A stretch of 64,000 nt of DNA from assembly GCA_002343075.1 (NCBI GenBank), contig DDRH01000028.1, positions 67,273-131,272 of the forward strand, given 5' to 3'. A program made the position numbers and the translations under genes. Below the pieces are notes generated by a model. It saw nothing but the letters and a program-made list of their open reading frames with translations, did no database searches and was not told where the DNA came from. Positions 1 through 64,000 of the stretch are shown here, piece by piece. The stretch is from Phycisphaerales bacterium UBA2421 (GTDB taxonomy: Bacteria; Planctomycetota; Phycisphaerae; Tepidisphaerales; Tepidisphaeraceae). Position 1 is the stretch's first letter. The number at the start of each line of letters is the position of its first letter.

Positions 1-63
1 TGCCATTTCCTCGCCGGAATCTGGATGGTGATTTTCTGCGTGCTGATCTTTGCCAACCTGTAG
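1..63 (+). CDS. C-terminal fragment, probable cytochrome c oxidase subunit III
   Basis: Only the last 20 codons are present; the gene begins upstream of the window. The frame reads CHFLAGIWMVIFCVLIFANL and ends at TAG (61-63). A conserved HF followed by a single hydrophobic helix at the extreme C-terminus matches how heme-copper oxidase subunit III proteins end (family pattern YWHF...W...F). A strong terminator follows at 146-179, so this is the last gene of its operon. Too short to be certain; another polytopic membrane protein is possible. Confidence 0.5.
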   Translation, partial: CHFLAGIWMVIFCVLIFANL

Positions 64-145
64 CGCCCGAGCATCCTGTCGCGCGTCCAGCTACGTCGGC
101 TCGCGTAACCTGTACAAGCTGTGACGGGGCTTGGGTAGTTCGATC

Positions 146-179
146 GGCGGCGGCCCGGAGGGGGCCGTCGCCCTTTTTT
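146..179 (+). terminator. Rho-independent terminator after the oxidase gene
   Basis: An 11-bp GC-rich stem (GGCGGCGGCCC pairing with GGGCCGTCGCC, one G-T wobble) with a short loop is followed directly by six T residues (174-179). It separates the partial upstream operon from the protease genes starting at 269. Confidence 0.85.
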
Positions 180-268
180 CTAATCCCGCAGATAATTTGC
201 ACTGCCCCGTGAACAATCCCGGGGTATGATCGTCATAGTCTTAAGCATTCACACTGCTGAGGCTGACG

Positions 269-1261
269 ATGCGGATTTTCGTCTTTTCACTCCTCTTGAC
301 AGTTTCGTCGGTAACGCCTTCGGCCCGCGCCGAACCAATCTCGCGCAGGCCAGTTGATGCCGCAGCGTTGCAGCAGGTCGAGGATCGACTCATCGAACTA
401 CTTCCCGGCTGGCGCGCGGCCACCGTGGGCGTCATTTTGTCCCGAGGCGGAGCTGGAACGGGCGTTATCATTGACGAAACAGGTTTGGTGCTCACAGCGG
501 GCCATGTGTCCGGCGAGCCGGGGCAGACTGCAGAGGTCATTCTCCCTGACGGCCGACGGCTTCGGGGTAAGGCACTCGGCCGAAACGGAGTCGAAGACGC
601 CGGCATGGTGCGCATCCTCAATCCCGACGGCGAGAAGTTTCCGTTCGTCAATCGAGGCAACTCCGCAATGCTCAAGACGGGCCAATGGGTCGCCGCGCTC
701 GGCCATCCTGGCGGGTGGAACAGAGATCGCCCTGCAGTCTTGCGAATGGGCAGGGTGATACGCCAGAATATCTTCATCCAGACCGATGCTGTTCTGGTCG
801 GTGGCGACAGCGGCGGGCCTCTTTTCGATCTAGACGGGAACCTCGTGGGCATTCACAGCCGCATTGGCACCTCGATCGCCGACAATCGCCACGTTCCGAT
901 CGACCGTTTCACCGCCAGTTGGGACCGGCTTGCCAAGGGCGAAGACTGGAACCCCGCCAACCAACCTCTGGCCTGGGCGCGGAACCAGCCGTGGTTTGGC
1001 GTGAACGGAAGCGATGACCCGGCGGGCTATCGCGTGCAGATGGTGGACGACTCCGGACCGGCCTCGCTGGCTGGAATACAGCCCGGCGACGTCATTGTGG
1101 CGTTCGCCGGCAAACCAATCGGCCGCGAAGGAACTTCGCACAGGCTCACAACGCTCATCGGCACATGTCGCATCGGCGATATCGTCGAGGTCGAACTTCT
1201 TCGAGACGGGTCCGACACATTGCGAATTCCTGTTAAGCTCGGCCGGCGGCCCGCGTCTTGA
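269..1261 (+). CDS. Secreted trypsin-like serine protease with C-terminal PDZ domain (HtrA/DegP-like)
   Basis: The 330-residue product has an N-terminal signal peptide (hydrophobic residues 3-17, AxA cleavage near 19-21), so it should act in the periplasm or envelope. The trypsin fold keeps a full catalytic triad by motif: His79 in LTAGHV, Asp110 in EDAGMV and Ser181 in GGDSGGPL. A PDZ domain covers roughly residues 240-325 (GPASLAGIQPGDVIVAF). HtrA-type proteases degrade or sense misfolded envelope proteins. It is the first gene after the 146-179 terminator, and a degenerate homologue starts 16 bp after its stop, so the two are probably co-transcribed and may work together. Confidence 0.88.
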   Translation: MRIFVFSLLLTVSSVTPSARAEPISRRPVDAAALQQVEDRLIELLPGWRAATVGVILSRGGAGTGVIIDETGLVLTAGHVSGEPGQTAEVILPDGRRLRGKALGRNGVEDAGMVRILNPDGEKFPFVNRGNSAMLKTGQWVAALGHPGGWNRDRPAVLRMGRVIRQNIFIQTDAVLVGGDSGGPLFDLDGNLVGIHSRIGTSIADNRHVPIDRFTASWDRLAKGEDWNPANQPLAWARNQPWFGVNGSDDPAGYRVQMVDDSGPASLAGIQPGDVIVAFAGKPIGREGTSHRLTTLIGTCRIGDIVEVELLRDGSDTLRIPVKLGRRPAS

Positions 1262-1277
1262 GTACTGCCACCTCCGC

Positions 1278-2471
1278 ATGCGGAATTCAACGAATATTTT
1301 CGTCTTTTTCTTGGTCCTCACCCTCGGCACAGCGGTCGCCTTGGCGGCACCGGCAGCCGAAGTTGAGCGTGACGAACGCGCCGTAGTCGTCGGCGACCGC
1401 GCCGCGCCCGCCCCCCCGCCTCCGGCAAACGAGATCGACTTGCGCCGGGCCATGGCCCCAGCATCAAAACAGGCGAGGTTGAGCGTGGTTGCGGTGGTTC
1501 GCAAAGGCGAGCAAGTGGCGCTCGGCGTGGTTGCTTCCGATGATGGTTACGTCGTTACAAAAGCAAGTGAGATTGGCGCGTCACCAGACGAACCGGTGAA
1601 CCTGCGCCTCGCCGGTGGGGCGATCCGGCGCGCGAGGCTTGTCGGCGTGGCTGGCGAGCATGATCTGGCGCTGCTGAAGATCGACGGCGGGAAATTCTCC
1701 CCGGCGCAGTGGGCTAGCGGCGATGATGTGCCGCCGGGCAAGTGGGTGGCGTCGGTGGGCATGTCGGAACTTCCGCTGGCCGTGGGCATTGTGAGTGTGG
1801 GCCGGCGCACCATCCCCGCGGACGCGATCATGGGAGTCTTTCTCGCCGACATCGATGATGAATCGACCGGCGGCGCACTGATCGTTCGCGTCGACCCGCA
1901 AGGCAACGCCGCCAAGGCTGGCGTGCGCGGCGGCGACATCATCACCGCCGTCAATGAACGTACGATCGGCAAGCGAGAAGACGTGCTAACCGAAATCAGC
2001 CGACATCGCCCGGGCGATGTGGTCGTTCTAACCATGCTCCGCAACGACGAGCGAGTGACTTCCAGGGTCACTCTCGCTAAACGGCCGCAGCCGAGCACTC
2101 GCAGCGTGCGCCAAAACACCATGGGAAGCCGCCTCAGCGACCGCAGATCAGGTTTCACCGCGGTGCTGCAGCACGATGCGGTGAATCTGCAGCCTAGAGA
2201 TTGTGGCTCCCCGCTGGTGACGCTTGCGGGTGAGATAGTCGGCATCAACATTGCCCGTGCCGGCCGCACCGAGACATTTGCAGTGCCCGCCTCGGTGGTG
2301 GTGAAGGTGATTGCGGAGCTGCGCCAAGCCGAAGCTGATCGAGCCGAGGCCGACCGGCCCGATGCGTCCGTTTTGTCCGACGAACAGCCGGCGACAGAAA
2401 AGCCCGACGCACCGTTGCCCGAGCCTTCATCGCCTGGCGCAGAGAAAACTCCCACAACCCAACCGACGTAG
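1278..2471 (+). CDS. HtrA-like pseudoprotease with internal PDZ domain
   Basis: The 397-residue product starts at ATG 1278, giving a clean signal peptide (hydrophobic core IFVFFLVLTLGTAVALA); the open frame extends upstream but would overlap the protease gene. The chymotrypsin-like fold is recognisable (GVVASDDGYVVTKAS, DLALLKID, CGSPLVTLAGEIVGIN). The usual catalytic His is absent (VVTKAS where active HtrA has a TxxHV motif) and the nucleophile position is Cys in RDCGSP instead of Ser in GNSGGP. A PDZ domain (AAKAGVRGGDIITAV) sits inside the protease fold, between the Asp and Ser regions. The C-terminal 50 residues are charged and Pro-rich. It is probably a non-catalytic substrate-binding or scaffold partner of the upstream protease. 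Confidence 0.75.
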   Translation: MRNSTNIFVFFLVLTLGTAVALAAPAAEVERDERAVVVGDRAAPAPPPPANEIDLRRAMAPASKQARLSVVAVVRKGEQVALGVVASDDGYVVTKASEIGASPDEPVNLRLAGGAIRRARLVGVAGEHDLALLKIDGGKFSPAQWASGDDVPPGKWVASVGMSELPLAVGIVSVGRRTIPADAIMGVFLADIDDESTGGALIVRVDPQGNAAKAGVRGGDIITAVNERTIGKREDVLTEISRHRPGDVVVLTMLRNDERVTSRVTLAKRPQPSTRSVRQNTMGSRLSDRRSGFTAVLQHDAVNLQPRDCGSPLVTLAGEIVGINIARAGRTETFAVPASVVVKVIAELRQAEADRAEADRPDASVLSDEQPATEKPDAPLPEPSSPGAEKTPTTQPT

Positions 2472-2669
2472 ATGATCCGCATTCGACACATTCTTGACCT
2501 CGAACTGAAGGAGAAGGTGCTCGAAGCGCTCGCGGCCCGCAGGGGCTGCTCGCCGGGGATGATTCCCGAATGGTTTGAACTGGACGACGCCGACTACGTC
2601 GATTTGCTCAATGACATCCGCGAGAAGGAAGAGGCACTCGATGTCGAGCGGCGCGATTCGCGGATGTAG
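2472..2669 (+). CDS. Small hypothetical protein (65 aa)
   Basis: The ATG at 2472 directly follows the TAG of the pseudoprotease gene, so translation is probably coupled. The product is 65 residues, acidic and helical in composition (EWFELDDADYVDLLNDIREKEE), without a signal peptide or membrane segment. No family is recognised. Support comes from the abutting start and the same strand as its neighbours; no Shine-Dalgarno sequence is visible, so it could be a chance frame. Confidence 0.5.
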   Translation: MIRIRHILDLELKEKVLEALAARRGCSPGMIPEWFELDDADYVDLLNDIREKEEALDVERRDSRM

Positions 2670-2819
2670 CGCGGCTGTTGCGCGACCCTCAAATTCACGA
2701 TTTTTGCCGCGCATTTCACCCCTTTCTGTGCAGATAGCCGCCGATGAAGTCGATCGACTCCCTCAGCACCGAGCTTTCTTTCCTTCCGATCCTGTTTTGA
2801 AGGACTATGATCTGCAGTC

Positions 2820-3611
2820 ATGTCAGATTCACCTGCATGGAATGACGAACTGCTGAACGCCAATCCGCACACCGCGGTGGATAAGCGGTCGCGCGTGCAG
2901 AAAATGTTCGCGGCAATCGCTCCAAGCTACGATCTCAACAACCGGCTGCACAGCTTCTGGCGCGATCAGGCCTGGCGGCGAACCGCGGTGAGGCTTGCCT
3001 CGCTTAAGCCGGATGATCGGGTGGTAGATGTAGCCTGCGGTACTGGAGACCTTGCACTGGCGATGCATACCGGTCTCTGGCCACGGCACGGCGAAATCGG
3101 GCCTGCCCGTGGCCAGGTTATCGGGGTCGATTTTACTTTCGAGATGCTGCCTCGGGCGGTGGAAAAATCGCAGGTCGCCGGCCAGCCGTCACAGGTCCAT
3201 TATATCAACGGTGATGCGACCGCCCTGCCGCTACCCGATGCCTGCTGCGATGTCGTCTCAATCGCGTTCGGCATTCGTAATGTGCAGGAGCCAGACAAGG
3301 CGCTGAGAGAGTTCCGCAGAATCCTTCGTCCCGGCGGGCGCGTCATCGTGCTCGAGTTCTCCGAGCCGACCAATCCGCTGATTCGCTCCCTCAATCGCCT
3401 TTACACCGGCAAGATCATGCCCATTACCGCAACAATGGTCAGCGGCGACAAATCGGGGGCCTACAAATATCTGCCCAAGAGCATCGGCACCTTCTGGAGC
3501 CGAGAGAAAATGGTGCAAATGCTCACAGAAGCTGGATTTGTTGAAATCACGCAGCGGGCAATGACGTTTGGTGTTTGCATCTGCTACCGTGGCATGCTCG
3601 CACCGAAGTAG
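2820..3611 (+). CDS. ubiE: Demethylmenaquinone/ubiquinone methyltransferase (UbiE/MenG family)
   Basis: This 263-residue class I SAM-dependent methyltransferase carries the SAM-binding glycine loop VVDVACGTGDLAL (residues 68-80). It also has the family features YDLNNRLHSFWRD near residue 37 and LRPGGRVIVLEF near residue 175. UbiE/MenG performs the C-methylation that finishes the (mena)quinone head group. Here ubiX, ubiA and mqnE follow on the same strand, so the substrate is most likely demethylmenaquinone. It is cytoplasmic, probably membrane-associated. It contains a slightly longer loop (HTGLWPRHGEIGPARG) between motif I and the next strand. Confidence 0.9.
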   Translation: MSDSPAWNDELLNANPHTAVDKRSRVQKMFAAIAPSYDLNNRLHSFWRDQAWRRTAVRLASLKPDDRVVDVACGTGDLALAMHTGLWPRHGEIGPARGQVIGVDFTFEMLPRAVEKSQVAGQPSQVHYINGDATALPLPDACCDVVSIAFGIRNVQEPDKALREFRRILRPGGRVIVLEFSEPTNPLIRSLNRLYTGKIMPITATMVSGDKSGAYKYLPKSIGTFWSREKMVQMLTEAGFVEITQRAMTFGVCICYRGMLAPK

Positions 3612-3668
3612 ACGGCAGCAAAGTCGTCCGCTGCAAGCTGCTGCGAACTTTTAACCAGCGGGGCTACT

Positions 3669-4127
3669 ATGAGTCCATCGAAGCACCTTGACACCCTCGA
3701 CCGCCAGATTGCGCACTTCCTCGAGCGACATGGCACATGGCTGCTGCGGTGGTCGCTTGGCGTGATATTCATCTGGTTTGGTGCGCTGAAGTGGTTTGAC
3801 CTAAGCCCCGCGACCGAGCTTGTCACGCGGACTGTTTACTGGATCCGGCCAGGAACCTTCATCCCCATTCTGGCAATCTGGGAAGTGCTTATTGGCGTTT
3901 GCCTGCTAATCCGACCCGCGGTCCGCGTTGCTCTGTTCCTGCTGGCTGCGCAAATGGGAGGCACATTTTTACCGCTGGTGCTGCTTCCGGAGGTGTGCTT
4001 CACCCGGGTGCCTTATGCACCGACGCTGGAGGGGCAATACATCCTCAAAAACCTGATTATCATCGCCGCGGCAATGGTCGTCGGCGGGACGGTGCGCCGG
4101 CCCAGCACACGATTTCAGCGATTATGA
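3669..4127 (+). CDS. DoxX-like integral membrane protein
   Basis: The 152-residue protein has about four hydrophobic helices (LLRWSLGVIFIWFGALKWF, FIPILAIWEVLIGVCLLI, ALFLLAAQMGGTFLPLVLL, ILKNLIIIAAAMVVG). The arrangement and the LRW...FIWFGALK and LEGQYILKN signatures match the DoxX/YkgB group of small membrane proteins, some linked to respiratory or redox functions. GGGGCTACT lies just before the ATG. Its place between ubiE and ubiX suggests a link to quinone metabolism or the respiratory membrane, but no reaction can be assigned. Confidence 0.7.
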   Translation: MSPSKHLDTLDRQIAHFLERHGTWLLRWSLGVIFIWFGALKWFDLSPATELVTRTVYWIRPGTFIPILAIWEVLIGVCLLIRPAVRVALFLLAAQMGGTFLPLVLLPEVCFTRVPYAPTLEGQYILKNLIIIAAAMVVGGTVRRPSTRFQRL

Positions 4128-4156
4128 ACGCTCCGACCTCCGCGGGCTGCTAATAT

Positions 4157-4765
4157 GTGCACATGGACATTGTCACCGCCATCACCGGCGCCAGCGGCGC
4201 ACTGTTCGCCCAGCGGTTCATACAGGGACTGGTGGCCGGCGGGGTGAACGTGCACTTGGTCATCTCGCCCCTGGGCCGCAGGCTCTTACACGACGAACTG
4301 GGAATGGAGACACCCGACCTGGCCGCGCTGGCCGGACGGCCCGACGCGCGCATTACGCTCTATAACTACAACGACGTGGGCGCAAAAATTGCCAGCGGGA
4401 GCTTCATGCACGATGGCATGGTAATCGTCCCCTGCAGCAGCAACACACTTTGCGAAACGGCACACGGTCTGGGAAGCAATCTGATCAGCCGGGCCGCTGC
4501 CGTGACCATGAAAGAACGCCGTCGTCTGATCATCGCACACCGCGAAATGCCCCTCTCACCGATGGATGTGACCGCGTATCAGCTGCTCACGCAAGCGGGG
4601 GCGATTGTTGCCCCATGCAACCCGGGATGGTATCTCAACCCGACGACTATCGGCGAAGTCGTCGATTTCGTAGCGGGCAAGCTGCTCGATCTGGTGCATG
4701 TGAAACACAACTTTGACACCCGATGGGATCCAAAGAACATCCGCCCGCCTGTGAAGCTGGCATGA
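4157..4765 (+). CDS. ubiX: Flavin prenyltransferase UbiX
   Basis: The 202-residue product belongs to the UbiX/Pad1 flavoprotein family. It shows the FMN-binding ITGASGA motif at residues 9-15 and the family segments PCSSNTL and REMPLSPMD. UbiX makes prenylated FMN, the cofactor of UbiD-type decarboxylases, one of which removes the carboxyl group in futalosine-type menaquinone synthesis. No ubiD is in the window. The start is GTG at 4157 (MHMDIV) or ATG at 4163 (MDIV). The stop codon overlaps the next start in an ATGA arrangement, so it is translationally coupled to the CsrA-like gene. Confidence 0.9.
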   Translation: MHMDIVTAITGASGALFAQRFIQGLVAGGVNVHLVISPLGRRLLHDELGMETPDLAALAGRPDARITLYNYNDVGAKIASGSFMHDGMVIVPCSSNTLCETAHGLGSNLISRAAAVTMKERRRLIIAHREMPLSPMDVTAYQLLTQAGAIVAPCNPGWYLNPTTIGEVVDFVAGKLLDLVHVKHNFDTRWDPKNIRPPVKLA

Positions 4766-5142
4766 ACAACAAACAGACCCCGACACCGGCCATGCAACCG
4801 GTGTCATTGAGTGAAAACATGATCATTCTGAACCGCCAAGTCGATGAAGGAATTCTGATCGGCGAGAAGCTGCGCGTGACGCCGACCGATCTCGATGCCA
4901 ATGGCGCGCGAATACACGTCCGAGGCGAACTGGTCGGCGGGGCCGATGACGGTTTGACCATCGATCGCGCCTACGAACTGGCCGTCGGTTCGAGCATTCG
5001 GCTCGGCACGCTGGTGAACATCACGCTGATGAAGGTCATGCTCGACGCCCCCCGACGGGTACAATTTGGCATTCAAGTGCCGCCGAATCTCACCGTTCAT
5101 CAGAAAGAATCAGCCGACAACAAGCCCCGCGAGGACGACTAG
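4762..5142 (+). CDS. CsrA-like RNA-binding regulator with a large internal insertion
   Basis: The ends align with CsrA/RsmA: MIILNRQVDEGILIGEKLRV matches the first strand and turn, and VNITLMKV...VQFGIQVPPNLTVHQKE matches the remainder. Between them lie about 45 extra residues (roughly 39-84), making 126 residues where CsrA normally has 60-70. The RNA-contact Leu and Arg of the first strand are kept (LNR), but the Arg of the canonical VHRE is Gln here (VHQKE). CsrA proteins bind GGA motifs in mRNA leaders. ATG 4762 overlaps the ubiX stop (ATGA) and ubiA starts one base after this stop, so the gene is embedded in the menaquinone operon. ATG 4819 (MIILNR) is an alternative start and would remove a 19-residue extension. 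Confidence 0.7.
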   Translation: MNNKQTPTPAMQPVSLSENMIILNRQVDEGILIGEKLRVTPTDLDANGARIHVRGELVGGADDGLTIDRAYELAVGSSIRLGTLVNITLMKVMLDAPRRVQFGIQVPPNLTVHQKESADNKPREDD

Positions 5143-5143
5143 C

Positions 5144-6073
5144 ATGTCTCCCGCCGCCCGCGTGACGAGTTCTGCATCAGCGTGGACGCAACTCCGCGAG
5201 CTTGCCTCCGACATCAAGCTGAGCCACAGCATCTTCGCACTGCCTTGGGCATTACTCGCCACATTTCTGGCAGCGGGTGAATGGCATCGGGATGCCAGAA
5301 GCCAGCCTCACTTTCCTGGACAACTCGCTTTGATTGTGTTGTGCATGGTAACTGCCCGAACGGTCGCCATGAGCGTTAATCGCCTTCTAGATGCCAAACT
5401 GGACGCCACCAACCCGCGCACCGCACGCCGGGCGATCCCCGCTGGCCGGCTCTCGATGCGATTCGGCTGGATGACAGCGGGCACCTGCGGATGCTGCTTC
5501 ATCCTTGCCACCAGCCTCTTTGGCTTCGCTTACCAGAACTGGCTTCCCCTGATTTTGAGCGCTCCGGTGCTCTTGTTCATCAGCGCCTATCCGCTATTGA
5601 AACGATTCACTGGCCTTTGCCACTTTTACCTCGGCGCCTGTCTCGCCCTTGCGCCTGTATGCGCGTGGGTAGCCATTGCGGGAAACATCTCGCTCACGCC
5701 GCTGATCATGGCCGCTGCCGTGCTGTGCTGGACCGCAGGGTTTGACATCATTTATGCGTGCCAGGACTACGAATCCGACTTGCGCACAGGCGTCTTCAGC
5801 GTTCCGGCGAGGCTGGGCATCACCGGCGGGCTGCATGTGGCCCGCGCCACCCACCTCGCCTGCATTACCTTACTCATCGCGCTCGCGGTTTATGTACCAC
5901 AGTTTCAGTGGCTCTTCGCGCTCGCGATTGCCATCGCCGGGGTTTTGCTGCTGGTGGAGCACCTCTTGGTCAAACCCAATGATCTATCGAAGGTCAACTT
6001 GGCTTTCTTCACGCTCAACGGGGTGATTTCGCTGGTGATCGGGGCGCTGGGGGTTGCCGATATTTACCTTTAA
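5144..6073 (+). CDS. ubiA: UbiA-family prenyltransferase (menaquinone side-chain attachment)
   Basis: The 309-residue polytopic membrane protein has both Asp-rich Mg/diphosphate motifs of the UbiA superfamily: NRLLDAKLD (79-87) and DIIYACQDYESD (202-213). It has about eight hydrophobic helices. It should attach a polyprenyl chain to the aromatic acid intermediate. With mqnE next and ubiX/ubiE upstream, the substrate is most likely 6-carboxy-1,4-naphthoate or a derivative (the MqnP role). ATG 5144 was chosen because the longer open frame would run back into the CsrA-like gene, whose stop is only one base upstream. Confidence 0.87.
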   Translation: MSPAARVTSSASAWTQLRELASDIKLSHSIFALPWALLATFLAAGEWHRDARSQPHFPGQLALIVLCMVTARTVAMSVNRLLDAKLDATNPRTARRAIPAGRLSMRFGWMTAGTCGCCFILATSLFGFAYQNWLPLILSAPVLLFISAYPLLKRFTGLCHFYLGACLALAPVCAWVAIAGNISLTPLIMAAAVLCWTAGFDIIYACQDYESDLRTGVFSVPARLGITGGLHVARATHLACITLLIALAVYVPQFQWLFALAIAIAGVLLLVEHLLVKPNDLSKVNLAFFTLNGVISLVIGALGVADIYL

Positions 6074-6147
6074 CCGAGCTGGGCAGGTTTCAAAACTATT
6101 GTGCCTGCTAGATAGCACCGTGCGGCGGTCTTATACTTCTCAGTGTC

Positions 6148-7404
6148 ATGATCGACCTGCCGCATGTTTCTGATCGCCTTCTGGAGCCCATACGCGAGAA
6201 AGTCCTCGCGGGGGCTGACCTTTCGCTGGCGGACGGGGTGACGCTGTTTAAGACCCGGGATATCCACGGCGTAGGCAGACTGGCGCATTTTGTGCGCACT
6301 CAAATGCACGGCGACAAGGCATTCTACAACCGCAACAGGCACATCAATTACACCAACGTTTGTGCCCTCTCGTGCAAATTCTGCTCGTTTTACCGCAAGC
6401 GCGGCGAAGCGGGCGCGTACGAAATGCCGGTCGAGCAGGTTGTGGCCACCGCGCGCCGGGCGGCTGATGCGGGCGCGACGGAAGTTCACATCGTCGGCGG
6501 GCTGCACCCGTGGCTGAAGTTTGACTATTACCTGAACATGCTCCGCGGGGTGCGGGCTGAGTGTCCCGCGCTGCACATCAAGGCGTTTACCGCGATCGAG
6601 ATCATCCATTTCAGCAAGATCGCGCGCGTGAGCGTCCGCGACGTGCTCATCGCGCTCAGCGATGCCGGGCTGGGTAGCCTGCCCGGCGGCGGCGCTGAGA
6701 TCTTCGATGACCGGGTGCATGACGAAGTCTTCAAAGGAAAAGTGAGAGCCGACCGCTGGTTTGATGTTCACCGCACCGCGCACAGCCTGGGTATCTACAG
6801 CAATGCGACCATGCTCTACGGGCACGTCGAAACGCTGGAGGAACGCGTCGGGCATTTGGTGAAGTTGCGAGAACTTCAGCAAGTGTCATTGCGAGAAAGA
6901 GACGAAGAGACGAAGAGACGAAGAGACGGAGTGGAAATCAGAAACGACACGAATCCTGCTCCCACTTCGTGTCTCCCCGCGTTCTTCAACTGCCTGATTC
7001 CCCTGAGCTTCATCCCTGAAGATAGTGAGCTTGGCGCGTTGCCCGGACCGACCGGACTGAGCGACCTGCGGACCCTCGCTGTGGCTCGGCTGATGATTCG
7101 CAACATTGCCCACATCAAGGCGTTTTGGATCATGCAGGGTGTGCACCTTTCGCAACTCGCACTCGACTACGGCTGCGACGACCTCGACGGCACGGTCGTC
7201 TGGTACGACATCACCAAGCGCGAAGGCGACCGCGGGACAAATCATCAGGAACTTCATCTGAACGATATCAAGCGGTTGATTCGTGAGGCAGGGAAGGAAC
7301 CCGTTGAACGCGACACGCTCTACAATCAGGTCGCCCGGGAACCCGGTTCCGACCGCGTGATCAATACCAAGTCAATCGTGCCCCGCGTGCCGGTGTCGGT
7401 TTAG
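6148..7404 (+). CDS. mqnE: Aminofutalosine synthase MqnE (radical SAM) with in-frame insertion
   Basis: This radical SAM enzyme of the futalosine menaquinone pathway has its 4Fe-4S ligands at C72, C76 and C79 in NYTNVCALSCKFC. VHIVGGLHP, AFTAIEI, LPGGGAEIF and YGHVET are typical of MqnE and distinguish it from MqnC. It combines SAM with a 3-[(1-carboxyvinyl)oxy]benzoate-type substrate to give aminofutalosine. It is 418 residues long, somewhat above the family norm, because residues ~246-280 (DNA 6883-6987) are an extra Arg/Glu-rich segment. That segment comes from 8-bp tandem repeats inserted between LRELQ and IPLSF. It is last in the menaquinone cluster. Confidence 0.9.
   Translation: MIDLPHVSDRLLEPIREKVLAGADLSLADGVTLFKTRDIHGVGRLAHFVRTQMHGDKAFYNRNRHINYTNVCALSCKFCSFYRKRGEAGAYEMPVEQVVATARRAADAGATEVHIVGGLHPWLKFDYYLNMLRGVRAECPALHIKAFTAIEIIHFSKIARVSVRDVLIALSDAGLGSLPGGGAEIFDDRVHDEVFKGKVRADRWFDVHRTAHSLGIYSNATMLYGHVETLEERVGHLVKLRELQQVSLRERDEETKRRRDGVEIRNDTNPAPTSCLPAFFNCLIPLSFIPEDSELGALPGPTGLSDLRTLAVARLMIRNIAHIKAFWIMQGVHLSQLALDYGCDDLDGTVVWYDITKREGDRGTNHQELHLNDIKRLIREAGKEPVERDTLYNQVAREPGSDRVINTKSIVPRVPVSV
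6883..6987 (+). repeat. Repetitive in-frame insertion inside mqnE
   Basis: At 6901-6924 the 8-mer GACGAAGA occurs three times in tandem, followed by the variant GACGGAGT. An imperfect inverted counterpart (CCCACTTCGTGTCTC) lies at 6961-6975. The segment is translated in frame as an Arg/Glu/Asp-rich stretch that separates the conserved LRELQ and IPLSF segments, which in the MqnE family lie about ten residues apart. Approximate boundaries are judged from the family pattern. Confidence 0.7.
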
Positions 7405-7617
7405 GCCGTCGGTTGTCGCGTCAATCATCTCCTGGTGACGTCCCCTGTTTTTTGAGACAAGACAGCAGTTACGGCCGCAAGTGCATATCTGACAACGATT
7501 TATGCTGCATACTTTTTCGGTCCAGCCCGTCAGAGTTTGGTCTCCAACTTGCCTTTTTGTGTGATTTCAGTACATTGCCCGGCTCGATTTTTCGACCCAA
7601 GAGCTTTGGAGATTTGT

Positions 7618-7923
7618 ATGCCCGCGCAAGCCACCGCTACCAAGACCGTTCGCGTCACCGTCAGCAAGAACATCACCCGCGATTCGGCGCGCAAGACGAT
7701 CGAGCGGCTTTTCATGCAAGACAAGGTGTTCGCAGCCCCACTCGTGGCACGCACCAAGAATTTCAAAGACAACCCCAAGCGCCGCGGGGGCACCATCTGG
7801 ACAAAACGCGCCAACAAGATTCACCCCGGGCTCGAAAAAGGTGCCGCGGCCACGATCGCCGCGACCGCACAGCACCTGCGCGATCTTGAGAGCGTGAAGA
7901 GTTTTGTGACGGTCGCAAAGTAA
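7618..7923 (+). CDS. Small basic hypothetical protein (101 aa)
   Basis: ATG 7618 is preceded by a good Shine-Dalgarno sequence (TTGGAG, about 7 nt upstream). The product is basic and soluble, without signal peptide or membrane segment. It has a short N-terminal strand-like segment (KTVRVTVSKN), a helix (RDSARKTIERLF), a Lys/Arg-rich middle (NFKDNPKRRGG) and an Ala-rich helix. A hairpin terminator follows at 7991-8021, so it is a single-gene unit with a 213-bp leader. I do not recognise the family. Its charge would suit nucleic-acid binding, but that is only a composition argument. Confidence 0.7.
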   Translation: MPAQATATKTVRVTVSKNITRDSARKTIERLFMQDKVFAAPLVARTKNFKDNPKRRGGTIWTKRANKIHPGLEKGAAATIAATAQHLRDLESVKSFVTVAK

Positions 7924-7990
7924 CGCCGCTGGAAATCAACATCGCCGCCGTCTCTCCGCGACCGGCGAACGCGGCAAAAGAACAATCAGA

Positions 7991-8021
7991 GCCGGACGTG
8001 CATGGCGCGTCCGGCATTTTT
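7991..8021 (+). terminator. Rho-independent terminator after the 101-aa basic protein gene
   Basis: GCCGGACG (7991-7998) pairs perfectly with CGTCCGGC (8008-8015) and is followed by ATTTTTC. It lies 68 bp after the stop codon at 7923 and before the convergent receiver gene. Confidence 0.8.
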
Positions 8022-8101
8022 CATACTATTCCCAAATATATCGCTGAGTTTCACCGGAGAAGGCGTGCTGATGCGTTCGTCGCCCGCATGTGCGCCGCTG
8101 T

Positions 8102-8524
8102 TCAGTTCGGCTTGCCGCTCAACAGTTCGAGCAGCGTATCGAGGCTGAACGGCTTCGGCATAAAATTGACGTCGATGGGCAGACCCCGCAGCGCGCCGGC
8201 CTCAAAATGTCCGCTGATGGCAATCACCCGGCTCGGGCGATGGCTGCTGGGCATATCCGACATTTCCTTGATCAGATCAAAGCCGTCTTTATGCGGCATG
8301 TGCAGGTCGGTGAGCAGGACGTCAAATCGTTCGTTGAGCAGATAACGAATCGCCTCAGAACCATCTCGCGCGGTGACGACTTGCGCACCGGTATCACGAA
8401 TCAGCCGGCTCATCACCATGCGCGTGGGCGCATGGTCTTCAACCAGGAGAATTCGTGGAGATGAACTGCGGTGTTTTGCCACCTCAGATGCCGAAGAAGA
8501 GAACATTCCGAATCCGCTGCACAT
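8102..8524 (-). CDS. Stand-alone response-regulator receiver domain protein
   Basis: The 140 residues contain only a CheY-like receiver domain after a ~22-residue Ser-rich leader. The acidic pair is E29-D30 (LLVEDH), the phospho-acceptor is D73 (LLTDLHMP), the switch Ser is S104 (AISGH) and the conserved Lys is K124 (MPKPF). All residues for phosphorylation are present and there is no output domain, so it should act by protein contact or as a phosphorelay intermediate. No histidine kinase is nearby. It lies 108 bp downstream of bpt on the same strand. Confidence 0.85.
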   Translation of the reverse strand: MCSGFGMFSSSASEVAKHRSSSPRILLVEDHAPTRMVMSRLIRDTGAQVVTARDGSEAIRYLLNERFDVLLTDLHMPHKDGFDLIKEMSDMPSSHRPSRVIAISGHFEAGALRGLPIDVNFMPKPFSLDTLLELLSGKPN

Positions 8525-8632
8525 CTTATTGCGGCTGCGTGGTACATCCCGATTTCAGTGAGTTTAACATACGTTTTGATATTGCGTCGTACTTTTTCTT
8601 CACGCGCCAGCACCCGACAGCCCGCGTCACGG

Positions 8633-9412
8633 CTAATGGGTGACGCCTCGCCAGATGCCATCGCTCCAGAGCAACTCACAGGGCTTGTAAGCGATTTTGT
8701 AGCTCATTGAGGCTGCGTCAACGACCCAATAGCCCAGATATACGTGCGGGATCGCATGAACACGGCAGAACTCGATTTCCTGCAGCACACCAAAATGTCC
8801 CAGGCTGCGCCGGGGTTGGTCGGGATCGAAGTAGAAATACACACTGCTGAGCGACTGCTGGCTCAGGTCGCAGATTCCCACCGCCATGAGGTGACCGTTG
8901 GGGGTTCGATACTCAAACTCTGCGGTTTCCACCGGCGATTCGTAAAGAAACTGCTCCAATCCCTCCCGGCTGGCATCCTGCTCACCGTCGTGGCGGCTGT
9001 CGAGATATCGCTTGTAAAGAAGGTATTTCTCGTCAGTTAGACTTGGAGAGGAAACCGAGACGCGCAGATCGGCGTTTCGCCGAACTACGCGCCGCTGGGA
9101 TTTACTTAGTTCAAATTGTTCAACCGGAATGCGAATCGGCACGCACCTGCGACATTTTGCGCACACCGGCTGATAAATCATCCGCCCGCTACGACGGAAG
9201 CCGGCGTCCATGAAGCCATGATAGATCGAAGGATCCATCCGCCCCGCGGCCAGGGCGCGCAGTTGAGCGATTCGAGACGAGTTGTAGGCGCATGCCCCCG
9301 CGGGCAGCACGGTCAAGGGCACATCAACCGGCGCGGGAATCGCGGGGAAGTGAGACCAGTCGTGCGGCGAACAGTGTTCGGCAAACTCTGGCATTTTGAA
9401 GAACGCCGTCAT
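8633..9412 (-). CDS. bpt: Aspartate/glutamate leucyltransferase (N-end rule)
   Basis: The 259-residue protein matches the bacterial Bpt branch of leucyl/arginyl-tRNA-protein transferases. Near the N-terminus it has CAYNSSRIAQLRALAAGRMDP-like sequence, then GFRRSGRMIYQPVC with a Cys cluster (CAKCRRC). The C-terminal half is GNAT-like (GICDLSQQSLSSVYFYFDPD, YLGYWV). Bpt transfers leucine from Leu-tRNA to proteins with N-terminal Asp or Glu, marking them for ClpAP/ClpS-type degradation. Length and motif order are normal. The receiver gene follows on the same strand after 108 bp. Confidence 0.88.
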   Translation of the reverse strand: MTAFFKMPEFAEHCSPHDWSHFPAIPAPVDVPLTVLPAGACAYNSSRIAQLRALAAGRMDPSIYHGFMDAGFRRSGRMIYQPVCAKCRRCVPIRIPVEQFELSKSQRRVVRRNADLRVSVSSPSLTDEKYLLYKRYLDSRHDGEQDASREGLEQFLYESPVETAEFEYRTPNGHLMAVGICDLSQQSLSSVYFYFDPDQPRRSLGHFGVLQEIEFCRVHAIPHVYLGYWVVDAASMSYKIAYKPCELLWSDGIWRGVTH

Positions 9413-9767
9413 TGATCACCGTCATGGAGTTGCGATTCAACCAGGGCGATGCTACCTGAGGGGAAAGTACGTATCTCACCGGCCGGGACTGCCATGCGCC
9501 TTCTGGCGCGCACTGAGGTGGGCCCTGGCTCGATCCAGATCCCATGAAATGCCATTTCCGACCTCGACTTCCCGACGATCGCTCCACAGCGACCGTTTGA
9601 GCCGAATCACGTCAGCGTCTTCCTGTGCCGCATGCCGCCGATCGCGGCCGCTCTCTCTGGTTACGTTGAGGCGAAGCAGCCGACTTTTACAGTCGCGTCC
9701 AGATGCTCCCGGTACTTTGATGGAGCTTTTTCTGCACGCTCAAAACTCCGAGCGATGAATCATGACA
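9413..9767. other. Intergenic region between glyA and bpt
   Basis: This 355-bp stretch lies downstream of glyA and upstream of bpt (both on -). Open frames here are short, lack Shine-Dalgarno sequences and mostly overlap the bpt start, so none is called. I see no strong hairpin with a T-run after glyA; the bpt promoter should lie in the low-numbered part. Confidence 0.5.
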
Positions 9768-11009
9768 TTAATGCGGCATCGGAAACTTCCCCGCAAACGC
9801 CGCCACTTCGCTGCGGATTCTGGCCAATTCTGCGGGATCGTCTTTAGCGCAGATTCCGCGATCAATGAACACCGCAACTTGCTTCATATCCGCCTCCTTC
9901 AGTCCGCGGGTCGTCAGTGCGGGTGTGCCCAGGCGCACGCCGCTGGTGAGCTTGGGCGGCCGCGGGTCGTTGTGGATTGCGTTCTTGTTGCAGATCATCC
10001 CCGCTGCTTCCAAGGCCTTTTCGGCATCGGCACCGGTAAAGGCCTCATTCTTCGCCCGCAGATCGACCAGCATCAGGTGGTTATCCGTGCCGCCCGACTG
10101 CAGCCGATAGCCGGCTGCCATCAGGCCTTCTGCAAGTGCCCGGGCGTTTCTAACAATCTGCGCTGCGTACGTCTTGAATTCCGGCTTCAGTGCCTCGCCA
10201 AATGCCACCGCCTTGGCGGCGATGATATGCATGAGTGGCCCGCCCTGACTGCCCGGAAATACACTTCGATTGATGAGTTTCGCCAGCTCTTCGCTGTCAG
10301 TCATAATCAACCCGCCGCGGGGGCCGCGCAGGGTCTTGTGGGTAGTGGTTGTGACGACGTGCGCGTGGGGGAACGGCTGTGGGTGCGCCCCACCGACGCA
10401 CAGCCCGGCGATGTGTGCCACATCCGCCATCAGCAGCGCTCCCACTTCATCGGCAATCGCCCGGAACTTCGCAAAGTCTATCACGCGCGGATAGGCGCTG
10501 TAACCGCAGAGAATCGCCTTCGGCTTCGTCTCTTTCGCCACAGCGAGCACGCTGTCGTAGTCAAGTGTCTCGGTCTTATCGTCAAGCTGATAATGCGATG
10601 GGCGATAAAAGATCGCCGAGGCATTGAGCTTCATGCCATGCGACAGGTGTCCGCCGCTTGCAAGGTTGATGCTGATAAACGGGTCGCCGGGCTTCATCAT
10701 TGCCATCATTGCGGCAAGATTCGCATTGGCCCCGGAGTGCGGCTGCACATTGGCAAACTGGCAGCCAAAAAGCCGTTTCGCACGATCGATCGCAAGGTTT
10801 TCGATCTCGTCGTAGTATCCGCAACCGCCGTAGTATCGTGCTCCGGGATAGCCTTCGGCATACTTGTTGGTGAGACACGTCCCGGCGGCCTCCATGACGG
10901 CTTTGGAAACGTGGTTTTCGCTGGCAATCAGTTCGAGGGTGCTTTCCTGCCTGCGGGCCTCGGCATCGATCAGTTCTGCGATCTTCGTATCTGAATCTTT
11001 CAAAGTCAT
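9768..11009 (-). CDS. glyA: Serine hydroxymethyltransferase
   Basis: The 413-residue PLP enzyme interconverts serine and glycine with tetrahydrofolate. Typical segments are [34 protein letters not shown], the substrate loop [10 protein letters not shown] and the PLP lysine in [17 protein letters not shown] 11009 (MTLKDSDTK) is the natural start; an upstream extension in frame would overlap the divergent promoter region. A 55-bp gap separates it from the divergent gene at 11065. Length and motifs are normal. Confidence 0.95.
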
Positions 11010-11064
11010 GGGCAGAATTGTATCCCATCCCGGCCCGGCTGTCAGTTGGTAAGATAGAACAACG

Positions 11065-13218
11065 ATGGATCGACGCGTCCACAACCAAGGCGATATCCGC
11101 GCCAAAGCAATCGTTGGCATGCTGCTCGCCGCGAGCACGGCGATTATTGCGGGAGTTTACCTGCACAACCGTCCTGCGCCGGAGCCTGTCGCCTCAACCC
11201 AACCCGCGACGGCAACTTCGCCGGCGACCGCCCCTCGACCAGCCCCGCCGCCCGACCCGCCAGCCGTGACTTGGATGGATGTCGTTCACCGCAACAACAA
11301 GTCGGTCGCCACCACCCAGCCGCTCAATTTTCCGGTCGATCTTCGCGATGCAGCCCGGCTGATCGTCGCCGACCCGGTTTACCTCTGCCCTCGCGGCGAT
11401 TTGTGGGTGACCCGCGCCGATGCCGAACCCACGCCCGGAATCATCAAGAACGCGGCCCGCCAGCAGGTGCATGTGCTTCGCGAACAGGTCCTGTTTGTAC
11501 AGTGGAATTTTACGGGCGGGGGCGCGTCGCCCGTGCTGGTGGTGCGAGAAGGGGACAACCTGATTCGCCTGGATCGAAATGGACGCGAGCCGATTCCGTT
11601 CAGGCGACAGTATGACTGGGCCCGCGCGTTCACATGGCTGGATAAGGTGCTGGTGCCGGCCGGAGATGGAGCGTCGGTCATCGATCTCCACGCGCTCACC
11701 GAAACGCACGTGCCGCTGCCGTCGTCGGAAGCCTCGGCGGCAGATCCTTCGCCCATCAGAATCGTGCTTGACCCGCGCGGCGTCCTTGCCTGGCGCGTAA
11801 ACGGCCCGGCGGCACGATTTTTGGATGGGAAGTGGTCGCCGTTGAACGATCCCGCTGCGTGGCCGCCGCGCGTCGTAGAGTTAATCCCCATGCTCGATGG
11901 AAGTGTGGTGCAACTGCTGCGCGCACCAAGGCCGGCCGCCGGTCTCGATGCGGCGATGCAAGAATCGATCGAACTTGCCAGCACTTCACTCGCTTTGGGC
12001 ATCGATGCGAGCGCGGCCGTAGACGAACCCGCTATCCTGAAACTCGTTGGACAGCTTTCCGATGATGACGCCAAGCTGCGCGATGCCGCCTCCGCCGAGC
12101 TATCGCGGTACGGCCCGGCCATCTGGTCAATCCTCTCGCGCGAACGACCTCGCCAACCACTCGAAGGCCAGGGCCGAATCGATGAGCTGCTCGCATCACA
12201 GGCCAGGCCCAAGCTAGGCCGGCTCTCGCCCGTCAGCGACGATCTACAAACCGCCGGCTATCTCCGCGACGGCGGTGTGGTTTTGTACTCCAGCGCCGGA
12301 GTTGAAGTGGGTCGCGGCGGCAACGAGACTCGACTCGAGGCTCCCGCATGGATCGCTATTCGCCCCGGCCGCTCGGTTCGGCTGCTACCTCCCAGGCTTG
12401 TGGCCGATGCACAGCCCGGCAAGACTCGATTCGAGGCGTGGGGCGACGAGTGGATCGTCAACGACGATCTCTCCGGGCCGCGCCGGAACATGGGCAACCA
12501 TCTCATGCCACTCATCAACGAAGACCTGCGAAGGTTTGACACATTTCAAGGCATCGACGCGCGTGGCCGCTGGCTGCTGCGAGACACGCAGACCAGCGAG
12601 ACGCTCGTTATCGATCCGTTCATCGCCGATGAAACACCGCGCTTGCCCGTCTGGTCGATTACGGTCGCCGAGGGGGCAACCGGATGGAACGACCAGGATT
12701 GGCCGGTGCAAAAGTCCGGCGGGGCCTGGGCGCTGGCTGAAGACCGTTGGCAGGTGATGAAGGATGACGAGCCGATGCGCACCTATGTAATTGAGGACGC
12801 TCCCGCCACAACGCCCGCCGAGACGGTCTTGCTCACCGAGGCCGATGGAACGACTTGGTTTGACGGAGAAACGCACCTCCGTTTTCGCCGCGGGGAGGTC
12901 GGGACCGATTACGAACTGCCGCCGGAGGCACTCGGTTCGGGCCACGCAACACTCATTCGCGCTGCGGGGCGGCTTTTCTTGTTCAATTCGCCTGGCCGGG
13001 TGCTTCGCTTTCGAGAAACACCTGGCTCATCTGAGCCGCTCAAGCTTGAAGCCGTCTTCACACAAGGCGTGCCGCTGACCGACGAACCGGCGCGAATCTG
13101 GCTCGATCCCGCGGGGCGAATCGTGATGGCTTACGGGCAGAACAAGCTCGCGATCATGTTCCCCGAGGGAAGGGTTCCACCCAGCATTGCGAAAATGATG
13201 CCCGCCGAACAGGAATAG
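11065..13218 (+). CDS. Large exported hypothetical protein with N-terminal membrane anchor
   Basis: The 717-residue protein has a short cytoplasmic N-terminus, one transmembrane helix (about residues 15-33, [18 protein letters not shown]) and a Pro/Ala/Thr-rich linker (~35-70). A large predicted extracytoplasmic part follows. The body has many short beta-like segments with Trp and Asp-Gly turns, which could fit a beta-propeller-like fold, and one helical HEAT-like patch ([21 protein letters not shown]). No catalytic motif or known family is recognised. It is transcribed divergently from glyA. The next gene, ribH, starts 110 bp downstream. Confidence 0.75.
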
Positions 13219-13328
13219 TGCTCCGGCAGTTTATTCGTGGGCAGTTTACCGGTTTCGCTACTCTGCGCATTGACATTTCACGCCTTGGCATCAACATTCG
13301 CCAATTCGCGAGCGCACTGCAAGAACTC

Positions 13329-13820
13329 ATGTCTATTCATCGCCCCATCGCCGCAAGCCACCGCATCCCGACCGACGCACGGGTTGCCATCGTCGCGGCG
13401 CGGTTTAACGGACGCTTTGTCGATGAGTTGTTGCGCGGCGCGACTGATCGGCTGAAGGTTCATGGGCTGGACGGCGATCGCGTGGAGATTCACCGTGTGC
13501 CGGGCGCTTTCGAGCTTCCGGTTGCGGCGAAACAGTTGATCGATACCGGACGTTTCGGCGCGGTGATTTGTCTCGGTTGTGTCATTCGTGGCGAAACAGC
13601 GCATTTTGAGTATGTGGCCGGGGAAGCAGCGCGGGGTATACAGCAGGTGGCCGTCAGCACCGGCATCCCGATCATCTTCGGGGTGCTTACGACAGAGAAC
13701 GAAGCACAAACCCTGGACCGTCTCGGCGGTGCCCACGGCCACGCCGGCGAAAGCGCCGCCGACGCCGCGGCGGAAATGCTGGCACTGCGCGAGCAAATCG
13801 CCGCGGGCAAGCAGTTCTGA
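13329..13820 (+). CDS. ribH: 6,7-dimethyl-8-ribityllumazine synthase
   Basis: The 163-residue product shows all lumazine synthase signatures: ARFNGRFVDELLRGA, VPGAFELPVAAK, and GCVIRGETAHFEYV with catalytic His92. It condenses 5-amino-6-ribitylaminouracil with dihydroxybutanone phosphate in riboflavin synthesis and normally forms a 60-subunit shell or pentamers. ATG 13329 (MSIHRPIAASHRI) was chosen because the longer frame from 13218 adds 37 residues unlike the family. In many bacteria ribH is followed by nusB; here a glycosyltransferase gene lies between them. Confidence 0.92.
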   Translation: MSIHRPIAASHRIPTDARVAIVAARFNGRFVDELLRGATDRLKVHGLDGDRVEIHRVPGAFELPVAAKQLIDTGRFGAVICLGCVIRGETAHFEYVAGEAARGIQQVAVSTGIPIIFGVLTTENEAQTLDRLGGAHGHAGESAADAAAEMLALREQIAAGKQF

Positions 13821-14005
13821 TCCTCGCCCATGCGACGCTTATCGGACGCCGACGCATCCTCACCCACACGGCGACTGCGCAGAAAATGCCACATTCTAAG
13901 TCATGCCGACGTGTTATCGGACGGCAGTTTGTGTGTTGAACTCACCCTGCATCAAAGCCTTGCAGAATCATCAATTACGATCATCAACTGGCCGATAACA
14001 AGGCT

Positions 14006-14959
14006 ATGTCTCGTTCGCCGAAGTTCGCCACCCTCGTCGCCGTCGGCCCGGGGCCTGCGGAGATTGACCGTGTCGCCGACCTGGTGGATGCGATCGCTCA
14101 CTGCGAACTCGGACCCAGCTACTTCGTGATGGTGGATGACGCGCGATGCGCCCGCGACCTGACGCGCGAAGTGCGCTTTCCCATCACCATCTCCCCGGTG
14201 AGCATCTGGCACGACCGATCCGCCCAACACACTGGCTACAGCCGCGGCAAGGGCATCTGCAGTGTGATTCTCACGGGTCTCTCATGGATCGCTCGACACG
14301 CTGACGACGCAAAGTTTGTGCTTAAGATGGATACCGACGCGCTGGCGATCGCGCCATTCGCCGAAAGAGTCGCCGCCCGCCTCGCCGCCGACCCGCGCGT
14401 CGGAATGCTCGGCGCGCACACTATCACCCCCAATGGCACCCCCCGCGACACTTCCCGAGGTGCCGAAACGATCCGTGCGATTCATCGCCCGCCGATCCCC
14501 TGGCTCCGACCGCGGCGCGCCTGTCGAGTATTGCGCGACCGCCTTACCGGCGGCAGGCTGAAGCCCATTCGCACCGCGATCTCCGCAGCACGGCAGAACG
14601 GCTACGCCTACGGCGAACACTGCCTTGGCGGCGCATACGCATTGGCTGGCGAACTCGTGCGCCGGATGCACTCGTCGGGACACCTCGATCAACCGCAAGC
14701 CTGGCTCAATATCGATAGCCCGGAAGATGTGATGATGGGTATGTATACCCGCGCTGTCGGTCTGACCTTGGCCAACTGTGTCGATTCCGGCGATGTGTTC
14801 GGCGTGCGCCACGAGGGGTTGCCCTTCATGCCACAGGAATGTATCTCCCGAGGCTATGGCATCATTCATGCCGTGAAGAACGATCCCCGCATCAGCGAGC
14901 GCGAGATCCGCTCACACTTTGCAGCACTTCGAAAGAGCCGCCGCGGCGTGGCGGCGTAA
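14006..14959 (+). CDS. Putative GT-A-fold glycosyltransferase
   Basis: The 317-residue cytoplasmic protein has a DxD-type metal/nucleotide-sugar motif (KMDTDALA, D109/D111) after a Rossmann-like N-terminus. A later acidic motif, NIDSPEDVMMGMY, resembles the catalytic-base region of GT-A enzymes. AAGG lies just before the ATG. The donor and acceptor cannot be told from the sequence. It sits between ribH and nusB, an unusual position, and no other polysaccharide gene is adjacent. Confidence 0.6.
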   Translation: MSRSPKFATLVAVGPGPAEIDRVADLVDAIAHCELGPSYFVMVDDARCARDLTREVRFPITISPVSIWHDRSAQHTGYSRGKGICSVILTGLSWIARHADDAKFVLKMDTDALAIAPFAERVAARLAADPRVGMLGAHTITPNGTPRDTSRGAETIRAIHRPPIPWLRPRRACRVLRDRLTGGRLKPIRTAISAARQNGYAYGEHCLGGAYALAGELVRRMHSSGHLDQPQAWLNIDSPEDVMMGMYTRAVGLTLANCVDSGDVFGVRHEGLPFMPQECISRGYGIIHAVKNDPRISEREIRSHFAALRKSRRGVAA

Positions 14960-15079
14960 CCTCTCCCAGCATTCCTGCGTGAGTCTGACGTTTGCTCGCA
15001 CGGTCGGCGGAACATGGCCTGGGCGGTTGTTCGGGCGTCGATGCTGCAAGTTGAGCATACACCGCCTATACTGCTGCTC

Positions 15080-15526
15080 GTGAGACCGGAGCACAAAAGT
15101 CGTGAAGTGGCGCTGCAGATTCTCTTTGTCTGGGACTCTGCCGGGGCTGACGAGGATGCCATCGCCATTCAGATTGCCGAAGAATACAGCGGCAATGCTG
15201 ACATTCGATCGCGCGCCATCGAAATGGCACGTGGCACCTGGATCCAGCGGGAAATGCTCGACCGGCGGATCGAACTCATCGCCCCGCAATGGCCCCCGCG
15301 GCGGCAACCGGCGGTCGATCGCAGCATCATCCGCCTTGCCGGCTACGAAATGACCGCTACAAAAACCCCGGCGAAAGTGGTGATCGACGAGGCGATCGAG
15401 CTGGCAAAGCACTATTCAACTGAAAACTCGGCGAGTTTCATCAACGGCGTGCTCGATGCGCTGCTGAAAGAACATCAATCCTTAACCGGCACGGAAGCGT
15501 CCGGCCGCGAAGGCGCGGAATCGTAG
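15080..15526 (+). CDS. nusB: Transcription antitermination factor NusB
   Basis: The 148-residue all-helical protein matches NusB: KSREVALQILFVWD at the N-terminus, then DRSIIRLAGYEMT, TPAKVVIDEAIELAKHYSTENSASFINGVLD. NusB with NusE binds boxA RNA in rRNA antitermination. GTG 15080 was chosen because it puts the start directly before the conserved KSREVALQ segment; in-frame ATGs at 15014 and 15041 would add 13-22 residues of poor similarity. It lies 46 bp upstream of ftsY, probably in one operon. Confidence 0.88.
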   Translation: MRPEHKSREVALQILFVWDSAGADEDAIAIQIAEEYSGNADIRSRAIEMARGTWIQREMLDRRIELIAPQWPPRRQPAVDRSIIRLAGYEMTATKTPAKVVIDEAIELAKHYSTENSASFINGVLDALLKEHQSLTGTEASGREGAES

Positions 15527-15572
15527 CCGCGACTCTGCCTCTCGTGTCCGTTGTCTACGATCCGTAACGAAA

Positions 15573-16514
15573 ATGGGTTTCTTTTCCAAAACACTCGACA
15601 AGCTCAAGACCGCACTCACCAAGACCAAGGAGGTGCTTACCACCGACGTGCGCACGTTGTTCGTGCCCGGGCGGTCGATCGATGACGCCTTTCTGGATGA
15701 GATGGAAGAAAAGCTCATCCGCGCAGACATGGGCGTGAAACGCGTGCAGCTTCTAAAGACGGCGGTCCGCGATAGCTGGAAAGCGGGGAAGATCAAGAAT
15801 GCCGAGCAGGCAGAAGGCGTGGTGCGGGAGCAACTTCTATCCCTCTTTCCCGCCGAGGCGAGCGAATTGACGCTTGCTTCCGTCGGCCCCACTGTAATCC
15901 TCGTTGCGGGGATCAACGGCGCGGGCAAAACCACTTCCATCGCCAAACTCGCCTGGATTCTTAAGAATCAGATGAACAAGCGGGTAATGGTCTGCGCCAG
16001 CGACACCTTCCGCGCCGCGGCGGTCGATCAGTTGGCGACGTGGGCCGACCGCATCGGCGTCGATATCGTCAAACACAAGCAAGGCGCCGACCCGGCAGCG
16101 GTGGCATACGATGCCTGCGAGGCCGCTAAGTCGCGCGGGGTGGATGTGCTCATCGTCGATACCGCGGGGCGCCTGCATACCCAACAGCATCTGATGGCCG
16201 AACTGACGAAGATTCGCAACGTCGTTGCAAAAAAGATCGATGGCGCGCCCCACGAGGTGTTGCTGGTGCTGGACGCCACGACCGGGCAGAACGGCGTGTT
16301 GCAGGCCCGCAACTTCGGAGCGGCAATCGACGTGAGCGGCATTATCCTCGCAAAACTGGACGGAACCGCCAAAGGCGGCGTAGTGATTGCGATCAAAGAT
16401 CAGCTCGATATCCCCGTCAAGTTTATCGGGCTTGGCGAGACGCCGCAGGATATCGAGACATTTGACGGAACCCGCTTTGTCGGGGCGCTGTTTGACGAGC
16501 CAAAATCGGTCTGA
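15573..16514 (+). CDS. ftsY: Signal recognition particle receptor FtsY
   Basis: The 313-residue SRP GTPase has an N domain (~1-95, LDEMEEKLIRADMGVK) and a G domain. The G1 motif is GINGAGKTT (113-121), then CASDTFRAAAVDQL, DTAGRL, and AKLDGTAKGG with GLGETPQDI near the C-terminus. It docks the SRP-ribosome complex at the membrane. It lacks the long acidic N-terminal extension of E. coli FtsY, as is common outside enterobacteria. nusB lies 46 bp upstream. Confidence 0.94.
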   Translation: MGFFSKTLDKLKTALTKTKEVLTTDVRTLFVPGRSIDDAFLDEMEEKLIRADMGVKRVQLLKTAVRDSWKAGKIKNAEQAEGVVREQLLSLFPAEASELTLASVGPTVILVAGINGAGKTTSIAKLAWILKNQMNKRVMVCASDTFRAAAVDQLATWADRIGVDIVKHKQGADPAAVAYDACEAAKSRGVDVLIVDTAGRLHTQQHLMAELTKIRNVVAKKIDGAPHEVLLVLDATTGQNGVLQARNFGAAIDVSGIILAKLDGTAKGGVVIAIKDQLDIPVKFIGLGETPQDIETFDGTRFVGALFDEPKSV

Positions 16515-16628
16515 CCCAGGATTTTGCGGTTCGGACGGTTTCCATTAGACTGAATTTCATAATTTGGTGTTTGCCGGATGATGCTTTTAGCCGATTCCAT
16601 TAATAAACCGAGCGGGGAAGTACGCGAC

Positions 16629-17294
16629 ATGCCGTACCGGGCGGGAAATTCGCCGGACGATATGCCCCATAAACCAAAAATATTCATCGTTGACGACGAC
16701 CCGGATATCATCCGGCTCTTCGAAAGTTCCCTGCAATCAATGGGAACGCCGATTCACTCATTCGCATCGGCCGAGGATTTTCTGGCCGCCGTTAAGCCGA
16801 AGGATTTTGGGTGCCTTATTCTCGATCTCGCCCTGCCCAACATGAGCGGCACCGAGTTGCAGAGGATGCTGGTGGAAGCCGGCACCGAACTAAAAATCGT
16901 CATCGTGTCGGGTTTTGCGGACGTACCGTCGGTGGTGCAGGCATTTCGAGCCGGCGCGGTGGATGTGATCCAGAAGCCGATCGGCCGCGATTCCATCCGC
17001 GAGGCTGTTCGACGCGCGATGGCCAAGGCGCAGGCAGATCACGAGTTTCGCCTGAAGCGCGACGCAGCCGTCGAGATCATCGACCGGCTCTCTCCGCGTG
17101 AAAAGGAAGTCCTGGCGCGATTGGTCGCCGGCCGAGCCAATAAGCAGGCCGCGGTTGACCTGGAACTAAGCGTTCGCACGGTTGAAGTGCATCGGGCGCA
17201 CATTATGGCCAAACTGAGCGTACGGAGCTTTGCCGAAGCCATGCACCTCTGGCTCCTGGCCCAGTCCGAACCGCGGACGGGCAAGACAAACTGA
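16629..17294 (+). CDS. FixJ-type response regulator (receiver + LuxR HTH)
   Basis: The 221-residue protein has a receiver domain with D23-D25 (VDDDPD), phospho-acceptor D66 (LILDLALP) and K116 (IQKPIG). A linker leads to a LuxR/GerE helix-turn-helix (LSPREKEVLARLVAGRANKQAAVDLELSVRTVEVHR). The architecture is that of FixJ/TodR/NarL regulators. ATG 16629 is favoured because GGGGAAG lies 8 nt upstream; ATG 16578 and 16662 are alternatives. No kinase gene is adjacent, so the input and regulon are unknown. Confidence 0.88.
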   Translation: MPYRAGNSPDDMPHKPKIFIVDDDPDIIRLFESSLQSMGTPIHSFASAEDFLAAVKPKDFGCLILDLALPNMSGTELQRMLVEAGTELKIVIVSGFADVPSVVQAFRAGAVDVIQKPIGRDSIREAVRRAMAKAQADHEFRLKRDAAVEIIDRLSPREKEVLARLVAGRANKQAAVDLELSVRTVEVHRAHIMAKLSVRSFAEAMHLWLLAQSEPRTGKTN

Positions 17295-17342
17295 CCCGCC
17301 CGCACATTCACGCTCATCACGCGCAATCGCCACCCGCCACGA

Positions 17343-19448
17343 TCACCCAACCGTGAGCGTCTTCAGATATTCTTCAAATGATGCGCGTTGCTGCTCCAGA
17401 AGCTCAGCCAGCCGATCGCGCTCGGTCTGCATCTGTTCGATTTGCGTTTCCTGCTCGTTGAGCTTCTTCAACAACCGAGTGTAGTACTCGCTCTTATTCT
17501 CGACTGTGCGCATGTTTTCCCGAATCCGATTCTGTTCGTTGGTAACGGTGCCCAGCCGCTGACCAAGCTCGTTAATCTGCCGTTGCGTGGTGTTCATGGA
17601 CCTTTTGAACTCGGCAGCCTTGACCAGTGCATCGCGAACCTCTTTGCTGATTTCGCCCGACCGGCTGTAGGCCAACACCTGCTCCACATCCATAGGCAGA
17701 ATTGTCACCGACTCGGTAGCCACCAGTTCTTCTTTCACCGTCAGGAAAGCGCCTTTGCCCGCTTCCACAGGCGTCTTGAACCGGTAAAGCGTCTCGGTCG
17801 ATTCTTCGGGTTTCGGGGAATCGATCAGCTTCCAGCCCTGCCGCAACGGATGCTCGACGAGCAACGTCTTGTCTTTATCGGCCTTATTCTCGGCTAGGTA
17901 GGTCTGCGTGCTCACATATTTCCGCTGGACATGCAAAATGCCTTCGCTGATCTTTCCACTCATGACACTGTTGGTGCTGCTATTCTTGGTTGAGTCAACG
18001 CGCATCTGCAGATCGATGCCATACGAAAGGAGCCGCTGCTGCCCGGGCGGGACATTGTCAATCTGCGCGTCGCCGGCGTAGGTCCCCGCTTCGAGCACGG
18101 TAATGGGACCGGTGAGGAGGTGTTTGTCGGTGGAATTGGTCAGCCGGGCACCGTTAAGCGGGTTTTTCTGGAGCACCTGCGCGTTATAGATAGAGAGTTT
18201 TTCGACGGTGACCTCATCAGTGACGATCGGCAGCATCGCCGACTTCTGACGAGCCAATGAGACACTGTCGACGGTGTAGCTGAACAGTTCCCCGACCTTC
18301 TCCGCGGTCGCGACGGACCTGACGGATGATGTGGCATCGATCCGGGTGCCCGCGGACTGCTCGAATGAGTCTGCCGCGAGTCCAGACATGGCGGCGGCCG
18401 GTGCCTCCGGTCGCGACATAAACGTTCCACCGAGCGCGAGGTTGCGCCGTCGATTCGCCCCTTCGGCCTTCGCTATTGAATCCTGCCCCATTGCCTCGTC
18501 ATACATCTGCGGTTTCAAGCTCGCGTAAAGCTCCGGCTGCACCACGGGCCTTGGAATGTACAACGGCGAGTACAAATCCATCACAAAGCTGATTGGCCGC
18601 CCGGAAACAAGGCTCAGGTTCACGTCTTTCCAGTCATTATCTGTCTGATTTTCAACGATGGCCCACCCTTGCAAAATCGGTTTTGTATCCTGCTCGCCCA
18701 GAACAAGCCGGTACGACGTCTTCCACACCGGCGTTTCCACCACATAGCCGATTCGTACCCTGCGGGCATCTTTGCCGGCAAAGTTGATCGTCACCGGTTT
18801 CTTGTCCTGATCGCGAGACTGCGCCAAAGCCGACAGTGCCTTGGCCAACTCTTCCTGCAGGCCCGCGTCTTCCAGTCGAAGGTCGGAGAGGGCGTCAAGC
18901 TCGATCGACTTGATCGTCGCCCCGTTCAGAAGGTTGAGCACATGACGTTCGACTGTCTGCTCTTTCACAACGAGCGTCTTAGCTTCAACCCCCAGGATCG
19001 TCCCCGCGGCGCTCTCCCCGCCGAACTTTACTGTGACATTGGCGCCCCGAAGCTGATTGAGCAACTGCGCCAGCGACGGGTTGCCGGTGATGTCGACTTG
19101 GAAACTGCGGAGCGTCTTTTCCACCGGGTCAAGCGAAGGATAAGTGACTGTGGAAACCGTCCCGCCGTCCATGTCCTGCAGAATGAGCGACTTGAGAATG
19201 TCGTTAATCTGCGCCGCTTTGAAGCGCAGCTCAGTTGCCCCATCGCCAAACACCTGCCCGCTGTGCTCAAAATAGCCCACGCCGGAGGAGAAGAGTACGA
19301 CCTGGCTAACCGGGACTTCCTGTGTTTCGGGTGCCGGTTGCACGACGGGTTGATTGTTTGGTTGACCTTTTGCCATATCAGAACCGTATCCAACGCCTGC
19401 AACGGCGAGTGCGAGAATGATGGAACGCGAGAAAGAACGCGAGTTCAT
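17343..19448 (-). CDS. Exported DUF4139-type protein
   Basis: The 701-residue product begins with a signal peptide (MNSRSFSRSIILALAVAG) after a strong Shine-Dalgarno sequence (GGAGGT, 5 nt before ATG 19448). The first conserved block (VVLFSSGVGYFEHSGQV, FKAAQINDILKSLI) and later blocks (TPVWKTSYRL, WAIVENQTDNDWKDVNLSLVSGRP) match the DUF4139/DUF4140 type of bacterial beta-rich proteins related to mucoidy-inhibitor-like proteins. The C-terminal ~120 residues form a coiled coil (NTTQRQINELGQRLG...NEQETQIEQMQTERDRLAELL). It is probably periplasmic; function unknown. It converges on the FixJ-type gene with a 48-bp gap. Confidence 0.75.
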   Translation of the reverse strand: MNSRSFSRSIILALAVAGVGYGSDMAKGQPNNQPVVQPAPETQEVPVSQVVLFSSGVGYFEHSGQVFGDGATELRFKAAQINDILKSLILQDMDGGTVSTVTYPSLDPVEKTLRSFQVDITGNPSLAQLLNQLRGANVTVKFGGESAAGTILGVEAKTLVVKEQTVERHVLNLLNGATIKSIELDALSDLRLEDAGLQEELAKALSALAQSRDQDKKPVTINFAGKDARRVRIGYVVETPVWKTSYRLVLGEQDTKPILQGWAIVENQTDNDWKDVNLSLVSGRPISFVMDLYSPLYIPRPVVQPELYASLKPQMYDEAMGQDSIAKAEGANRRRNLALGGTFMSRPEAPAAAMSGLAADSFEQSAGTRIDATSSVRSVATAEKVGELFSYTVDSVSLARQKSAMLPIVTDEVTVEKLSIYNAQVLQKNPLNGARLTNSTDKHLLTGPITVLEAGTYAGDAQIDNVPPGQQRLLSYGIDLQMRVDSTKNSSTNSVMSGKISEGILHVQRKYVSTQTYLAENKADKDKTLLVEHPLRQGWKLIDSPKPEESTETLYRFKTPVEAGKGAFLTVKEELVATESVTILPMDVEQVLAYSRSGEISKEVRDALVKAAEFKRSMNTTQRQINELGQRLGTVTNEQNRIRENMRTVENKSEYYTRLLKKLNEQETQIEQMQTERDRLAELLEQQRASFEEYLKTLTVG

Positions 19449-20034
19449 AAGACCTCCAGTGTGCCGCAATGCAGGGATGATGTTACCCATAAGCGACTGA
19501 GACGACGAACCTGCCGAAAAGTTCGCCGGTAAACTCGCAAGCAGTTCCGCCGTTGGGACTCGGCTTTAGGGAGCCGAGTCGGGTTGGTCGTTTCCGCAGT
19601 TTGACCCCGGCATACGAGATAATACGGGCCGCTTCGACTTTTCTGCAGTAATTGACAGCGGGCTGCTATTCAAGAATGCGTAAAACGATGGAAGCTTTCT
19701 GTATCTTCCGGCGTCTGATGTGAGTACGATAGGGTCGAATTTGAAGATTGCTTGCCAGCAAGGCTGCACTTGCTGGAAGTCTGGTCGATGTGGCGGACAC
19801 GGGCGGCGCTTGAGCCGTTGCCGAGCTTGGGTCCGGTGCTTTATTCAGACAAGTTTCTCACAATTCTCGGTTGGCGATGGCTGAACCCGCCATCATTTTA
19901 CTTTTATTTTCGCTCCCGGTTGCCAACTGAGGGTGAAGTGAGTGACAAACCTGTGTACAGCCCCCGACGGTCGGCAAGCCACGCCGATCGTCGGCCATGT
20001 TGCCAGTCCTCAAAATCTACCCTCCCGCCGAGTT
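19449..20034. other. 586-bp intergenic region with two inverted repeats
   Basis: This region lies between the Kelch protein gene and the DUF4139-type gene (both on -) and must hold the promoter of the latter. It contains a perfect 9-bp inverted repeat, GACTCGGCT/AGCCGAGTC (19557-19580). It also has a 12-bp inverted repeat with one mismatch (19964-19975 with 19983-19994), 40 bp downstream of the Kelch gene stop and without a T-run. Short open frames here have no start signals and are not called. Confidence 0.5.
19964..19994 (-). other. Inverted repeat downstream of the Kelch gene
   Basis: CCGACGGTCGGC pairs with GCCGATCGTCGG across a 7-nt loop, one mismatch. It may protect or end the Kelch transcript, but no T-run follows on either strand. 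Confidence 0.4.
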
Positions 20035-21960
20035 CTAGATAAAGGCGCCGATCCATGTGTCGGCACGGAAGCCCGATCCACCAGTGCTCATGATGATCGT
20101 ATCGCCGAGGCTCGCCGCAATGCCCGCGGTGATGTTCTTGGGCAGATTGGTGAGCGTGCTCCATGAGTTGGTCGCCGGGTTGTAGGCCTCGACCTTGTTA
20201 AGCGTCGCCCCGGTAATCTCACCACCAATGATGATGATGCGCCCCTTGTGCGCGATGGTCGACGCATTGGCATGACTCCGCGCGCTGGTGAGCGATTTCA
20301 CGCTGGTCCATGTGTTGGTTGACGGGTTGTATCGGAAGACGTCGCTCTTAAACACGCTTGACGCGTCCTGACCGGTCTGCCCACCGACGGCGTAAATCAG
20401 ACCATCGAGCGCCACCGCACCGAAGTGATTTCGCGCTGCTGGCATCGATGCCTTCGTTGCCCAGCCGGCGGCGGTGTTGTCGAGATTGAGCGACCAGTGC
20501 TCGGCCTTGTCTTTGCGCGCCGCGTCGCTGCCTCCGAAGAAGTGAAGCGTGCGGCCGATGAGCACCATCTGCCCGCTGCCCCGCGCCTGAGGCAGATTGG
20601 GCAGCGTGCTCCAGGAATCGTTGCTGCTGTCGTAAACAAAGGCCTTGTTGGTCGCGAACGCCTGCGGGCCGGTCGGGCCTTGCGCGCCGGGGGGATAGCC
20701 GCCGGCGACGTACATGAATCGGTCGTCCTGCGCCGTCGCAGCATGGGTGAGCTCCAGTGGCGCGTCATTCAGTTGCGTCCATTGGTTTGTCGCGGGGTTG
20801 TAGACATGCGCCACTTTACTCGGACGATACTGAGAATTGAGATACCCGCCGAAAGTATAGAATTTGCCGTTAAACACCGCACCGAACCCCTCGGCGCGAG
20901 CCACCGGATTGTTTGCCTTGGTCGTCCACTTCAGTGTGCCCAATGCCGGGTTGGGAGTGGGCGTCGGAGCGGTATCATTGTCGGCGATGGTAATGGTCGC
21001 CGATGAGTTGAACGCGTTGCTGTAGTCCATCGCGGTGGTGAGCGCGATCGAGACTGTTTCATTGCTTTCCACGAGCGTGTCATCGATCGGACTGACGAGA
21101 ATGCTGGTTGTGGCACTCCCCGCAGCGAAGATTGCCTGCCCGCTGAGCAGAGTATAGTCGCTGCCGTTGGTGGCCGTCCCGCTGACTGCATAGTTGACGA
21201 TGAGGCTGCCCGCAGTTGAGCCAGTGCGCGAGAGGGTGAACGTCCCCGGATTGTTCGATTCCCCCGCCGACGCATCACTTGCGGCAACACTCACCACCGG
21301 CAGTCGGTTGGACCCGCCGACAATCTCAACAAACGCAATCTTGTTGTTCTTCGCGCCCGTCGCATTGCTGATGGTAAGCCGGCCGTCGGTCACATTGACA
21401 GTAACGGTTCCTTCGGCAAACCGATTGGAAGTCGTCGGCGTGGCGTTAACCGCGAGCGTCCCCTCGACATTCACTTTGAACACGCTGTCAAAGTAGCCCG
21501 GATCGCCCGCGACGACGCGCACGGTGTATTGCCCGTTGGGCACCGCAAACTCCCAGGAGTAGTTTGCCCCGTTCTTCTGAAAATGGTGAAACGTGTCGTA
21601 TCGCTGATCGTCGAGTTGATTGCGGTCGCGACCGTCGCGGTTGTCCGCCGACCAGCCGTAGGTGAGGCCATTGCTGCGCAGGCCGTAAGGCGCGCCGGTG
21701 TCGACACGGTGAAAATCGGGCACTGGAGTCGAGCCATCCGGCTGAAAGCTGAAGCGGCGCACGAACGCCGGCGTCGACTGCGCCGTCGGGGTGTCCGTCG
21801 ACGTTAAAAGCCCCATCGTCGCCGCCACGGCGCGCTCAACGTAGGCTTCGCGCGCCATCGCTTCTGCGTCGCCGAAGTGATCGGCGCAAAAGAGCGAACG
21901 CGTTTCGAGCAGTTCGACAATCCGTGCAATTGACTTCGCCCGTGTGACTAACTTCTTCAT
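20035..21960 (-). CDS. Surface/exported protein: LEPR-XLL-like N-terminus, malectin-like, Calx-beta and Kelch repeats
   Basis: The 641-residue protein starts with a basic segment followed by VELLETRSLFCA, a variant of the LEPR-XLL sorting motif of planctomycete exported proteins. Next is a malectin-like carbohydrate-binding region (FSFQPDGSTPVPDF, YSWEFAVPNGQYTVRVVAGDP, ~70-215). A Calx-beta domain follows (~220-330, VSVAASDASAGESNNPGTFTLSRTG) with a calcium-type DDTLVESNE turn. At least five Kelch repeats form a beta-propeller (~345-635, FYTFGGYLN, YVAGGYPP, HFFGGSD, YAVGGQTG, IIIGGEIT). It is probably cell-surface and binds glycan or protein partners; no enzymatic residues are evident. Confidence 0.8.
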   Translation of the reverse strand: MKKLVTRAKSIARIVELLETRSLFCADHFGDAEAMAREAYVERAVAATMGLLTSTDTPTAQSTPAFVRRFSFQPDGSTPVPDFHRVDTGAPYGLRSNGLTYGWSADNRDGRDRNQLDDQRYDTFHHFQKNGANYSWEFAVPNGQYTVRVVAGDPGYFDSVFKVNVEGTLAVNATPTTSNRFAEGTVTVNVTDGRLTISNATGAKNNKIAFVEIVGGSNRLPVVSVAASDASAGESNNPGTFTLSRTGSTAGSLIVNYAVSGTATNGSDYTLLSGQAIFAAGSATTSILVSPIDDTLVESNETVSIALTTAMDYSNAFNSSATITIADNDTAPTPTPNPALGTLKWTTKANNPVARAEGFGAVFNGKFYTFGGYLNSQYRPSKVAHVYNPATNQWTQLNDAPLELTHAATAQDDRFMYVAGGYPPGAQGPTGPQAFATNKAFVYDSSNDSWSTLPNLPQARGSGQMVLIGRTLHFFGGSDAARKDKAEHWSLNLDNTAAGWATKASMPAARNHFGAVALDGLIYAVGGQTGQDASSVFKSDVFRYNPSTNTWTSVKSLTSARSHANASTIAHKGRIIIIGGEITGATLNKVEAYNPATNSWSTLTNLPKNITAGIAASLGDTIIMSTGGSGFRADTWIGAFI

Positions 21961-22149
21961 GGTGATGCCTCAGTACAATCCGGCTAGCCAGAAGATTACC
22001 CCATGAATGGTCGCCCGGCGATTGAATTCAGCGAATGCAAGTCGGTTCGATTGCTGAAATCCGCGTCCGGAAAATAGCGCCGGCGTGACGCCGCCCACAC
22101 AATAACACGGCGCCGGGAGGGGGAAGTCCCATAAACCACTGAAGCAGCA

Positions 22150-22413
22150 TTACTTAGAGTTTTCTTCCGGCAGTTCGTCGAATCGTCGTGGCGTGTTTGT
22201 TGATCCAGATCGAAAGAGGAGCCGTGACGACGTACCTTCGAGTGAAACCCAGCGCTCATCGGCAACCGGCAGAGTGAATTCCCGCGCCGGCGACCCCGCT
22301 GCCGCTACCGTATTGCGCAAAACTGGCGCGCGGAACACTACAATCGAGAAAGAAAATACGAACAACGCAACAGCGGCGACGAGTCCGCAACGGGCGACCA
22401 ATCGAGACGGCAT
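22150..22413 (-). CDS. Small single-pass membrane protein, hypothetical
   Basis: The 87-residue frame starts at ATG 22413 with GGAG about 10 nt upstream. It has one clear N-terminal transmembrane helix (LVAAVALFVFSFSIVVF) followed by a 60-residue polar tail with Ser/Arg. No family is recognised. A larger in-frame extension to 22497 is possible but lacks a better start signal. It lies between the M24 peptidase and Kelch genes on the same strand. Coding status is moderately supported by the hydrophobic helix and start signal only. Confidence 0.45.
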   Translation of the reverse strand: MPSRLVARCGLVAAVALFVFSFSIVVFRAPVLRNTVAAAGSPAREFTLPVADERWVSLEGTSSRLLFRSGSTNTPRRFDELPEENSK

Positions 22414-22589
22414 GACGCACTTCTCCACCTCTCCATTCGATGCGCCTCCAACGCAAAGAATGGACCTGAAAAATACCCACGATCGACCCGCAAGCAATCA
22501 GTAAATTCCGCAATTCAGATTAAGATTGGTCCGATATTCTTCGCAACCTGCACATGCTCCCAAGAGAGCAACGACCAGACGAGGCCGGC

Positions 22590-23687
22590 CTACGAGCCGG
22601 CGAGAACAAAATCCAGCGGATACGCCGACAGCTGTTCAGATCCCGAATCAGTAATGAGAAAGATGTCCTCCAGTCGTACCCCTCCGTTGATGGTCTGGCC
22701 ATACAGCCCCGGCTCAAGCGTGATCAGGTCACCCGCCGCGAGCGTATCATTCCAGTTTCGGTTCACGCGCGGCTGCTCGTGGGCGTTAAGCCCGATGCCA
22801 TGCCCGAGATGATGTTCAAACTTCAGCCCCTCAAAATCATGCAACCGAGCGATCGCCAATTCATGTAACGCTGCACACGAGACGCCCGGACGAAGCTGCG
22901 GCAGGACGAGATCAAACACTTCAAGCACGCGCGCGTGCGCGCGACGCTGCAGCGGTGTGGGTTCACCGCCGACACAAAACGTGCGACACATATCGGCGAT
23001 GTAACCGTTGGCGCCGAAGCCGAGATCGAGCGGCATCAGCTCTCCGGCCTCGATCGCGCGCTCGCGCGGCAAACCCCCGCCGGTTCCAGATTGAAAGTCA
23101 TTCCCCAGCCACCCAATCGGCCGCCCCGCAAATTTCACTGCGGCGGCATGGCACTCTGCACACACCTCGACCTCGGTCATTCCCGGGCGAAGCGCCGCTC
23201 GAATGCGCTCATAGATCGTCTGAACTCCAGCGATGCTTTCTTTGATCAGTCGAATGTCCAACGCATCTTTCGTCCGCCGGAGCGAGAGCAGGGGCTGCAT
23301 GAGGTTGACGCTCTCACGCTGCCCAACCAGCGAAAACGCGTCCGCCCCACACACCCCCGTCTGCGGGAAACACGAACCCAGCGCCGCGATCGCTTCGCCG
23401 ACCGGATGATCAACGAGCGTGCCGGCACGGTTTGAGACATAAGTGCGCATCGAAGCAACAGTTGCGCCGGAGACATCACCCTCGGCATGAGCGAGTGTGG
23501 TTGCGCCGTCGGCGTCGATCCAAAGCGCGCCCGGGCGATGGCGCACGGGACGAAAACCGGTGAGATATTGAACATTCTCCGGCGTAGTTATCAGCGCGCC
23601 GGGCAACTGCGCGTTCACCAGAAGTTGCACAAAGCGGTGCTGGCGCGCGCGGATGAGCGTGATATCCGGTTCGCTGTATTGCATCAT
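22590..23687 (-). CDS. M24-family metallopeptidase (Xaa-Pro aminopeptidase/dipeptidase-like)
   Basis: The 365-residue protein has a creatinase-like N-terminal domain and a C-terminal pita-bread domain. Metal ligands are visible: Asp in LDLGFGANGYIADMCRT (two Asp), His in HHLGHGIGLNAHE, and Glu residues in LEPGLY and VRLEDIF. These enzymes remove N-terminal residues preceding proline or split X-Pro dipeptides, using two Mn or Co ions. A very strong Shine-Dalgarno (GGAGGAGGTGA) precedes two adjacent ATGs (23687 and 23684). It lies 18 bp after modB, so it is the third gene of a modA-modB operon although functionally unrelated. Confidence 0.87.
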   Translation of the reverse strand: MMQYSEPDITLIRARQHRFVQLLVNAQLPGALITTPENVQYLTGFRPVRHRPGALWIDADGATTLAHAEGDVSGATVASMRTYVSNRAGTLVDHPVGEAIAALGSCFPQTGVCGADAFSLVGQRESVNLMQPLLSLRRTKDALDIRLIKESIAGVQTIYERIRAALRPGMTEVEVCAECHAAAVKFAGRPIGWLGNDFQSGTGGGLPRERAIEAGELMPLDLGFGANGYIADMCRTFCVGGEPTPLQRRAHARVLEVFDLVLPQLRPGVSCAALHELAIARLHDFEGLKFEHHLGHGIGLNAHEQPRVNRNWNDTLAAGDLITLEPGLYGQTINGGVRLEDIFLITDSGSEQLSAYPLDFVLAGS

Positions 23688-23705
23688 TCACCTCCTCCAC
23701 GTTGG

Positions 23706-24368
23706 CTATCGTTGCCTGGATAGCGTCGATCGATTGTAGAACAGGGCGATGGTCGTTGAGATGACAATCAAGAGTATCACCGCTGGCCATGCATGGGACA
23801 TCTGGCCCTGATCGTAGTCGAGATAGATGCTGATCGGGAGCGTTGGCCTGCTTGACTGCATTCCAAAGACCATTGCCGTTGCGCCAAACTCGCCAAGGGC
23901 GCGTGCGAAGCCAAGCATCAACCCGCTGGCGAGACCGCGCGCTGCCATTGGCAGACTGACATGCCAGAACATTTGCAGCGTGCCGGCGCCATTGATGCGG
24001 GCGATGTCTTCCATCTCGCGCTCCACACTCGCGAACGCGGCGCGCGTGGGGAGATAAATCAACGGAATTGCCACAAGTGCGGCGGCGATGACTGCACCTT
24101 CGATGCGAAACAATATCGAGTAGTCAAACCGGGCAAACAACCATCGCCCGGGCCAGCCGCGCGCACCTAGCGCCATGATAATCAGGTAGCCCACCACGGT
24201 CGGCGGGAGAACCATGGGCAAGACGATCAGACCTTCGACAAGGCTCATCGCAAAATAGCGACGACGCGTGTGCAGATAAGCCAGCGGCACTGCAATGATC
24301 ACCGCAACCAATGTGGCCAGCACCGTGATGCGCAGCGAGAGCAGCAGTGGGGGCAGCAGGGCATCCAT
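23706..24368 (-). CDS. modB: Molybdate ABC transporter permease
   Basis: The 220-residue polytopic protein has about five to six membrane helices and the ABC permease EAA loop (GFARALGEFGATAMVFG). VLPMVLPPTVVGYLI and TRAAFASVEREMEDIARING are typical of ModB. It forms the channel for molybdate (or tungstate) uptake. The start directly abuts the modA stop (24369), so the two are co-translated. No modC ATPase gene lies in the operon; an M24 peptidase gene occupies that place. Confidence 0.88.
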   Translation of the reverse strand: MDALLPPLLLSLRITVLATLVAVIIAVPLAYLHTRRRYFAMSLVEGLIVLPMVLPPTVVGYLIIMALGARGWPGRWLFARFDYSILFRIEGAVIAAALVAIPLIYLPTRAAFASVEREMEDIARINGAGTLQMFWHVSLPMAARGLASGLMLGFARALGEFGATAMVFGMQSSRPTLPISIYLDYDQGQMSHAWPAVILLIVISTTIALFYNRSTLSRQR

Positions 24369-25145
24369 TCATTTCCGGCTTTCAGCGGGCACAGCAAAAC
24401 CAAATTCGGCCAGCCGCGCCTGCCCCGGTTCGGCCAGCAAATCATGCAAGAACGCCCGGGCTTCCTCGGCGCGCGGTGACCGCGCCACCACCGCCGCGGG
24501 AAATGCAATGGGCGCGTGCAGCGCCGGATCGATCTCGCAAACAATCTTCACCTTATCCCCCGAAAGCTTCGCATCGCTGGCATAAACGATGCCGACATTC
24601 ACCTCGCCGCGCTCGACATAGCCAAGCACCTGACGCACATTGGCCGCGGTGATGATGCGATCTGCGAGCAGGGAACTTAGCCCCGCATTGCTCAGGGCTT
24701 CAAACGCATATGCGCCTGCAGGAACAGTCTTGGGTTCACCGATGGCGATGCGCCTGACCTGCGAATCATCGAGATCCGCCAGCGAGCCGGCATTGATGTT
24801 GCTTTCCCCGGGCGCAATCAGCACGAGCCGGTTGGATGCGACATCGCGCCGCGTTGCGGCATCGATTGCGCCCTTTTCTTGCAACCGATCCATCTGCTTC
24901 ACCCCGGCGCTGATGAAGAGATCGACCGGCGCGCCATGGAGAATCTGCTGTTCAAGCTGACCCGATGAACCAAACACAAACTCCACCTCACCTTTGCCGG
25001 CAGCTTTTCGATCGGAAGCGACTTGGACGAGCGCATCTTTCATACTCACCGCTGCCGCCACGGTGAGAGTCCCGGCGCGCGAGATTGCGGCAACACTCAG
25101 TAATGTGACAACCGCAATCCATCGGATCATGCGACGCTCTTTCAT
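24369..25145 (-). CDS. modA: Molybdate-binding periplasmic protein
   Basis: The 258-residue product has a signal peptide (MIRWIAVVTLLSVAAISRA) and ModA motifs: TLTVAAAVSMKDAL, FVFGSSGQLEQQI, GAPVDLFISA, GEPKTVPAGAYA, VGIVYASDA. It captures molybdate or tungstate and delivers it to ModB. The start is ATG 25145 (MKERRM) or ATG 25127 (MIRW). The frame continues upstream through simple-repeat DNA (25237-25270), which should not be translated. Operon order: modA, modB, M24 peptidase. Confidence 0.88.
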   Translation of the reverse strand: MKERRMIRWIAVVTLLSVAAISRAGTLTVAAAVSMKDALVQVASDRKAAGKGEVEFVFGSSGQLEQQILHGAPVDLFISAGVKQMDRLQEKGAIDAATRRDVASNRLVLIAPGESNINAGSLADLDDSQVRRIAIGEPKTVPAGAYAFEALSNAGLSSLLADRIITAANVRQVLGYVERGEVNVGIVYASDAKLSGDKVKIVCEIDPALHAPIAFPAAVVARSPRAEEARAFLHDLLAEPGQARLAEFGFAVPAESRK

Positions 25146-25236
25146 AGCGACCCCGAATGCCCGCGAGCCGACTCGCTGTTGAGACACGGCGGCAGCAGAG
25201 AGTTGGGACATTGGAAGCTGAACCAACCGTGGTTCT

Positions 25237-25270
25237 GCTCGTAGCTGCCTGCTGTCCGCTGTCGGCTCTC
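25237..25270 (-). repeat. Short 7-bp-period simple repeat upstream of modA
   Basis: On the - strand the sequence reads as degenerate 7-mers (GCCGACA, GCGGACA, GCAGGCA, GCTACGA). AGAGAG/CTCTCT-containing arms flank it (near 25189-25200 and 25266-25274). It fills most of the modA upstream region. Confidence 0.5.
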
Positions 25271-25309
25271 TGCCAGCGTGCCGAGCATTCATTATGCACC
25301 CAAGACCGG

Positions 25310-26155
25310 TCAAACACGAGTCGTCGTCAGTGGGATGCCGGCTTGCTGGCAAACGGCCTTGAGCGCATCGGCGGCAACATTGAAAAGCGACTCGCCGGTT
25401 TCGCCGTGCGAGTGCCCCGCGACTTTCAAGTGCGGCTCGAGACTCAGGCACCCGCGATACCCGCTGGCGTACGCGTCTTTCAGAATCGGAAGCAACTGCC
25501 CGTCACCCTGCCCGGCGGGCACCACCCTGCCGGTTCCCTTCACCGCGTCTTTGATATGAATGTGCGTGGTGAACGGCTTGAGCTGAGGCCAGATCGCGAG
25601 CGGATCTTCCCCGCATTGCACAAAATTCGCGAAGTCAAACGCTGTCCGAAGCTTGGGGGAGTTGATCGCTTGCATGAGATCGACACACCGGGTGCCGGTA
25701 TCGCCGTAAATCCCCTTTTCATTCTCATGCACGAGCGTTACGGGCAGGTCCGTGATGTAATCGACCTTCATCTTAAACCGGGCAATCACCTCATCGCGAT
25801 GAGGTGCGATCGCCCCCGCGCCCTCCCCACCCGGCGGATAGTAGCTGAACACACGGATGAGCGGCGCGTTAAAAAACAAAGCCGCGTCCACTGCAATCTT
25901 GAATCTCGCAAAGTGCTCCTCCCACGGCTGATCGATCGCGACCTTCCCCACCGGCGACCCGATCGACACGACGCCCATCTTCGCCTCGGCCAGCTTGATC
26001 TTGATCGCGCGGCGCGTTTCCAGATCAAAGTCGAGCACGTTCTTGGAGTACGCGCCGCGCAACTCCACAAGTGTCACGCCGTTTGCCCGACAGACGCGGG
26101 TTTGTTCGTCAAAATCCGGGGAGATTTCATCTGCGAAAGCGCCGAGGGTTAGCAT
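25310..26155 (-). CDS. Sugar phosphate isomerase/epimerase-like TIM-barrel protein
   Basis: The 281-residue protein belongs to the AP-endonuclease-2-type TIM barrel family (xylose-isomerase-like). Segments are LGAFADEISPDFDEQ, LRGAYSKNVLDF, TLVHENEKGIYGDT, TAFDFANFVQCG, HIHIKDAV and CLSLEPHL. The Glu, Asp, His and Glu in these segments are the expected metal ligands. Such enzymes isomerise or epimerise ketoses or inositol derivatives; the substrate cannot be fixed. ATG 26155 has AAGGATAAG just upstream. It lies downstream of radA on the same strand with an 85-bp gap. Confidence 0.8.
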   Translation of the reverse strand: MLTLGAFADEISPDFDEQTRVCRANGVTLVELRGAYSKNVLDFDLETRRAIKIKLAEAKMGVVSIGSPVGKVAIDQPWEEHFARFKIAVDAALFFNAPLIRVFSYYPPGGEGAGAIAPHRDEVIARFKMKVDYITDLPVTLVHENEKGIYGDTGTRCVDLMQAINSPKLRTAFDFANFVQCGEDPLAIWPQLKPFTTHIHIKDAVKGTGRVVPAGQGDGQLLPILKDAYASGYRGCLSLEPHLKVAGHSHGETGESLFNVAADALKAVCQQAGIPLTTTRV

Positions 26156-26240
26156 ATGACTTATCCTTAGTTCAATCTGTCGGCTCGTCAAGGCGGCATC
26201 AGTGGAGTTCGACTTGATGCACGCCGCCGCAACCCAATGT

Positions 26241-27782
26241 TCACACCACACCCATCGCCTGACTCAACCGGCGCACTTCGTTCACACTCATTCCGCCCAG
26301 CTTCGGGATGCGCGTAGAGCCCATCGGCGGGATGATGGCGTGGCCGAGGCCCAGACGAGATGCCTCGCGCAGTCGCTGTTCCAACTGCCCGACAGCACGC
26401 ACCTCGCCGGCCAGACCAAGTTCTCCTAGGGCCAGCATGCCGATGGGCAACGGTCGATTGAGGTGCGCACTCGCTATTGCAAGCGCGCATGCAAGGTCGG
26501 CAGCCGGCTCGATAATCTTCACACCCCCGACGACATTGACATACACGTCGTCCGCTGCCAGTTTCAGCCCGCCGCGTTTTTCCAGCACTGCCAGGATCAT
26601 GCTCACCCGGTCGCTGCTATACCCACTCACCTTGCGCTTCGCCGCGCCGATCACACTGCTCGCCGTCAGTGCCTGCACTTCCACGAGCATCACCCGCGAG
26701 CCAGTCACTGTCGCCGTCAACACGCTCCCGCTGACCGACTCCCCGTCGTGCGGTTCGACAAACAGTTTCCCGGGGTCGTCAATTGCCTGCAACCCTGTGC
26801 CGGTCATCTCAAAAATGCCCACCTCATGCGTGCTGCCAAAACGGTTCTTGATGCATCGCACAATGCGATGACTGTGGTGGCGATCGCCTTCAAAATAGAC
26901 CACGGTGTCTACGATGTGCTCAATGATCTTCGGCCCCGCAAGCGTGCCAGCCTTGGTGACATGCCCCACTACAATCACGGCGGTGCCCGTGAGCTTCGCG
27001 AGGTAGACCAGATCCATGCAGCAATCGCGCAGCTGCGTCACACTGCCCGGCGCCGCGGGTAGTTCCGGCTTGTAGATCATCTGGATCGAGTCGATCACCA
27101 CGACCCGCGGCGCGTGCTTGCGAATCTGATTCAGAATGCGTTCGAGATTCGTCTCTGCGAGGATGAGCAGGTTCGGCGAGGTGATGCCGAGTCGCGCGGC
27201 GCGCATCTTGGTCTGCCGGGCCGATTCTTCGCTGGTGACATAAAGGACTGGAGGAGAAAGCGAGCCGACAAGATCACGAGTCGGGCGCGTGTCGGATTCT
27301 ATCTGGCGGGATTGAGGGGAAGCACTTCTTCCTTCAGCTCCTTCGCCTCTCTGTTTCTCTGATGCAGTTCTCTGCGCTCCGAGCTTCCCCGCCACTTGCA
27401 ACAGAAGCGTGCTCTTGCCAATGCCCGGCTCGCCGCCGACGAGCGTCGCACTGCCGGGCACGATGCCCCCGCCGAGCACGCGGTCAAACTCCGGCACACC
27501 TGTGGGAGCCCGCGGCGCGTCGGCGGCGCTGATGTTATCGAGCGTTGTCGCCTCGGCGCCGCGCATCAGGTCGCCGGTCGCGCGCGGGCTGTCGGGATCC
27601 TGCTCGAACCCCTCCCGCGACAGGCGATCCGGCAACAAAGACCCCGGCTTGTGCCGATCTTCCGTCGGGGGGGTGAACTCCTGAAGCGCGTCCCATGTGC
27701 CGCAGTCGGGACACTTTCCAAACCACTTCGGATGCACGCTGCCACAGTTGTTACACAGAAACTGCTTGCGAATTTTCGCCAT
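26241..27782 (-). CDS. radA: DNA repair protein RadA with in-frame insertion
   Basis: The 513-residue product has the RadA order: zinc finger (C10, C13, C24, C27), RecA-like ATPase with Walker A GGEPGIGKST (116-125) and the KNRFGSTHEVGIFEM motif. A Lon-like domain ends the protein. RadA helps process recombination intermediates by branch migration. ATG 27782 (MAKIRKQFLC) was chosen; the longer frame would run through the upstream palindrome. Residues ~135-178 (DNA 27249-27380) are a family-atypical Ser/Arg/Glu-rich insertion between the Walker A helix and YVTSEES. It would sit near the ATP site, so the insert must be tolerated as a surface loop if the protein works. Confidence 0.92.
   Translation of the reverse strand: MAKIRKQFLCNNCGSVHPKWFGKCPDCGTWDALQEFTPPTEDRHKPGSLLPDRLSREGFEQDPDSPRATGDLMRGAEATTLDNISAADAPRAPTGVPEFDRVLGGGIVPGSATLVGGEPGIGKSTLLLQVAGKLGAQRTASEKQRGEGAEGRSASPQSRQIESDTRPTRDLVGSLSPPVLYVTSEESARQTKMRAARLGITSPNLLILAETNLERILNQIRKHAPRVVVIDSIQMIYKPELPAAPGSVTQLRDCCMDLVYLAKLTGTAVIVVGHVTKAGTLAGPKIIEHIVDTVVYFEGDRHHSHRIVRCIKNRFGSTHEVGIFEMTGTGLQAIDDPGKLFVEPHDGESVSGSVLTATVTGSRVMLVEVQALTASSVIGAAKRKVSGYSSDRVSMILAVLEKRGGLKLAADDVYVNVVGGVKIIEPAADLACALAIASAHLNRPLPIGMLALGELGLAGEVRAVGQLEQRLREASRLGLGHAIIPPMGSTRIPKLGGMSVNEVRRLSQAMGVV
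27249..27380 (-). repeat. Repetitive in-frame insertion inside radA
   Basis: On the - strand this DNA is purine-rich and repetitive (GCGCAGAGAAC, CATCAGAGAAAC, AGAGAGGCGAAGG). Its core is bracketed by an inverted repeat, GGGGAAGC (27316-27323) with GCTTCCCC (27383-27390). It is translated in frame and separates the VAGKLG helix from VLYVTSEES, which in RadA proteins are normally about five residues apart. Confidence 0.65.
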
Positions 27783-28215
27783 GCCAAGCATCCTACCGGT
27801 GAATTGTTCCGCGCGGAACAATTGCGCAAATCGGGCCGCGCCGCGATATAACTCCCGAATTCATAATTATTTACATTCGGCAGTTTCTACATATGGATCG
27901 CGCGCCTCCCTAACAGCTTCGCCACCTTTTGTTATCTCGATCACACTTAGTCTGTGGCCCATGTCACGTCGTAATGTGGCATCCGGAAAGCGATCGGCCC
28001 CCAGGGAGCTTGCAGCGGGCCTGCCCCGCAGGCAACGCTGCCGCGGACGAAAATGGGGCCCTTTAAGGCGACAAAATATCACCATTCAGTAATTTTAGTG
28101 ACTCGATTCGCACCGCAGCATTCCGCGATCGCCCGACACGCTCTCCCCACAACCCGCGGAGTCGGCAGGTTCATTGCGCATCGCCTTTTTCTCCCGGCAC
28201 GCTTAAAATTCACCC
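27783..28215. other. Divergent intergenic region between radA and the kinase-like gene
   Basis: This 433-bp region carries the promoters of two divergent genes. Near radA it holds a perfect 22-bp palindrome (27802-27823). The middle (28005-28060) is GC-rich with self-complementary CGGGCCTGCCCCG-type sequence. Short open frames here have no convincing starts. Confidence 0.5.
27802..27823. promoter_or_regulatory. Perfect 22-bp palindrome upstream of radA
   Basis: AATTGTTCCGC followed by GCGGAACAATT is a perfect 22-bp palindrome 20 bp upstream of the radA start. Its half-site TTGTTC...GAACAA resembles the GTTC/GAAC half-sites of LexA operators in several phyla, though with a 6-bp spacer. A repressor site for a DNA-repair gene is a reasonable reading but is inferred. 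Confidence 0.6.
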
Positions 28216-29694
28216 GTGACGCAGCAGCAGCTTCTCGATGCGCTTTCCAATCTTCCCTCCGTTGGCGAACTGGTGAAAGATCGCGGGAATCGGCAGGTGT
28301 GGCGCGTCCAGCTTGGAGCGACGCCATACTTTCTCAAGTGGTATCCTCGGGCCGGGAACGCGATCAAGCGCAAGCTGGTCGGCAACCCCGCCCTGCTCGA
28401 ATTCACCAGGCTCATTGCGCTTCAGCAGGCCGCCATCGCTTCCCCGAGGGCGATCGCGGTGCTGCGCGGGTTTAAGATCAACAGCGTCCCCGGCGATGCC
28501 GTAATTCTGCAGGCAATCGAACCCTCTGTCCCGCTGGATAAGTATCTGAATGATCTGGAGTTGCGCGGCGAACCCGTACCCGACCGACCGCTGCTGGCGC
28601 GGCAACTGATTGACCTGATTTATCATCTCGGCAAAGCCAAACTCGGACATAATGATCTGCATCTGGGCAACATCCTGCTTTCACAGGGCAAGCTTTTTCT
28701 GCTCGACGGCTACGCGGTGCGCAACGGGGGTCTGAAGATGAGCCACGTGCTCATGCTCGGGCACAGCGCCGGACGATGGGCAACCCGCACCGAGATGGTG
28801 CGCGGGTGGCGACTGCTGATGGCGAGCGACAGCCGCCCGCCGTCGGCCAACCCGGTCAGCGAGGAGATGAGCCGGAAGTTTCTCGACCGCACCCGCGGCG
28901 GCAACGCCTACTTCGGCATCATCAAGCTCGATGACCTGCACGGACGCTTTTTCAAGCGAGTTAAAGCACCTCGGTGGTGGTCGCCAGTGAGCGAACTGCA
29001 GATCACCGAAGCCGATTGGATCAGCCAATGGCCCATCATTCGCGAGAAGCTGCAGCGGGAAGAGTATCCCGCCATCAAGCGGTCGGCGAGTGGAGATGTG
29101 TTTGAAGGCACAATCCAGCTCGCCGGGCGCGATATTGATGTCATCTTCAAGCTGCCGAAGCGCAAGACCTTCATCAAGCGGGTCAGCAGCTTCTTTCGCA
29201 GTAAGAACTCACGGAGTTGGACCAAGGCCTGGAAAGTGATGATTCGCAATTTCCCGGTTGAGTGGCCCCTTCTTCTGGCAGAGAAGACGATCGTGGGATA
29301 TCCGTTACGTACACTTTTGATCCTGGCGCGCGTGCCGGGGCCGACCCTGGAAGAAGCCGACCTCGATTCGATGCCGCCGGTCGACCGCGAGCGATTCTTC
29401 CGCCGGCTTGGCCGCACTCTGCGACGTCTCGAACTCGCCGGGTTCGGACACTTTGACGCCAAAAGCAGCAACTGGATTGTGCTGGCCGACGAAAGGCGCG
29501 GGCCCACACCGGTCATTATCGACGTTGATGGAATACGACATTATCGCACCGATGGCGAGGGCATCGAGCGCCTCCTGCGAAGCATGAAGCTTCACCGGCA
29601 GTACACTAGGCAAGACAGTTACTGGCTCTGCAAGGGATATGCGCCATTTGCCCGGGTGCTGGATGAGACAACGCAAACTGCTGAAGGACAATAA
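28216..29694 (+). CDS. Tandem kinase-like protein (two lipopolysaccharide-kinase-type domains)
   Basis: The 492-residue protein contains two protein-kinase-like domains of the Kdo/WaaP type. Domain 1 (~1-205) has candidate ATP lysine K41 (FLKWY), catalytic loop HNDLHLGN (145-152) and metal Asp D164 (LLDGYAV). Domain 2 (~285-480) has K312 (VIFKLP), loop HFDAKSSN (412-419) and D436 (IIDVDGI). Both therefore look catalytically complete. The family phosphorylates LPS core sugars, and a heptosyltransferase gene follows 38 bp downstream, so a role in core heptose phosphorylation is likely. The start is GTG 28216. It could also be a different small-molecule or protein kinase. Confidence 0.7.
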   Translation: MTQQQLLDALSNLPSVGELVKDRGNRQVWRVQLGATPYFLKWYPRAGNAIKRKLVGNPALLEFTRLIALQQAAIASPRAIAVLRGFKINSVPGDAVILQAIEPSVPLDKYLNDLELRGEPVPDRPLLARQLIDLIYHLGKAKLGHNDLHLGNILLSQGKLFLLDGYAVRNGGLKMSHVLMLGHSAGRWATRTEMVRGWRLLMASDSRPPSANPVSEEMSRKFLDRTRGGNAYFGIIKLDDLHGRFFKRVKAPRWWSPVSELQITEADWISQWPIIREKLQREEYPAIKRSASGDVFEGTIQLAGRDIDVIFKLPKRKTFIKRVSSFFRSKNSRSWTKAWKVMIRNFPVEWPLLLAEKTIVGYPLRTLLILARVPGPTLEEADLDSMPPVDRERFFRRLGRTLRRLELAGFGHFDAKSSNWIVLADERRGPTPVIIDVDGIRHYRTDGEGIERLLRSMKLHRQYTRQDSYWLCKGYAPFARVLDETTQTAEGQ

Positions 29695-29732
29695 CTGCAG
29701 CGGGCGTTTCATTCGCCGCGCGCCCGCCTAGA

Positions 29733-30782
29733 ATGCCCGCACGCATGTCGCTCGCCACGATTCAGCCGCGAAGGATCCTGCTCATCAAGCCCAGCGCGCT
29801 CGGCGATGTCGTGCATACACTGCCCATTCTCCGGTTGCTGCGCCGGCGGTTCCCTGTGGCACATATTGCCTGGCTGATCGATCCGGCGTTTGCCAATCTC
29901 ATCGAAGGCCATCCTGATCTGAATGAGATCATTCCGTTTCGAAAAAAACATTATGCCCAAAGCTGGCGCGATCGCGCCGCGGCGGCCGATCTGTTCAGTT
30001 TCAAAGGCGACCTGCGCGACCGCCGTTTTGATCTGGCCATCGACCTGCAGGGGTTGTTCCGAAGTGCGTGGCTGGCGTTCTACTCCGGCGCGCCGGTGCG
30101 AGTTGGGTTTGGAAATGCGCGCGAGATGTCTCCATTTTTTTACACGCACCGTGTTCCGGTGCGCAACCTCGAAGTACATGCAATCGATCGCTACGCCGCT
30201 CTTGCCGCGGCGCTCGGTTGCGCGCCGGGGCCGCTGGAGTTTGATTTTGCAACCACCGACGCAGACCGCACGCAGTTGTGCCGCCGGGCGGAAAATTGCG
30301 GGCTGAGTCTTGATGGCGGCGGCCGTGCGGTACTTTTGCCGGGCACAAACTGGGAAACCAAGAAATGGCCGTTAAAGCACTTCGAGGCACTCGTGCCTAT
30401 GTTGCGAGATCGCTTCGGCCTCGCTTCAATCGTTGCCGGCGGGCCTGATGCGCCCGCTATTGCCGGGGCGAGGAGTCTCGTCGGTCAAACCACGCTCAAG
30501 CAACTCGTTGCACTGCTCGAGCGGGCCGATGTGGTCATCGCCAATGACACCGGCCCCATGCACATCGCTTCGGCGTTGGGTCGGCCGTTGGTGTCGGTGT
30601 TTGGACCGACCAATCCCGTGCGCACCGGCCCATACAAACGCATGGATTCCGTCGTGCGGCTCAACGTAGCCTGCTCGCCGTGCTATTCACGAAAATGCAG
30701 CCACCAGAGTTGCCTGCAATGGCTCACCGCGGAGATGGTGTGTGATCGGGTGGCAGTGGCGTTGGCGGCAGGCCACAAATAG
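29733..30782 (+). CDS. ADP-heptose:LPS heptosyltransferase (GT9 family)
   Basis: The 349-residue GT-B enzyme has the GT9 N-terminal signature LLIKPSALGDVVHTLP. The C-terminal donor site includes LLPGTNWETKKWPL and NDTGPMHIASALG. C-terminal Cys residues (CSPCYSRKC) are common in this family. It transfers heptose from ADP-heptose to the LPS inner core; the donor-forming enzyme HldE is encoded at 36864-38345. The start is ATG 29733 or ATG 29745. The kinase-like gene lies 38 bp upstream. Confidence 0.87.
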   Translation: MPARMSLATIQPRRILLIKPSALGDVVHTLPILRLLRRRFPVAHIAWLIDPAFANLIEGHPDLNEIIPFRKKHYAQSWRDRAAAADLFSFKGDLRDRRFDLAIDLQGLFRSAWLAFYSGAPVRVGFGNAREMSPFFYTHRVPVRNLEVHAIDRYAALAAALGCAPGPLEFDFATTDADRTQLCRRAENCGLSLDGGGRAVLLPGTNWETKKWPLKHFEALVPMLRDRFGLASIVAGGPDAPAIAGARSLVGQTTLKQLVALLERADVVIANDTGPMHIASALGRPLVSVFGPTNPVRTGPYKRMDSVVRLNVACSPCYSRKCSHQSCLQWLTAEMVCDRVAVALAAGHK

Positions 30783-30793
30783 GCCGATTCGCG

Positions 30794-31207
30794 TCATGCC
30801 GGCTTGTTCACTCGATAGTTACCCTCGAGAATCGCCCCCGCCCCCACTGCCAGCGCGGGGGCGGTGACATCACCCTTAATCTCCGCCTCCGGCCCGACCA
30901 TCACCGGCCCGCGGCTGATAATGGTGCCCTTCACCTTGCCGCGCACCACCATCCCGCCGCACTGCAATTTGTCGGCAACCACATTGCCCTTCTTTTCAAC
31001 GGTGATGATCCCCACCGTATCAATCGCCCGGCGGGCCTCATATTGCTTGATCGTCACGTCTTCAACGCGCAACGACTTGTTGCAATGCCGGCAGGTGATG
31101 GTCATCGCCTTGCGGCTAATCTCCTGCGATTGACTGCAGTAGAGGCAGACAATCGTCTGCCCGTCATCCGGCTGCGACGATGTAAGCGGCGAATGAGCCA
31201 TATGCAA
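30794..31207 (-). CDS. Bactofilin-like protein with N-terminal zinc ribbon
   Basis: The 137-residue protein has an N-terminal zinc-ribbon (CLYCSQ ... CRHCNK, residues 21-42) joined to a polymer-forming beta-helical bactofilin domain (VADKLQCGGMVVRGKVKGTIISRGPVMVGPEAEIKGDV). Bactofilins self-assemble into filaments that position envelope machinery. A zinc ribbon on a bactofilin is unusual and could mediate protein or nucleic-acid contact. The start is ATG 31207 or ATG 31201. A second bactofilin lies 101 bp upstream on the same strand. Confidence 0.75.
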   Translation of the reverse strand: MHMAHSPLTSSQPDDGQTIVCLYCSQSQEISRKAMTITCRHCNKSLRVEDVTIKQYEARRAIDTVGIITVEKKGNVVADKLQCGGMVVRGKVKGTIISRGPVMVGPEAEIKGDVTAPALAVGAGAILEGNYRVNKPA

Positions 31208-31308
31208 TCAAGAATTGGACAAGGCGGAGGCTCCGCGGGGGTGAACCCGGTCGCCGCACGCAGAGCACAGCGGTCAAGCTGCGTCACCCACTTTCATCCC
31301 GACAGGAT

Positions 31309-31737
31309 CTACTTCACCTGCTCCACCTGCCGCCCGGCACCTGCAATGTTGGGATTGACGCTGACACTCACTTTCGGGGGCATGCCATTGGCGCCGCGCT
31401 TGCCGGCTTCGGGGCCGACCGATACATGACCATTGAACGACGCGCCCTCTTCCACGACGAGCTTGGTGGCCTGCAGATCGCCCTCGTAACGAGCCGATGC
31501 TTTCAACTCGATGCGGTCGCTGGCGGTGAGGTTGCCCTTCACTTCGCCTTCGACAACGATCGCGCCCGCGTCCACGTCGGCGGCCAGACGGGCCTCCTTC
31601 GCCACATGCAGCTTGCCGTTGGTGTTGATCTTTCCTTCAAACCGCCCCTGCAACCGAAGGCCTTTTTCGAAGGTCATTTCGCCTTTGAACGAAGCGTCCG
31701 GTCCGATAACTGTTGGAAATTCGCCGATGTCTGCCAT
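31309..31737 (-). CDS. Bactofilin (polymer-forming cytoskeletal protein)
   Basis: The 142-residue protein is a classical bactofilin: short N-terminus (MADIGEFPTVIGPDASFKGEMTF), right-handed beta-helix repeats (LQGRFEGKINTNGKLHVAKEA, VVEGEVKGNLTASDRIELK) and a disordered C-terminal tail. Bactofilins form membrane-bound filaments that organise cell shape or appendages. A GGAGG Shine-Dalgarno sits before ATG 31737. It is followed by the zinc-ribbon bactofilin and preceded by a large beta-propeller gene, all on the - strand. Confidence 0.87.
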   Translation of the reverse strand: MADIGEFPTVIGPDASFKGEMTFEKGLRLQGRFEGKINTNGKLHVAKEARLAADVDAGAIVVEGEVKGNLTASDRIELKASARYEGDLQATKLVVEEGASFNGHVSVGPEAGKRGANGMPPKVSVSVNPNIAGAGRQVEQVK

Positions 31738-31801
31738 GGTGTGCCTCCTGCACGAAAGGGTTACAACTGAATACGTTGCATTACGGTTGAATCAACGATT
31801 G

Positions 31802-33442
31802 CTATGCAAGTTCGCTGGTTAGATCGATGGAAACTGCAAACAAGTCCTGCAACCCGACCGCCTTCCGCTTGGGGTTGCCCCCGTTGGGGTTGAAACTGGC
31901 GGTGTTGCGGAAAATTCCGCCGGACTCCACTGTGTTGTTGATTGTATTGACGTCGATCGCCAACCCCCAATCATCCCCAGACCCACCGAAGCGGACCGCA
32001 TTTAGAAAAGTGCCGGCGTCGGCGGTATAGCGTGCGACAAATGCGTCAAAACTCGAGTCACGGCGGTTGTCGTCTTTGAAATCGTCATCGCCCAGAATGC
32101 TCTGAAGCGTGTCGGTTGCGGTACTACCGTTGAACTCGATCTGCCCTGCGAATGAACCAGTGACAATCAGGGTGTTGTCAGCCACGCGCAATTGCGAAAC
32201 CGCCTCGTAATCATCTCCGGCAATCGGCATGGCCCACTGCAGGTTGCCACGGAGGCCGATCTGCGCGACGTATGCATCCAGCAGGCTCACGCCCTGCCGT
32301 TCTTTGTTGTTGTCAAACTCATCGCCGTCTTCCCGCGCTCGAAAGTTGGCGACGCCCGGGCCGGGGTCGAGATCGGCAAACTCCTCGAAGTAGCCGGTGA
32401 GGAAGATGCGGCCCTGCGGATCGATTGCGAGGCTATCGCCGGCGTCGTATCGCTCTCCGCCGAAGGGTTTGATGTAGTCGAGCTTGCCGCGCGGGCTGAG
32501 TCGTAGCAAGAAGCCGTCGGTGCCGCCGATCGCCTCCACAATCAACTTGCTACGGCTGGGATCCCAATCGGCCTCGCCGGCAAAGCTGCCGGTAACGTAG
32601 ACATTTCCAGAGCCGTCGAGAGCGATGCCTTCGCCGGAGTCGCGGTCGAGCAAATCGACGCCATCGCCCCCGGCATTGTAAACCCACTGCAGCCGGGCGA
32701 TGGGGGCGGAATCAGTCTGTTGGAACTTGGCGACAAAGATGTCGTCGCGGCCCTTGGCAACGACGCTCTTCACCTGTTTCGTTGGGTTAAAATCGGCTTC
32801 ACGGGTGAAGTAGCCGGTGGCAATAACCGCACCATCGTCGGTAATGGCGATGTCTTTCACGGTATCATCAAACACCCCGCCGAAAGTGCTGGCCCAGAGA
32901 AAGTTGCCGTCGATGGTGTATGCGGCAATGAACGCGTCGTGATACCCTTCCGACCTGCGATTGACCGTGCCCGCTTCACTTCCATCAAAGTCGACCGTGC
33001 CCTGAAAACTTCCAGCGATGTAAAGGTTGCCATCCGAGCCTAACCGGAGGGTGGAGAGGTACTCGCCTTGTTTGTCGATGGTGGGACCGACTCGGTTTCG
33101 GAAGTCGGAGATATCGGCCTGCACCGTTGAGTAGAAAAATTCCTCGTCAATGCGGCCGGCGTCGGCACCGATCTGGAATGCCCAGACCAAAGCCCCGGTT
33201 GCGGCGTAACGGGCGACGAACAAGTCGCTCTGGCCGCGCGCGGTCAGCACCGAATTGCCACTCGCTGGCGCGGCGGGGTTGGAAAAATCAACGGTCCCGG
33301 AAAACTGTCCCGCAAGAATGCGCCCGCCGTCGGGGGCTGTTTCTACGGCGTTCGTGGCGTCATTGATCGATCCCCCGAGCGTGAGCAGGTTCGAGGTGAG
33401 CAGCCTACGATTCTCGAGCAGTTCCACTGCGGCGCGTGTCAT
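31802..33442 (-). CDS. Exported beta-propeller-like repeat protein with LEPR-XLL-like N-terminus
   Basis: The 546-residue protein begins MTRAAVELLENRRLLTS, matching the LEPR-XLL-type N-terminal motif of planctomycete exported proteins. The rest is built of ~70-residue repeats with the pattern GNLYIAGSFQGTVDFD, FIAAYTIDGNFLWASTFGG, VYVTGSFAGEADWDPS, IFLTGYFEEFADLDPG. These resemble SBBP-type beta-propeller repeats with Asp-rich, possibly calcium-binding turns. AAGGAAGGGA lies before ATG 33442. An in-frame ATG at 33528 would add 29 basic residues but overlaps the divergent eda start. Confidence 0.75.
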   Translation of the reverse strand: MTRAAVELLENRRLLTSNLLTLGGSINDATNAVETAPDGGRILAGQFSGTVDFSNPAAPASGNSVLTARGQSDLFVARYAATGALVWAFQIGADAGRIDEEFFYSTVQADISDFRNRVGPTIDKQGEYLSTLRLGSDGNLYIAGSFQGTVDFDGSEAGTVNRRSEGYHDAFIAAYTIDGNFLWASTFGGVFDDTVKDIAITDDGAVIATGYFTREADFNPTKQVKSVVAKGRDDIFVAKFQQTDSAPIARLQWVYNAGGDGVDLLDRDSGEGIALDGSGNVYVTGSFAGEADWDPSRSKLIVEAIGGTDGFLLRLSPRGKLDYIKPFGGERYDAGDSLAIDPQGRIFLTGYFEEFADLDPGPGVANFRAREDGDEFDNNKERQGVSLLDAYVAQIGLRGNLQWAMPIAGDDYEAVSQLRVADNTLIVTGSFAGQIEFNGSTATDTLQSILGDDDFKDDNRRDSSFDAFVARYTADAGTFLNAVRFGGSGDDWGLAIDVNTINNTVESGGIFRNTASFNPNGGNPKRKAVGLQDLFAVSIDLTSELA

Positions 33443-33527
33443 TCGCGTATCCCTTCCTTGCTTTAGCCGACGGCGGGCAAGAGCATATCGCCATCGTGAA
33501 ACAAACGCGAGACTTCGGAGCCGCTTC

Positions 33528-34178
33528 ATGCACGAAAAAGCAACCAACCTGCAAAGGATGATCGATTGCGGGGTGATCGCAATCGTTCGCACGCAATCGG
33601 CCGACACCGCCAGGGCCATCGCCCGCGCCGCCATCACCGGCGGGGCTGGCGGGATTGAGATCACCCTCACCACACCAGACGGGCTGGAGATCATCGCCGA
33701 GTTGTCGCGGGAGTTTGGCCAGCGGTGCATCATTGGCGCGGGAACGGTGCTCAACGCCACAACCTGCACCGCAGCCCTGCGCGCCGGAGCGAAGTTCATT
33801 GTTTCGCCCTCGTATGACCCGCAAACGCTCCAGTTGGCACTAAAATCGGGGGCAATCAGCATTCCTGGAGCATTTACACCTGCCGAGATCCTCACGGTCT
33901 CGCGCGCTGGTGCGGACTTAATCAAGGTCTTTCCGAGCACAAGCGTAGGTCCGGCGTACTTTCGCGACCTGCTGCGCCCGCTGCCCCATTTGAAGCTCAT
34001 CGCAACCGGCGGGGTCACGATGAATGACGCGGCAGAGTGGATCCAGTCCGGCAGCATCCTGGTAGGCGTCGGCGGCGATCTCATTCCGGAGGGCGCGATC
34101 GAACGAGGCGACTGGGACGCCGTCTCGGCGCGAACGGCGGCGTTCGTCGAGACCGTCCGGCTGGCGCGCGTCCGATAA
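33528..34178 (+). CDS. eda: KDPG/KHG aldolase
   Basis: The 216-residue class I aldolase has the catalytic Glu in GIEITLTTP, Schiff-base Lys in DLIKVFPS, and IIGAGTVLN and LIATGGV motifs. It splits 2-keto-3-deoxy-6-phosphogluconate to pyruvate and glyceraldehyde 3-phosphate (Entner-Doudoroff or uronate degradation). ATG 33528 has GGAG about 8 nt upstream; the longer open frame from 33255 runs antisense through the divergent gene. No edd is nearby, so a role in hexuronate catabolism is as likely as in the Entner-Doudoroff pathway. Confidence 0.92.
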   Translation: MHEKATNLQRMIDCGVIAIVRTQSADTARAIARAAITGGAGGIEITLTTPDGLEIIAELSREFGQRCIIGAGTVLNATTCTAALRAGAKFIVSPSYDPQTLQLALKSGAISIPGAFTPAEILTVSRAGADLIKVFPSTSVGPAYFRDLLRPLPHLKLIATGGVTMNDAAEWIQSGSILVGVGGDLIPEGAIERGDWDAVSARTAAFVETVRLARVR

Positions 34179-34199
34179 ACGCGTTGTTCTTGCCCTGCA

Positions 34200-34979
34200 A
34201 TGGCCCATCAAGAATTGTTGACGCTATCACCGATAGCAATAAACAAGGTGAACTCTTCGCTTATGCCTCTCGCCCAAGTCACGCAGACGGCTGCAAACGC
34301 TGCCGCCGACCTTGCGACTCAGCAGCCGACGTCGTTTCTGTCGTGGCTGCGCGCGCCGTGGCTGTTGCCCGAGCAGGCCGACCTACTAATCTGGTGCCGC
34401 GATATGAATCCCGGTGCTGCAACGCTGTTGGTGGTCGCAGGGATCGTTTACCTGTTATTTGGCCTGTACATGTTTAAGTGGCTGGTGACGCTCAACGCGG
34501 CGCTGATGGGGGCCTATTTTGGCTCGCTCGTCGGCAGGACAGGCGATGCCGCGGTCGCCGGCGCCTTTATGGGGGGTTTTGCGGCCGCGGTGGCGACCTG
34601 GCCTCTTATGAAGTACGCCGTCACCATCATGGGAGCGATTTTCGGCGCGCTCCTGGGAATCAGCATCTGGCGCAGCGCCGGGCTCGACCCCGGCTACGCA
34701 TGGTCCGGCGGGCTGACCGGGTTGATCTTCTTTGGCATGCTGAGCTTTCTCGTATTTCGAGTCAGCGTAATGAGTTACACGAGTTTGCAGGGTTCGGTGA
34801 TGCTGATTTTCGGCATCATCAGCCTGATCTATCGCTCGCCGGACATCGGCACCCGTCTTACTGACGCAATGACCTTCAAGCCGTTCATCCTCCCCGCCGC
34901 CATTTTCATCCCTGCGATCGCGGGCATGTTCTACCAAAGCCAATCCGGCGGCGGTGAGGTCGACGCAAAGAAAAAGTAG
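34200..34979 (+). CDS. Polytopic membrane protein of unknown function (DUF4203/TMEM198-like)
   Basis: The 259-residue protein has about seven hydrophobic helices rich in Gly and Ala (LLVVAGIVYLLFGLYMF, ALMGAYFGSLVG, AVAGAFMGGFAAAVATW, VTIMGAIFGALLGISIW). They are similar in pattern to the DUF4203/TMEM198-like group. The tail is short and Lys-rich. The start is ATG 34200 or ATG 34263 (MPLAQ). It starts 21 bp after eda on the same strand. No transport or enzymatic motif can be named. Confidence 0.6.
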   Translation: MAHQELLTLSPIAINKVNSSLMPLAQVTQTAANAAADLATQQPTSFLSWLRAPWLLPEQADLLIWCRDMNPGAATLLVVAGIVYLLFGLYMFKWLVTLNAALMGAYFGSLVGRTGDAAVAGAFMGGFAAAVATWPLMKYAVTIMGAIFGALLGISIWRSAGLDPGYAWSGGLTGLIFFGMLSFLVFRVSVMSYTSLQGSVMLIFGIISLIYRSPDIGTRLTDAMTFKPFILPAAIFIPAIAGMFYQSQSGGGEVDAKKK

Positions 34980-35003
34980 CGTGCACCCTTTGCATTGGCC
35001 ATA

Positions 35004-35020
35004 TGGCTTAACCCGTTGAA
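35004..35020 (+). repeat. 17-mer shared with 40450-40466 (copy 1)
   Basis: TGGCTTAACCCGTTGAA, about 100 bp upstream of the BI-1 gene. A copy with 16 of 17 bases identical (TGGCATAACCCGTTGAA) precedes the PEP-CTERM gene. Confidence 0.4.
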
Positions 35021-35118
35021 ATACTGACATTTCATTCGCGATTGATATACTTCCGCTGGTTGCTGCCGCGCACGGGAATCGTGGTAGCCAGCCACTTTCT
35101 CAGGGAAGGACCTTTTTT

Positions 35119-35841
35119 ATGAGCATGTTTCCGAGCGAACAGGCGCGAAAGCCGATCGAGCTTGAATATGGCACGACCGACAAGAGCACATTTAACTTCT
35201 TCAACACCGTGTATGCGTGGATGGCCGTCGGGCTGGCGGTGACGGCGTGCGTGGGAATCATGGTTTCGCGCTCGCCACAAGTCATGAAGTTCATGTTTGC
35301 GAACCAGTACGTCTACGTCGCGGCCATTCTGGGCAGCGTGGCGATCGCCTGGAGTGTTGGGTCGGTGGCACTGCGCGTCAGTGCGATGGCGGGGCTGGGG
35401 ATGTTCCTTGTTTACGCTGCACTGGTGGGAGTGCTCACCAGCTACATTTATGTCGCCTACAGCATGGACACGATCGGCGCGGCCTTCCTCATGACCGCGG
35501 GGGTCTTCGGCGGGATGAGTGTTTACGGGTTTATCACCAAGCGCGACCTGACGTCGATTGGCTCGATCCTGGTCATGTGCTTCTGGGGACTGCTGCTGGC
35601 GTCAATCGTCAATATTTTCCTTGCGAGCAACGCCCTGAGTTGGGTCATTACTTATGCCGTGCTGGCGGTGTTCATCGGCCTGACCGCGTACGACACGCAA
35701 AAGCTCAAGAACATCGCCCAGCAACTCGACGGTGACCCGGCCACGCTACAGCGATATGCCGTGATCGGCTCGCTCAATCTTTACGTTGATTTTATCAACA
35801 TCTTCCTGGCGATCGTTCGCATCCTCGGCTCGCGAAAGTAA
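35119..35841 (+). CDS. Bax inhibitor-1/YccA family membrane protein
   Basis: The 240-residue protein has seven membrane helices and the BI-1 family segments FFNTVYAWMAVGLAVTA and GFITKRDLTSIGSIL. Near the C-terminus are TAYDTQKLKNIA and GSLNLYVDFINIFLAIVRILG. Bacterial members (YccA, YbhL, YetJ) are linked to membrane protease control or pH-gated calcium leak. GGAAGGACC lies 8-15 nt before the ATG. A bidirectional terminator follows at 35896-35931. Confidence 0.88.
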   Translation: MSMFPSEQARKPIELEYGTTDKSTFNFFNTVYAWMAVGLAVTACVGIMVSRSPQVMKFMFANQYVYVAAILGSVAIAWSVGSVALRVSAMAGLGMFLVYAALVGVLTSYIYVAYSMDTIGAAFLMTAGVFGGMSVYGFITKRDLTSIGSILVMCFWGLLLASIVNIFLASNALSWVITYAVLAVFIGLTAYDTQKLKNIAQQLDGDPATLQRYAVIGSLNLYVDFINIFLAIVRILGSRK

Positions 35842-35895
35842 AAGCACCCGCCGAGCCACGACCGCCGAAGAGCAAGCCAACACGCGCTACGACGA

Positions 35896-35931
35896 CAAAA
35901 AGCCCCGGGCAATTCTGCCCGGGGCTTTTCT
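35896..35931. terminator. Bidirectional rho-independent terminator
   Basis: AAAAGCCCCGGGCA pairs perfectly with TGCCCGGGGCTTTT around a 4-nt ATTC loop. The A-rich 5' arm and T-rich 3' arm let it end transcription from both sides: the BI-1 gene (+, stop 35841) and the secreted protein gene (-, stop 35974). Confidence 0.92.
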
Positions 35932-35973
35932 CTCAATTTGAATGACAATCACCGCACTCGGTGCGACGACAGT

Positions 35974-36534
35974 TTACTTCGCATCAACCGCAGTCACTTC
36001 CATGGTTGTGTTGCTGGCCATCGCGCCGGTGGTGCTGCTCACGGTCTTGAGCATCATGCCGGGCACATCGGTGCTGGTCCACACCTTGGCTACGATCTCC
36101 ATGCCATTCTGATTACCGGTCGACTCGATCACCTTCGCAGCATAATCCTTGCCGGCGATGGTGACATTTTCTTCGCTTTCCTTCACTTCAAAACCGGCCT
36201 TCTTGGCTTCTTCAACCGGCGTGCCTTGTCCCTCGGGTGCCTTGGCTGGAATCTCGAGTTTCTGCGCCGGCGTGTCCATGGTGTTGCCCATCATGGTCAT
36301 CTTGTTCTTGATCTCGACGACCACCTTCTCGTCAGACTTTTCCAGGAGGGTCTGGGTGATTTCCATCTCCGTCTTCTGGCCAGCCGCTTCGGTGACACCC
36401 TTGATGGTCACGCTCGAGCCGACACCATGCTTGGCCCATGAATCGTATTGCGGGCTGTTTTCTGCCCGAGCCCACGACGCACCGATCGCCAGACACGAAA
36501 CGGCAGCAAGTGAGAGAATTTTCGAAAGACGCAT
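35974..36534 (-). CDS. Secreted hypothetical protein (186 aa)
   Basis: It has a clear signal peptide (MRLSKILSLAAVSCLAIGASWARA) and an AGGAG Shine-Dalgarno before ATG 36534. The mature part is rich in Thr, Glu, Lys and Val (VGSSVTIKGVTEAAGQKTEMEITQ), looks beta-rich and has no Cys. No family is recognised. It is bounded by a strong terminator downstream and 329 bp of non-coding DNA upstream, so it is probably transcribed alone. Confidence 0.75.
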   Translation of the reverse strand: MRLSKILSLAAVSCLAIGASWARAENSPQYDSWAKHGVGSSVTIKGVTEAAGQKTEMEITQTLLEKSDEKVVVEIKNKMTMMGNTMDTPAQKLEIPAKAPEGQGTPVEEAKKAGFEVKESEENVTIAGKDYAAKVIESTGNQNGMEIVAKVWTSTDVPGMMLKTVSSTTGAMASNTTMEVTAVDAK

Positions 36535-36863
36535 GTGTTCTCCTAACAGAGTTTTTTGGAACGCATTTTCCGCCCACCATCACCGCCGGACGTCCGGGCT
36601 GACGAGCGCGTGCCTTAAGGGCGACAATCACCCCGGGGCAGGATCATCATTGCGAGACGATCCGCCCAAAGCCCGGCATTCTCGTTGAAAAATGGGTGAG
36701 CAGCAATTCCAGGACATTTTCGCCCGGCCGACCGCGAGCGCCATTGCTCACGATTTAACCGCCGGGCGTTCATAAGACATAGCAGAACCGGAAAGGTTGG
36801 CGGGTGCAAGCGATGCGATAAATTATGCGATGTCGTTCACCCCAAACTCGGCTCGGCGGGAAG
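36535..36863. other. Intergenic region between hldE and the secreted protein gene
   Basis: A 329-bp non-coding stretch, downstream of hldE and upstream of the 186-aa secreted protein gene (both on -). Its only notable element is the AGGAG before 36534. Short open frames lack start signals, and I see no T-tailed hairpin for hldE. Confidence 0.45.
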
Positions 36864-38345
36864 CTATCTGTAAGCGTCCACAATCCGCTGAATGACGTTG
36901 GATGTGCTTTTCCCATCGATCAGCGGGGCGAGCGCGACCTTACCGCCGCGCGCTTCTACAATCTCCCAGCCGACGACGTTTTCTTTGGTATAATCTGCCC
37001 CTTTTACCAAAACGTCCGGCTGAATCGCCTCGATGAGTTGCAGCGGCGTGTCTTCGTCGAAACGGATGAGGTAGTCGATGCTCTCTAACTCCTCAAGCAC
37101 GCCCACCCGGTCGGCTTCGTTGATCACCGGTCGCTTTTCGCCCTTCAGCCTGCGGATGGACGCGTCAGTGTTCACACCCACCACCAGCACATCGCCTTGA
37201 CGCTTGGCAAACTGAAAATACTTCACATGCCCCAAATGGATGATATCGAAACACCCGTTGGTAAACACCATCCGTTTGCCTGCGGCGCGGTGCAGTGACA
37301 ACTCCTGCAGCAGCGGCTCCAGCTTTCGCTCTTTTCCCAGGTGGCCGTGCACTTCGGTCATCAGTTCCTGAAGGATTTCGCCCGGGCTGACGGGCACGGC
37401 ACCAAACTTCTCCACTTCCAGCCCGCCGGCGAGGTTGGCCAGCGTGACCGACTCGCTCCAGTCGGCCCCGGCAGCGCGTGCCACGGCGAGCATGGCGAGC
37501 ACCATGTCGCCCGCTCCGGTGACATCAAACACCTGTCGCGCCTTGGTGTGCAACCACCGCCGCTGGCCGTCGGTGGTGGCTAGGTACGCCCCGTCCTTGT
37601 CGAGGGTGACGACCGCACAATCTACATTCAGCGCCGCAAGCAGCCGGTCGCCTGCCTCGCGAAACTGCTCTTCTGTGCGCGGCGCGATGCCAGTTGCCCG
37701 CTTGGTTTCTGTACGGTTGAGCTTGATGCAGGTTGCCCCGGCGTACTTTGAATAGTCTGGAATATTGGCCGGATCGATGAGCGTGGCCTTGCCGTGTCTT
37801 CGCGCGAGTTGAATTGCCGCCTGGCACAGCCGCGGGGTGACGACGCCCTTGTTGTAGTCCTCAATGCAGAACACATCGCACGCGGGCATTAGGCGCTCTA
37901 GCTGCTGAAACAAGGCATCTTCGACATCAGCCGACACTGCAGCCGCGTTCTCGCTGTCGAGCCGGAGCATGGTTTGGGGATGCCGGTGCTGGGCCGAACC
38001 CACGAGCCGCATCTTGCAAGTCGTTGGTCTGTCAGCACTTGCAACCAATCCAGTGGTTTCCGCGCCGATGGATTGAAGCTCGCGCGTGAGCCGAAGCGCC
38101 ACCTCGTCGGCCCCGACAATCCCCACCACGCTGACCGTCGCGTTTAACGCCGCCAGGTTCGCCGCGACCGACCCCGCCCCGCCCAGTCGCCACTCTTCAT
38201 TCTGAAAATGGAGCACCGGCACCGGCGCCTCGGGCGAAAGCCGCTCGGCGTTGCCGTAGACGTAGCGATCCATCATAAAGTCACCCAGCAGAAGAACTTT
38301 GCTCTGCGGGAGATTCTCGATGAGATCAATCAGGCGCGTGGACAT
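36864..38345 (-). CDS. hldE: Bifunctional heptose-7-phosphate kinase / heptose-1-phosphate adenylyltransferase
   Basis: The 493-residue fusion has an N-terminal PfkB-type sugar kinase (~1-330: LLLGDFMMDRY, LGGAGSVAANLAAL, DVTGAGDMVLAML). The C-terminal nucleotidyltransferase (~355-493) has TNGCFDIIHLGHVKYF and KGADYTKENVVG. HldE phosphorylates D-glycero-D-manno-heptose 7-phosphate at C1 and adenylylates the product, giving ADP-heptose precursors for LPS core. It supplies the donor for the heptosyltransferase at 29733-30782. Length and both active-site motifs are normal. Confidence 0.93.
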   Translation of the reverse strand: MSTRLIDLIENLPQSKVLLLGDFMMDRYVYGNAERLSPEAPVPVLHFQNEEWRLGGAGSVAANLAALNATVSVVGIVGADEVALRLTRELQSIGAETTGLVASADRPTTCKMRLVGSAQHRHPQTMLRLDSENAAAVSADVEDALFQQLERLMPACDVFCIEDYNKGVVTPRLCQAAIQLARRHGKATLIDPANIPDYSKYAGATCIKLNRTETKRATGIAPRTEEQFREAGDRLLAALNVDCAVVTLDKDGAYLATTDGQRRWLHTKARQVFDVTGAGDMVLAMLAVARAAGADWSESVTLANLAGGLEVEKFGAVPVSPGEILQELMTEVHGHLGKERKLEPLLQELSLHRAAGKRMVFTNGCFDIIHLGHVKYFQFAKRQGDVLVVGVNTDASIRRLKGEKRPVINEADRVGVLEELESIDYLIRFDEDTPLQLIEAIQPDVLVKGADYTKENVVGWEIVEARGGKVALAPLIDGKSTSNVIQRIVDAYR

Positions 38346-38468
38346 GAAGACAAAATCCTACAGGTGTTCAGCTCAAATCGTAACCGCACGCTTGTCACCA
38401 ACACTTCCCTCTTGTGATGTCCCCCTCCTGCTTCGTGCGCGCCTCTGCGGTGAATGGATCGCCTTTGC

Positions 38469-39566
38469 CTAAAGCGTGTTCAGATAATCGATCAATGCTC
38501 TGAACCGCCCCTGATCTTTCTTGTTGAAACCGAACACCAGCCGCGGCATGTGGGCCAACGGTTCTTCCTCGGCCTCGACGGGCAATGCCGCGGTAACGCG
38601 ATATTCGCTGCCCCCCGGAGAAACGATATCGGAGAATTTTCCCTTTATGTCGGCCAACTGCGCGTCGGACGGCGCGCGTTGCAGGCGAATGATCACGTCG
38701 TCGCGGAAGTATCGCACGCTGTGAAAATTCTTGTAGAAATTCACAACCTCTTCGACTGCGGCGTCGACGCTATCGGTGATCTTGTAGAGGTGAAAATCCT
38801 CTGGGCTGATTAGTTTTCTGCCGAGCAGGTGGGTTTTGACATATTCCTGCCACGCCGTCCAAAACTGTCCCCCGGGCCGATCGACCATGACAATAGGCAT
38901 GGGGGTGCTCTTGCCCGTCTGGATAAGCGTTAGAACCTCAAAGCCTTCATCCATCGTGCCAAACCCTCCGGGAAAGAGCACGACCGCGTGGCTCGATCGC
39001 AAGAACATCAGCTTGCGGGTGAAGAAATACTTAAAATTGATGAGTTTGGGATCGTCGGCGATGAATTCGTTGGTCTTTTGTTCAAACGGCAGGCGGATCG
39101 CCAGCCCGAAAGAAGGATCGCGCCCCGCCCCGCCGTGCCCGGCAGCCATGATCCCTCCACCGGCACCCGTAGTCACCATCCACTTCTTCTCCGCCATCTT
39201 CCGGGCAAACTCGGCGGCGGCGATATAGTCCGGATCGCTTTCTGGCGTGCGCGCCGAACCGAAAATGCTCACCTTGCGCACGTCGCGATAAGGCACAAAA
39301 ATCTTCAGTGCATAGCGCAATTCCTTAAACGACCGGTTAACCAGCTTGATATCGCCGCGATTGGAACCGTCGCGAAGCAGCTTCAGTGAGTTGGCCACCA
39401 ACTCAGCGATCAGGTCACCGTCTTCCAGCTTCTTGAGTTCCTCGACCAGCTTGTTGGCCGCATTATGAACTTCCGAAAACTCCGCCTGCGTAGGCAGCCT
39501 CGGCCGCTCTGCGGTTTCGCTGGATTGTTCGATCGTGGGGTTGTCGGTGGTATCAGATTCTTTCAT
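38469..39566 (-). CDS. LOG-family (TIGR00730-type) Rossmann-fold protein
   Basis: The 365-residue protein contains the family motif [14 protein letters not shown] together with VSIFGSAR near residue 105 and [18 protein letters not shown]-family proteins hydrolyse cytokinin-type or AMP nucleotides to a base and ribose 5-phosphate. Here ~100 residues precede the core and ~90 follow it ([21 protein letters not shown]), so it belongs to the long subfamily rather than the ~190-residue type. It is preceded by a divergent FKBP gene. The real substrate is unknown. Confidence 0.8.
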
Positions 39567-39694
39567 GCGTTCCTGAAAAGATTGCGAACCGCGGCAAAGT
39601 ACCCGGAACGCAACGGCAAATCAAAATCGTGCCCACGAACACCCGCGCGGTCGGCACTCGATTCGCCCGGACGATCCTCGTATCATCCGCAGCC

Positions 39695-40138
39695 ATGAAC
39701 AAACCAGTTTTATTCACACTCGCCCTCGCAGCGATCGCAATGACTTCGTATCTGTTCGCAGAGCCAGCGACACAACCATCGGGAGACAAAGTGACTACAC
39801 CATCGGGCCTGACGATCATTACCACCGAAAAGGGCGGCGATTATGTTACGCAAGCGGGCGACCATGTTTGGGTGCACTACGCCGGTCGGCTGGAGGATGG
39901 CACCGAGTTTGACAACTCGATGAAGCGCGGTGACCCGATCGACCTTACACTTGGGCAGGGCAGAGTGATCGCCGGGTGGGAAGAAGGACTGCTCGGCATG
40001 CGGCTCGGCGAAAAGCGGCAGTTGATCATTCCGCCGGCGCTAGGTTACGGCGAACGGGGAGCCGGTGGCGCGATTCCACCCAATGCGACGCTGATTTTCG
40101 ATCTTGAGCTGGTTGGCGTGCGGAAGGGCAATCGGTAA
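39695..40138 (+). CDS. FKBP-type peptidyl-prolyl cis-trans isomerase, exported
   Basis: The 147-residue product has a signal peptide ([22 protein letters not shown]) and a single FKBP domain: [67 protein letters not shown]. The conserved FKBP aromatic and GYG residues are present. It probably helps fold periplasmic or outer-membrane proteins. ATG 39695 was chosen over 39629 because it begins the signal peptide. It is divergent from the LOG-family gene. Confidence 0.88.
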
Positions 40139-40692
40139 GTCGACGCGGCGGAGCAAGGCGAGCGCGATCCGCAGCGATGCCCGGCTACGCGGTGACGCCC
40201 GCGAGGTGGCCGGCGCGGCAAAGCTGCAAGATTGCCCGCGCACAGGCGATGCTGCGAGAACGGCGGTATCCCGCGAGGTGCAAAATCATTACTGCCGACC
40301 TGAAATCTCGGGTTGACGATCTGTAAAATCAGTATTGACAGACGCTTACGCCCTGTGTGGCCTGGCGCACATATTTCTGTGGTTTTGCAAGATTATTCTT
40401 GCAATGCTCACCGCAGACGCTAGTATCTAGAGATCACCTCGGGTTTTTCTGGCATAACCCGTTGAAGTGTGTCGCGTCAAAGTAGCACCTCAGTAATGAC
40501 GTGACAGAATGTTTGAACGAAGTTTCAAATTGAGCGGCGCGTTTTCCGATTCTGGTCGGTCGATGCGTCCTGAAGTTCGTTTCTGAGGTGATTCGATTGC
40601 TCGTGTTCTCTTGCGTTAGGGGTGCAGGAGGCTGGCACGGACGGTCGCTTAGGAGAAACTGCGTAAGCCCCGTTTAAGGATGAGGGAGAGTT
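40139..40692. promoter_or_regulatory. Long leader/promoter region of the PEP-CTERM gene
   Basis: This 554-bp region follows the FKBP gene and precedes the PEP-CTERM gene. It is more AT-rich from about 40310 on than the surrounding genes, contains the shared 17-mer TGGCATAACCCGTTGAA (40450-40466), and ends with GAGGGAGAG before the start codon. I see no coding frame. Confidence 0.45.
40450..40466 (+). repeat. 17-mer shared with 35004-35020 (copy 2)
   Basis: TGGCATAACCCGTTGAA, about 227 bp upstream of the PEP-CTERM gene. It matches the BI-1 upstream copy at 16 of 17 positions. Confidence 0.4.
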
Positions 40693-41388
40693 ATGATGAG
40701 CAAAGTTTCTAAGCTTATGATCGCCGCGGGAGCGGCGCTGCTCGGCTTGGCTTCGGCCTCGCAGGCGGCGTTTGTCCCGTGGACGCAGCCCAGCGGCACG
40801 GTGCCCGGGCTGTTCAGTTACTCGAACGGCGGTAGCTCGGATGGCCTCTTCGGCAATCCAATCATCGTCGGATCGAGCTTCACCTTCTTCCCGACTAACT
40901 TCAAGGCACAAACGGTTGCCGGCGCAGCGGGTCATCTTGACTCACGCCTGTCGTTTCAGATTGATGTCGCCCCCGGCGCCATCGATCTGCTGAGCGTTTC
41001 AGTTACCGAACTCGGCGACTACACGATCAGCAACGGCGGTAACGTGCAGGCACTGGCCAGCTTGTTCCTGACCAACCTTGAACAGCCGATCAGCCTGCCG
41101 GGCAACCCGCAGACTGGTTCAGATTCGTTCCTTCGCAGCGTTGCAGCACCCACGACCGAATCAGGTCAGTGGACGCTCAACGTCGTGAAGACGCTTCCGA
41201 ACGGCTGGAAGTCGGTCCGCTTCGACCTTGATAACGTGCTTGATGCAAGCGTCCCCGGCGCTGGCAGCTCGGCGTTTATCGAGAAGAAGATCGGTGGCGT
41301 CACGATCACCATCAACGTTCCCGAGCCGACTTCGATCGGCGCTGCCCTTCTGGGCATGGGCGCGCTGGTGATTCGCCGCCGCAAGTAA
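40693..41388 (+). CDS. PEP-CTERM sorting-signal protein
   Basis: The 231-residue exported protein has an N-terminal signal peptide (LMIAAGAALLGLASASQAA). Its C-terminus is VPEPTSIGAALLGMGALVIRRRK: Pro-Glu-Pro, hydrophobic helix and Arg/Lys tail, the exosortase recognition signal. The middle is Gly/Ser/Asn-rich, beta-rich and of unknown function. It should be processed by an exosortase (none in this window) and placed on the surface or in the extracellular matrix. GAGGGAGAG precedes the adjacent ATG codons at 40693/40696. A terminator follows at 41471-41500. Confidence 0.9.
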   Translation: MMSKVSKLMIAAGAALLGLASASQAAFVPWTQPSGTVPGLFSYSNGGSSDGLFGNPIIVGSSFTFFPTNFKAQTVAGAAGHLDSRLSFQIDVAPGAIDLLSVSVTELGDYTISNGGNVQALASLFLTNLEQPISLPGNPQTGSDSFLRSVAAPTTESGQWTLNVVKTLPNGWKSVRFDLDNVLDASVPGAGSSAFIEKKIGGVTITINVPEPTSIGAALLGMGALVIRRRK

Positions 41389-41470
41389 TCTTGTCTTGCT
41401 GAGCCGTTACTTCGCTGTAGCGTTTCAGCCAGATTCGATTTTCAGTGCAACTCAACATTGCAACAGACTA

Positions 41471-41500
41471 GAACCCCGTCGAGAAATCGACGGGGTTCTT
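41471..41500 (+). terminator. Terminator after the PEP-CTERM gene
   Basis: GAACCCCGTCGA pairs with TCGACGGGGTTC around a GAAA tetraloop, followed by TTCTTCG. It lies 82 bp after the PEP-CTERM stop. The U-tract is short, but the 12-bp stem is perfect. Confidence 0.75.
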
Positions 41501-41589
41501 CGTTGGGGGGTTCTTTGCTGAACAGAATTGCAGAACCGGTATCGGTTCAGGTTTGGTGACCACCGGGGAAACACGCCTGCTATCGCCGC

Positions 41590-42507
41590 CTACCGTGCCG
41601 TTGGCATCACCGCCGCCCGCAGCCAATCCATCGGCGGGGAGTGGCGGCCGCATTCGGGGCATGGGATGGCCTCATACTGCGCCTGGCAATGTGGACAAGC
41701 CCCCGCTGTCGCCACCATGTCGAATTGCTGCCCGCAGGCGTCGCATCGCCAGCCCGGCACTGCAGGAGGATGACTACCGCAGCCAGGACACGCTGCGTGC
41801 CGGTGCCTCGGCAGATTTTCCCATTTCATGCCCGCGCGCGCCCGCTGAAAGCCTGCGAGCGATTGCCAGAGCGCGAAGCCCGCCATCACGCTCAGCCAGA
41901 TCATTGCCAGCCGGAGCGAGATCAGCAGGCCCACCGCGCTTGCCGCCACACCGATCATGGAAGCAATCAGCAGGCTATTGGTTGGCCCGATCATGAACCA
42001 CAAAATCGAGCGCAATATCTGCCCGCCGTCGAGGGGATAGACCGGCAGCAGGTTGAAGACGAGTAGAGCGATGTTAATGACCGCGATGATGAACAGAAAT
42101 TCGCCAAGGTTGCCGCGGGTTTCACCGAAAACGCCGCCGTTATAGAGCCACGCTGCAGCGACCGTGGGTGCGATGAGAATGACATTGACCAACGGGCCTG
42201 CAACAATCGACCAGAGATGCGCCCCCGGTCGCGGCGGCGGTTGCACAAATGCCACCCCGCCGAGGGGCCAGAGCATAATCGTGTCCGCACGCCCGCCGGC
42301 CTGCCGGCAGGCCAGGGCATGTCCGAATTCATGCAGCAGAACAATCAAAAACAACGTCAAATACTCCGCCGCCGCCCAGCCGACATGGGAATATGTGTCG
42401 TACCGAAGCTTCAACTGAAAATAAGCGATGATCGCCCACGTCCAGTGCAGGTAAACATTGATCCCCCGAAACGCAAAGATTTTCATCGCTCCAGACGGCG
42501 TAGGCAT
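41590..42507 (-). CDS. Site-2-protease-like M50 metallopeptidase with C-terminal zinc ribbons
   Basis: The 305-residue membrane protein has the zinc site HEFGHA in a hydrophobic helix (LFLIVLLHEFGHALAC) and the second M50 motif LLPVYPLDGGQ. It has about five to six helices in total, so it should cleave substrates within the membrane. The C-terminal ~85 residues are soluble and hold four CxxC pairs (CPGC, CDAC, CPHC, CPEC), i.e. two zinc ribbons, unusual for this family. The start is ATG 42507 or ATG 42486 (MKIFAF). mqnC lies 64 bp upstream on the same strand. Confidence 0.85.
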   Translation of the reverse strand: MPTPSGAMKIFAFRGINVYLHWTWAIIAYFQLKLRYDTYSHVGWAAAEYLTLFLIVLLHEFGHALACRQAGGRADTIMLWPLGGVAFVQPPPRPGAHLWSIVAGPLVNVILIAPTVAAAWLYNGGVFGETRGNLGEFLFIIAVINIALLVFNLLPVYPLDGGQILRSILWFMIGPTNSLLIASMIGVAASAVGLLISLRLAMIWLSVMAGFALWQSLAGFQRARAGMKWENLPRHRHAACPGCGSHPPAVPGWRCDACGQQFDMVATAGACPHCQAQYEAIPCPECGRHSPPMDWLRAAVMPTAR

Positions 42508-42571
42508 GTCACTATGTTAGGCATCAATCGTTCTGGCGACAGGACCATTCGCCCGCATCACGCCGGAAGGC

Positions 42572-44026
42572 TTACTGCAACAGCGGCAACTGAACTTTCA
42601 CATTTCGATCGGCCCCATCATCCAGGCCGGGCGCGGCACCGATGAATTCTTTGTCGATCCTAGCGACGTTGCGAACGCGCGGCTGCGCGGGCGGTTGCAG
42701 GTCTGGCGAAGTCGGGCCGTCGTGGCGGGCCAACACGTTGTAGTATTGATCCCGCTGGGCCGGAATCCACCCGGCGTCGCGAATCAGGCGGCAGATTTCT
42801 CTTTCTTCCAGCTTGTACGTCGTCCCGGCGGCGCTGACGACGTTTTCTTCCATCATCACGCTGCCCATATCGTTTGCCCCGTAAAAAAGCGCCAGTTGGC
42901 CAATCTTCGGGCCCATCGTCACCCAACTGCTCTGCAGGCTCTTGATATTGTCAAAATAGAGCCGTGCGATGGCGAGGATGCGCAGATACTCATCGGCCCC
43001 GGCCATTCGCACCACCCGCCCACGCAGAATGTCTTCATTATCGCTTTCATCAAACGGGCCATGCACATCAGGATCCCACTCCGCGGCACGACCAAGCGGC
43101 GTGTTTTCCCGCTGGAAGGGCCAATGAATGAAGGCGGTGTAAGAACCTGGTAAGGGCGATGAAGCGACGGAGCGACGAAGGAACGAAGGGAACTCAGACC
43201 GCGCAAAAACGCCAGGCCAAAGCCGCATCACTTCACGCACGCGATTCTCAACCTCTTCCCCTCCGTCGCTCCGTCGCTCCGTCGCTTCGTCGCTTCCCAG
43301 CGCCAGCGCATAATCCTGCATATCCCGCAGCGCCGACATATGTTCGATCCGCTCGCGCACAAACTCGATGTGGCCCATCATCATTGTGCAACTGGTGTTG
43401 AGGCCCTCTTCATGCGCGACGCGCATCACGCGCAGCCAGTCGTCGCCGGTTGCCTTGCCGATGCCGATACGCCGCCGGATGCGCGGCGAGAAGATCTCCC
43501 CCCCGCCGCCGGGAATGGTCATCAGGCCGGCGGCCTTGAAGCGACGAATGATGTCGCGAACATCCATCTGAAAAAACCGCTCAAACTCCACAAACTCCGG
43601 CGGGCTGAACGCATGGATATGCACCGTCGGAAACTCGGTGCGGATGTACCGCAGCAAATCCTCATACCACTCGATCGGCAAAGCGTCATTCATCCCCCCC
43701 TGCATGAGAATCTGCGTCCCGCCGATACCAACCAACTCTTTGATCTTCTCGCCGATGACATCGAACGACAGGGTATAGCTGTCTGTGTCTTCATGATCGC
43801 GACGGAAGGCGCAAAACGTGCACTTGGCGGTGCAGACATTGGTGTAATTGATATTGCGGTCGATGACGTAGGTGCGGTAATCCTGCGGGTGCAACCGCTG
43901 CGTAACCGCGTGTGCCCACTGGCCCAGGTCGTGCAGGGAGGCGCGCTGATGAAGCTCCATCGCCTGCGCATCCGTCAGCCGCGCGGTGCCAGCGATGATC
44001 GGGTCGATATCAAAACTCAGTTTCAT
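42572..44026 (-). CDS. mqnC: Cyclic dehypoxanthine futalosine synthase MqnC (radical SAM) with in-frame insertion
   Basis: The 484-residue radical SAM enzyme has its cluster ligands at C65, C69 and C72 in NYTNVCTAKCTFC. It carries the MqnC-type segments GGTQILMQGGMN, AFSPPEFVEF, TIPGGGGEIF, TSCTMMMGHIE and IQSSW-like LQSSWVTMG. It cyclises dehypoxanthine futalosine in menaquinone synthesis, two steps after MqnE. Residues ~238-296 are extra, encoded by inverted and tandem repeat DNA (43139-43315), and a second small extension (~311-335) precedes AGADEYL. ATG 44026 (MKLSFDIDP) starts the family-like part. It is 36 kb from the mqnE cluster. Confidence 0.9.
   Translation of the reverse strand: MKLSFDIDPIIAGTARLTDAQAMELHQRASLHDLGQWAHAVTQRLHPQDYRTYVIDRNINYTNVCTAKCTFCAFRRDHEDTDSYTLSFDVIGEKIKELVGIGGTQILMQGGMNDALPIEWYEDLLRYIRTEFPTVHIHAFSPPEFVEFERFFQMDVRDIIRRFKAAGLMTIPGGGGEIFSPRIRRRIGIGKATGDDWLRVMRVAHEEGLNTSCTMMMGHIEFVRERIEHMSALRDMQDYALALGSDEATERRSDGGEEVENRVREVMRLWPGVFARSEFPSFLRRSVASSPLPGSYTAFIHWPFQRENTPLGRAAEWDPDVHGPFDESDNEDILRGRVVRMAGADEYLRILAIARLYFDNIKSLQSSWVTMGPKIGQLALFYGANDMGSVMMEENVVSAAGTTYKLEEREICRLIRDAGWIPAQRDQYYNVLARHDGPTSPDLQPPAQPRVRNVARIDKEFIGAAPGLDDGADRNVKVQLPLLQ
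43139..43315 (-). repeat. Inverted and tandem repeat insertion inside mqnC
   Basis: A perfect 17-bp inverted repeat is present: GAAGCGACGGAGCGACG (43161-43177) and its complement at 43272-43288, separated by 94 bp. The right arm lies in an 8-bp tandem repeat (CTCCGTCG three times, then CTTCGTCG; 43261-43292). The segment is translated as low-complexity Arg/Glu/Ser sequence between LRDMQ and AFIHWPF, which in MqnC are normally about eight residues apart. Confidence 0.75.
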
Positions 44027-44261
44027 AGCTGCCTCAGTGTAGACAACCCGCCCCTCGATGAAAACAACGGCTGAAGGCGACGGAAAGATTTGAAAGTACC
44101 GGCATAGGAGCCGAAAACCGGGCCAACGAACCGCCGACCCCCTCCGCGGGAGCGTCCTTGGGCGCGGCGGGAACTGCACCGGAAGCAGTTGGGGGATTTG
44201 CCCATGCGAATTTCCTGTTGCGGTTGTTACAATGCGATGCAACCAACGTCGAATCGCTCTT

Positions 44262-44789
44262 ATGAAACATCACGCAATTCTCATCGCATCGGGTGCCGAC
44301 CGGCCGGGTATTCTGGATGAAGTATCGCAGTTCGTCTTCGAACGCGGGGCAAATATCTCAGATAGCAAGCTGCTGAGCATGCGCGGCACGTTCATCATGA
44401 TGGTCCTGCTTGATGCCGACGACCCGGCAACGGTCGAACGCATCGGCACCGAACTGCCTGGAATGAGCGCCACCGCCAACCTTGCCCTGGAGCTGCGCGC
44501 AGCAGGCCCCGCGACCGGCGATGGCAGCAGCTTCCGCTATCGATTTACCGCAACCGGTGCCGACAAGGCGGGAATTCTCAACAAACTGTCGCACCTCTTT
44601 CGCGTTCTAAACGTGAATATTGATGACGTACACACGCATGTCGGCGTCATTCAGAGCATGGTTCGACCGCAGTTTGAGCTTGAACTGTTGCTAAGCGTGC
44701 CGCGGGATACGCCGGTGACCCGGCTTCGCGAGTATCTCGACACGCTCTGCACAGAAATGAGCATTCACTGGGAACTGCGGCCTGCATAA
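44262..44789 (+). CDS. Tandem ACT-domain protein (GcvR-like)
   Basis: The 175-residue protein consists of two ACT domains: residues ~1-75 (AILIASGADRPGILDEVSQFVFERGANISDSKLL) and ~88-170 (YRFTATGADKAGILNKLSHLFRVLNVNIDDVHT). The first domain has the DRPGIL ligand-binding turn; the second has DKAGIL. The layout matches glycine cleavage repressor GcvR and related amino-acid sensors. No DNA-binding domain is present, so it would act through a partner. The lactate dehydrogenase gene begins 3 bp after its stop, which suggests shared control. ATG 44262 is the natural start. Confidence 0.82.
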   Translation: MKHHAILIASGADRPGILDEVSQFVFERGANISDSKLLSMRGTFIMMVLLDADDPATVERIGTELPGMSATANLALELRAAGPATGDGSSFRYRFTATGADKAGILNKLSHLFRVLNVNIDDVHTHVGVIQSMVRPQFELELLLSVPRDTPVTRLREYLDTLCTEMSIHWELRPA

Positions 44790-44792
44790 GCC

Positions 44793-45746
44793 ATGACGCA
44801 AGCGACCGGGTCCAAGCTCGCCATTATCGGCGCCGGGAGCGTCGGTGCCACGATCGCCTATGCCTGCATGATGCGCGGCGTGGCGCCGAAAATCGCGCTC
44901 TATGACATCGACAGCAAAAAGGTGAATGCGCAGGTGCTCGATCTGAATCACGGCCTGCAGTTTGTCCCACCGGTGATGTTGGAAGGCTCGGCTGAGCTTG
45001 CCGTCTGCAAAGATGCGTCGGTCGTTGTCATCACAGCCGGCGCCAAGCAGAAGCCCGGGCAATCCCGGATGGAACTTGCTGCAGCCAACACCGCAATTTG
45101 TCGTGATTTACTGCCAAAACTGCTTTCGATTGCGCCAAATGCGATTTATCTGCTCGTCACCAACCCCGTCGATGTCATCACCTACGTCGCGTTAAGGATC
45201 ACCGGCCTGCCCCCCGCGCGTGTTTTCGGCAGCGGGACGGTACTCGACAGCTCGCGGTTTCGGTTTCTCATCGCCCGGCGGTTGCGCGTGGCGACGCAAA
45301 ACGTACACGCATACATCGCCGGCGAGCATGGTGACAGCGAGGTGCCGCTCTGGAGCAGCGCCACCATCAGCGGCATCCCGCTGCATGAGTGGGCCGTGCC
45401 GGGACACGGCAAGCTAACCGTTCGCGATCGCACGGAGATCTTTCAAAATGTGAAAACTGCCGCTTATCAGGTGATCGAAGGCAAGGGTGCCACCAATTAC
45501 GCCATCGGCCTGGCAACGACGCAGATTCTCCAGGCGATTTTGAGTCATCAAAATCGCGTGTTGCCTGTCAGTTCGCTTATCCATGGCATTGCGGAAGTTG
45601 AAAACGCCTGCCTAAGCATGCCAAGCATCGTAGGAAATGCAGGGGTTGAGCCGGCATTGCCAATCCCTTTGAATGCCAACGAACGGGCCGGGCTGCAAAA
45701 CAGCGCCGAAGTCATCCGTGCGGCCATTGCGGCGGTGGGGTTCTGA
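44793..45746 (+). CDS. ldh: L-lactate dehydrogenase
   Basis: The 317-residue enzyme has an NAD-binding motif (IIGAGSVGATIAYACMMRG) with Asp after the second strand (LYDID). The substrate loop GAKQKPGQSR has Gln at the LDH/MDH specificity position, and catalytic His is in GEHGDSEVPLWS. Gln at that position points to pyruvate/lactate rather than malate. It interconverts pyruvate and L-lactate. It follows the ACT-domain gene after 3 bp, so the two are probably co-translated. Confidence 0.9.
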   Translation: MTQATGSKLAIIGAGSVGATIAYACMMRGVAPKIALYDIDSKKVNAQVLDLNHGLQFVPPVMLEGSAELAVCKDASVVVITAGAKQKPGQSRMELAAANTAICRDLLPKLLSIAPNAIYLLVTNPVDVITYVALRITGLPPARVFGSGTVLDSSRFRFLIARRLRVATQNVHAYIAGEHGDSEVPLWSSATISGIPLHEWAVPGHGKLTVRDRTEIFQNVKTAAYQVIEGKGATNYAIGLATTQILQAILSHQNRVLPVSSLIHGIAEVENACLSMPSIVGNAGVEPALPIPLNANERAGLQNSAEVIRAAIAAVGF

Positions 45747-45771
45747 TGGTGCGCGCCGAGGGGCGGCTGGT

Positions 45772-46392
45772 TTAGACGGATGTGGATTCTCGCACGCCCA
45801 GATCCACTTTTACACCCAGCAGTTCTTCCAGCAGCCGAAACTTTTTTCGACGCGAGAAGAACTTTTTCGCCCGCCGGCAATCGGTGGCGAGGTGGCAGCG
45901 GATTTTGAGCTTGCCGTCGCGGAGCTTAAACCGGACGGCGGGCGCGTCGTGCTGCCGGCCATCGAGGGCGTCGGCGGCGCGGAGAATCGCCAACACCTGC
46001 CGCATCGCCCGACGGGGGTCTGTCGGCTTGAGAATGTCGTCATAACCCACCTCGGGCACCGCCCCGCGATGATGCCGAGTGAGATACGCCAGGCACCGTC
46101 GCTCGAGGTCGCTCAATGGCAGCAGCCGGTCGACCAGCAACATCTCGCACCCGATCTGAGGGTGCCTCCGATCGCACACAGCCCGGCCAACATCGTGGAC
46201 GAGCGCGCCGAGCCGGAGCATCCGCCGATCAAACCGGCCAAGCCGGTGTTTCACATGCGTGAGCCGGTAGAGTTGTTCGGCCAGCACGAGTACGCGCGAT
46301 TCGTGCCCGACCGAGCCGAGCCGCCGGTGCACCCACCGGGTGAGCGATCGTTCTTTTGAAGAGTGAGACGGCAGGATATTGGATGGACCCAT
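45772..46392 (-). CDS. HD-domain protein related to the Ppx/GppA C-terminal domain
   Basis: The 206-residue protein carries an HD motif in LRLGALVHDVGRAV, a following His in RRHPQIGCEMLL, and YLTRHHRGAVP and ILRAADALDGRQ. These are the pattern of the HD-like C-terminal domain of Ppx/GppA exopolyphosphatases. The ASKHA phosphatase domain is absent, so it is a stand-alone version. It may act on a phosphorylated nucleotide, but the substrate is unknown. It converges on ldh with 25 bp between the stops. Confidence 0.7.
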   Translation of the reverse strand: MGPSNILPSHSSKERSLTRWVHRRLGSVGHESRVLVLAEQLYRLTHVKHRLGRFDRRMLRLGALVHDVGRAVCDRRHPQIGCEMLLVDRLLPLSDLERRCLAYLTRHHRGAVPEVGYDDILKPTDPRRAMRQVLAILRAADALDGRQHDAPAVRFKLRDGKLKIRCHLATDCRRAKKFFSRRKKFRLLEELLGVKVDLGVRESTSV

Positions 46393-46784
46393 AGGTTGCT
46401 TCCATTCAACCGATCGTCCGAATCGAGCGAGTCTTTTATTAAGACTGCGCTACAAAACAGGATCTCGTCTGCCGGTTCGATAAAAAGCGCGGCGCCGGCA
46501 TTGTCGCAAGGCGATGAGGCCTGGCCCTCCCCGGCGCCGCAGGATCGCTAACGGCATCTGAGTTACCGAAACAATCTTATCGAAATGCATCGACCGCCGT
46601 CCAGCACGGGCGTGAACTTTCTCGGGTCAGAATCTCCTTTACCGAAACGATTTCCCTGTGCGTGATGAAGGCTTTGCTGGCAGTCGCCCCGCTCTGCCGG
46701 CCTGCCGCTGGCATTGGCGGCGCGACATGCTTCGCGTTGCCGCACTTGATTCGGGCTCTTGGTGGCTCTCCAATTGGTTCATCG
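46393..46784. promoter_or_regulatory. Divergent region with a direct repeat upstream of the cation efflux gene
   Basis: This 392-bp region separates the HD gene (-) from the cation diffusion facilitator gene (+). TTACCGAAACAAT (46563-46575) and TTACCGAAACGAT (46639-46651) form a 13-bp direct repeat with one mismatch, 76 bp apart. This could be a double operator. In-frame ATGs at 46662-46665 could give the efflux protein a longer N-terminus. Confidence 0.4.
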
Positions 46785-47735
46785 ATGCATCACCGCACCC
46801 TCCATCCGCAGACAGCGGCGCTCGAAGTTCGAGCGGCGGTGGGTTCGCTCGTGGTGGGAATCGTGCTGATGGTGACAAAGTTCGTCGCCTACGCCCTCAC
46901 CGACTCCGCGGCGATTTTTTCAGACGCCATCGAAAGCATCGTCAATGTGCTCGCTGGCGGATTTGCCGTTTACGCAGTGGTGTTAGCGCACCGCCCTGCC
47001 GATGAGTCGCACCCATACGGTCATGGCAAGGTGGAGTTTCTCGCTGCCGGGTTTGAAGGCGGGATGATCCTCCTCGCTGCCATCTTTATCGCGTGGCGCG
47101 GGGTGGAGGTGATGATCACCGGCCAGCGCGTTCAGCGCATTGATGCCGGGCTGGGTCTCATTGTTCTCGCTATGGTGGTCAACGCTGCAATGGGCGTAAT
47201 GCTGACTCGGCTTGGCAAGAAGCACGGCTCGATCACCCTGGAAGCTGATGGAAAACACCTGCAATCCGATGCCATTACCAGCGTCGCGGTACTCGTGTCG
47301 CTGATTCTGGTGAGGCTCACCGACCTTCATCGGATCGATGCGGTGTGCGCGCTGCTGGTGGCGGGATATCTTGTTTGGATCGCGATCGACCTGCTCAAGC
47401 GTTCTGCCGCCGGGCTGATGGACGCGCAGGACACGGCCGATGCGCGATTGTTGAGGACGATCCTTGACGCCCATGTGGCACCATCCGGAAACGAGCCACT
47501 CATCTGCAGCTATCATAAGCTGCGGCATCGGCACAGCGGGCGATATCACTGGGTCGACTTCCAATTGGTCGTGCCAGCCAGCATGAAAGTTGATCAAGGT
47601 CATCAGATTGCCAGCGAGATAGAAGGCGAGATTGAAAGGGCACTCGGGGCAGGTGACGCCACCGCTCATGTCGAGCCATGCATCAGTCTCGATTGCCCGC
47701 GTTGTCATACACCGAGTAAAAACCATGTTTCCTGA
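46785..47735 (+). CDS. Cation diffusion facilitator family transporter
   Basis: The 316-residue protein has six membrane helices. Metal-site motifs are SDAIESIVN in helix 2 and HLQSDAITSVAV in helix 5, plus the SHPYGHGKVE loop. A cytoplasmic C-terminal domain follows (RYHWVDFQLVVPASM), ending CPRCHTPSKNH. CDF proteins export Zn, Fe, Mn, Co or Cd by proton exchange. SDAIESIVN has Glu where many members have His, so the metal cannot be fixed. ATG 46785 was chosen; the open frame reaches 46662. Its end overlaps the amidohydrolase start by 11 bp. Confidence 0.87.
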   Translation: MHHRTLHPQTAALEVRAAVGSLVVGIVLMVTKFVAYALTDSAAIFSDAIESIVNVLAGGFAVYAVVLAHRPADESHPYGHGKVEFLAAGFEGGMILLAAIFIAWRGVEVMITGQRVQRIDAGLGLIVLAMVVNAAMGVMLTRLGKKHGSITLEADGKHLQSDAITSVAVLVSLILVRLTDLHRIDAVCALLVAGYLVWIAIDLLKRSAAGLMDAQDTADARLLRTILDAHVAPSGNEPLICSYHKLRHRHSGRYHWVDFQLVVPASMKVDQGHQIASEIEGEIERALGAGDATAHVEPCISLDCPRCHTPSKNHVS

Positions 47736-49260
47736 CACTATTCTTTACAACGGCAATATCATCACCCTCAACGAGCGGCGCCCGCACGCTTCGGCGCTGG
47801 CGATCTACGGCGAGCGCATCACGTTTGTCGGCCCCGATGAACCCACACTGCTGCAAGCCGGATCGCGCACGAGGCAAATCAACCTCAACGGCAAAACCGT
47901 TGTGCCCGGCTTTTGCGATTCGCACATTCATCTGGTCTGGTTTGGCATGAATCTGCTCACCCAGGCCGACCTCATCGGCTCCGAAAGCATGAGTGAAGTG
48001 CTCGAGCGACTCGCCGACATCGCCGCGAAGTCGGCGGGGTGGATTCGCGGGCACGGGTTTGACCAGAGCAAACTAACCGAAGGGCAGTTTCCCACGCGGC
48101 AGCAGTTGGACACCGTCTCGGCCGACCGGCCAATCGTCATTTCGCGCGTGTGTGGCCATGCCGGTGTGGCCAACTCTGCGGCCATCGCACTGCTCTCCCC
48201 GACCGAGCGCGCCGCGGGCGATGAATCTACTGGGCTTTATACCGAACAGGCGCTCTGGACGATTTACCGTTACATTCCCCAACCGACTGACGAACAGATG
48301 GCCGAGGCGATTCTCGCCGCCGGAAAGGTCTTGCTCGACACGGGCATCACCTCTGTACAGACACTTCTCGACACGCCCGAGCAGATGCGCGGCTTTACGC
48401 AGTTGCACCGTGCCGGCGCGTTGCCCGTCCGCGCGACAGTTATGCCGCCGTGGTCTGCGGTCGAGGAACTGTCGCGCAACGGCATTCGCACAGGATTTGG
48501 CGATCAGTGGCTGAAGATCGGTGCGGCCAAGCTCTTTTCGGATGGCTCGCTGGGCGCACATACGGCCCTGCTGGCCGAACCATACACCGACCGGCCCGAT
48601 ACTTCCGGCCTGCGCATTTACCCACCCGACGAGCTGAAACGCAGGGCACTGGTCGCGCAAGCAGCCGGCTTTCAGGTGGCGATTCATGCCATCGGCGATC
48701 AGGCGGTGAATGAGACGATCGATGCGATCGAGTATGCGCTCCAAAACGACCGGCAGTCGCGCGACAACGTCTATCACCGGCATAGAATCGAACATGCAAG
48801 CCTGGCAAGCCCCGCCGCGGTCGAGCGGCTTGCACGGTTACAGATCGTCACAACGTTTCAGCCCCAGTTTGTCACCAGCGATACATGGACGCCAGTGCGC
48901 ATCGGTCCGGCGCGCGTGCCCTGGGCATATCCATTCAAGTCGATCCTGTCGGCGGGCATTCCGGGAACACTTTCGAGCGACTGCCCCGTCGAACGGCCCG
49001 ACGCGTTCGAGTGTCTTGCGAGCGCTGTGGGCCGCCACCGCTGGTCGATGGATGAGAGGCTCTCGCCGTTACAGGCGATTGAGGTTTATTGTCTCGGCAG
49101 CGCATACGCCGGGCACGCCGAGGATCGGCAAGGCTCGCTGGAGACCGGCAAACTCGCGGATTTGGTCGTGTTATCGAATGACCCGGCGCGACTCACCGCT
49201 GAGCAGTTGCGCGCGACGCGGGCCGAGCAAGTCTGGCTGGGTGGAAAACGCGTTCGTTGA
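47725..49260 (+). CDS. YtcJ-like amidohydrolase (Amidohydro_3 family)
   Basis: The 511-residue protein has an N-terminal beta-sandwich (DTILYNGNIITLNERRP) and a metal-dependent TIM barrel. Metal and active-site motifs are DSHIHLVWFG, KLFSDGSLGAHTALL, AIHAIGDQAVNE, HRIEHASL and SSDCPVERPD. The family hydrolyses amides, formamides or N-acyl compounds; the substrate is unknown. There is no signal peptide. ATG 47725 overlaps the end of the cation efflux gene by 11 bp, so the two are translationally coupled. Confidence 0.85.
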   Translation: MFPDTILYNGNIITLNERRPHASALAIYGERITFVGPDEPTLLQAGSRTRQINLNGKTVVPGFCDSHIHLVWFGMNLLTQADLIGSESMSEVLERLADIAAKSAGWIRGHGFDQSKLTEGQFPTRQQLDTVSADRPIVISRVCGHAGVANSAAIALLSPTERAAGDESTGLYTEQALWTIYRYIPQPTDEQMAEAILAAGKVLLDTGITSVQTLLDTPEQMRGFTQLHRAGALPVRATVMPPWSAVEELSRNGIRTGFGDQWLKIGAAKLFSDGSLGAHTALLAEPYTDRPDTSGLRIYPPDELKRRALVAQAAGFQVAIHAIGDQAVNETIDAIEYALQNDRQSRDNVYHRHRIEHASLASPAAVERLARLQIVTTFQPQFVTSDTWTPVRIGPARVPWAYPFKSILSAGIPGTLSSDCPVERPDAFECLASAVGRHRWSMDERLSPLQAIEVYCLGSAYAGHAEDRQGSLETGKLADLVVLSNDPARLTAEQLRATRAEQVWLGGKRVR

Positions 49261-49292
49261 GTCGTAGCGGAGTTGTGGTAGCGAATTGCCGG

Positions 49293-50357
49293 TCAGGCAG
49301 ACGGTGCGCCGTCCTGCATTCCGAAGCCCGTCACCGCGCCGCTGGCCGTCGCCGCGGGGCGTGCCGGGGCGTCGATCGTCTGCTTTTCGATGTAAGCACC
49401 TGCCAGCCAAAGGTTTACTGGGCGCGACGCGGCATGATCAGCCAGGACACGCGCGATCGACTCTGCGAAGTGTGTCATGGGCACGAAATAGCCGGAGCAC
49501 GGAACCGTGTCGCCCGTGGCACCAGCGCACCCGACCGACACACGCTGCGGCACGGTGATATCTTGTCGCGCAAGCACGTTCATAATGTCGGCCGCGGCGA
49601 AAGTGCAGCCGCAGATGATCGCGGTCGCGCCATGCTCAACCGCCGCGGGCGCGTCGTTGCAGCTCCCGTTCTCAACAGTCGCACCGCTGTCGTATCGAAC
49701 GACGATCTGCCGCACTACATCATGCAAAGGTGACAGACCATCCCCCTCGGCTACGAAGAAGCGGCGGTGACCCAGCAATGCCATTTCGCGCGCCAGGTTT
49801 GCAGCCCCCAACTGCCGGTCAATCGCGACCGAATGGGTTGAGTACGCGCTCGCCTGTCTTGCGACAACAACGGTGGGGACGCTTCGCACCAGAAGGTCGC
49901 GAATCGCGGCGTCGGGCGTCTTGGTTGAAACATCAATGACCGCACTTACCCCCGCAATATCGCTCGGCCGCAGCGATTGTATCGCCGATGCAGCCACCAA
50001 CTCCGGATTTAATCTAGCCAGGTGATCGTGAAGGAAGTGGCGCTTCGCCGGGTCATCGACGAGCAAGAGCCATTTTCCCATTTTTGCAGCCGGTTCGGGT
50101 TCGGTCCCGCGCACATAGGTCCCACGACCGATCGAACGATCGAGCAGCCCCTCGGCAGCGAGATCGGTCAGCGCTTTGCTGAGCGTTTTCGCGTTGACCC
50201 GAAAGCGCTTGGCCAATTGGCGCTCGCCGGGCAGTTTGCCCTGTAGGTCGCCCGAGCGAATCGCCTCGCGCAGCCGCTCGCGCAGCCGCTGAAACTTATA
50301 GCTCAGTCGCTGACTCTTACCGTCCTGCTCAAAAGATGAATCCGACTCGTCTGGCAT
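49293..50357 (-). CDS. GntR-type HTH / LacI-type sensor hybrid transcription regulator
   Basis: The 354-residue protein has an N-terminal GntR winged helix (~20-75: RLREAIRSGDLQGKLPGERQLAKRFRVNAKTLSKAL). A LacI-type periplasmic-binding-protein sensor follows (~95-330: AVIDVS, VPTVVVARQ, LGHRRFFVA, ATAIICG). The layout is that of AraR-type GntR/LacI regulators of sugar genes. GGAAA lies before ATG 50357; a GTG at 50405 would add 16 residues. It converges on the amidohydrolase gene (32 bp between stops). No sugar operon adjoins, so its targets lie elsewhere. Confidence 0.85.
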   Translation of the reverse strand: MPDESDSSFEQDGKSQRLSYKFQRLRERLREAIRSGDLQGKLPGERQLAKRFRVNAKTLSKALTDLAAEGLLDRSIGRGTYVRGTEPEPAAKMGKWLLLVDDPAKRHFLHDHLARLNPELVAASAIQSLRPSDIAGVSAVIDVSTKTPDAAIRDLLVRSVPTVVVARQASAYSTHSVAIDRQLGAANLAREMALLGHRRFFVAEGDGLSPLHDVVRQIVVRYDSGATVENGSCNDAPAAVEHGATAIICGCTFAAADIMNVLARQDITVPQRVSVGCAGATGDTVPCSGYFVPMTHFAESIARVLADHAASRPVNLWLAGAYIEKQTIDAPARPAATASGAVTGFGMQDGAPSA

Positions 50358-50735
50358 TTCTATTTCCAAGTGTCGTAACCAACCCTTGCGAATGCACAAA
50401 ACCACACGCCAACTTTGCGGCAGCGCTCACCGTACACGCGGAATCTCCTCACGCCCTGTGCAGCGGCACAAAATCGGGGACGCGTGTCAGGCAGGCGTAG
50501 TCGGACTACCCGCCCAATGAGAGAGAGGTTTGATCGTTCCCGAACCTGAAGTTTATCTTGGTCGTCGGGTCTTCTGCAAGCATTGTTTCAAGTTTGCCAC
50601 GATTTTCGTGCCCAACCCGGTGCTACTGATCAACGCCAGCTTATCCAAACCGCCGTACTGAAGCGTGCACACAAAAGTTTCAAGTGGCTGGACCCGGCTG
50701 CGGAGGCCCGAACAGGCAAACAGTAGCGGCGGGGA
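50358..50735. other. Intergenic region between the MBL and GntR/LacI genes
   Basis: A 378-bp non-coding region, downstream of the MBL hydrolase gene's promoter side and upstream of the regulator (both on -). I see no conserved frame, strong hairpin or long repeat in it; the regulator promoter should be here. Confidence 0.4.
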
Positions 50736-51647
50736 TTAAACCGGGACACTCATTCCGTCTGCGGCATGGATGACTTCCGCATCCCAATCCAGCCCGCGGA
50801 GAATTTGCTTTGTGTGAACCAGCTTCTGATCCAGAAATGCATCGTCATGCAGCGGGTCGTGGTGCACCACGATCCATTTCTTCACGTTGCATAGTTTGCA
50901 GAGCAGACACAAACTGGAAAGCGACGAATGCCCCCAACCGATGCGCCCGCTGTACTCTTCATCGGTGTATTGCGCTTCGGCAATCAGCACATCAACATTC
51001 TCGATGAACTTCAGGATGCGCGAATACGGTTCGAGAAGATCCGGCCGCAGAGGGACATCTTGTGGCATCCCCAGGTAGCCCTTTAGAAACTCATTGTCGC
51101 TGAGATACGCCACCGACTTGCCGCTTGGCCCTGTCACCCGAAACCCCGCGCTGGCACAGGGGTGATCGGTGGCAACCCACGAGACGGCCAGCGGGCCGAT
51201 GGGAATTGTCGCACTCTGGTCGTCCAGATCATGGAAACGCAGCGCCGCGGTCACTTCCTTCAGCGCGACCGGGAAGAACTCGTGTTTCATCATGTCGGCA
51301 AAGCGGTCGATCAGGTCGCTGCCCGCCTCCGCGGGGCCGTAGATATCCACTTCATTGCCCGGCACATAAATGGGGGTGAAAAATGGAAAGCCCTGAATGT
51401 GATCCCAGTGAGTATGGCTGATGAACAGCGCATGCTTGGCCGGGCCGCGCTTCACGAGATCCTGCCCGAGCGGATAAATCCCCGTGCCGGCGTCGATTAT
51501 GACGCGGTGACCGTCCATGAAGACTTCAATACAGGGCGTATTCCCCCCGTGGCGCACGAACTGCTGACCCGAAATCGGGATCGACCCGCGCGTGCCCCAA
51601 AGCCGACAATATGCCTGACTATTCCCTACTTGTCCGGCGGCGGACAT
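50736..51647 (-). CDS. MBL-fold metallohydrolase
   Basis: The 303-residue protein has the metallo-beta-lactamase zinc motif SHTHWDHIQG (H78, H80, D82, H83) and later ligand regions ATDHPCASAG, YLSDNEF and HHDPLHDD. The N-terminal LWGTRGSIP is shared with a group of MBL proteins linked to cyclic-nucleotide-type or response-regulator genes in diverse bacteria. A hydrolase of a phosphodiester or thioester-type substrate is likely, but the substrate is unknown. It sits alone between rpmB and the GntR/LacI regulator. Confidence 0.82.
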   Translation of the reverse strand: MSAAGQVGNSQAYCRLWGTRGSIPISGQQFVRHGGNTPCIEVFMDGHRVIIDAGTGIYPLGQDLVKRGPAKHALFISHTHWDHIQGFPFFTPIYVPGNEVDIYGPAEAGSDLIDRFADMMKHEFFPVALKEVTAALRFHDLDDQSATIPIGPLAVSWVATDHPCASAGFRVTGPSGKSVAYLSDNEFLKGYLGMPQDVPLRPDLLEPYSRILKFIENVDVLIAEAQYTDEEYSGRIGWGHSSLSSLCLLCKLCNVKKWIVVHHDPLHDDAFLDQKLVHTKQILRGLDWDAEVIHAADGMSVPV

Positions 51648-51755
51648 CCCGACTCCTCACTCTCCCCGAGGCGTCATGCTACCGGCACCTCAATCGCGAC
51701 ACAAAACTTTATCCTGTAAACAGATATCGACACTTCTACGGCACATGATCGCAAC

Positions 51756-51792
51756 AAAAACGTCGCCCGGAAACTTTCGTTCACGGGCGACG
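51756..51792 (-). terminator. Rho-independent terminator of rpmB
   Basis: On the - strand a stem CGTCGCCCG/CGGGCGACG (51761-51769 with 51784-51792) is followed by TTTTTG (complement of 51755-51760). It lies about 90 bp downstream of the rpmB stop. Confidence 0.85.
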
Positions 51793-51879
51793 CAAAACTG
51801 TTCAAAATATCACACTCGACAGGTGCCCCCAAAGACCGAACGCCCAAGGGTACCACAGACGGCAGACCGCAGGGCCAGC

Positions 51880-52143
51880 CTATTCCGCGGCGGCGGCGGG
51901 CTTGTAGTTGCGGCGCTTCGGCTTGGTAATCAGGCCCATCTTCAATGCCTTCGTGCTGACCTTAATCCGCACAATGCGGCCATTGATTACCGCACGCACC
52001 TTTTGAATGTTGGCCCGAAACTTGCGAGCCGTAATGCCCGTGCACTTGGTCCCCACCCCGCCGAGGTACTTTGCCTTGCCTCGATGGGTCTTCTGGTTGC
52101 CAAAAGACGTATGACGGCCTGTAAAATGACATACACGGGGCAT
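51880..52143 (-). CDS. rpmB: 50S ribosomal protein L28
   Basis: The 87-residue basic protein has the L28 signatures MPRVCHFTGRHTSFGN, RRNYKPAAAAE at the C-terminus and a KVSTKALKMGL helix. It binds 23S rRNA in the large subunit. It is a single-gene unit here with its own terminator at 51756-51792, unlike the common rpmB-rpmG pair. Confidence 0.93.
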   Translation of the reverse strand: MPRVCHFTGRHTSFGNQKTHRGKAKYLGGVGTKCTGITARKFRANIQKVRAVINGRIVRIKVSTKALKMGLITKPKRRNYKPAAAAE

Positions 52144-52279
52144 GCGACACTTCCTTCTAGTTCAATCAAAGCCGACATTCACGGTCGAAAATCGGGCCGA
52201 GTAATTTATCCGAGCCAGTTGGGTTTTGCAAACAGACCCTAAGTGGCTTGAAAATCGTCACTTACGGCAGGTACCCAAT

Positions 52280-52323
52280 AAAAGCGACCGTCGGCCGTCA
52301 ACAGCAACACGGCCGACGATCGC
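52280..52323 (-). terminator. Rho-independent terminator of the secretin gene
   Basis: A 15-bp stem with one mismatch (GCGACCGTCGGCCGT with ACGGCCGACGATCGC, 52284-52298 and 52309-52323) is followed on the - strand by TTTTATTGG. It lies 44 bp after the secretin stop at 52367. Confidence 0.85.
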
Positions 52324-52366
52324 TCTTGTCACCCTGCCGACGTTTTTCGGCGTCCAGGGTGCGGGC

Positions 52367-55300
52367 TTACTGGGCCCGCTCGCTCAACAGCGGGAACTGC
52401 TTGGCTTCCTGTTCACGCTGGATGATGATCGTCGGTTTCACCAGGATGAGCAGAACCTGATCGTCCTTGGCCATTGAGCGATTGGTGAACAATCGCTTCA
52501 GGAATGGGATTTTGCTCAAGACCGGCACGCCCGATTCACGTTCAATCTCCGCGGCGAGGCTCTGCCCGCCGAGCAGAAGCGTCCCGCCGTCGGGCACGCT
52601 GACGGTTGTCCTCACTTCGGTGATCTGAATTTCCGGCTGCTGAATGAACCCAGTTGCCACGCCTGCGTTGCCATCATCACCCGTGCCACCTGCAGTCGCC
52701 TGGGCGACTTGGAAGTTGACGAGGTTCAGCAACTGCGCCACCTGCGGGCGGAGCGTAAGGGTGACATATTTTCGGTCAGAACTGACGGTCGCCTGAACGT
52801 CCAGAATCGCGCCAGTGTTTACCAATGCCGGTGTCGGGTCGAAGCCGACAGCGCCGGTGCCGACGATCGGCTGCAGGTCGCTGACATATGCCCGCTGGGT
52901 CGAGATCAAAACATAAGCCCGCTGGCCATTGAAGAGCGTCACCCGCGGTGCGGTGATGGTGCTCACGCTCTGCGATGCCTGCGTCGCACGAATCAACGCC
53001 GTCACCTGGAAATCATCAAGGAAGGTAATTCCAGTTGACAGCGCCGGGCCAGCGCCCGTAGTGCCTCCGATCACCGACGCGAGATTGCCCGGCAGGCTCG
53101 TATCGAGGTTGCTGGCTTGTGTAAATCCGAACGAGTTCTGCAACACCCTTACCACGCCCGGGGTTGGATTCGGGTTGGTCGGCGAGATGCTCGTCGGATC
53201 AAAGAACCGATCCTGATCGAGGTTGGCAAAGGCGAAATCAAAGTCCACGCCGACATCTTCCAGGAAGTTACGCTGTACGCTCAGGAACCGCGCTTCGATG
53301 GTTACCTGAATGGCGCGGGTCTCACGCAATTGCTCCAGCAGGCGAACCAGTTGACGCTGATTTTCCGGCGTCTGCGTGACGATGAGCTGCCCCTGCAACT
53401 CGCGAAGGCTGCCGACTGCCCCGCCGTTGTCTTTCCAGCTATCGCTGGCGACGGTGTCTTGAATCAGCCGGATGATCTCATCGACAAGCTCGACGCGTGT
53501 CGGGCCTTCGTCATCCTCACCCCCGCCGCCGCCGCCGAACAGGTTGCCACCGCCACCACCGCCTCGACCTGCTGACTGTTGCTGCTGCAGGTTAAAGTCG
53601 GGGGCGTTGTCAAAGTCGGGAATGTTGATGATCAGATCGCGAATGTCATAAACGCGGGTAACCACGTTTGCCGACAGATCTTCTTCCGTGCTGATGGTGA
53701 TAACGCCTTCATCGATCGTGTAGCCGAGGCGGACCGTGCCCCCGCCGACTTCATTCAGCACGGTGTTGAGCACCTTGGCAAACTTGACATCGCGCAGCCG
53801 GGCCGACACCTGCGTGTCCTTGGCAATGCCGGCCGCTTCAAGGGCGCGCCAGTTGACGAAGATATTGGCCTGGCTCACGTCGCGCAGGAAATCGACCACA
53901 TCGCTGAACGCAACATTGCTGAAGTTGATTTCCGGCAACTTGCGATCGAGCGCGATCGCGACGCCCTGATCTTCCTGGCTCGCACCGCGTTCGGCTTCGA
54001 CCGTGCGCTCGCGGCGCTCGGAAAGTTCCGGCCAGTTTTCTGGATAGCGGAGAATGTCATTATACGGAATTCGCTTTTCTTCGTTCTCGATCAGCACATC
54101 GGTCATCTGGCGATCAAACGTCTCGCGATACTTTCGCTGTTTGGCGAATTGAGCCTGATCGAGCAGGAACGGACGCATTCCATTGGCGTAATCGTCGTTG
54201 CGATCGAGCACCAGAATCTGATCAACCGCGGCCAGGGCCTGCGCCCAGTCGCGTTGCCGGGTGTGCTCCATCGCAGTCCGGCGGAGGGTCTTGATTGTCG
54301 CGATTCGCTGCTCACGCTCGGCCTGTTCTTTCGCCTTCTGCAGCGCGACCGCTTCTTCCGAAGCGCTCTGGGCGGCGGCCGACTCAAAACTGAGGCGGCT
54401 TTGTTCCAGTCGATTCTGCGTTTCGGCGATCACGGCATCAAATCGATTTAACTCTGCGGTCTGGAAAATCGTCGGGTCGGTCGCGCGGGCAATGCGGGCC
54501 TGCGAGATCGCGGCTTCGGCGTCCTTGTAGTTGGTGGCGCTGATGTTGCGATTGGCCGTATTGATCGCATTGTCGAACGAAAAGCTGATCGCCTCACGAC
54601 GCGTAAGAATCTGCTTTTCCTGCTCGGCCAGCAAGTCGCGCGCGGCCGGTTGGCGATTGGTCAACTGCAGCATGCGGTTACGGCCGTTGCTGGCTTCGGA
54701 ATTGGCCGGATCGAGCGCGGCGGCCTGGGTATATAGCGTCAGCGCTTCATCTAGCTTGCTGGCGGCGGCGGCTTCATCGGCTTGATTCACAAGCTCCCGC
54801 GCATCGAATGCACGCTTCTCGGCCTCGGCCCGAGTCAACTCAGCCGTGCGGCGAAGGTCGTCCTGCACCGTCGGCATTGCTTCGGCGGGCGCTGGCTCGG
54901 TCGCAAGCGGCTCGGAGGTGACGACCGGCGCTTCGGTAACAACAGGAGGCTCACCAACTGCACCCGTTGTAACACCTGAAGCAACGGGCGCGCTGCCGGT
55001 AGACGGTGTCTCCACGGCGGGTTCGACCGCTGGCTCAACCGGCGGCGCTGCCTTCGCCTGCGCTTCCATGCGGGCCAATTCGGCTGCAGCTTCGGCTTCC
55101 TTGGCAGCGATGGCGGCGGCTTCGGCTTCCCGGGCAGCGCGCTCGGCGGCTTCGCGCTCGGCTGAGGCCTGCGCCTCAACCATCGCGCGCTGCGCGTCGG
55201 CCTGCTCCTTGGCATCCATCCGGGCCAGCATTTTCGCGGGCGAATCCTCGAAAAGCCCGGGCCGATAGTTCAGATTGTTCGCGAGCGTGAGATTTTCACG

Positions 55301-56311
55301 CGCCGCAACCCAATCGCCTCGGCGATATTGGTCGCGACCCATGACGTACGCGTCTTTGGCCCGCTTTTTCACATCACCGACCGCGGCCTTGGCAGCCTGT
55401 TCCTGATACGGCTCAGACGCCCTGGCAGCCGCTTCGGGTGTCGGGGGGACTTCCGTCGCAGTCACTTCCTTCACCGCGACCGCGGGACCCGTGAAACCGG
55501 CGGCAATGCGCTCGTTGGTTTCGCTCAAATAGTCGCTGACGCTCTTCTCGAACAATCCGGCGCGGTAGTTCGAGGCCTTCAATTGCTCAAACTTCGGCTT
55601 GGCTTCCGCATAGCGACCGGCCTTAAAATCGGCCTTTGCCACCGCGTAAAGTCCTTTGAGATCAGTGGTTGCGCGACGGGCGACGTTTTCCGCCACCGCA
55701 ATCTGCTCGCGTGCCTTGGCGCGCGTGCCTTCATCGACAAAGCGGTTTTCAGCGGCTTGGCGATAGTTTTCAATTGCGGCGACGGAATTGCCCGCGGCAA
55801 GCTCGGCTTCACCCTTTTCAAATGCGGCCCGCGCCGCGCGACGCTGGGTGGCCCCAGTTTCGGCCTTCGTGAGCATGTCGGCAAAGGTCTGACGCGTGGC
55901 GTCGTCCCAGCTCGCGTCCGGCTCCACCTGCTGGAGTGTTGCCAGCGACTCTTCATATTGCTTGTTATTTAGCTCGTCGACGCCTTTCTTGAGCAGTTCC
56001 TGCGCGCTGAGTGGCGTCGGTTGGAGGGACAGGTTGATCGCGATCGGCTGATCATCCACCGTACGAACGCCCGACTCGACCAGCGCCGAGCCTCGACCGC
56101 CAGCGGGCCGGTCTTCGGCGTGCACGCCGAGCGGCGAAATCGCCATCACGGGCACAGCCAACGCCACCGCGGCAGCAAGCCGGGCAAGTCGGCCCCGCGA
56201 GCACCGCCGCAACTGCGACGCAGTCGGCCGCAGGGCCGGCGCGGGCGTTTGCGCTTGGGTAAAAGGAATGGTGGAGAAACGCGATGACGGGTCGAGATCG
56301 TTGAAGAACAC
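52367..56311 (-). CDS. Large secretin (type II/IV/III outer-membrane channel) with TPR and coiled-coil N-terminal region
   Basis: The 1314-residue protein starts at GTG 56311, preceded by GAGGAGGAAGATC. An N-terminal signal/anchor (~35-60) is followed by TPR-like helices and an Ala/Glu-rich coiled coil (~370-450). A second TPR-type stretch follows (LDEALTLYTQAAALDPANSEA). The STN/N0-like region near residue 860 (INFSNVAFSDVVDFLRD) leads into the secretin barrel with VPDGGTLLLGGQ and GVPVLSKIPFLKRLF near the C-terminus. A Gly-rich stretch (GRGGGGGGNLFGGGGGG) interrupts the N domains. Secretins form outer-membrane pores for pili or secretion. pilT is divergent, favouring a pilus-type system, but no other system genes are near. 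Confidence 0.85.
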   Translation of the reverse strand: MFFNDLDPSSRFSTIPFTQAQTPAPALRPTASQLRRCSRGRLARLAAAVALAVPVMAISPLGVHAEDRPAGGRGSALVESGVRTVDDQPIAINLSLQPTPLSAQELLKKGVDELNNKQYEESLATLQQVEPDASWDDATRQTFADMLTKAETGATQRRAARAAFEKGEAELAAGNSVAAIENYRQAAENRFVDEGTRAKAREQIAVAENVARRATTDLKGLYAVAKADFKAGRYAEAKPKFEQLKASNYRAGLFEKSVSDYLSETNERIAAGFTGPAVAVKEVTATEVPPTPEAAARASEPYQEQAAKAAVGDVKKRAKDAYVMGRDQYRRGDWVAARENLTLANNLNYRPGLFEDSPAKMLARMDAKEQADAQRAMVEAQASAEREAAERAAREAEAAAIAAKEAEAAAELARMEAQAKAAPPVEPAVEPAVETPSTGSAPVASGVTTGAVGEPPVVTEAPVVTSEPLATEPAPAEAMPTVQDDLRRTAELTRAEAEKRAFDARELVNQADEAAAASKLDEALTLYTQAAALDPANSEASNGRNRMLQLTNRQPAARDLLAEQEKQILTRREAISFSFDNAINTANRNISATNYKDAEAAISQARIARATDPTIFQTAELNRFDAVIAETQNRLEQSRLSFESAAAQSASEEAVALQKAKEQAEREQRIATIKTLRRTAMEHTRQRDWAQALAAVDQILVLDRNDDYANGMRPFLLDQAQFAKQRKYRETFDRQMTDVLIENEEKRIPYNDILRYPENWPELSERRERTVEAERGASQEDQGVAIALDRKLPEINFSNVAFSDVVDFLRDVSQANIFVNWRALEAAGIAKDTQVSARLRDVKFAKVLNTVLNEVGGGTVRLGYTIDEGVITISTEEDLSANVVTRVYDIRDLIINIPDFDNAPDFNLQQQQSAGRGGGGGGNLFGGGGGGEDDEGPTRVELVDEIIRLIQDTVASDSWKDNGGAVGSLRELQGQLIVTQTPENQRQLVRLLEQLRETRAIQVTIEARFLSVQRNFLEDVGVDFDFAFANLDQDRFFDPTSISPTNPNPTPGVVRVLQNSFGFTQASNLDTSLPGNLASVIGGTTGAGPALSTGITFLDDFQVTALIRATQASQSVSTITAPRVTLFNGQRAYVLISTQRAYVSDLQPIVGTGAVGFDPTPALVNTGAILDVQATVSSDRKYVTLTLRPQVAQLLNLVNFQVAQATAGGTGDDGNAGVATGFIQQPEIQITEVRTTVSVPDGGTLLLGGQSLAAEIERESGVPVLSKIPFLKRLFTNRSMAKDDQVLLILVKPTIIIQREQEAKQFPLLSERAQ

Positions 56312-56944
56312 GATCTTCCTCCTCACAACTTGTAGCCGGTAGATGGGGTCGGTGCGTCCACACTCCCGTCGGCCGGCTGAACTTCCCACGCGTTACGGCA
56401 GGTCGATCAACCCCGTGCGTCGACGCCGACGCCAGAGCCGAGTAGGACAACATTGCTCGGTAGATCGAAGCATGCGCGGGAATCTCAACTCGATGCAAGT
56501 CCTTGGTGCCAAATCATTTAGAGCGAGCAGGCGGCAGTCTCGCCACACCCGGAAACGGTCAAAAGACGGTCAAAACAAAACACGCAAAACAATGCAGGTC
56601 TCGTGCAGATCCGCAGCTCTCATGCCGCTTAACAGTCGCCCCCCTGACTTCTGACCCGGCGTTCACCGGGCCGGTTAGGGGCAAAACCAACATTCTTTTC
56701 GCCCGCCAAACCGGTGCGACCCGGATTGACTTGCGGCGCGGAAATCTAACCGAACGCAATGGGCGTTTCAAATAAAATGGGTTGTATCAACGGTGGTAAG
56801 CGACGTCCCAATATGATTGAGGCAATTCTCCAGAAAGACCTGCCAGACGCGGCAAACCGGCGAGGGGTCATGTGAGCGTCGGCGCCAGTGCTCAATCTGG
56901 GGCCAGCCGGTATCATTCGTGGAAACTTCGAGAGGTAGGGACTC
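56312..56944. promoter_or_regulatory. Divergent promoter region between the secretin gene and pilT
   Basis: This 633-bp region between divergent genes includes the secretin Shine-Dalgarno (GAGGAGG) at one end and GAGAGGTAGGGACTC before pilT at the other. A small palindrome (CCGGCGTTCACCGG) lies near 56659. Open frames here (about 100 aa or less) are Arg/Ser-rich with poor starts and are not called. Confidence 0.4.
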
Positions 56945-58048
56945 ATGATCGATCTTCAGGGATTGCTCAAATTTGGCGTCGATAACAGCGCCTCCGACAT
57001 CCACATCCAGGCCGGCCTTCCGCCGAGGGTGCGGATTGGCGGGGTGATGCGCGCCGTGACCCTCCCGCCGCCGGATGATGACACGGTGCGGAAGTTTATC
57101 GCCAGCCTGGCGCCTCCTCGCATGCAGGAAGACCTTGATCAACGCCTGATCGACGGAATGGACTTTTCCCATTCCGGGCCCGGCGGGGAGCGGTTTCGGT
57201 GTTCGGGCTATCAGCACCTGGGCTTGGCGGGGTTGGCGATGCGCGTGGTGAAGGGGAAAATCCCGACTATCAGCGAACTCAACCTCCCGCCGGCGGTTTC
57301 CGACATCGCCATTGCCCGCCGCGGGCTTACCCTCGTCACCGGGACCACCGGCAGCGGGAAATCCACCACCCTGGCGGCGATGATCGATCTCATTAACCAG
57401 TCGTTTCCCGCGAAAATAATCTGTATTGAAGACCCCGTGGAGTACCTGCACACGCCCAAGCAGGCGATGATCTCGCAGCTTGAGGTTGGCAGCGATACGC
57501 CCAGTTTTGACAAGGCTTTACGACAATCGCTTCGGCAAGACCCTGATGTGATTCTGGTCGGCGAACTGCGCGACGTCGATACCCTGAAAATCGCCCTGCG
57601 CGCCGCAGACACAGGCCATCAGGTCTTTTCCACGGTTCACTCGGCCAGCGCGCCCCAGACGGTGGAACGCATTATCGCAATGTTCCCCCCGGCGGAGCAC
57701 AAACTCCTGCTCACCCAGCTTGCAACCAACCTTGAAGCGATCATCTCACAGCGGCTGCTCATCTGCCGCGACAACAAGCGCCGCCCGGCGGTCGAAATCC
57801 TCCGTGGCGGGCCGGTGCCCACGAAATACATCCTCGAAGGCCGTGCCATGGAACTCGGCGATTACCTCAAAACCGCCGGCAACGGCCAGCAGACCTTCGA
57901 TCAGGACTTGCTGGGAATGTTCAAGAGGGAGCTGATCACCTATGCCGAGGCCATGCACAACGCCAGCAGCCCAGAAAGCCTGCAAATGAGCCTCCGCGGC
58001 ATCGCTGGCAGCGGCGCGGTCAGCGAGACGGTCAAACGCGGGGGGTAG
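56945..58048 (+). CDS. pilT: Type IV pilus retraction ATPase PilT
   Basis: The 367-residue secretion ATPase has the PilT N-domain ([20 protein letters not shown]), Walker [15 protein letters not shown], Asp box CIEDPVEY, Walker [12 protein letters not shown], and the His box [11 protein letters not shown] PilT-type C-terminus ([16 protein letters not shown]) ends it. It hexamerises and powers pilus retraction or pilus-like machinery. A secretin gene lies divergently 633 bp upstream; pilins and other pilus genes are not in the window. GAGGTAGGGACTC precedes the ATG. Confidence 0.92.
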
Positions 58049-58159
58049 TGATTCTCAAGACGCACCCGTTGTTCTTGACGACGGAACCACGCAGTTTTCC
58101 ATTCACTAAATGACCGCTTTGCCTCGGCGCGCTCAGGCTCATACGATTCCCGACTCAAA

Positions 58160-61114
58160 ATGAGCAGCAGCAACCAAAAACAGATCCGCATCAAGGGCGC
58201 CCGCGAGCACAATCTCAAAAATCTCCAGATCGAAATCCCTCGCGATAAGCTCGTCGTCATCACCGGACTTTCCGGCAGCGGCAAGAGTACCCTCGCATTT
58301 GACACCGTATACGCAGAGGGCCAGCGGAAATACATGGAATCGCTGTCGGCGTACGCGCGGCAGTTTCTGGACATGCTCCAGAAGCCCGACATTGACGAAA
58401 TCGAGGGCCTGCCGCCCACCATTGCCATCGAACAGCGGTCGGCATCGTCCAATCCGCGGTCGACTGTCGCCACAACCACAGAGATTTATGATTACCTGCG
58501 CGTCCTCTTCGCTCGCGCCGGCACGCCGCACTGCTGGGTTTGTGGAAAGACCGTGGCTTCTCAAAGCGCATCGCAAATCGTCGATGCGGTCATGCAGCAC
58601 CCCGCCGGCACGAAAGTGATGATCCTCGCCCCGCTGGTTCGGCAGCAGAAGGGAGAACACAAGGAAACCTTCGCCGCGATTCACAAGCAGGGGTTTGTGC
58701 GCGCCCGCGTTGATGGGGAGATCCTGGAACTGCAATCGCCGGACAAAGCGCCGGCGCTGGCAAAGACCTTTAAGCACGATATCGAAGCGGTGGTCGATCG
58801 AATCGTGCTCAAACCCGAAATCAGGAGCCGATGTGCCGATTCGATCGAGACGGCCCTCAAGCTGTCGCAGGGACTGGTCATCCTCGCGGTCGAATCGGCT
58901 GGCAAGTGGGCCGATCAGCTTTACAGCGAAAAGTTTGCCTGCGCCGATCACCCCGAAGCCAGCCTGCCCGAACTTGAGCCGCGCGTCTTCAGCTTCAACT
59001 CGCCCCAAGGGGCGTGCCCGACGTGCCACGGCCTGGGGACCGTGCAGGAGTTTGACCCGGACATGGTCGTGCCCGATGACTCCCTCACACTTGAAACGGG
59101 CGCGATCGAGCCGTGGCGAAAAAATGGCAAGCGGATGAATGTGTTCTACAGCCGGGTGCTGCGGCAGTTCTGCAAGGATTTTGGCATCGGTTACTCCGTG
59201 CCGGTCAGGGAAATTGATAAGAAGGTGAAGGATGTGCTCTTCTTCGGCACCACAGCCAAGGGCGATTTGGGCACGGGCACGGATTTTGAAGGGATCATTC
59301 CCAACCTGCAGCGGCGGTTTGTGAGCACCGAGAGCGAGTGGGTCAAGCACAAGCTGCAGGATTACATGTCAGAGCAGCCGTGCGAATCCTGCCGCGGCAC
59401 GCGGCTGAAGCCCGAAGTGCTGGCTGTGCGAATCCGTAGCACGGGTTTTCAACCCGTTCTTCCTGCGCTATCCAGCACCGAGCCACCGAAAAAAAAGCCG
59501 AAGAATAATGCTAAGAATGGGTTGGAAACCCATGCTACGGTGCCACTCCCCGGCTCATCCATCCACGACATCACCGTGATGACCGTCGAGAGGGCCAAGG
59601 CGTTTTTTGAGAATCTCAAGCTGAGCAAGGAAGGAACCAAGATCGCCGAGCCGATCGTGCGCGAGATCGGCGCGCGCCTCGGGTTCATGGTCGATGTCGG
59701 CCTGGGTTATCTCACCCTCGACCGAAAGACCGGTTCGCTCTCCGGCGGGGAGGCGCAGCGCATCCGGCTGGCCACGCAGGTCGGCAGCGGGCTGGTTGGG
59801 GTGGCTTATGTGCTGGACGAACCGACCATCGGACTGCATCAGCGCGACAACACCCGCCTGATTCGCACGCTGCTCCGCCTGCGCGATATCGGCAACAGCG
59901 TCATTATGGTGGAACACGACGAAGACTGTATCCGCGCCGCCGACCATTTGATCGATATCGGCCCGGGTGCCGGGATTCACGGCGGGACGGTCGTTGCACA
60001 GGGCGACATGCCCGCAGTGCTCAAGCAAAGGGCGAGCGTTACGGTCCAATACATCACCGGCGAGAAGCAGATTCTCGTCCCCCCGGCCCGGCGGCCCGTC
60101 AACCCCGCCAAAGCCGCGATCGAACTGAAAGGCTGCACCGCCAACAACTTAAAGAGCGTCGATGTAAAGATTCCCCTCGGTGGGCTGGTTTGCGTCACCG
60201 GCGTGAGCGGCAGTGGAAAATCGACGCTGGTCAATCAGACTCTTCTACCCGCGCTCAAACGCAAGATCTATAACAGCCGGGTGCGCGCCGGCGCACACAA
60301 GACCATCAACGGCCTCAAGCAGATTGATAAAGTCATCGAAATCGATCAATCCCCCATCGGCCGGACACCGCGGAGCAACCCTGCGACCTACACCGGCGTT
60401 TTTGATGACATCCGCAAGACATTTTCACAAACCCGCGAAGCCAAGATCCGCGGCTACGAAATGGGCCGGTTCAGCTTCAATGTCAAGGGCGGCCGCTGCG
60501 AGTCGTGTCAGGGCCAGGGCACCAAGTGCATCGAGATGCATTTCCTGCCCGATGTTTATGTCAACTGCGAAGTGTGCCGCGGCAGCCGATACAACGCCGA
60601 AACCCTCGAGATCCACTACCGCGGAAAGAATATCGCCCAGGTGCTGAATATGACGATCGAAGAAGCGCTCGGCTTTTTCGAGAACTTTCCACGCGTGCAT
60701 CAAATGCTCAAGGCGATCAACGATGTCGGCCTTGGCTATGTAAAACTCGGCCAGCCAAGCACGCAACTGTCCGGCGGGGAGGCGCAGCGCGTCAAGCTCG
60801 CCACCGAACTCGGCAAGACCGCTACGGGGCACACGCTGTATGTGCTCGACGAGCCGACAACCGGCCTGCACTTCGCTGACATTCAAAACCTGCTCAATGT
60901 CCTGAATCGACTCGCCGACATGGGGAACACCGTGCTGGTGATCGAACACAATCTGGACGTCATCAAGTGCGCCGACTGGATCATCGACATGGGCCCCGAA
61001 GGCGGTACCGGCGGCGGCGAAGTCATCGCCACGGGCACGCCCGAACAACTCGTCGGCGTTAAGGGCAGCTTTACCGGCGAATACCTCGCGCCCAAGCTCC
61101 ACCCAAGCCCCTGA
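58160..61114 (+). CDS. uvrA: Excinuclease ABC subunit A with in-frame palindromic insertion
   Basis: The 984-residue protein has two ABC ATPase modules. Walker A sites are [12 protein letters not shown] and [13 protein letters not shown], signatures are [12 protein letters not shown] and [12 protein letters not shown], and zinc-finger Cys pairs are CPTCHG, CESCQG and CEVCRG. With UvrB it recognises damaged DNA in nucleotide excision repair. It is about 40 residues longer than typical UvrA because an extra segment (~residues 426-466) lies between the conserved [10 protein letters not shown] and [10 protein letters not shown]. It is encoded by a palindromic element at 59434-59540. ATG 58160 ([21 protein letters not shown]) fits the family start. 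Confidence 0.93.
59434..59540 (+). repeat. Palindromic element inserted in frame in uvrA (STGFQPV-type)
   Basis: A 107-bp element is bounded by a perfect 8-bp inverted repeat CCGTAGCA (59434-59441)/TGCTACGG (59533-59540). Each arm contains a smaller hairpin (GGGTTTTCAACCC and TGGGTTGGAAACCCA), and a poly-A-rich centre lies between them. In the + frame it encodes STGFQPV at one end and GLETHATV at the other. UvrA lacks this segment elsewhere. Confidence 0.75.
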
Positions 61115-61180
61115 ACCCGGGCGGCCAGCGCGGCAGGGCGAAACCGTAGTTTCCACCGCCACGCGGCACGCCCGTCACGT

Positions 61181-61714
61181 TCATAGTTCCACAACCGGGA
61201 AATCGATCTGCGGGTCGGCAACGTGGTTAAAGAAGTTTGTAAACATATTGAGGGAGACGACCGCTACCGTCTCCAAGACCTCTTGATCCGTCACCCCTGC
61301 GCTTCGTGCTGCGGTGACATCGGCATCGGTGACATTGCCCTGCTTGTTATTGATCGCCATCGCCAGGCGAAGCAATGCTGCCAGTTTCGGGTCGCTGGCC
61401 TCCCCCGCCCGCGCCGCGGCGACGGCGGCTTCGTCCAGGCCGGCCTTCTTGCCAAGCAGCGTGTGCGCGCTCACGCAATACTGACACTTGTTTGCCTGCC
61501 CCACCGCCAGCGCCATTGCTTCGCGCGTTTTTCCATCGAGCGAGCTCTTCGCCAGCGCGCCCGAAAAGTTGAGATAGCTTTCAAGCACCGAAGGCGCGTG
61601 GGCCATCGTGCGCATCATATTGGGGACAACCCCAAGCTTCGCCTTGACGGCATCAAGCATCTGCTTGGCCGGGCCTTGCACCGAATCGAGGTTAAGAGGC
61701 TGAATCCGAGTCAT
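61181..61714 (-). CDS. AhpD/carboxymuconolactone decarboxylase-like alkylhydroperoxidase family protein
   Basis: The 177-residue helical protein has the peroxidatic CxxC motif in NKCQYCVSAH (C77, C80, H84), with Glu66 in REAMALAVGQ. These are the active-site elements of AhpD-like peroxidases that reduce hydroperoxides. ATG 61714 has AGGAG 8 nt upstream. A tetR gene lies next upstream on the same strand, 75 bp away. A TACCTAT-NN-ATAGATA site at 61753-61768 matches the site in front of tetR, so this gene is probably repressed by that regulator. Confidence 0.87.
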   Translation of the reverse strand: MTRIQPLNLDSVQGPAKQMLDAVKAKLGVVPNMMRTMAHAPSVLESYLNFSGALAKSSLDGKTREAMALAVGQANKCQYCVSAHTLLGKKAGLDEAAVAAARAGEASDPKLAALLRLAMAINNKQGNVTDADVTAARSAGVTDQEVLETVAVVSLNMFTNFFNHVADPQIDFPVVEL

Positions 61715-61752
61715 GTTCGTGCTCCTTTCAAAAATGCACATCCAACACGATA

Positions 61753-61768
61753 TACCTATCCATAGATA
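61753..61768. promoter_or_regulatory. Predicted TetR operator in front of the AhpD-like gene
   Basis: TACCTATCCATAGATA, an inverted repeat TACCTAT-NN-ATAGGTA with one mismatch, 39 bp upstream of the AhpD-like start. It also forms CCTATC-CATA-GATAGG (61755-61770). It has the same half-sites and spacing as the site at 62382-62397. Confidence 0.7.
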
Positions 61769-61789
61769 GGCTTCCAGTTAAAAACACTT

Positions 61790-62368
61790 TCATGTCGCAG
61801 CCATCTGCGCGAACATCCAGTTGGCGCTCTCCACCAGACGAGAATCATCGTTAAACGCCCGACTGGCGATCATGGCTCCTTCTACCGCGCCAAACATCGT
61901 CCGCGCCGCCGTCGTGGGGCTGCCGGCGAACGCCAGTTCGCCCCGCTGCCTGCCCACCAGAAGTTGCGCCGCGAGCCACGCCTCGCACTCGTCAAAAAAC
62001 CGCCGCAACTCCGCCTTCATCTCCGGCGAGAGCGTGCCCGCCTCGGCGGCCAGAATGCCGCATAAACACATCCGATTCTCATCTTTCAAAATCTCCCGCA
62101 GCGTCGCAATAAAACGCTTGAATCTCCCCGCAACCGTCGATTCCCTTCGATCGATCTCGAGCAGAATCGTTTCCATCTTCTGGCGATACCGAATGATCAG
62201 TGCCTTACCCAGATCGGCCTTGGCGGGAAAATGGTAATGAATGCTCGCCGACCGAATTCCGACCAATTCTGCCAGGTCACGGAAAGAAAAACCGTTGTAT
62301 CCGCGCGTCTGACAAAGCCGCTCCGCCGCGGCGAGCACCTTCTCCCTGGTTTCTGACTGATTCATCAT
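61790..62368 (-). CDS. TetR-family transcriptional regulator
   Basis: The 192-residue protein has an N-terminal TetR helix-turn-helix (residues ~10-55: EKVLAAAERLCQTRGYNGFSFRDLAELVGIRSASIHYHF). The C-terminal ligand domain is divergent (FKRFIATLREILKDENRMCLCGI). Such repressors release DNA on binding a small molecule. Two near-identical palindromes flank it: one upstream of its own start (62382-62397) and one in front of the AhpD-like gene downstream. It therefore probably controls itself and that gene. The effector may be an organic hydroperoxide or similar compound, by analogy only. Confidence 0.88.
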   Translation of the reverse strand: MMNQSETREKVLAAAERLCQTRGYNGFSFRDLAELVGIRSASIHYHFPAKADLGKALIIRYRQKMETILLEIDRRESTVAGRFKRFIATLREILKDENRMCLCGILAAEAGTLSPEMKAELRRFFDECEAWLAAQLLVGRQRGELAFAGSPTTAARTMFGAVEGAMIASRAFNDDSRLVESANWMFAQMAAT

Positions 62369-62381
62369 CGAACCATACTAT

Positions 62382-62397
62382 ACCTATCAATAGGTAG
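62382..62397. promoter_or_regulatory. Predicted TetR operator in front of tetR
   Basis: TACCTATCAATAGGTA is a perfect 7-bp inverted repeat with a 2-bp centre, 14 bp upstream of the tetR start. It has the same half-sites and spacing as 61753-61768. Confidence 0.75.
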
Positions 62398-62555
62398 ATA
62401 GTCAAGCCGGCATGGCGAGTGCGCGCTGATTGCCGGCAGAATCACCAGGATCCCTCCCCCCGCTGCGCTGCCGAGTTGGAAAATTCATCCGAACCCGGGA
62501 ACTTTACGAACCCTTGCATGTCTAACCCTTCAACTCGAACTTTGGAGGTTCACTT

Positions 62556-63728
62556 ATGCATCGTTCTCTTCTTCGCGCTTCGTTATTGTCGTTTGCCATC
62601 GCCTCGGTGCCGCTTGGGTTCACCACGGCGCACGAGCCAGATGCCCGGCCCGCCGAGGCGGATATCATTCGGGCGCAAAAGCCCAGGGTGCAGATCGCCC
62701 TGCTGCTCGACACCAGCAACAGCATGGACGGGCTGATCTTCCAGGCCCGCACGCAACTCTGGACCATCGTCAACGAGTTTGCCCGCAGCAAGCGCGACGG
62801 CGCGCGCCCGCGGCTTGAAGTGGCGCTTTATGAATATGGCAACGATCGGCTCAGCCCCGGCGAGGGATATGTGCGCCAGGTGTGCGCCTTCACCGACGAC
62901 CTCGACGCCCTGAGCGAAAAGCTGTGGCAGCTCACCACCAACGGCGGCACCGAAATGTGCGGCGAGGTGATTCACCAATCACTCGAAGGCCTCGCATGGG
63001 ACAATGACCCGCGCACCTACAGAGCCATCTTCATCGCCGGCAATGAACCCTTCACCCAGGGCGAGCGCGACTACCGGCGGAGCTGCGCCGCCGCCATGGG
63101 GCGCGGGGTTGCGGTCAACACCATCCACTGCGGGACGCGCGAAGATGGAATCAACGGCATGTGGGCCGACGGCGCCAAGCGCGGCGAAGGCGAATTCATG
63201 TGGATCGACCAGAATCACAAGCGCCGCCACATCCCCTGCCCTCAGGATGACGAAATCGCCTCGCTCAGCCAGGAGCTGAACGGCACCTATATCGCCTATG
63301 GCCGAGACGGCGCAGTGGCTGCCGAGCGACAGGTGGCACAAGACCGAATCGCCAGCGAAAACGCCACCGCGGGGGCCGAAGTCGCCCGCGCCAACGCCAA
63401 GGCCAGCGGTGTCTATCGCAATGCCGGCTGGGATTTGGTCGATGCCATCAAGGAAGGCAAGGTCAAGATCGACGAGATAAAGGACGCCGATCTGCCCGGC
63501 AACATGCAGAAGATGGACGCCGACGAGCGAATGGCATACGTCAACCAGCAGCAGCAGCGCCGCGCTGATATCGCCGCCAAAATCCAGTCGCTAAACGAAG
63601 AACGCGCGAAATTCCTCGCGGAAGCAGCGAAAAACAGCGCCAACGAGGAAGCCGAAACCCTCGACACCGCCGCCGTCAAAACTGTGCGTGAGCAACTGAA
63701 GGCCAAGGGTTACGAAGTCGAAAAGTGA
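62556..63728 (+). CDS. Secreted vWA-domain protein
   Basis: The 390-residue protein has a signal peptide (MHRSLLRASLLSFAIASVPLGFTTA) and a von Willebrand A domain with a complete MIDAS start (DTSNSMDG, D52/S54/S56). A C-terminal helical region (~250-390, rich in Ala, Glu, Gln) likely forms a coiled coil. vWA domains bind proteins through a metal ion. It is probably periplasmic. TTGGAGG lies before the ATG. It is transcribed divergently from tetR, with the tetR operator about 160 bp upstream, so shared control is possible. A hairpin follows at 63772-63806. Confidence 0.85.
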   Translation: MHRSLLRASLLSFAIASVPLGFTTAHEPDARPAEADIIRAQKPRVQIALLLDTSNSMDGLIFQARTQLWTIVNEFARSKRDGARPRLEVALYEYGNDRLSPGEGYVRQVCAFTDDLDALSEKLWQLTTNGGTEMCGEVIHQSLEGLAWDNDPRTYRAIFIAGNEPFTQGERDYRRSCAAAMGRGVAVNTIHCGTREDGINGMWADGAKRGEGEFMWIDQNHKRRHIPCPQDDEIASLSQELNGTYIAYGRDGAVAAERQVAQDRIASENATAGAEVARANAKASGVYRNAGWDLVDAIKEGKVKIDEIKDADLPGNMQKMDADERMAYVNQQQQRRADIAAKIQSLNEERAKFLAEAAKNSANEEAETLDTAAVKTVREQLKAKGYEVEK

Positions 63729-64000
63729 TCAGCCCCCACCAGTGATCGGCCGCGACGATAGTCCGTTGCAAGGACGGGGTTCACGCGCAAAGCCTGAATC
63801 CCGTCCTGGTTCTATATCCGCCGCGGTCCGGCTCCGGCCGCCGCACGTCGTCAGGGCTTACTTCACCAGCGAAATCGAAGTCCCGCCAAGGCCTGACTCT
63901 CCTAAGCTTGTCGAAGTCCGTCTGACCTTAAGAAATTACAGAGTGTGCTGGATAAACCCCTTGATACGAAAGAGGTTAGCCGTAGCGGGGATGCTGCTTC
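63729..64000. other. Non-coding end of window
   Basis: No gene is recognised in the last 272 bp. Apart from the hairpin at 63772-63806, a short - strand frame (63858-63935) ends GLGGTSISLVK but is closed by a stop after about 26 codons, so it could be a gene remnant. Confidence 0.4.
63772..63806 (+). terminator. Hairpin after the vWA gene, possible terminator
   Basis: GGACGGGGTTCA pairs with TGAATCCCGTCC (one G-T wobble) around an 11-nt loop, 44 bp after the vWA stop. The following TGGTTCT is only weakly U-rich. Confidence 0.6.

Follow-up and report, generated by a model that had tools for sequence, protein, structure and literature searches.

How does a palindromic block come to stand in frame inside a conserved repair gene, and where would such a block come from? 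These questions are raised by the uvrA gene of the window (the whole stretch of 64,000 nucleotides of DNA that was analysed). A preliminary description had recognised a palindromic element with a perfect outer inverted repeat and a mini-hairpin in each arm, in frame within uvrA, adding about 40 residues and suggestive of a repeated genomic element that can live in coding DNA. These observations were borne out, and the block can be named more exactly: it is a doublet of GTAG-type REPs (a REPIN), and the same genome holds a RAYT that bears the same REPs. The relevant features of the window are:

58160..61114, plus strand: uvrA (excinuclease ABC subunit A), the host gene, an uninterrupted ORF of 984 aa
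59434..59540, no strand assigned: REPIN, two inverted REPs and a spacer, read through in frame
59434..59457, plus strand: REP arm 1, GTAG tag at 59436-59439 and then the hairpin ACGGGTT-TTC-AACCCGT, translated R-STGFQPV
59458..59516, plus strand: spacer between the REPIN hairpins
59517..59540, minus strand: REP arm 2, minus-strand GTAG tag at 59538-59535 and then the hairpin ATGGGTT-TCC-AACCCAT
59435..59557, plus strand: UvrA loop, residues 426-466, a site of varied inserts in the family

The palindrome within uvrA

The 984-aa product exceeded the cut-offs of both NCBIfam TIGR00630 and PRK00349. The arms of the palindrome (59434-59461 and 59513-59540) are 28 nt each, 89% complementary and 51 nt apart, the outer repeat CCGTAGCA/TGCTACGG is a perfect match and a small hairpin lies within each arm. 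Folding of the DNA gave -25 kcal/mol compared with -11.7 +/- 2.6 for shuffled sequences (z -5.1, 0/200 as stable). Each arm is a palindrome with a GTAG tag at one end, as REPs are, and a search of the 64,000-nt window at up to three mismatches returned only these two arms (shuffle expectation 0.00). On the plus strand arm 2 is translated NGLETHAT. The unit from GTAG to CTAC measures 103 nt and exceeds by 39 nt the 64-nt units of carB and crtI described below, and the spacer may include older linker sequence. A stretch of the spacer, GCGCTATCCAGCACCGAGCC (window 59465-59484), resembles a second REP-like palindrome, GGGCTATCCAGCCCGAGCC, that was observed at L035:3633-3670, adjoining the embedded RAYT described below.

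The solved UvrAs 2r6f and 9gxk can be aligned before and after query residues 426-460 but have no residues of their own opposite this stretch; in 2r6f query residues 425 and 463 both meet chain residue 441. Relative to these structures ~37 residues are extra, close to the number first proposed; part of this length may be old, as the loop is always filled in the family (18 loops). A target-duplication footprint, suggested beforehand as something to look for, was not seen by eye at the uvrA copy. No exact empty site could be demonstrated among relatives, because the nearest of them (77% UvrA identity) hold other inserts there.

The REP family and a RAYT inside a helicase gene

The genome (4.47 Mb in 67 contigs, 91% complete) was searched with the REP pattern at up to two mismatches, and the arms, far from occurring only once, were found at 42 places, 24 of them mismatch-free, compared with 0 for the reversed pattern used as a control. 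The 42 REPs form 10 inverted pairs less than 150 nt apart and 22 single places. Arms of the CATGGG and CACGGG types are paired in six of the nine pairs other than uvrA and likewise, with reversed orientation, in the uvrA copy. From GTAG to CTAC the uvrA pair spans 103 nt and the carB and crtI pairs 64 nt each, lengths that are in every case 1 mod 3, whereas the other seven pairs measure 68, 60, 61, 60, 60, 68 and 78 nt and only one of them is 1 mod 3. Those three of the ten pairs lie in frame within long ORFs of conserved genes, and a further REPIN was seen by eye in feoB. Extragenic location, which is part of the name REP and not of the mechanism, therefore does not hold for the uvrA copy and three others. 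The further genic features of the genome are:

L017: in-frame REPIN in carB, the gene for the carbamoyl-phosphate synthase large subunit
L020: in-frame REPIN in a crtI-type phytoene desaturase gene
L026: in-frame REPIN in feoB, one arm beyond the mismatch limit
L035:3005-5704, minus strand: RAYT in frame within a DinG/YoaA-type helicase gene, with the same REP on its flanks as in uvrA

The genic REPINs are translated as STGFQPV at the 5' end and LETHAT at the 3' end (LKTHAT in crtI), and the insert in the desaturase includes 16 residues without counterpart in the solved homologue 4dgk. Two other matches, each with two mismatches, were not counted as genic REPINs: one lies upstream of the enzyme domain in a dihydrolipoyl dehydrogenase ORF (C53) and the other is in the other reading frame of an RND adaptor (C55). 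The five genic copies (uvrA, carB, crtI, feoB and DinG-RAYT) all have the C-like arm encoding STGFQPV towards the 5' end of the host gene and the T-type THAT arm towards the 3' end; this orientation bias has an n of only 5, and the reverse orientation is equally open for reading. Several of the single REPs at L001, L008, L013, L015, L016, L027 and L030 have, by eye, similar long flanks, and contigs C20 and C54 start 18 bases ahead of such a single REP. Single REPs with shared flanks look like the termini of some longer repeat, at which the assembly is also interrupted.

Searching the genome with PF01797 found Y1 transposases at four places. Only the match on contig C32, at C32:89326-89550, lies between REPs (at C32:89234 and 89884); the contigs that carry the three remaining Y1 matches of the window genome yielded no REP. 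A helicase ORF of 899 aa contains this REP-RAYT-REP after VVMTSATLSTG and stays open through it, with the REP ends translated as RSTGFQPVL and KNGLETHAT in the same frames as in UvrA. The helicase flanks scored 608.8 bits over two stretches with NCBIfam YoaA (cut-off 680), and the best structural match of the helicase model was DinG (6fwr). The RAYT part scored 78.6 bits with NF047646 (cut-off 80) and, with PF01797, 24 bits in the genome search and 20.2 in the whole protein (cut-off 23); it also matched the solved TnpArep 4er8 (E 2e-5). The family-model scores of both the helicase and the RAYT are marginal. The active-site residues N564-H565-H567 and Y609, numbered as in the window genome's fusion (P0002), are invariant in 23 aligned fusions. 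A Pfam scan (E 0.001) detected helicase-type and Y1_Tnp domains only and no splicing domain.

Between the helicase site and the LPHW of the RAYT there is no ATG, GTG or TTG in the window genome, and therefore the whole RAYT should be made there only within a fusion, whereas four other fusions of the family that were compared do carry start codons in this stretch. In an AlphaFold model of the fusion (23 sequences, mean pLDDT 71.6, pTM 0.52) the RAYT occupies residues 461-640 with 14 of 18 ten-residue blocks at 70 or above, and the REP-coded linkers lie within two stretches, 420-462 and 646-674, that fall below 50. Judged from its sequence and setting, the C32 RAYT is the probable mobiliser of the REPs, which it would move.

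Recurrent sites in the family and beyond

The UvrA loop was read in 22 of the 26 genomes of the family set, bounded by LAVR[IL] and SI[HD]D in all 23 places; four genomes without a UvrA match stand outside these counts, and the loop of G019 was read and is not among the 22 tested. An inverted repeat was significant in four of the 22 tested loops (G000, which is the window genome, G015, G020 and G009; 0/200 shuffles each). A non-repetitive segment of the same length in most related UvrAs had been named beforehand as an observation that would speak against the element. This was found in part: 18 of the 22 loops are without a significant inverted repeat, but their lengths differ (14-149 residues in the family) and their sequences are mostly unrelated, and the loop is thus hypervariable in any case. 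The loops of G015, G020 and G009 are REPINs of other REP types, and the 3' arm in G009 is read in a different frame from that in G000. The REP type of these three loops was found at 360, 72 and 88 genome places respectively (control 0) with a pattern in which five bases are free, so that the numbers refer to a REP type and not to exact arms. The same pattern occurs at 64, 217 and 113 places in G021, G001 and G012, where the UvrA loops are non-REPIN, and at 9 in G000. In P0120, a UvrA of 1259 aa, the counterpart of the window's REPIN loop accommodates an entire RAYT; the tyrosine column of this RAYT is a phenylalanine, with a tyrosine one residue earlier. A model of the window UvrA (18 sequences) gave pLDDT values of 39, 34 and 37 across residues 431-460. 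The insert may be disordered, of which these values are a weak sign because they are expected for an unaligned stretch with 18 sequences.

The helicase site is also recurrent. The DinG/YoaA-type helicase was found in 23 of the 26 genomes, the three without a DinG match standing outside the counts, and in seven of the 23 a RAYT lies in frame at the same point (G000, G009, G012, G019, G020, G021 and G003, the last followed up to the contig end). The seven represent seven genera, with open frames without stops at the same site. Another 13 helicase genomes have 11-69 residues at that point, which look REP-coded in G001 and G022; the loop was not read in G005, G013 and G015. The nearest named records with the helicase-RAYT fusion are Phycisphaerae and Phycisphaerales MAGs. 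Differences at the three codon positions were 0.37, 0.30 and 0.63 for six embedded RAYTs, compared with 0.25, 0.17, 0.48 and 0.22, 0.13, 0.52 for the two helicase halves, a pattern that points to constraint on the embedded RAYTs at the protein level, weaker than that on the helicase; synonymous sites have diverged too far for dN/dS.

PF01797 gave 125 matches in the 26 genomes, of which 14 lie in open frames of at least 500 aa: seven helicases, four ThiD2/ThiE proteins, two DUF1156 proteins with insertion sites differing from each other and one valyl-tRNA synthetase. The ThiD2/ThiE proteins have a C-terminal RAYT and come from four family genomes (L273, L274, L275 and L276). The valyl-tRNA synthetase of G011 (L272:622-5472, plus strand) contains a different Y1 transposase at a site other than that of the usual ValRS insertion, the transposase being flanked by peptides of the ASPERERGV and LAHARGS kinds that recur elsewhere in the same ORF. 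G011 is 96% complete and has a single match to the ValRS C-terminal domain, in the transposase-holding ORF; a second copy may possibly have been overlooked.

A wider protein search with the RAYT part, confined to proteins of 0.55-1.75 times 899 aa (2465 candidates, E 1e-3 or better), matched 329 proteins, of which 120 were listed and examined, including P0002 itself. Their host classes are presumed from precomputed Pfam accessions. Among these 120 are 26 DinG-type helicases, 15 ValRS, 6 LeuRS, 2 other class-I synthetases and 7 AlaRS; 4 MetH, 2 IspG, 5 PF01555 proteins, 15 other methylase or restriction-modification proteins and 3 HsdR; 6 chorismate-binding enzymes, 8 NAD synthases, 6 Sua5 and 1 UvrA; and 5 TPR/NACHT-type and 9 other or unassigned proteins. 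The HsdR-RAYT protein P0021 belongs to a cultured planctomycete, Schlesneria sp. DSM 10557. The insertion site within a host is usually constant, as seen in 23 of the 26 DinG-type proteins that were aligned (P0035, P0077 and P0112 were excluded as short fragments) and by eye in ValRS, LeuRS, AlaRS, NAD synthase and Sua5, although the site in the PF01555 protein P0013 differs from that of the other four. In an alignment of the embedded RAYT domains the HUH residues are present in 126/126 and the tyrosine column in 120/126. A crude motif script run on the 120 proteins had detected the tyrosine motif in 68, a count that the alignment supersedes, and the start anchor of the RAYT in 93. It placed REP-like peptides on the upstream side in 64 proteins and on the downstream side in 62; these peptide counts are unrefined, and therefore REP-coded ends hold for some fusions, not all. 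Some database protein names already join host and RAYT. A search of the open-access literature recognised no description of RAYTs in frame within host genes, and an in-frame REP-RAYT-REP in the loops of several enzymes is, as far as could be found, an apparently undescribed variant.

A tree of 126 RAYT domains was built by a quick method, after matched stretches with a score of 100 or less or of fewer than 150 residues had been dropped, and 48 of its 122 inner branches are weak. It clusters by host, with 32 label changes compared with 91.8 in shuffles. Of the DinG RAYTs 23/26 form one well-supported group; that of the window genome lies outside it together with P0092, and P0103 is elsewhere. 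The RAYTs of ValRS and of the methylase group account for seven and eight changes respectively, and so are not of single origin on that tree. P0109, a ValRS RAYT, was placed among those of NAD synthase and P0083, a LeuRS RAYT, among those of Sua5. Each of the MetH and IspG proteins (P0003-P0008) contains two RAYTs, and in the tree the first copies group apart from the second. The simplest reading of the tree would be long residence in a host with occasional jumps between hosts; it is possible that the host-crossing positions come from tree error or contamination.

Origin of the uvrA copy and known systems

In layout the uvrA copy is a non-autonomous REPIN built of two inverted GTAG-tagged REPs. 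Very probably it inserted in a surface loop of UvrA that tolerates such additions, and remained there because its REPs and spacer are free of stops and its length preserves the frame. The REPs would be moved by the C32 RAYT, the sole REP-flanked Y1-type transposase found in the genome. The gene of this RAYT is itself an in-frame passenger of the DinG/YoaA-type helicase, in which the REP ends would serve as linkers on either side of a folded RAYT domain. The REPIN and the REP-RAYT-REP would then be the short and long coding-compatible forms of one element that persists in the loops of conserved proteins; the hosts would work with the insert, and coding compatibility would keep the copies. Genomes that differ in the presence of the uvrA copy were not encountered as a pair, nor was movement of a REP observed.

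The uvrA copy may not be one clean insertion, as its 103-nt unit is the longest of the ten pairs (60-78 nt in the others). Two single REPs could instead have inserted separately around an old lysine-rich linker, and the translated spacer does resemble the lysine-rich linkers of some relatives. However, this copy joins a C-type (CACGGG) to a T-type (CATGGG) arm, as do six of the nine other pairs, and its spacer starts TTCTT and finishes AAGAA like several of them, and separate insertion is rather unlikely. The variable length of the loop and the 18 tested loops without an inverted repeat would suit an ordinary hypervariable linker in which the palindrome is a coincidence, but the 42 genomic copies against a control of 0 refute coincidence and the fold z of -5.1 argues in the same direction, leaving this account a negligible probability.

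Two other explanations concern what keeps the elements in place and whether the long forms are real. REPs have been viewed as acting at the level of RNA or DNA (PMC3733652) and the hairpin of the uvrA REPIN is strong, so that it might be kept for a role in mRNA structure, transcription or supercoiling, with translation incidental. This appears improbable, since the frame is kept in all four genic REPINs found and the UvrA loops of relatives are filled with mostly unrelated sequence. A slightly poorer prospect still is that only the short REPIN is real and that DinG-RAYT and the other long fusions are broken host genes or gene-calling errors. An earlier census of Y1 proteins did discard unexpectedly long ones as gene fusions or annotation errors (PMC6006769), and three of the 26 listed DinG-type proteins are fragments. 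Against this stand the stop-free frames at one helicase site in seven genera of the family, the six hosts confirmed over curated NCBIfam cut-offs with one protein each (UvrA, ValS, AlaS, MetH, NAD synthase and TsaC) and the lone ValRS C-terminal match of G011 in its transposase-holding ORF. If the fusions are real, a RAYT census from which long proteins are excluded overlooks some of the family.

A bolder proposal than the short and long forms favoured here is that REP-RAYT-REP is a distinct mobile element, intein-like without splicing and coding-compatible at its ends, which settles time and again in particular loops of housekeeping proteins and occasionally jumps between hosts, and that the DinG fusion may be a functional helicase-HUH nuclease; this is conceivable and tentative, and on the whole somewhat doubtful. 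The RepHel proteins of Helitrons are helicases with a built-in HUH nuclease. If the proposal is true, DinG-RAYT would be of the same build and would couple REPIN movement to helicase action at repair or replication forks.

Inteins are in-frame passengers with a nuclease fold in conserved genes, among them those of helicases and aminoacyl-tRNA synthetases, and they occupy recurrent sites. DinG-RAYT is likewise an in-frame passenger with a nuclease fold at a recurrent site of a conserved gene, but it is without a splicing domain and the insert is expected to remain in the protein. The fusions suggest that conserved enzymes of the valyl- and alanyl-tRNA synthetase kind can retain in frame a transposase gene whose active-site residues are intact. 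How a mobile element survives where the genome is compact, namely by doing no harm as protein, becomes testable.

Rickettsia palindromic elements are in-frame palindromes present in many genes, to which they add tens of residues. The likeness in idea to these elements that had been drawn at the outset is sound, as both are dispersed families inserted in frame in ORFs. The repeats of R. conorii correspond to RPE-4 and RPE-6 and are treated as CGTC repeats (PMC3733652), whereas the tag of the window REP is GTAG; the comparison is one of tags, not of sequence. CGTC repeats were described there without association with a transposase, whereas a probable transposase has been identified for the window REP. 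Palindromes embedded in proteins, a puzzle in Rickettsia where no transposase is tied to them, here have a case with a probable mobiliser.

Studies of TnpA-REP and of REPs offer closer parallels. In vitro, single-stranded REPs are cleaved by the HUH/tyrosine site of TnpA-REP proteins from E. coli, Stenotrophomonas and Marinomonas (PMC8266576). Cleavage of REP DNA is at CT, and in one system with a GTGG tag the cut is at CC (PMC8266576), so that relatives' arms with a GTGG tag are plausible substrates too. The REPINs and RAYTs of Pseudomonas fluorescens SBW25 are alike in having inverted REP doublets and REPs that flank RAYT genes, but there 14 of the 1,067 most abundant 16-mers overlapped genes (PMC3116915), compared with at least four genic REPINs and 42 REPs here. 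A study in 2013 reported REPs in ORFs, many of which serve repair and replication; the uvrA genes of Opitutus terrae and Thioalkalivibrio are among them (PMC3733652). Those REPs are also GTAG palindromes, single or in doublets, with inserts often of 20-30 residues, and recB of two Xanthomonas species was struck at nearly the same site (PMC3733652). In that study the position of the REP within uvrA varied, whereas in the present family a single UvrA loop is the site of several REP types. The uvrA REPIN itself is therefore of an already reported sort. REP-flanked RAYT genes were also described, though none in frame inside a host gene in the part of that study drawn on here (PMC3733652), and the novelty of the present case is its probable RAYT source, which lies in frame in a helicase.
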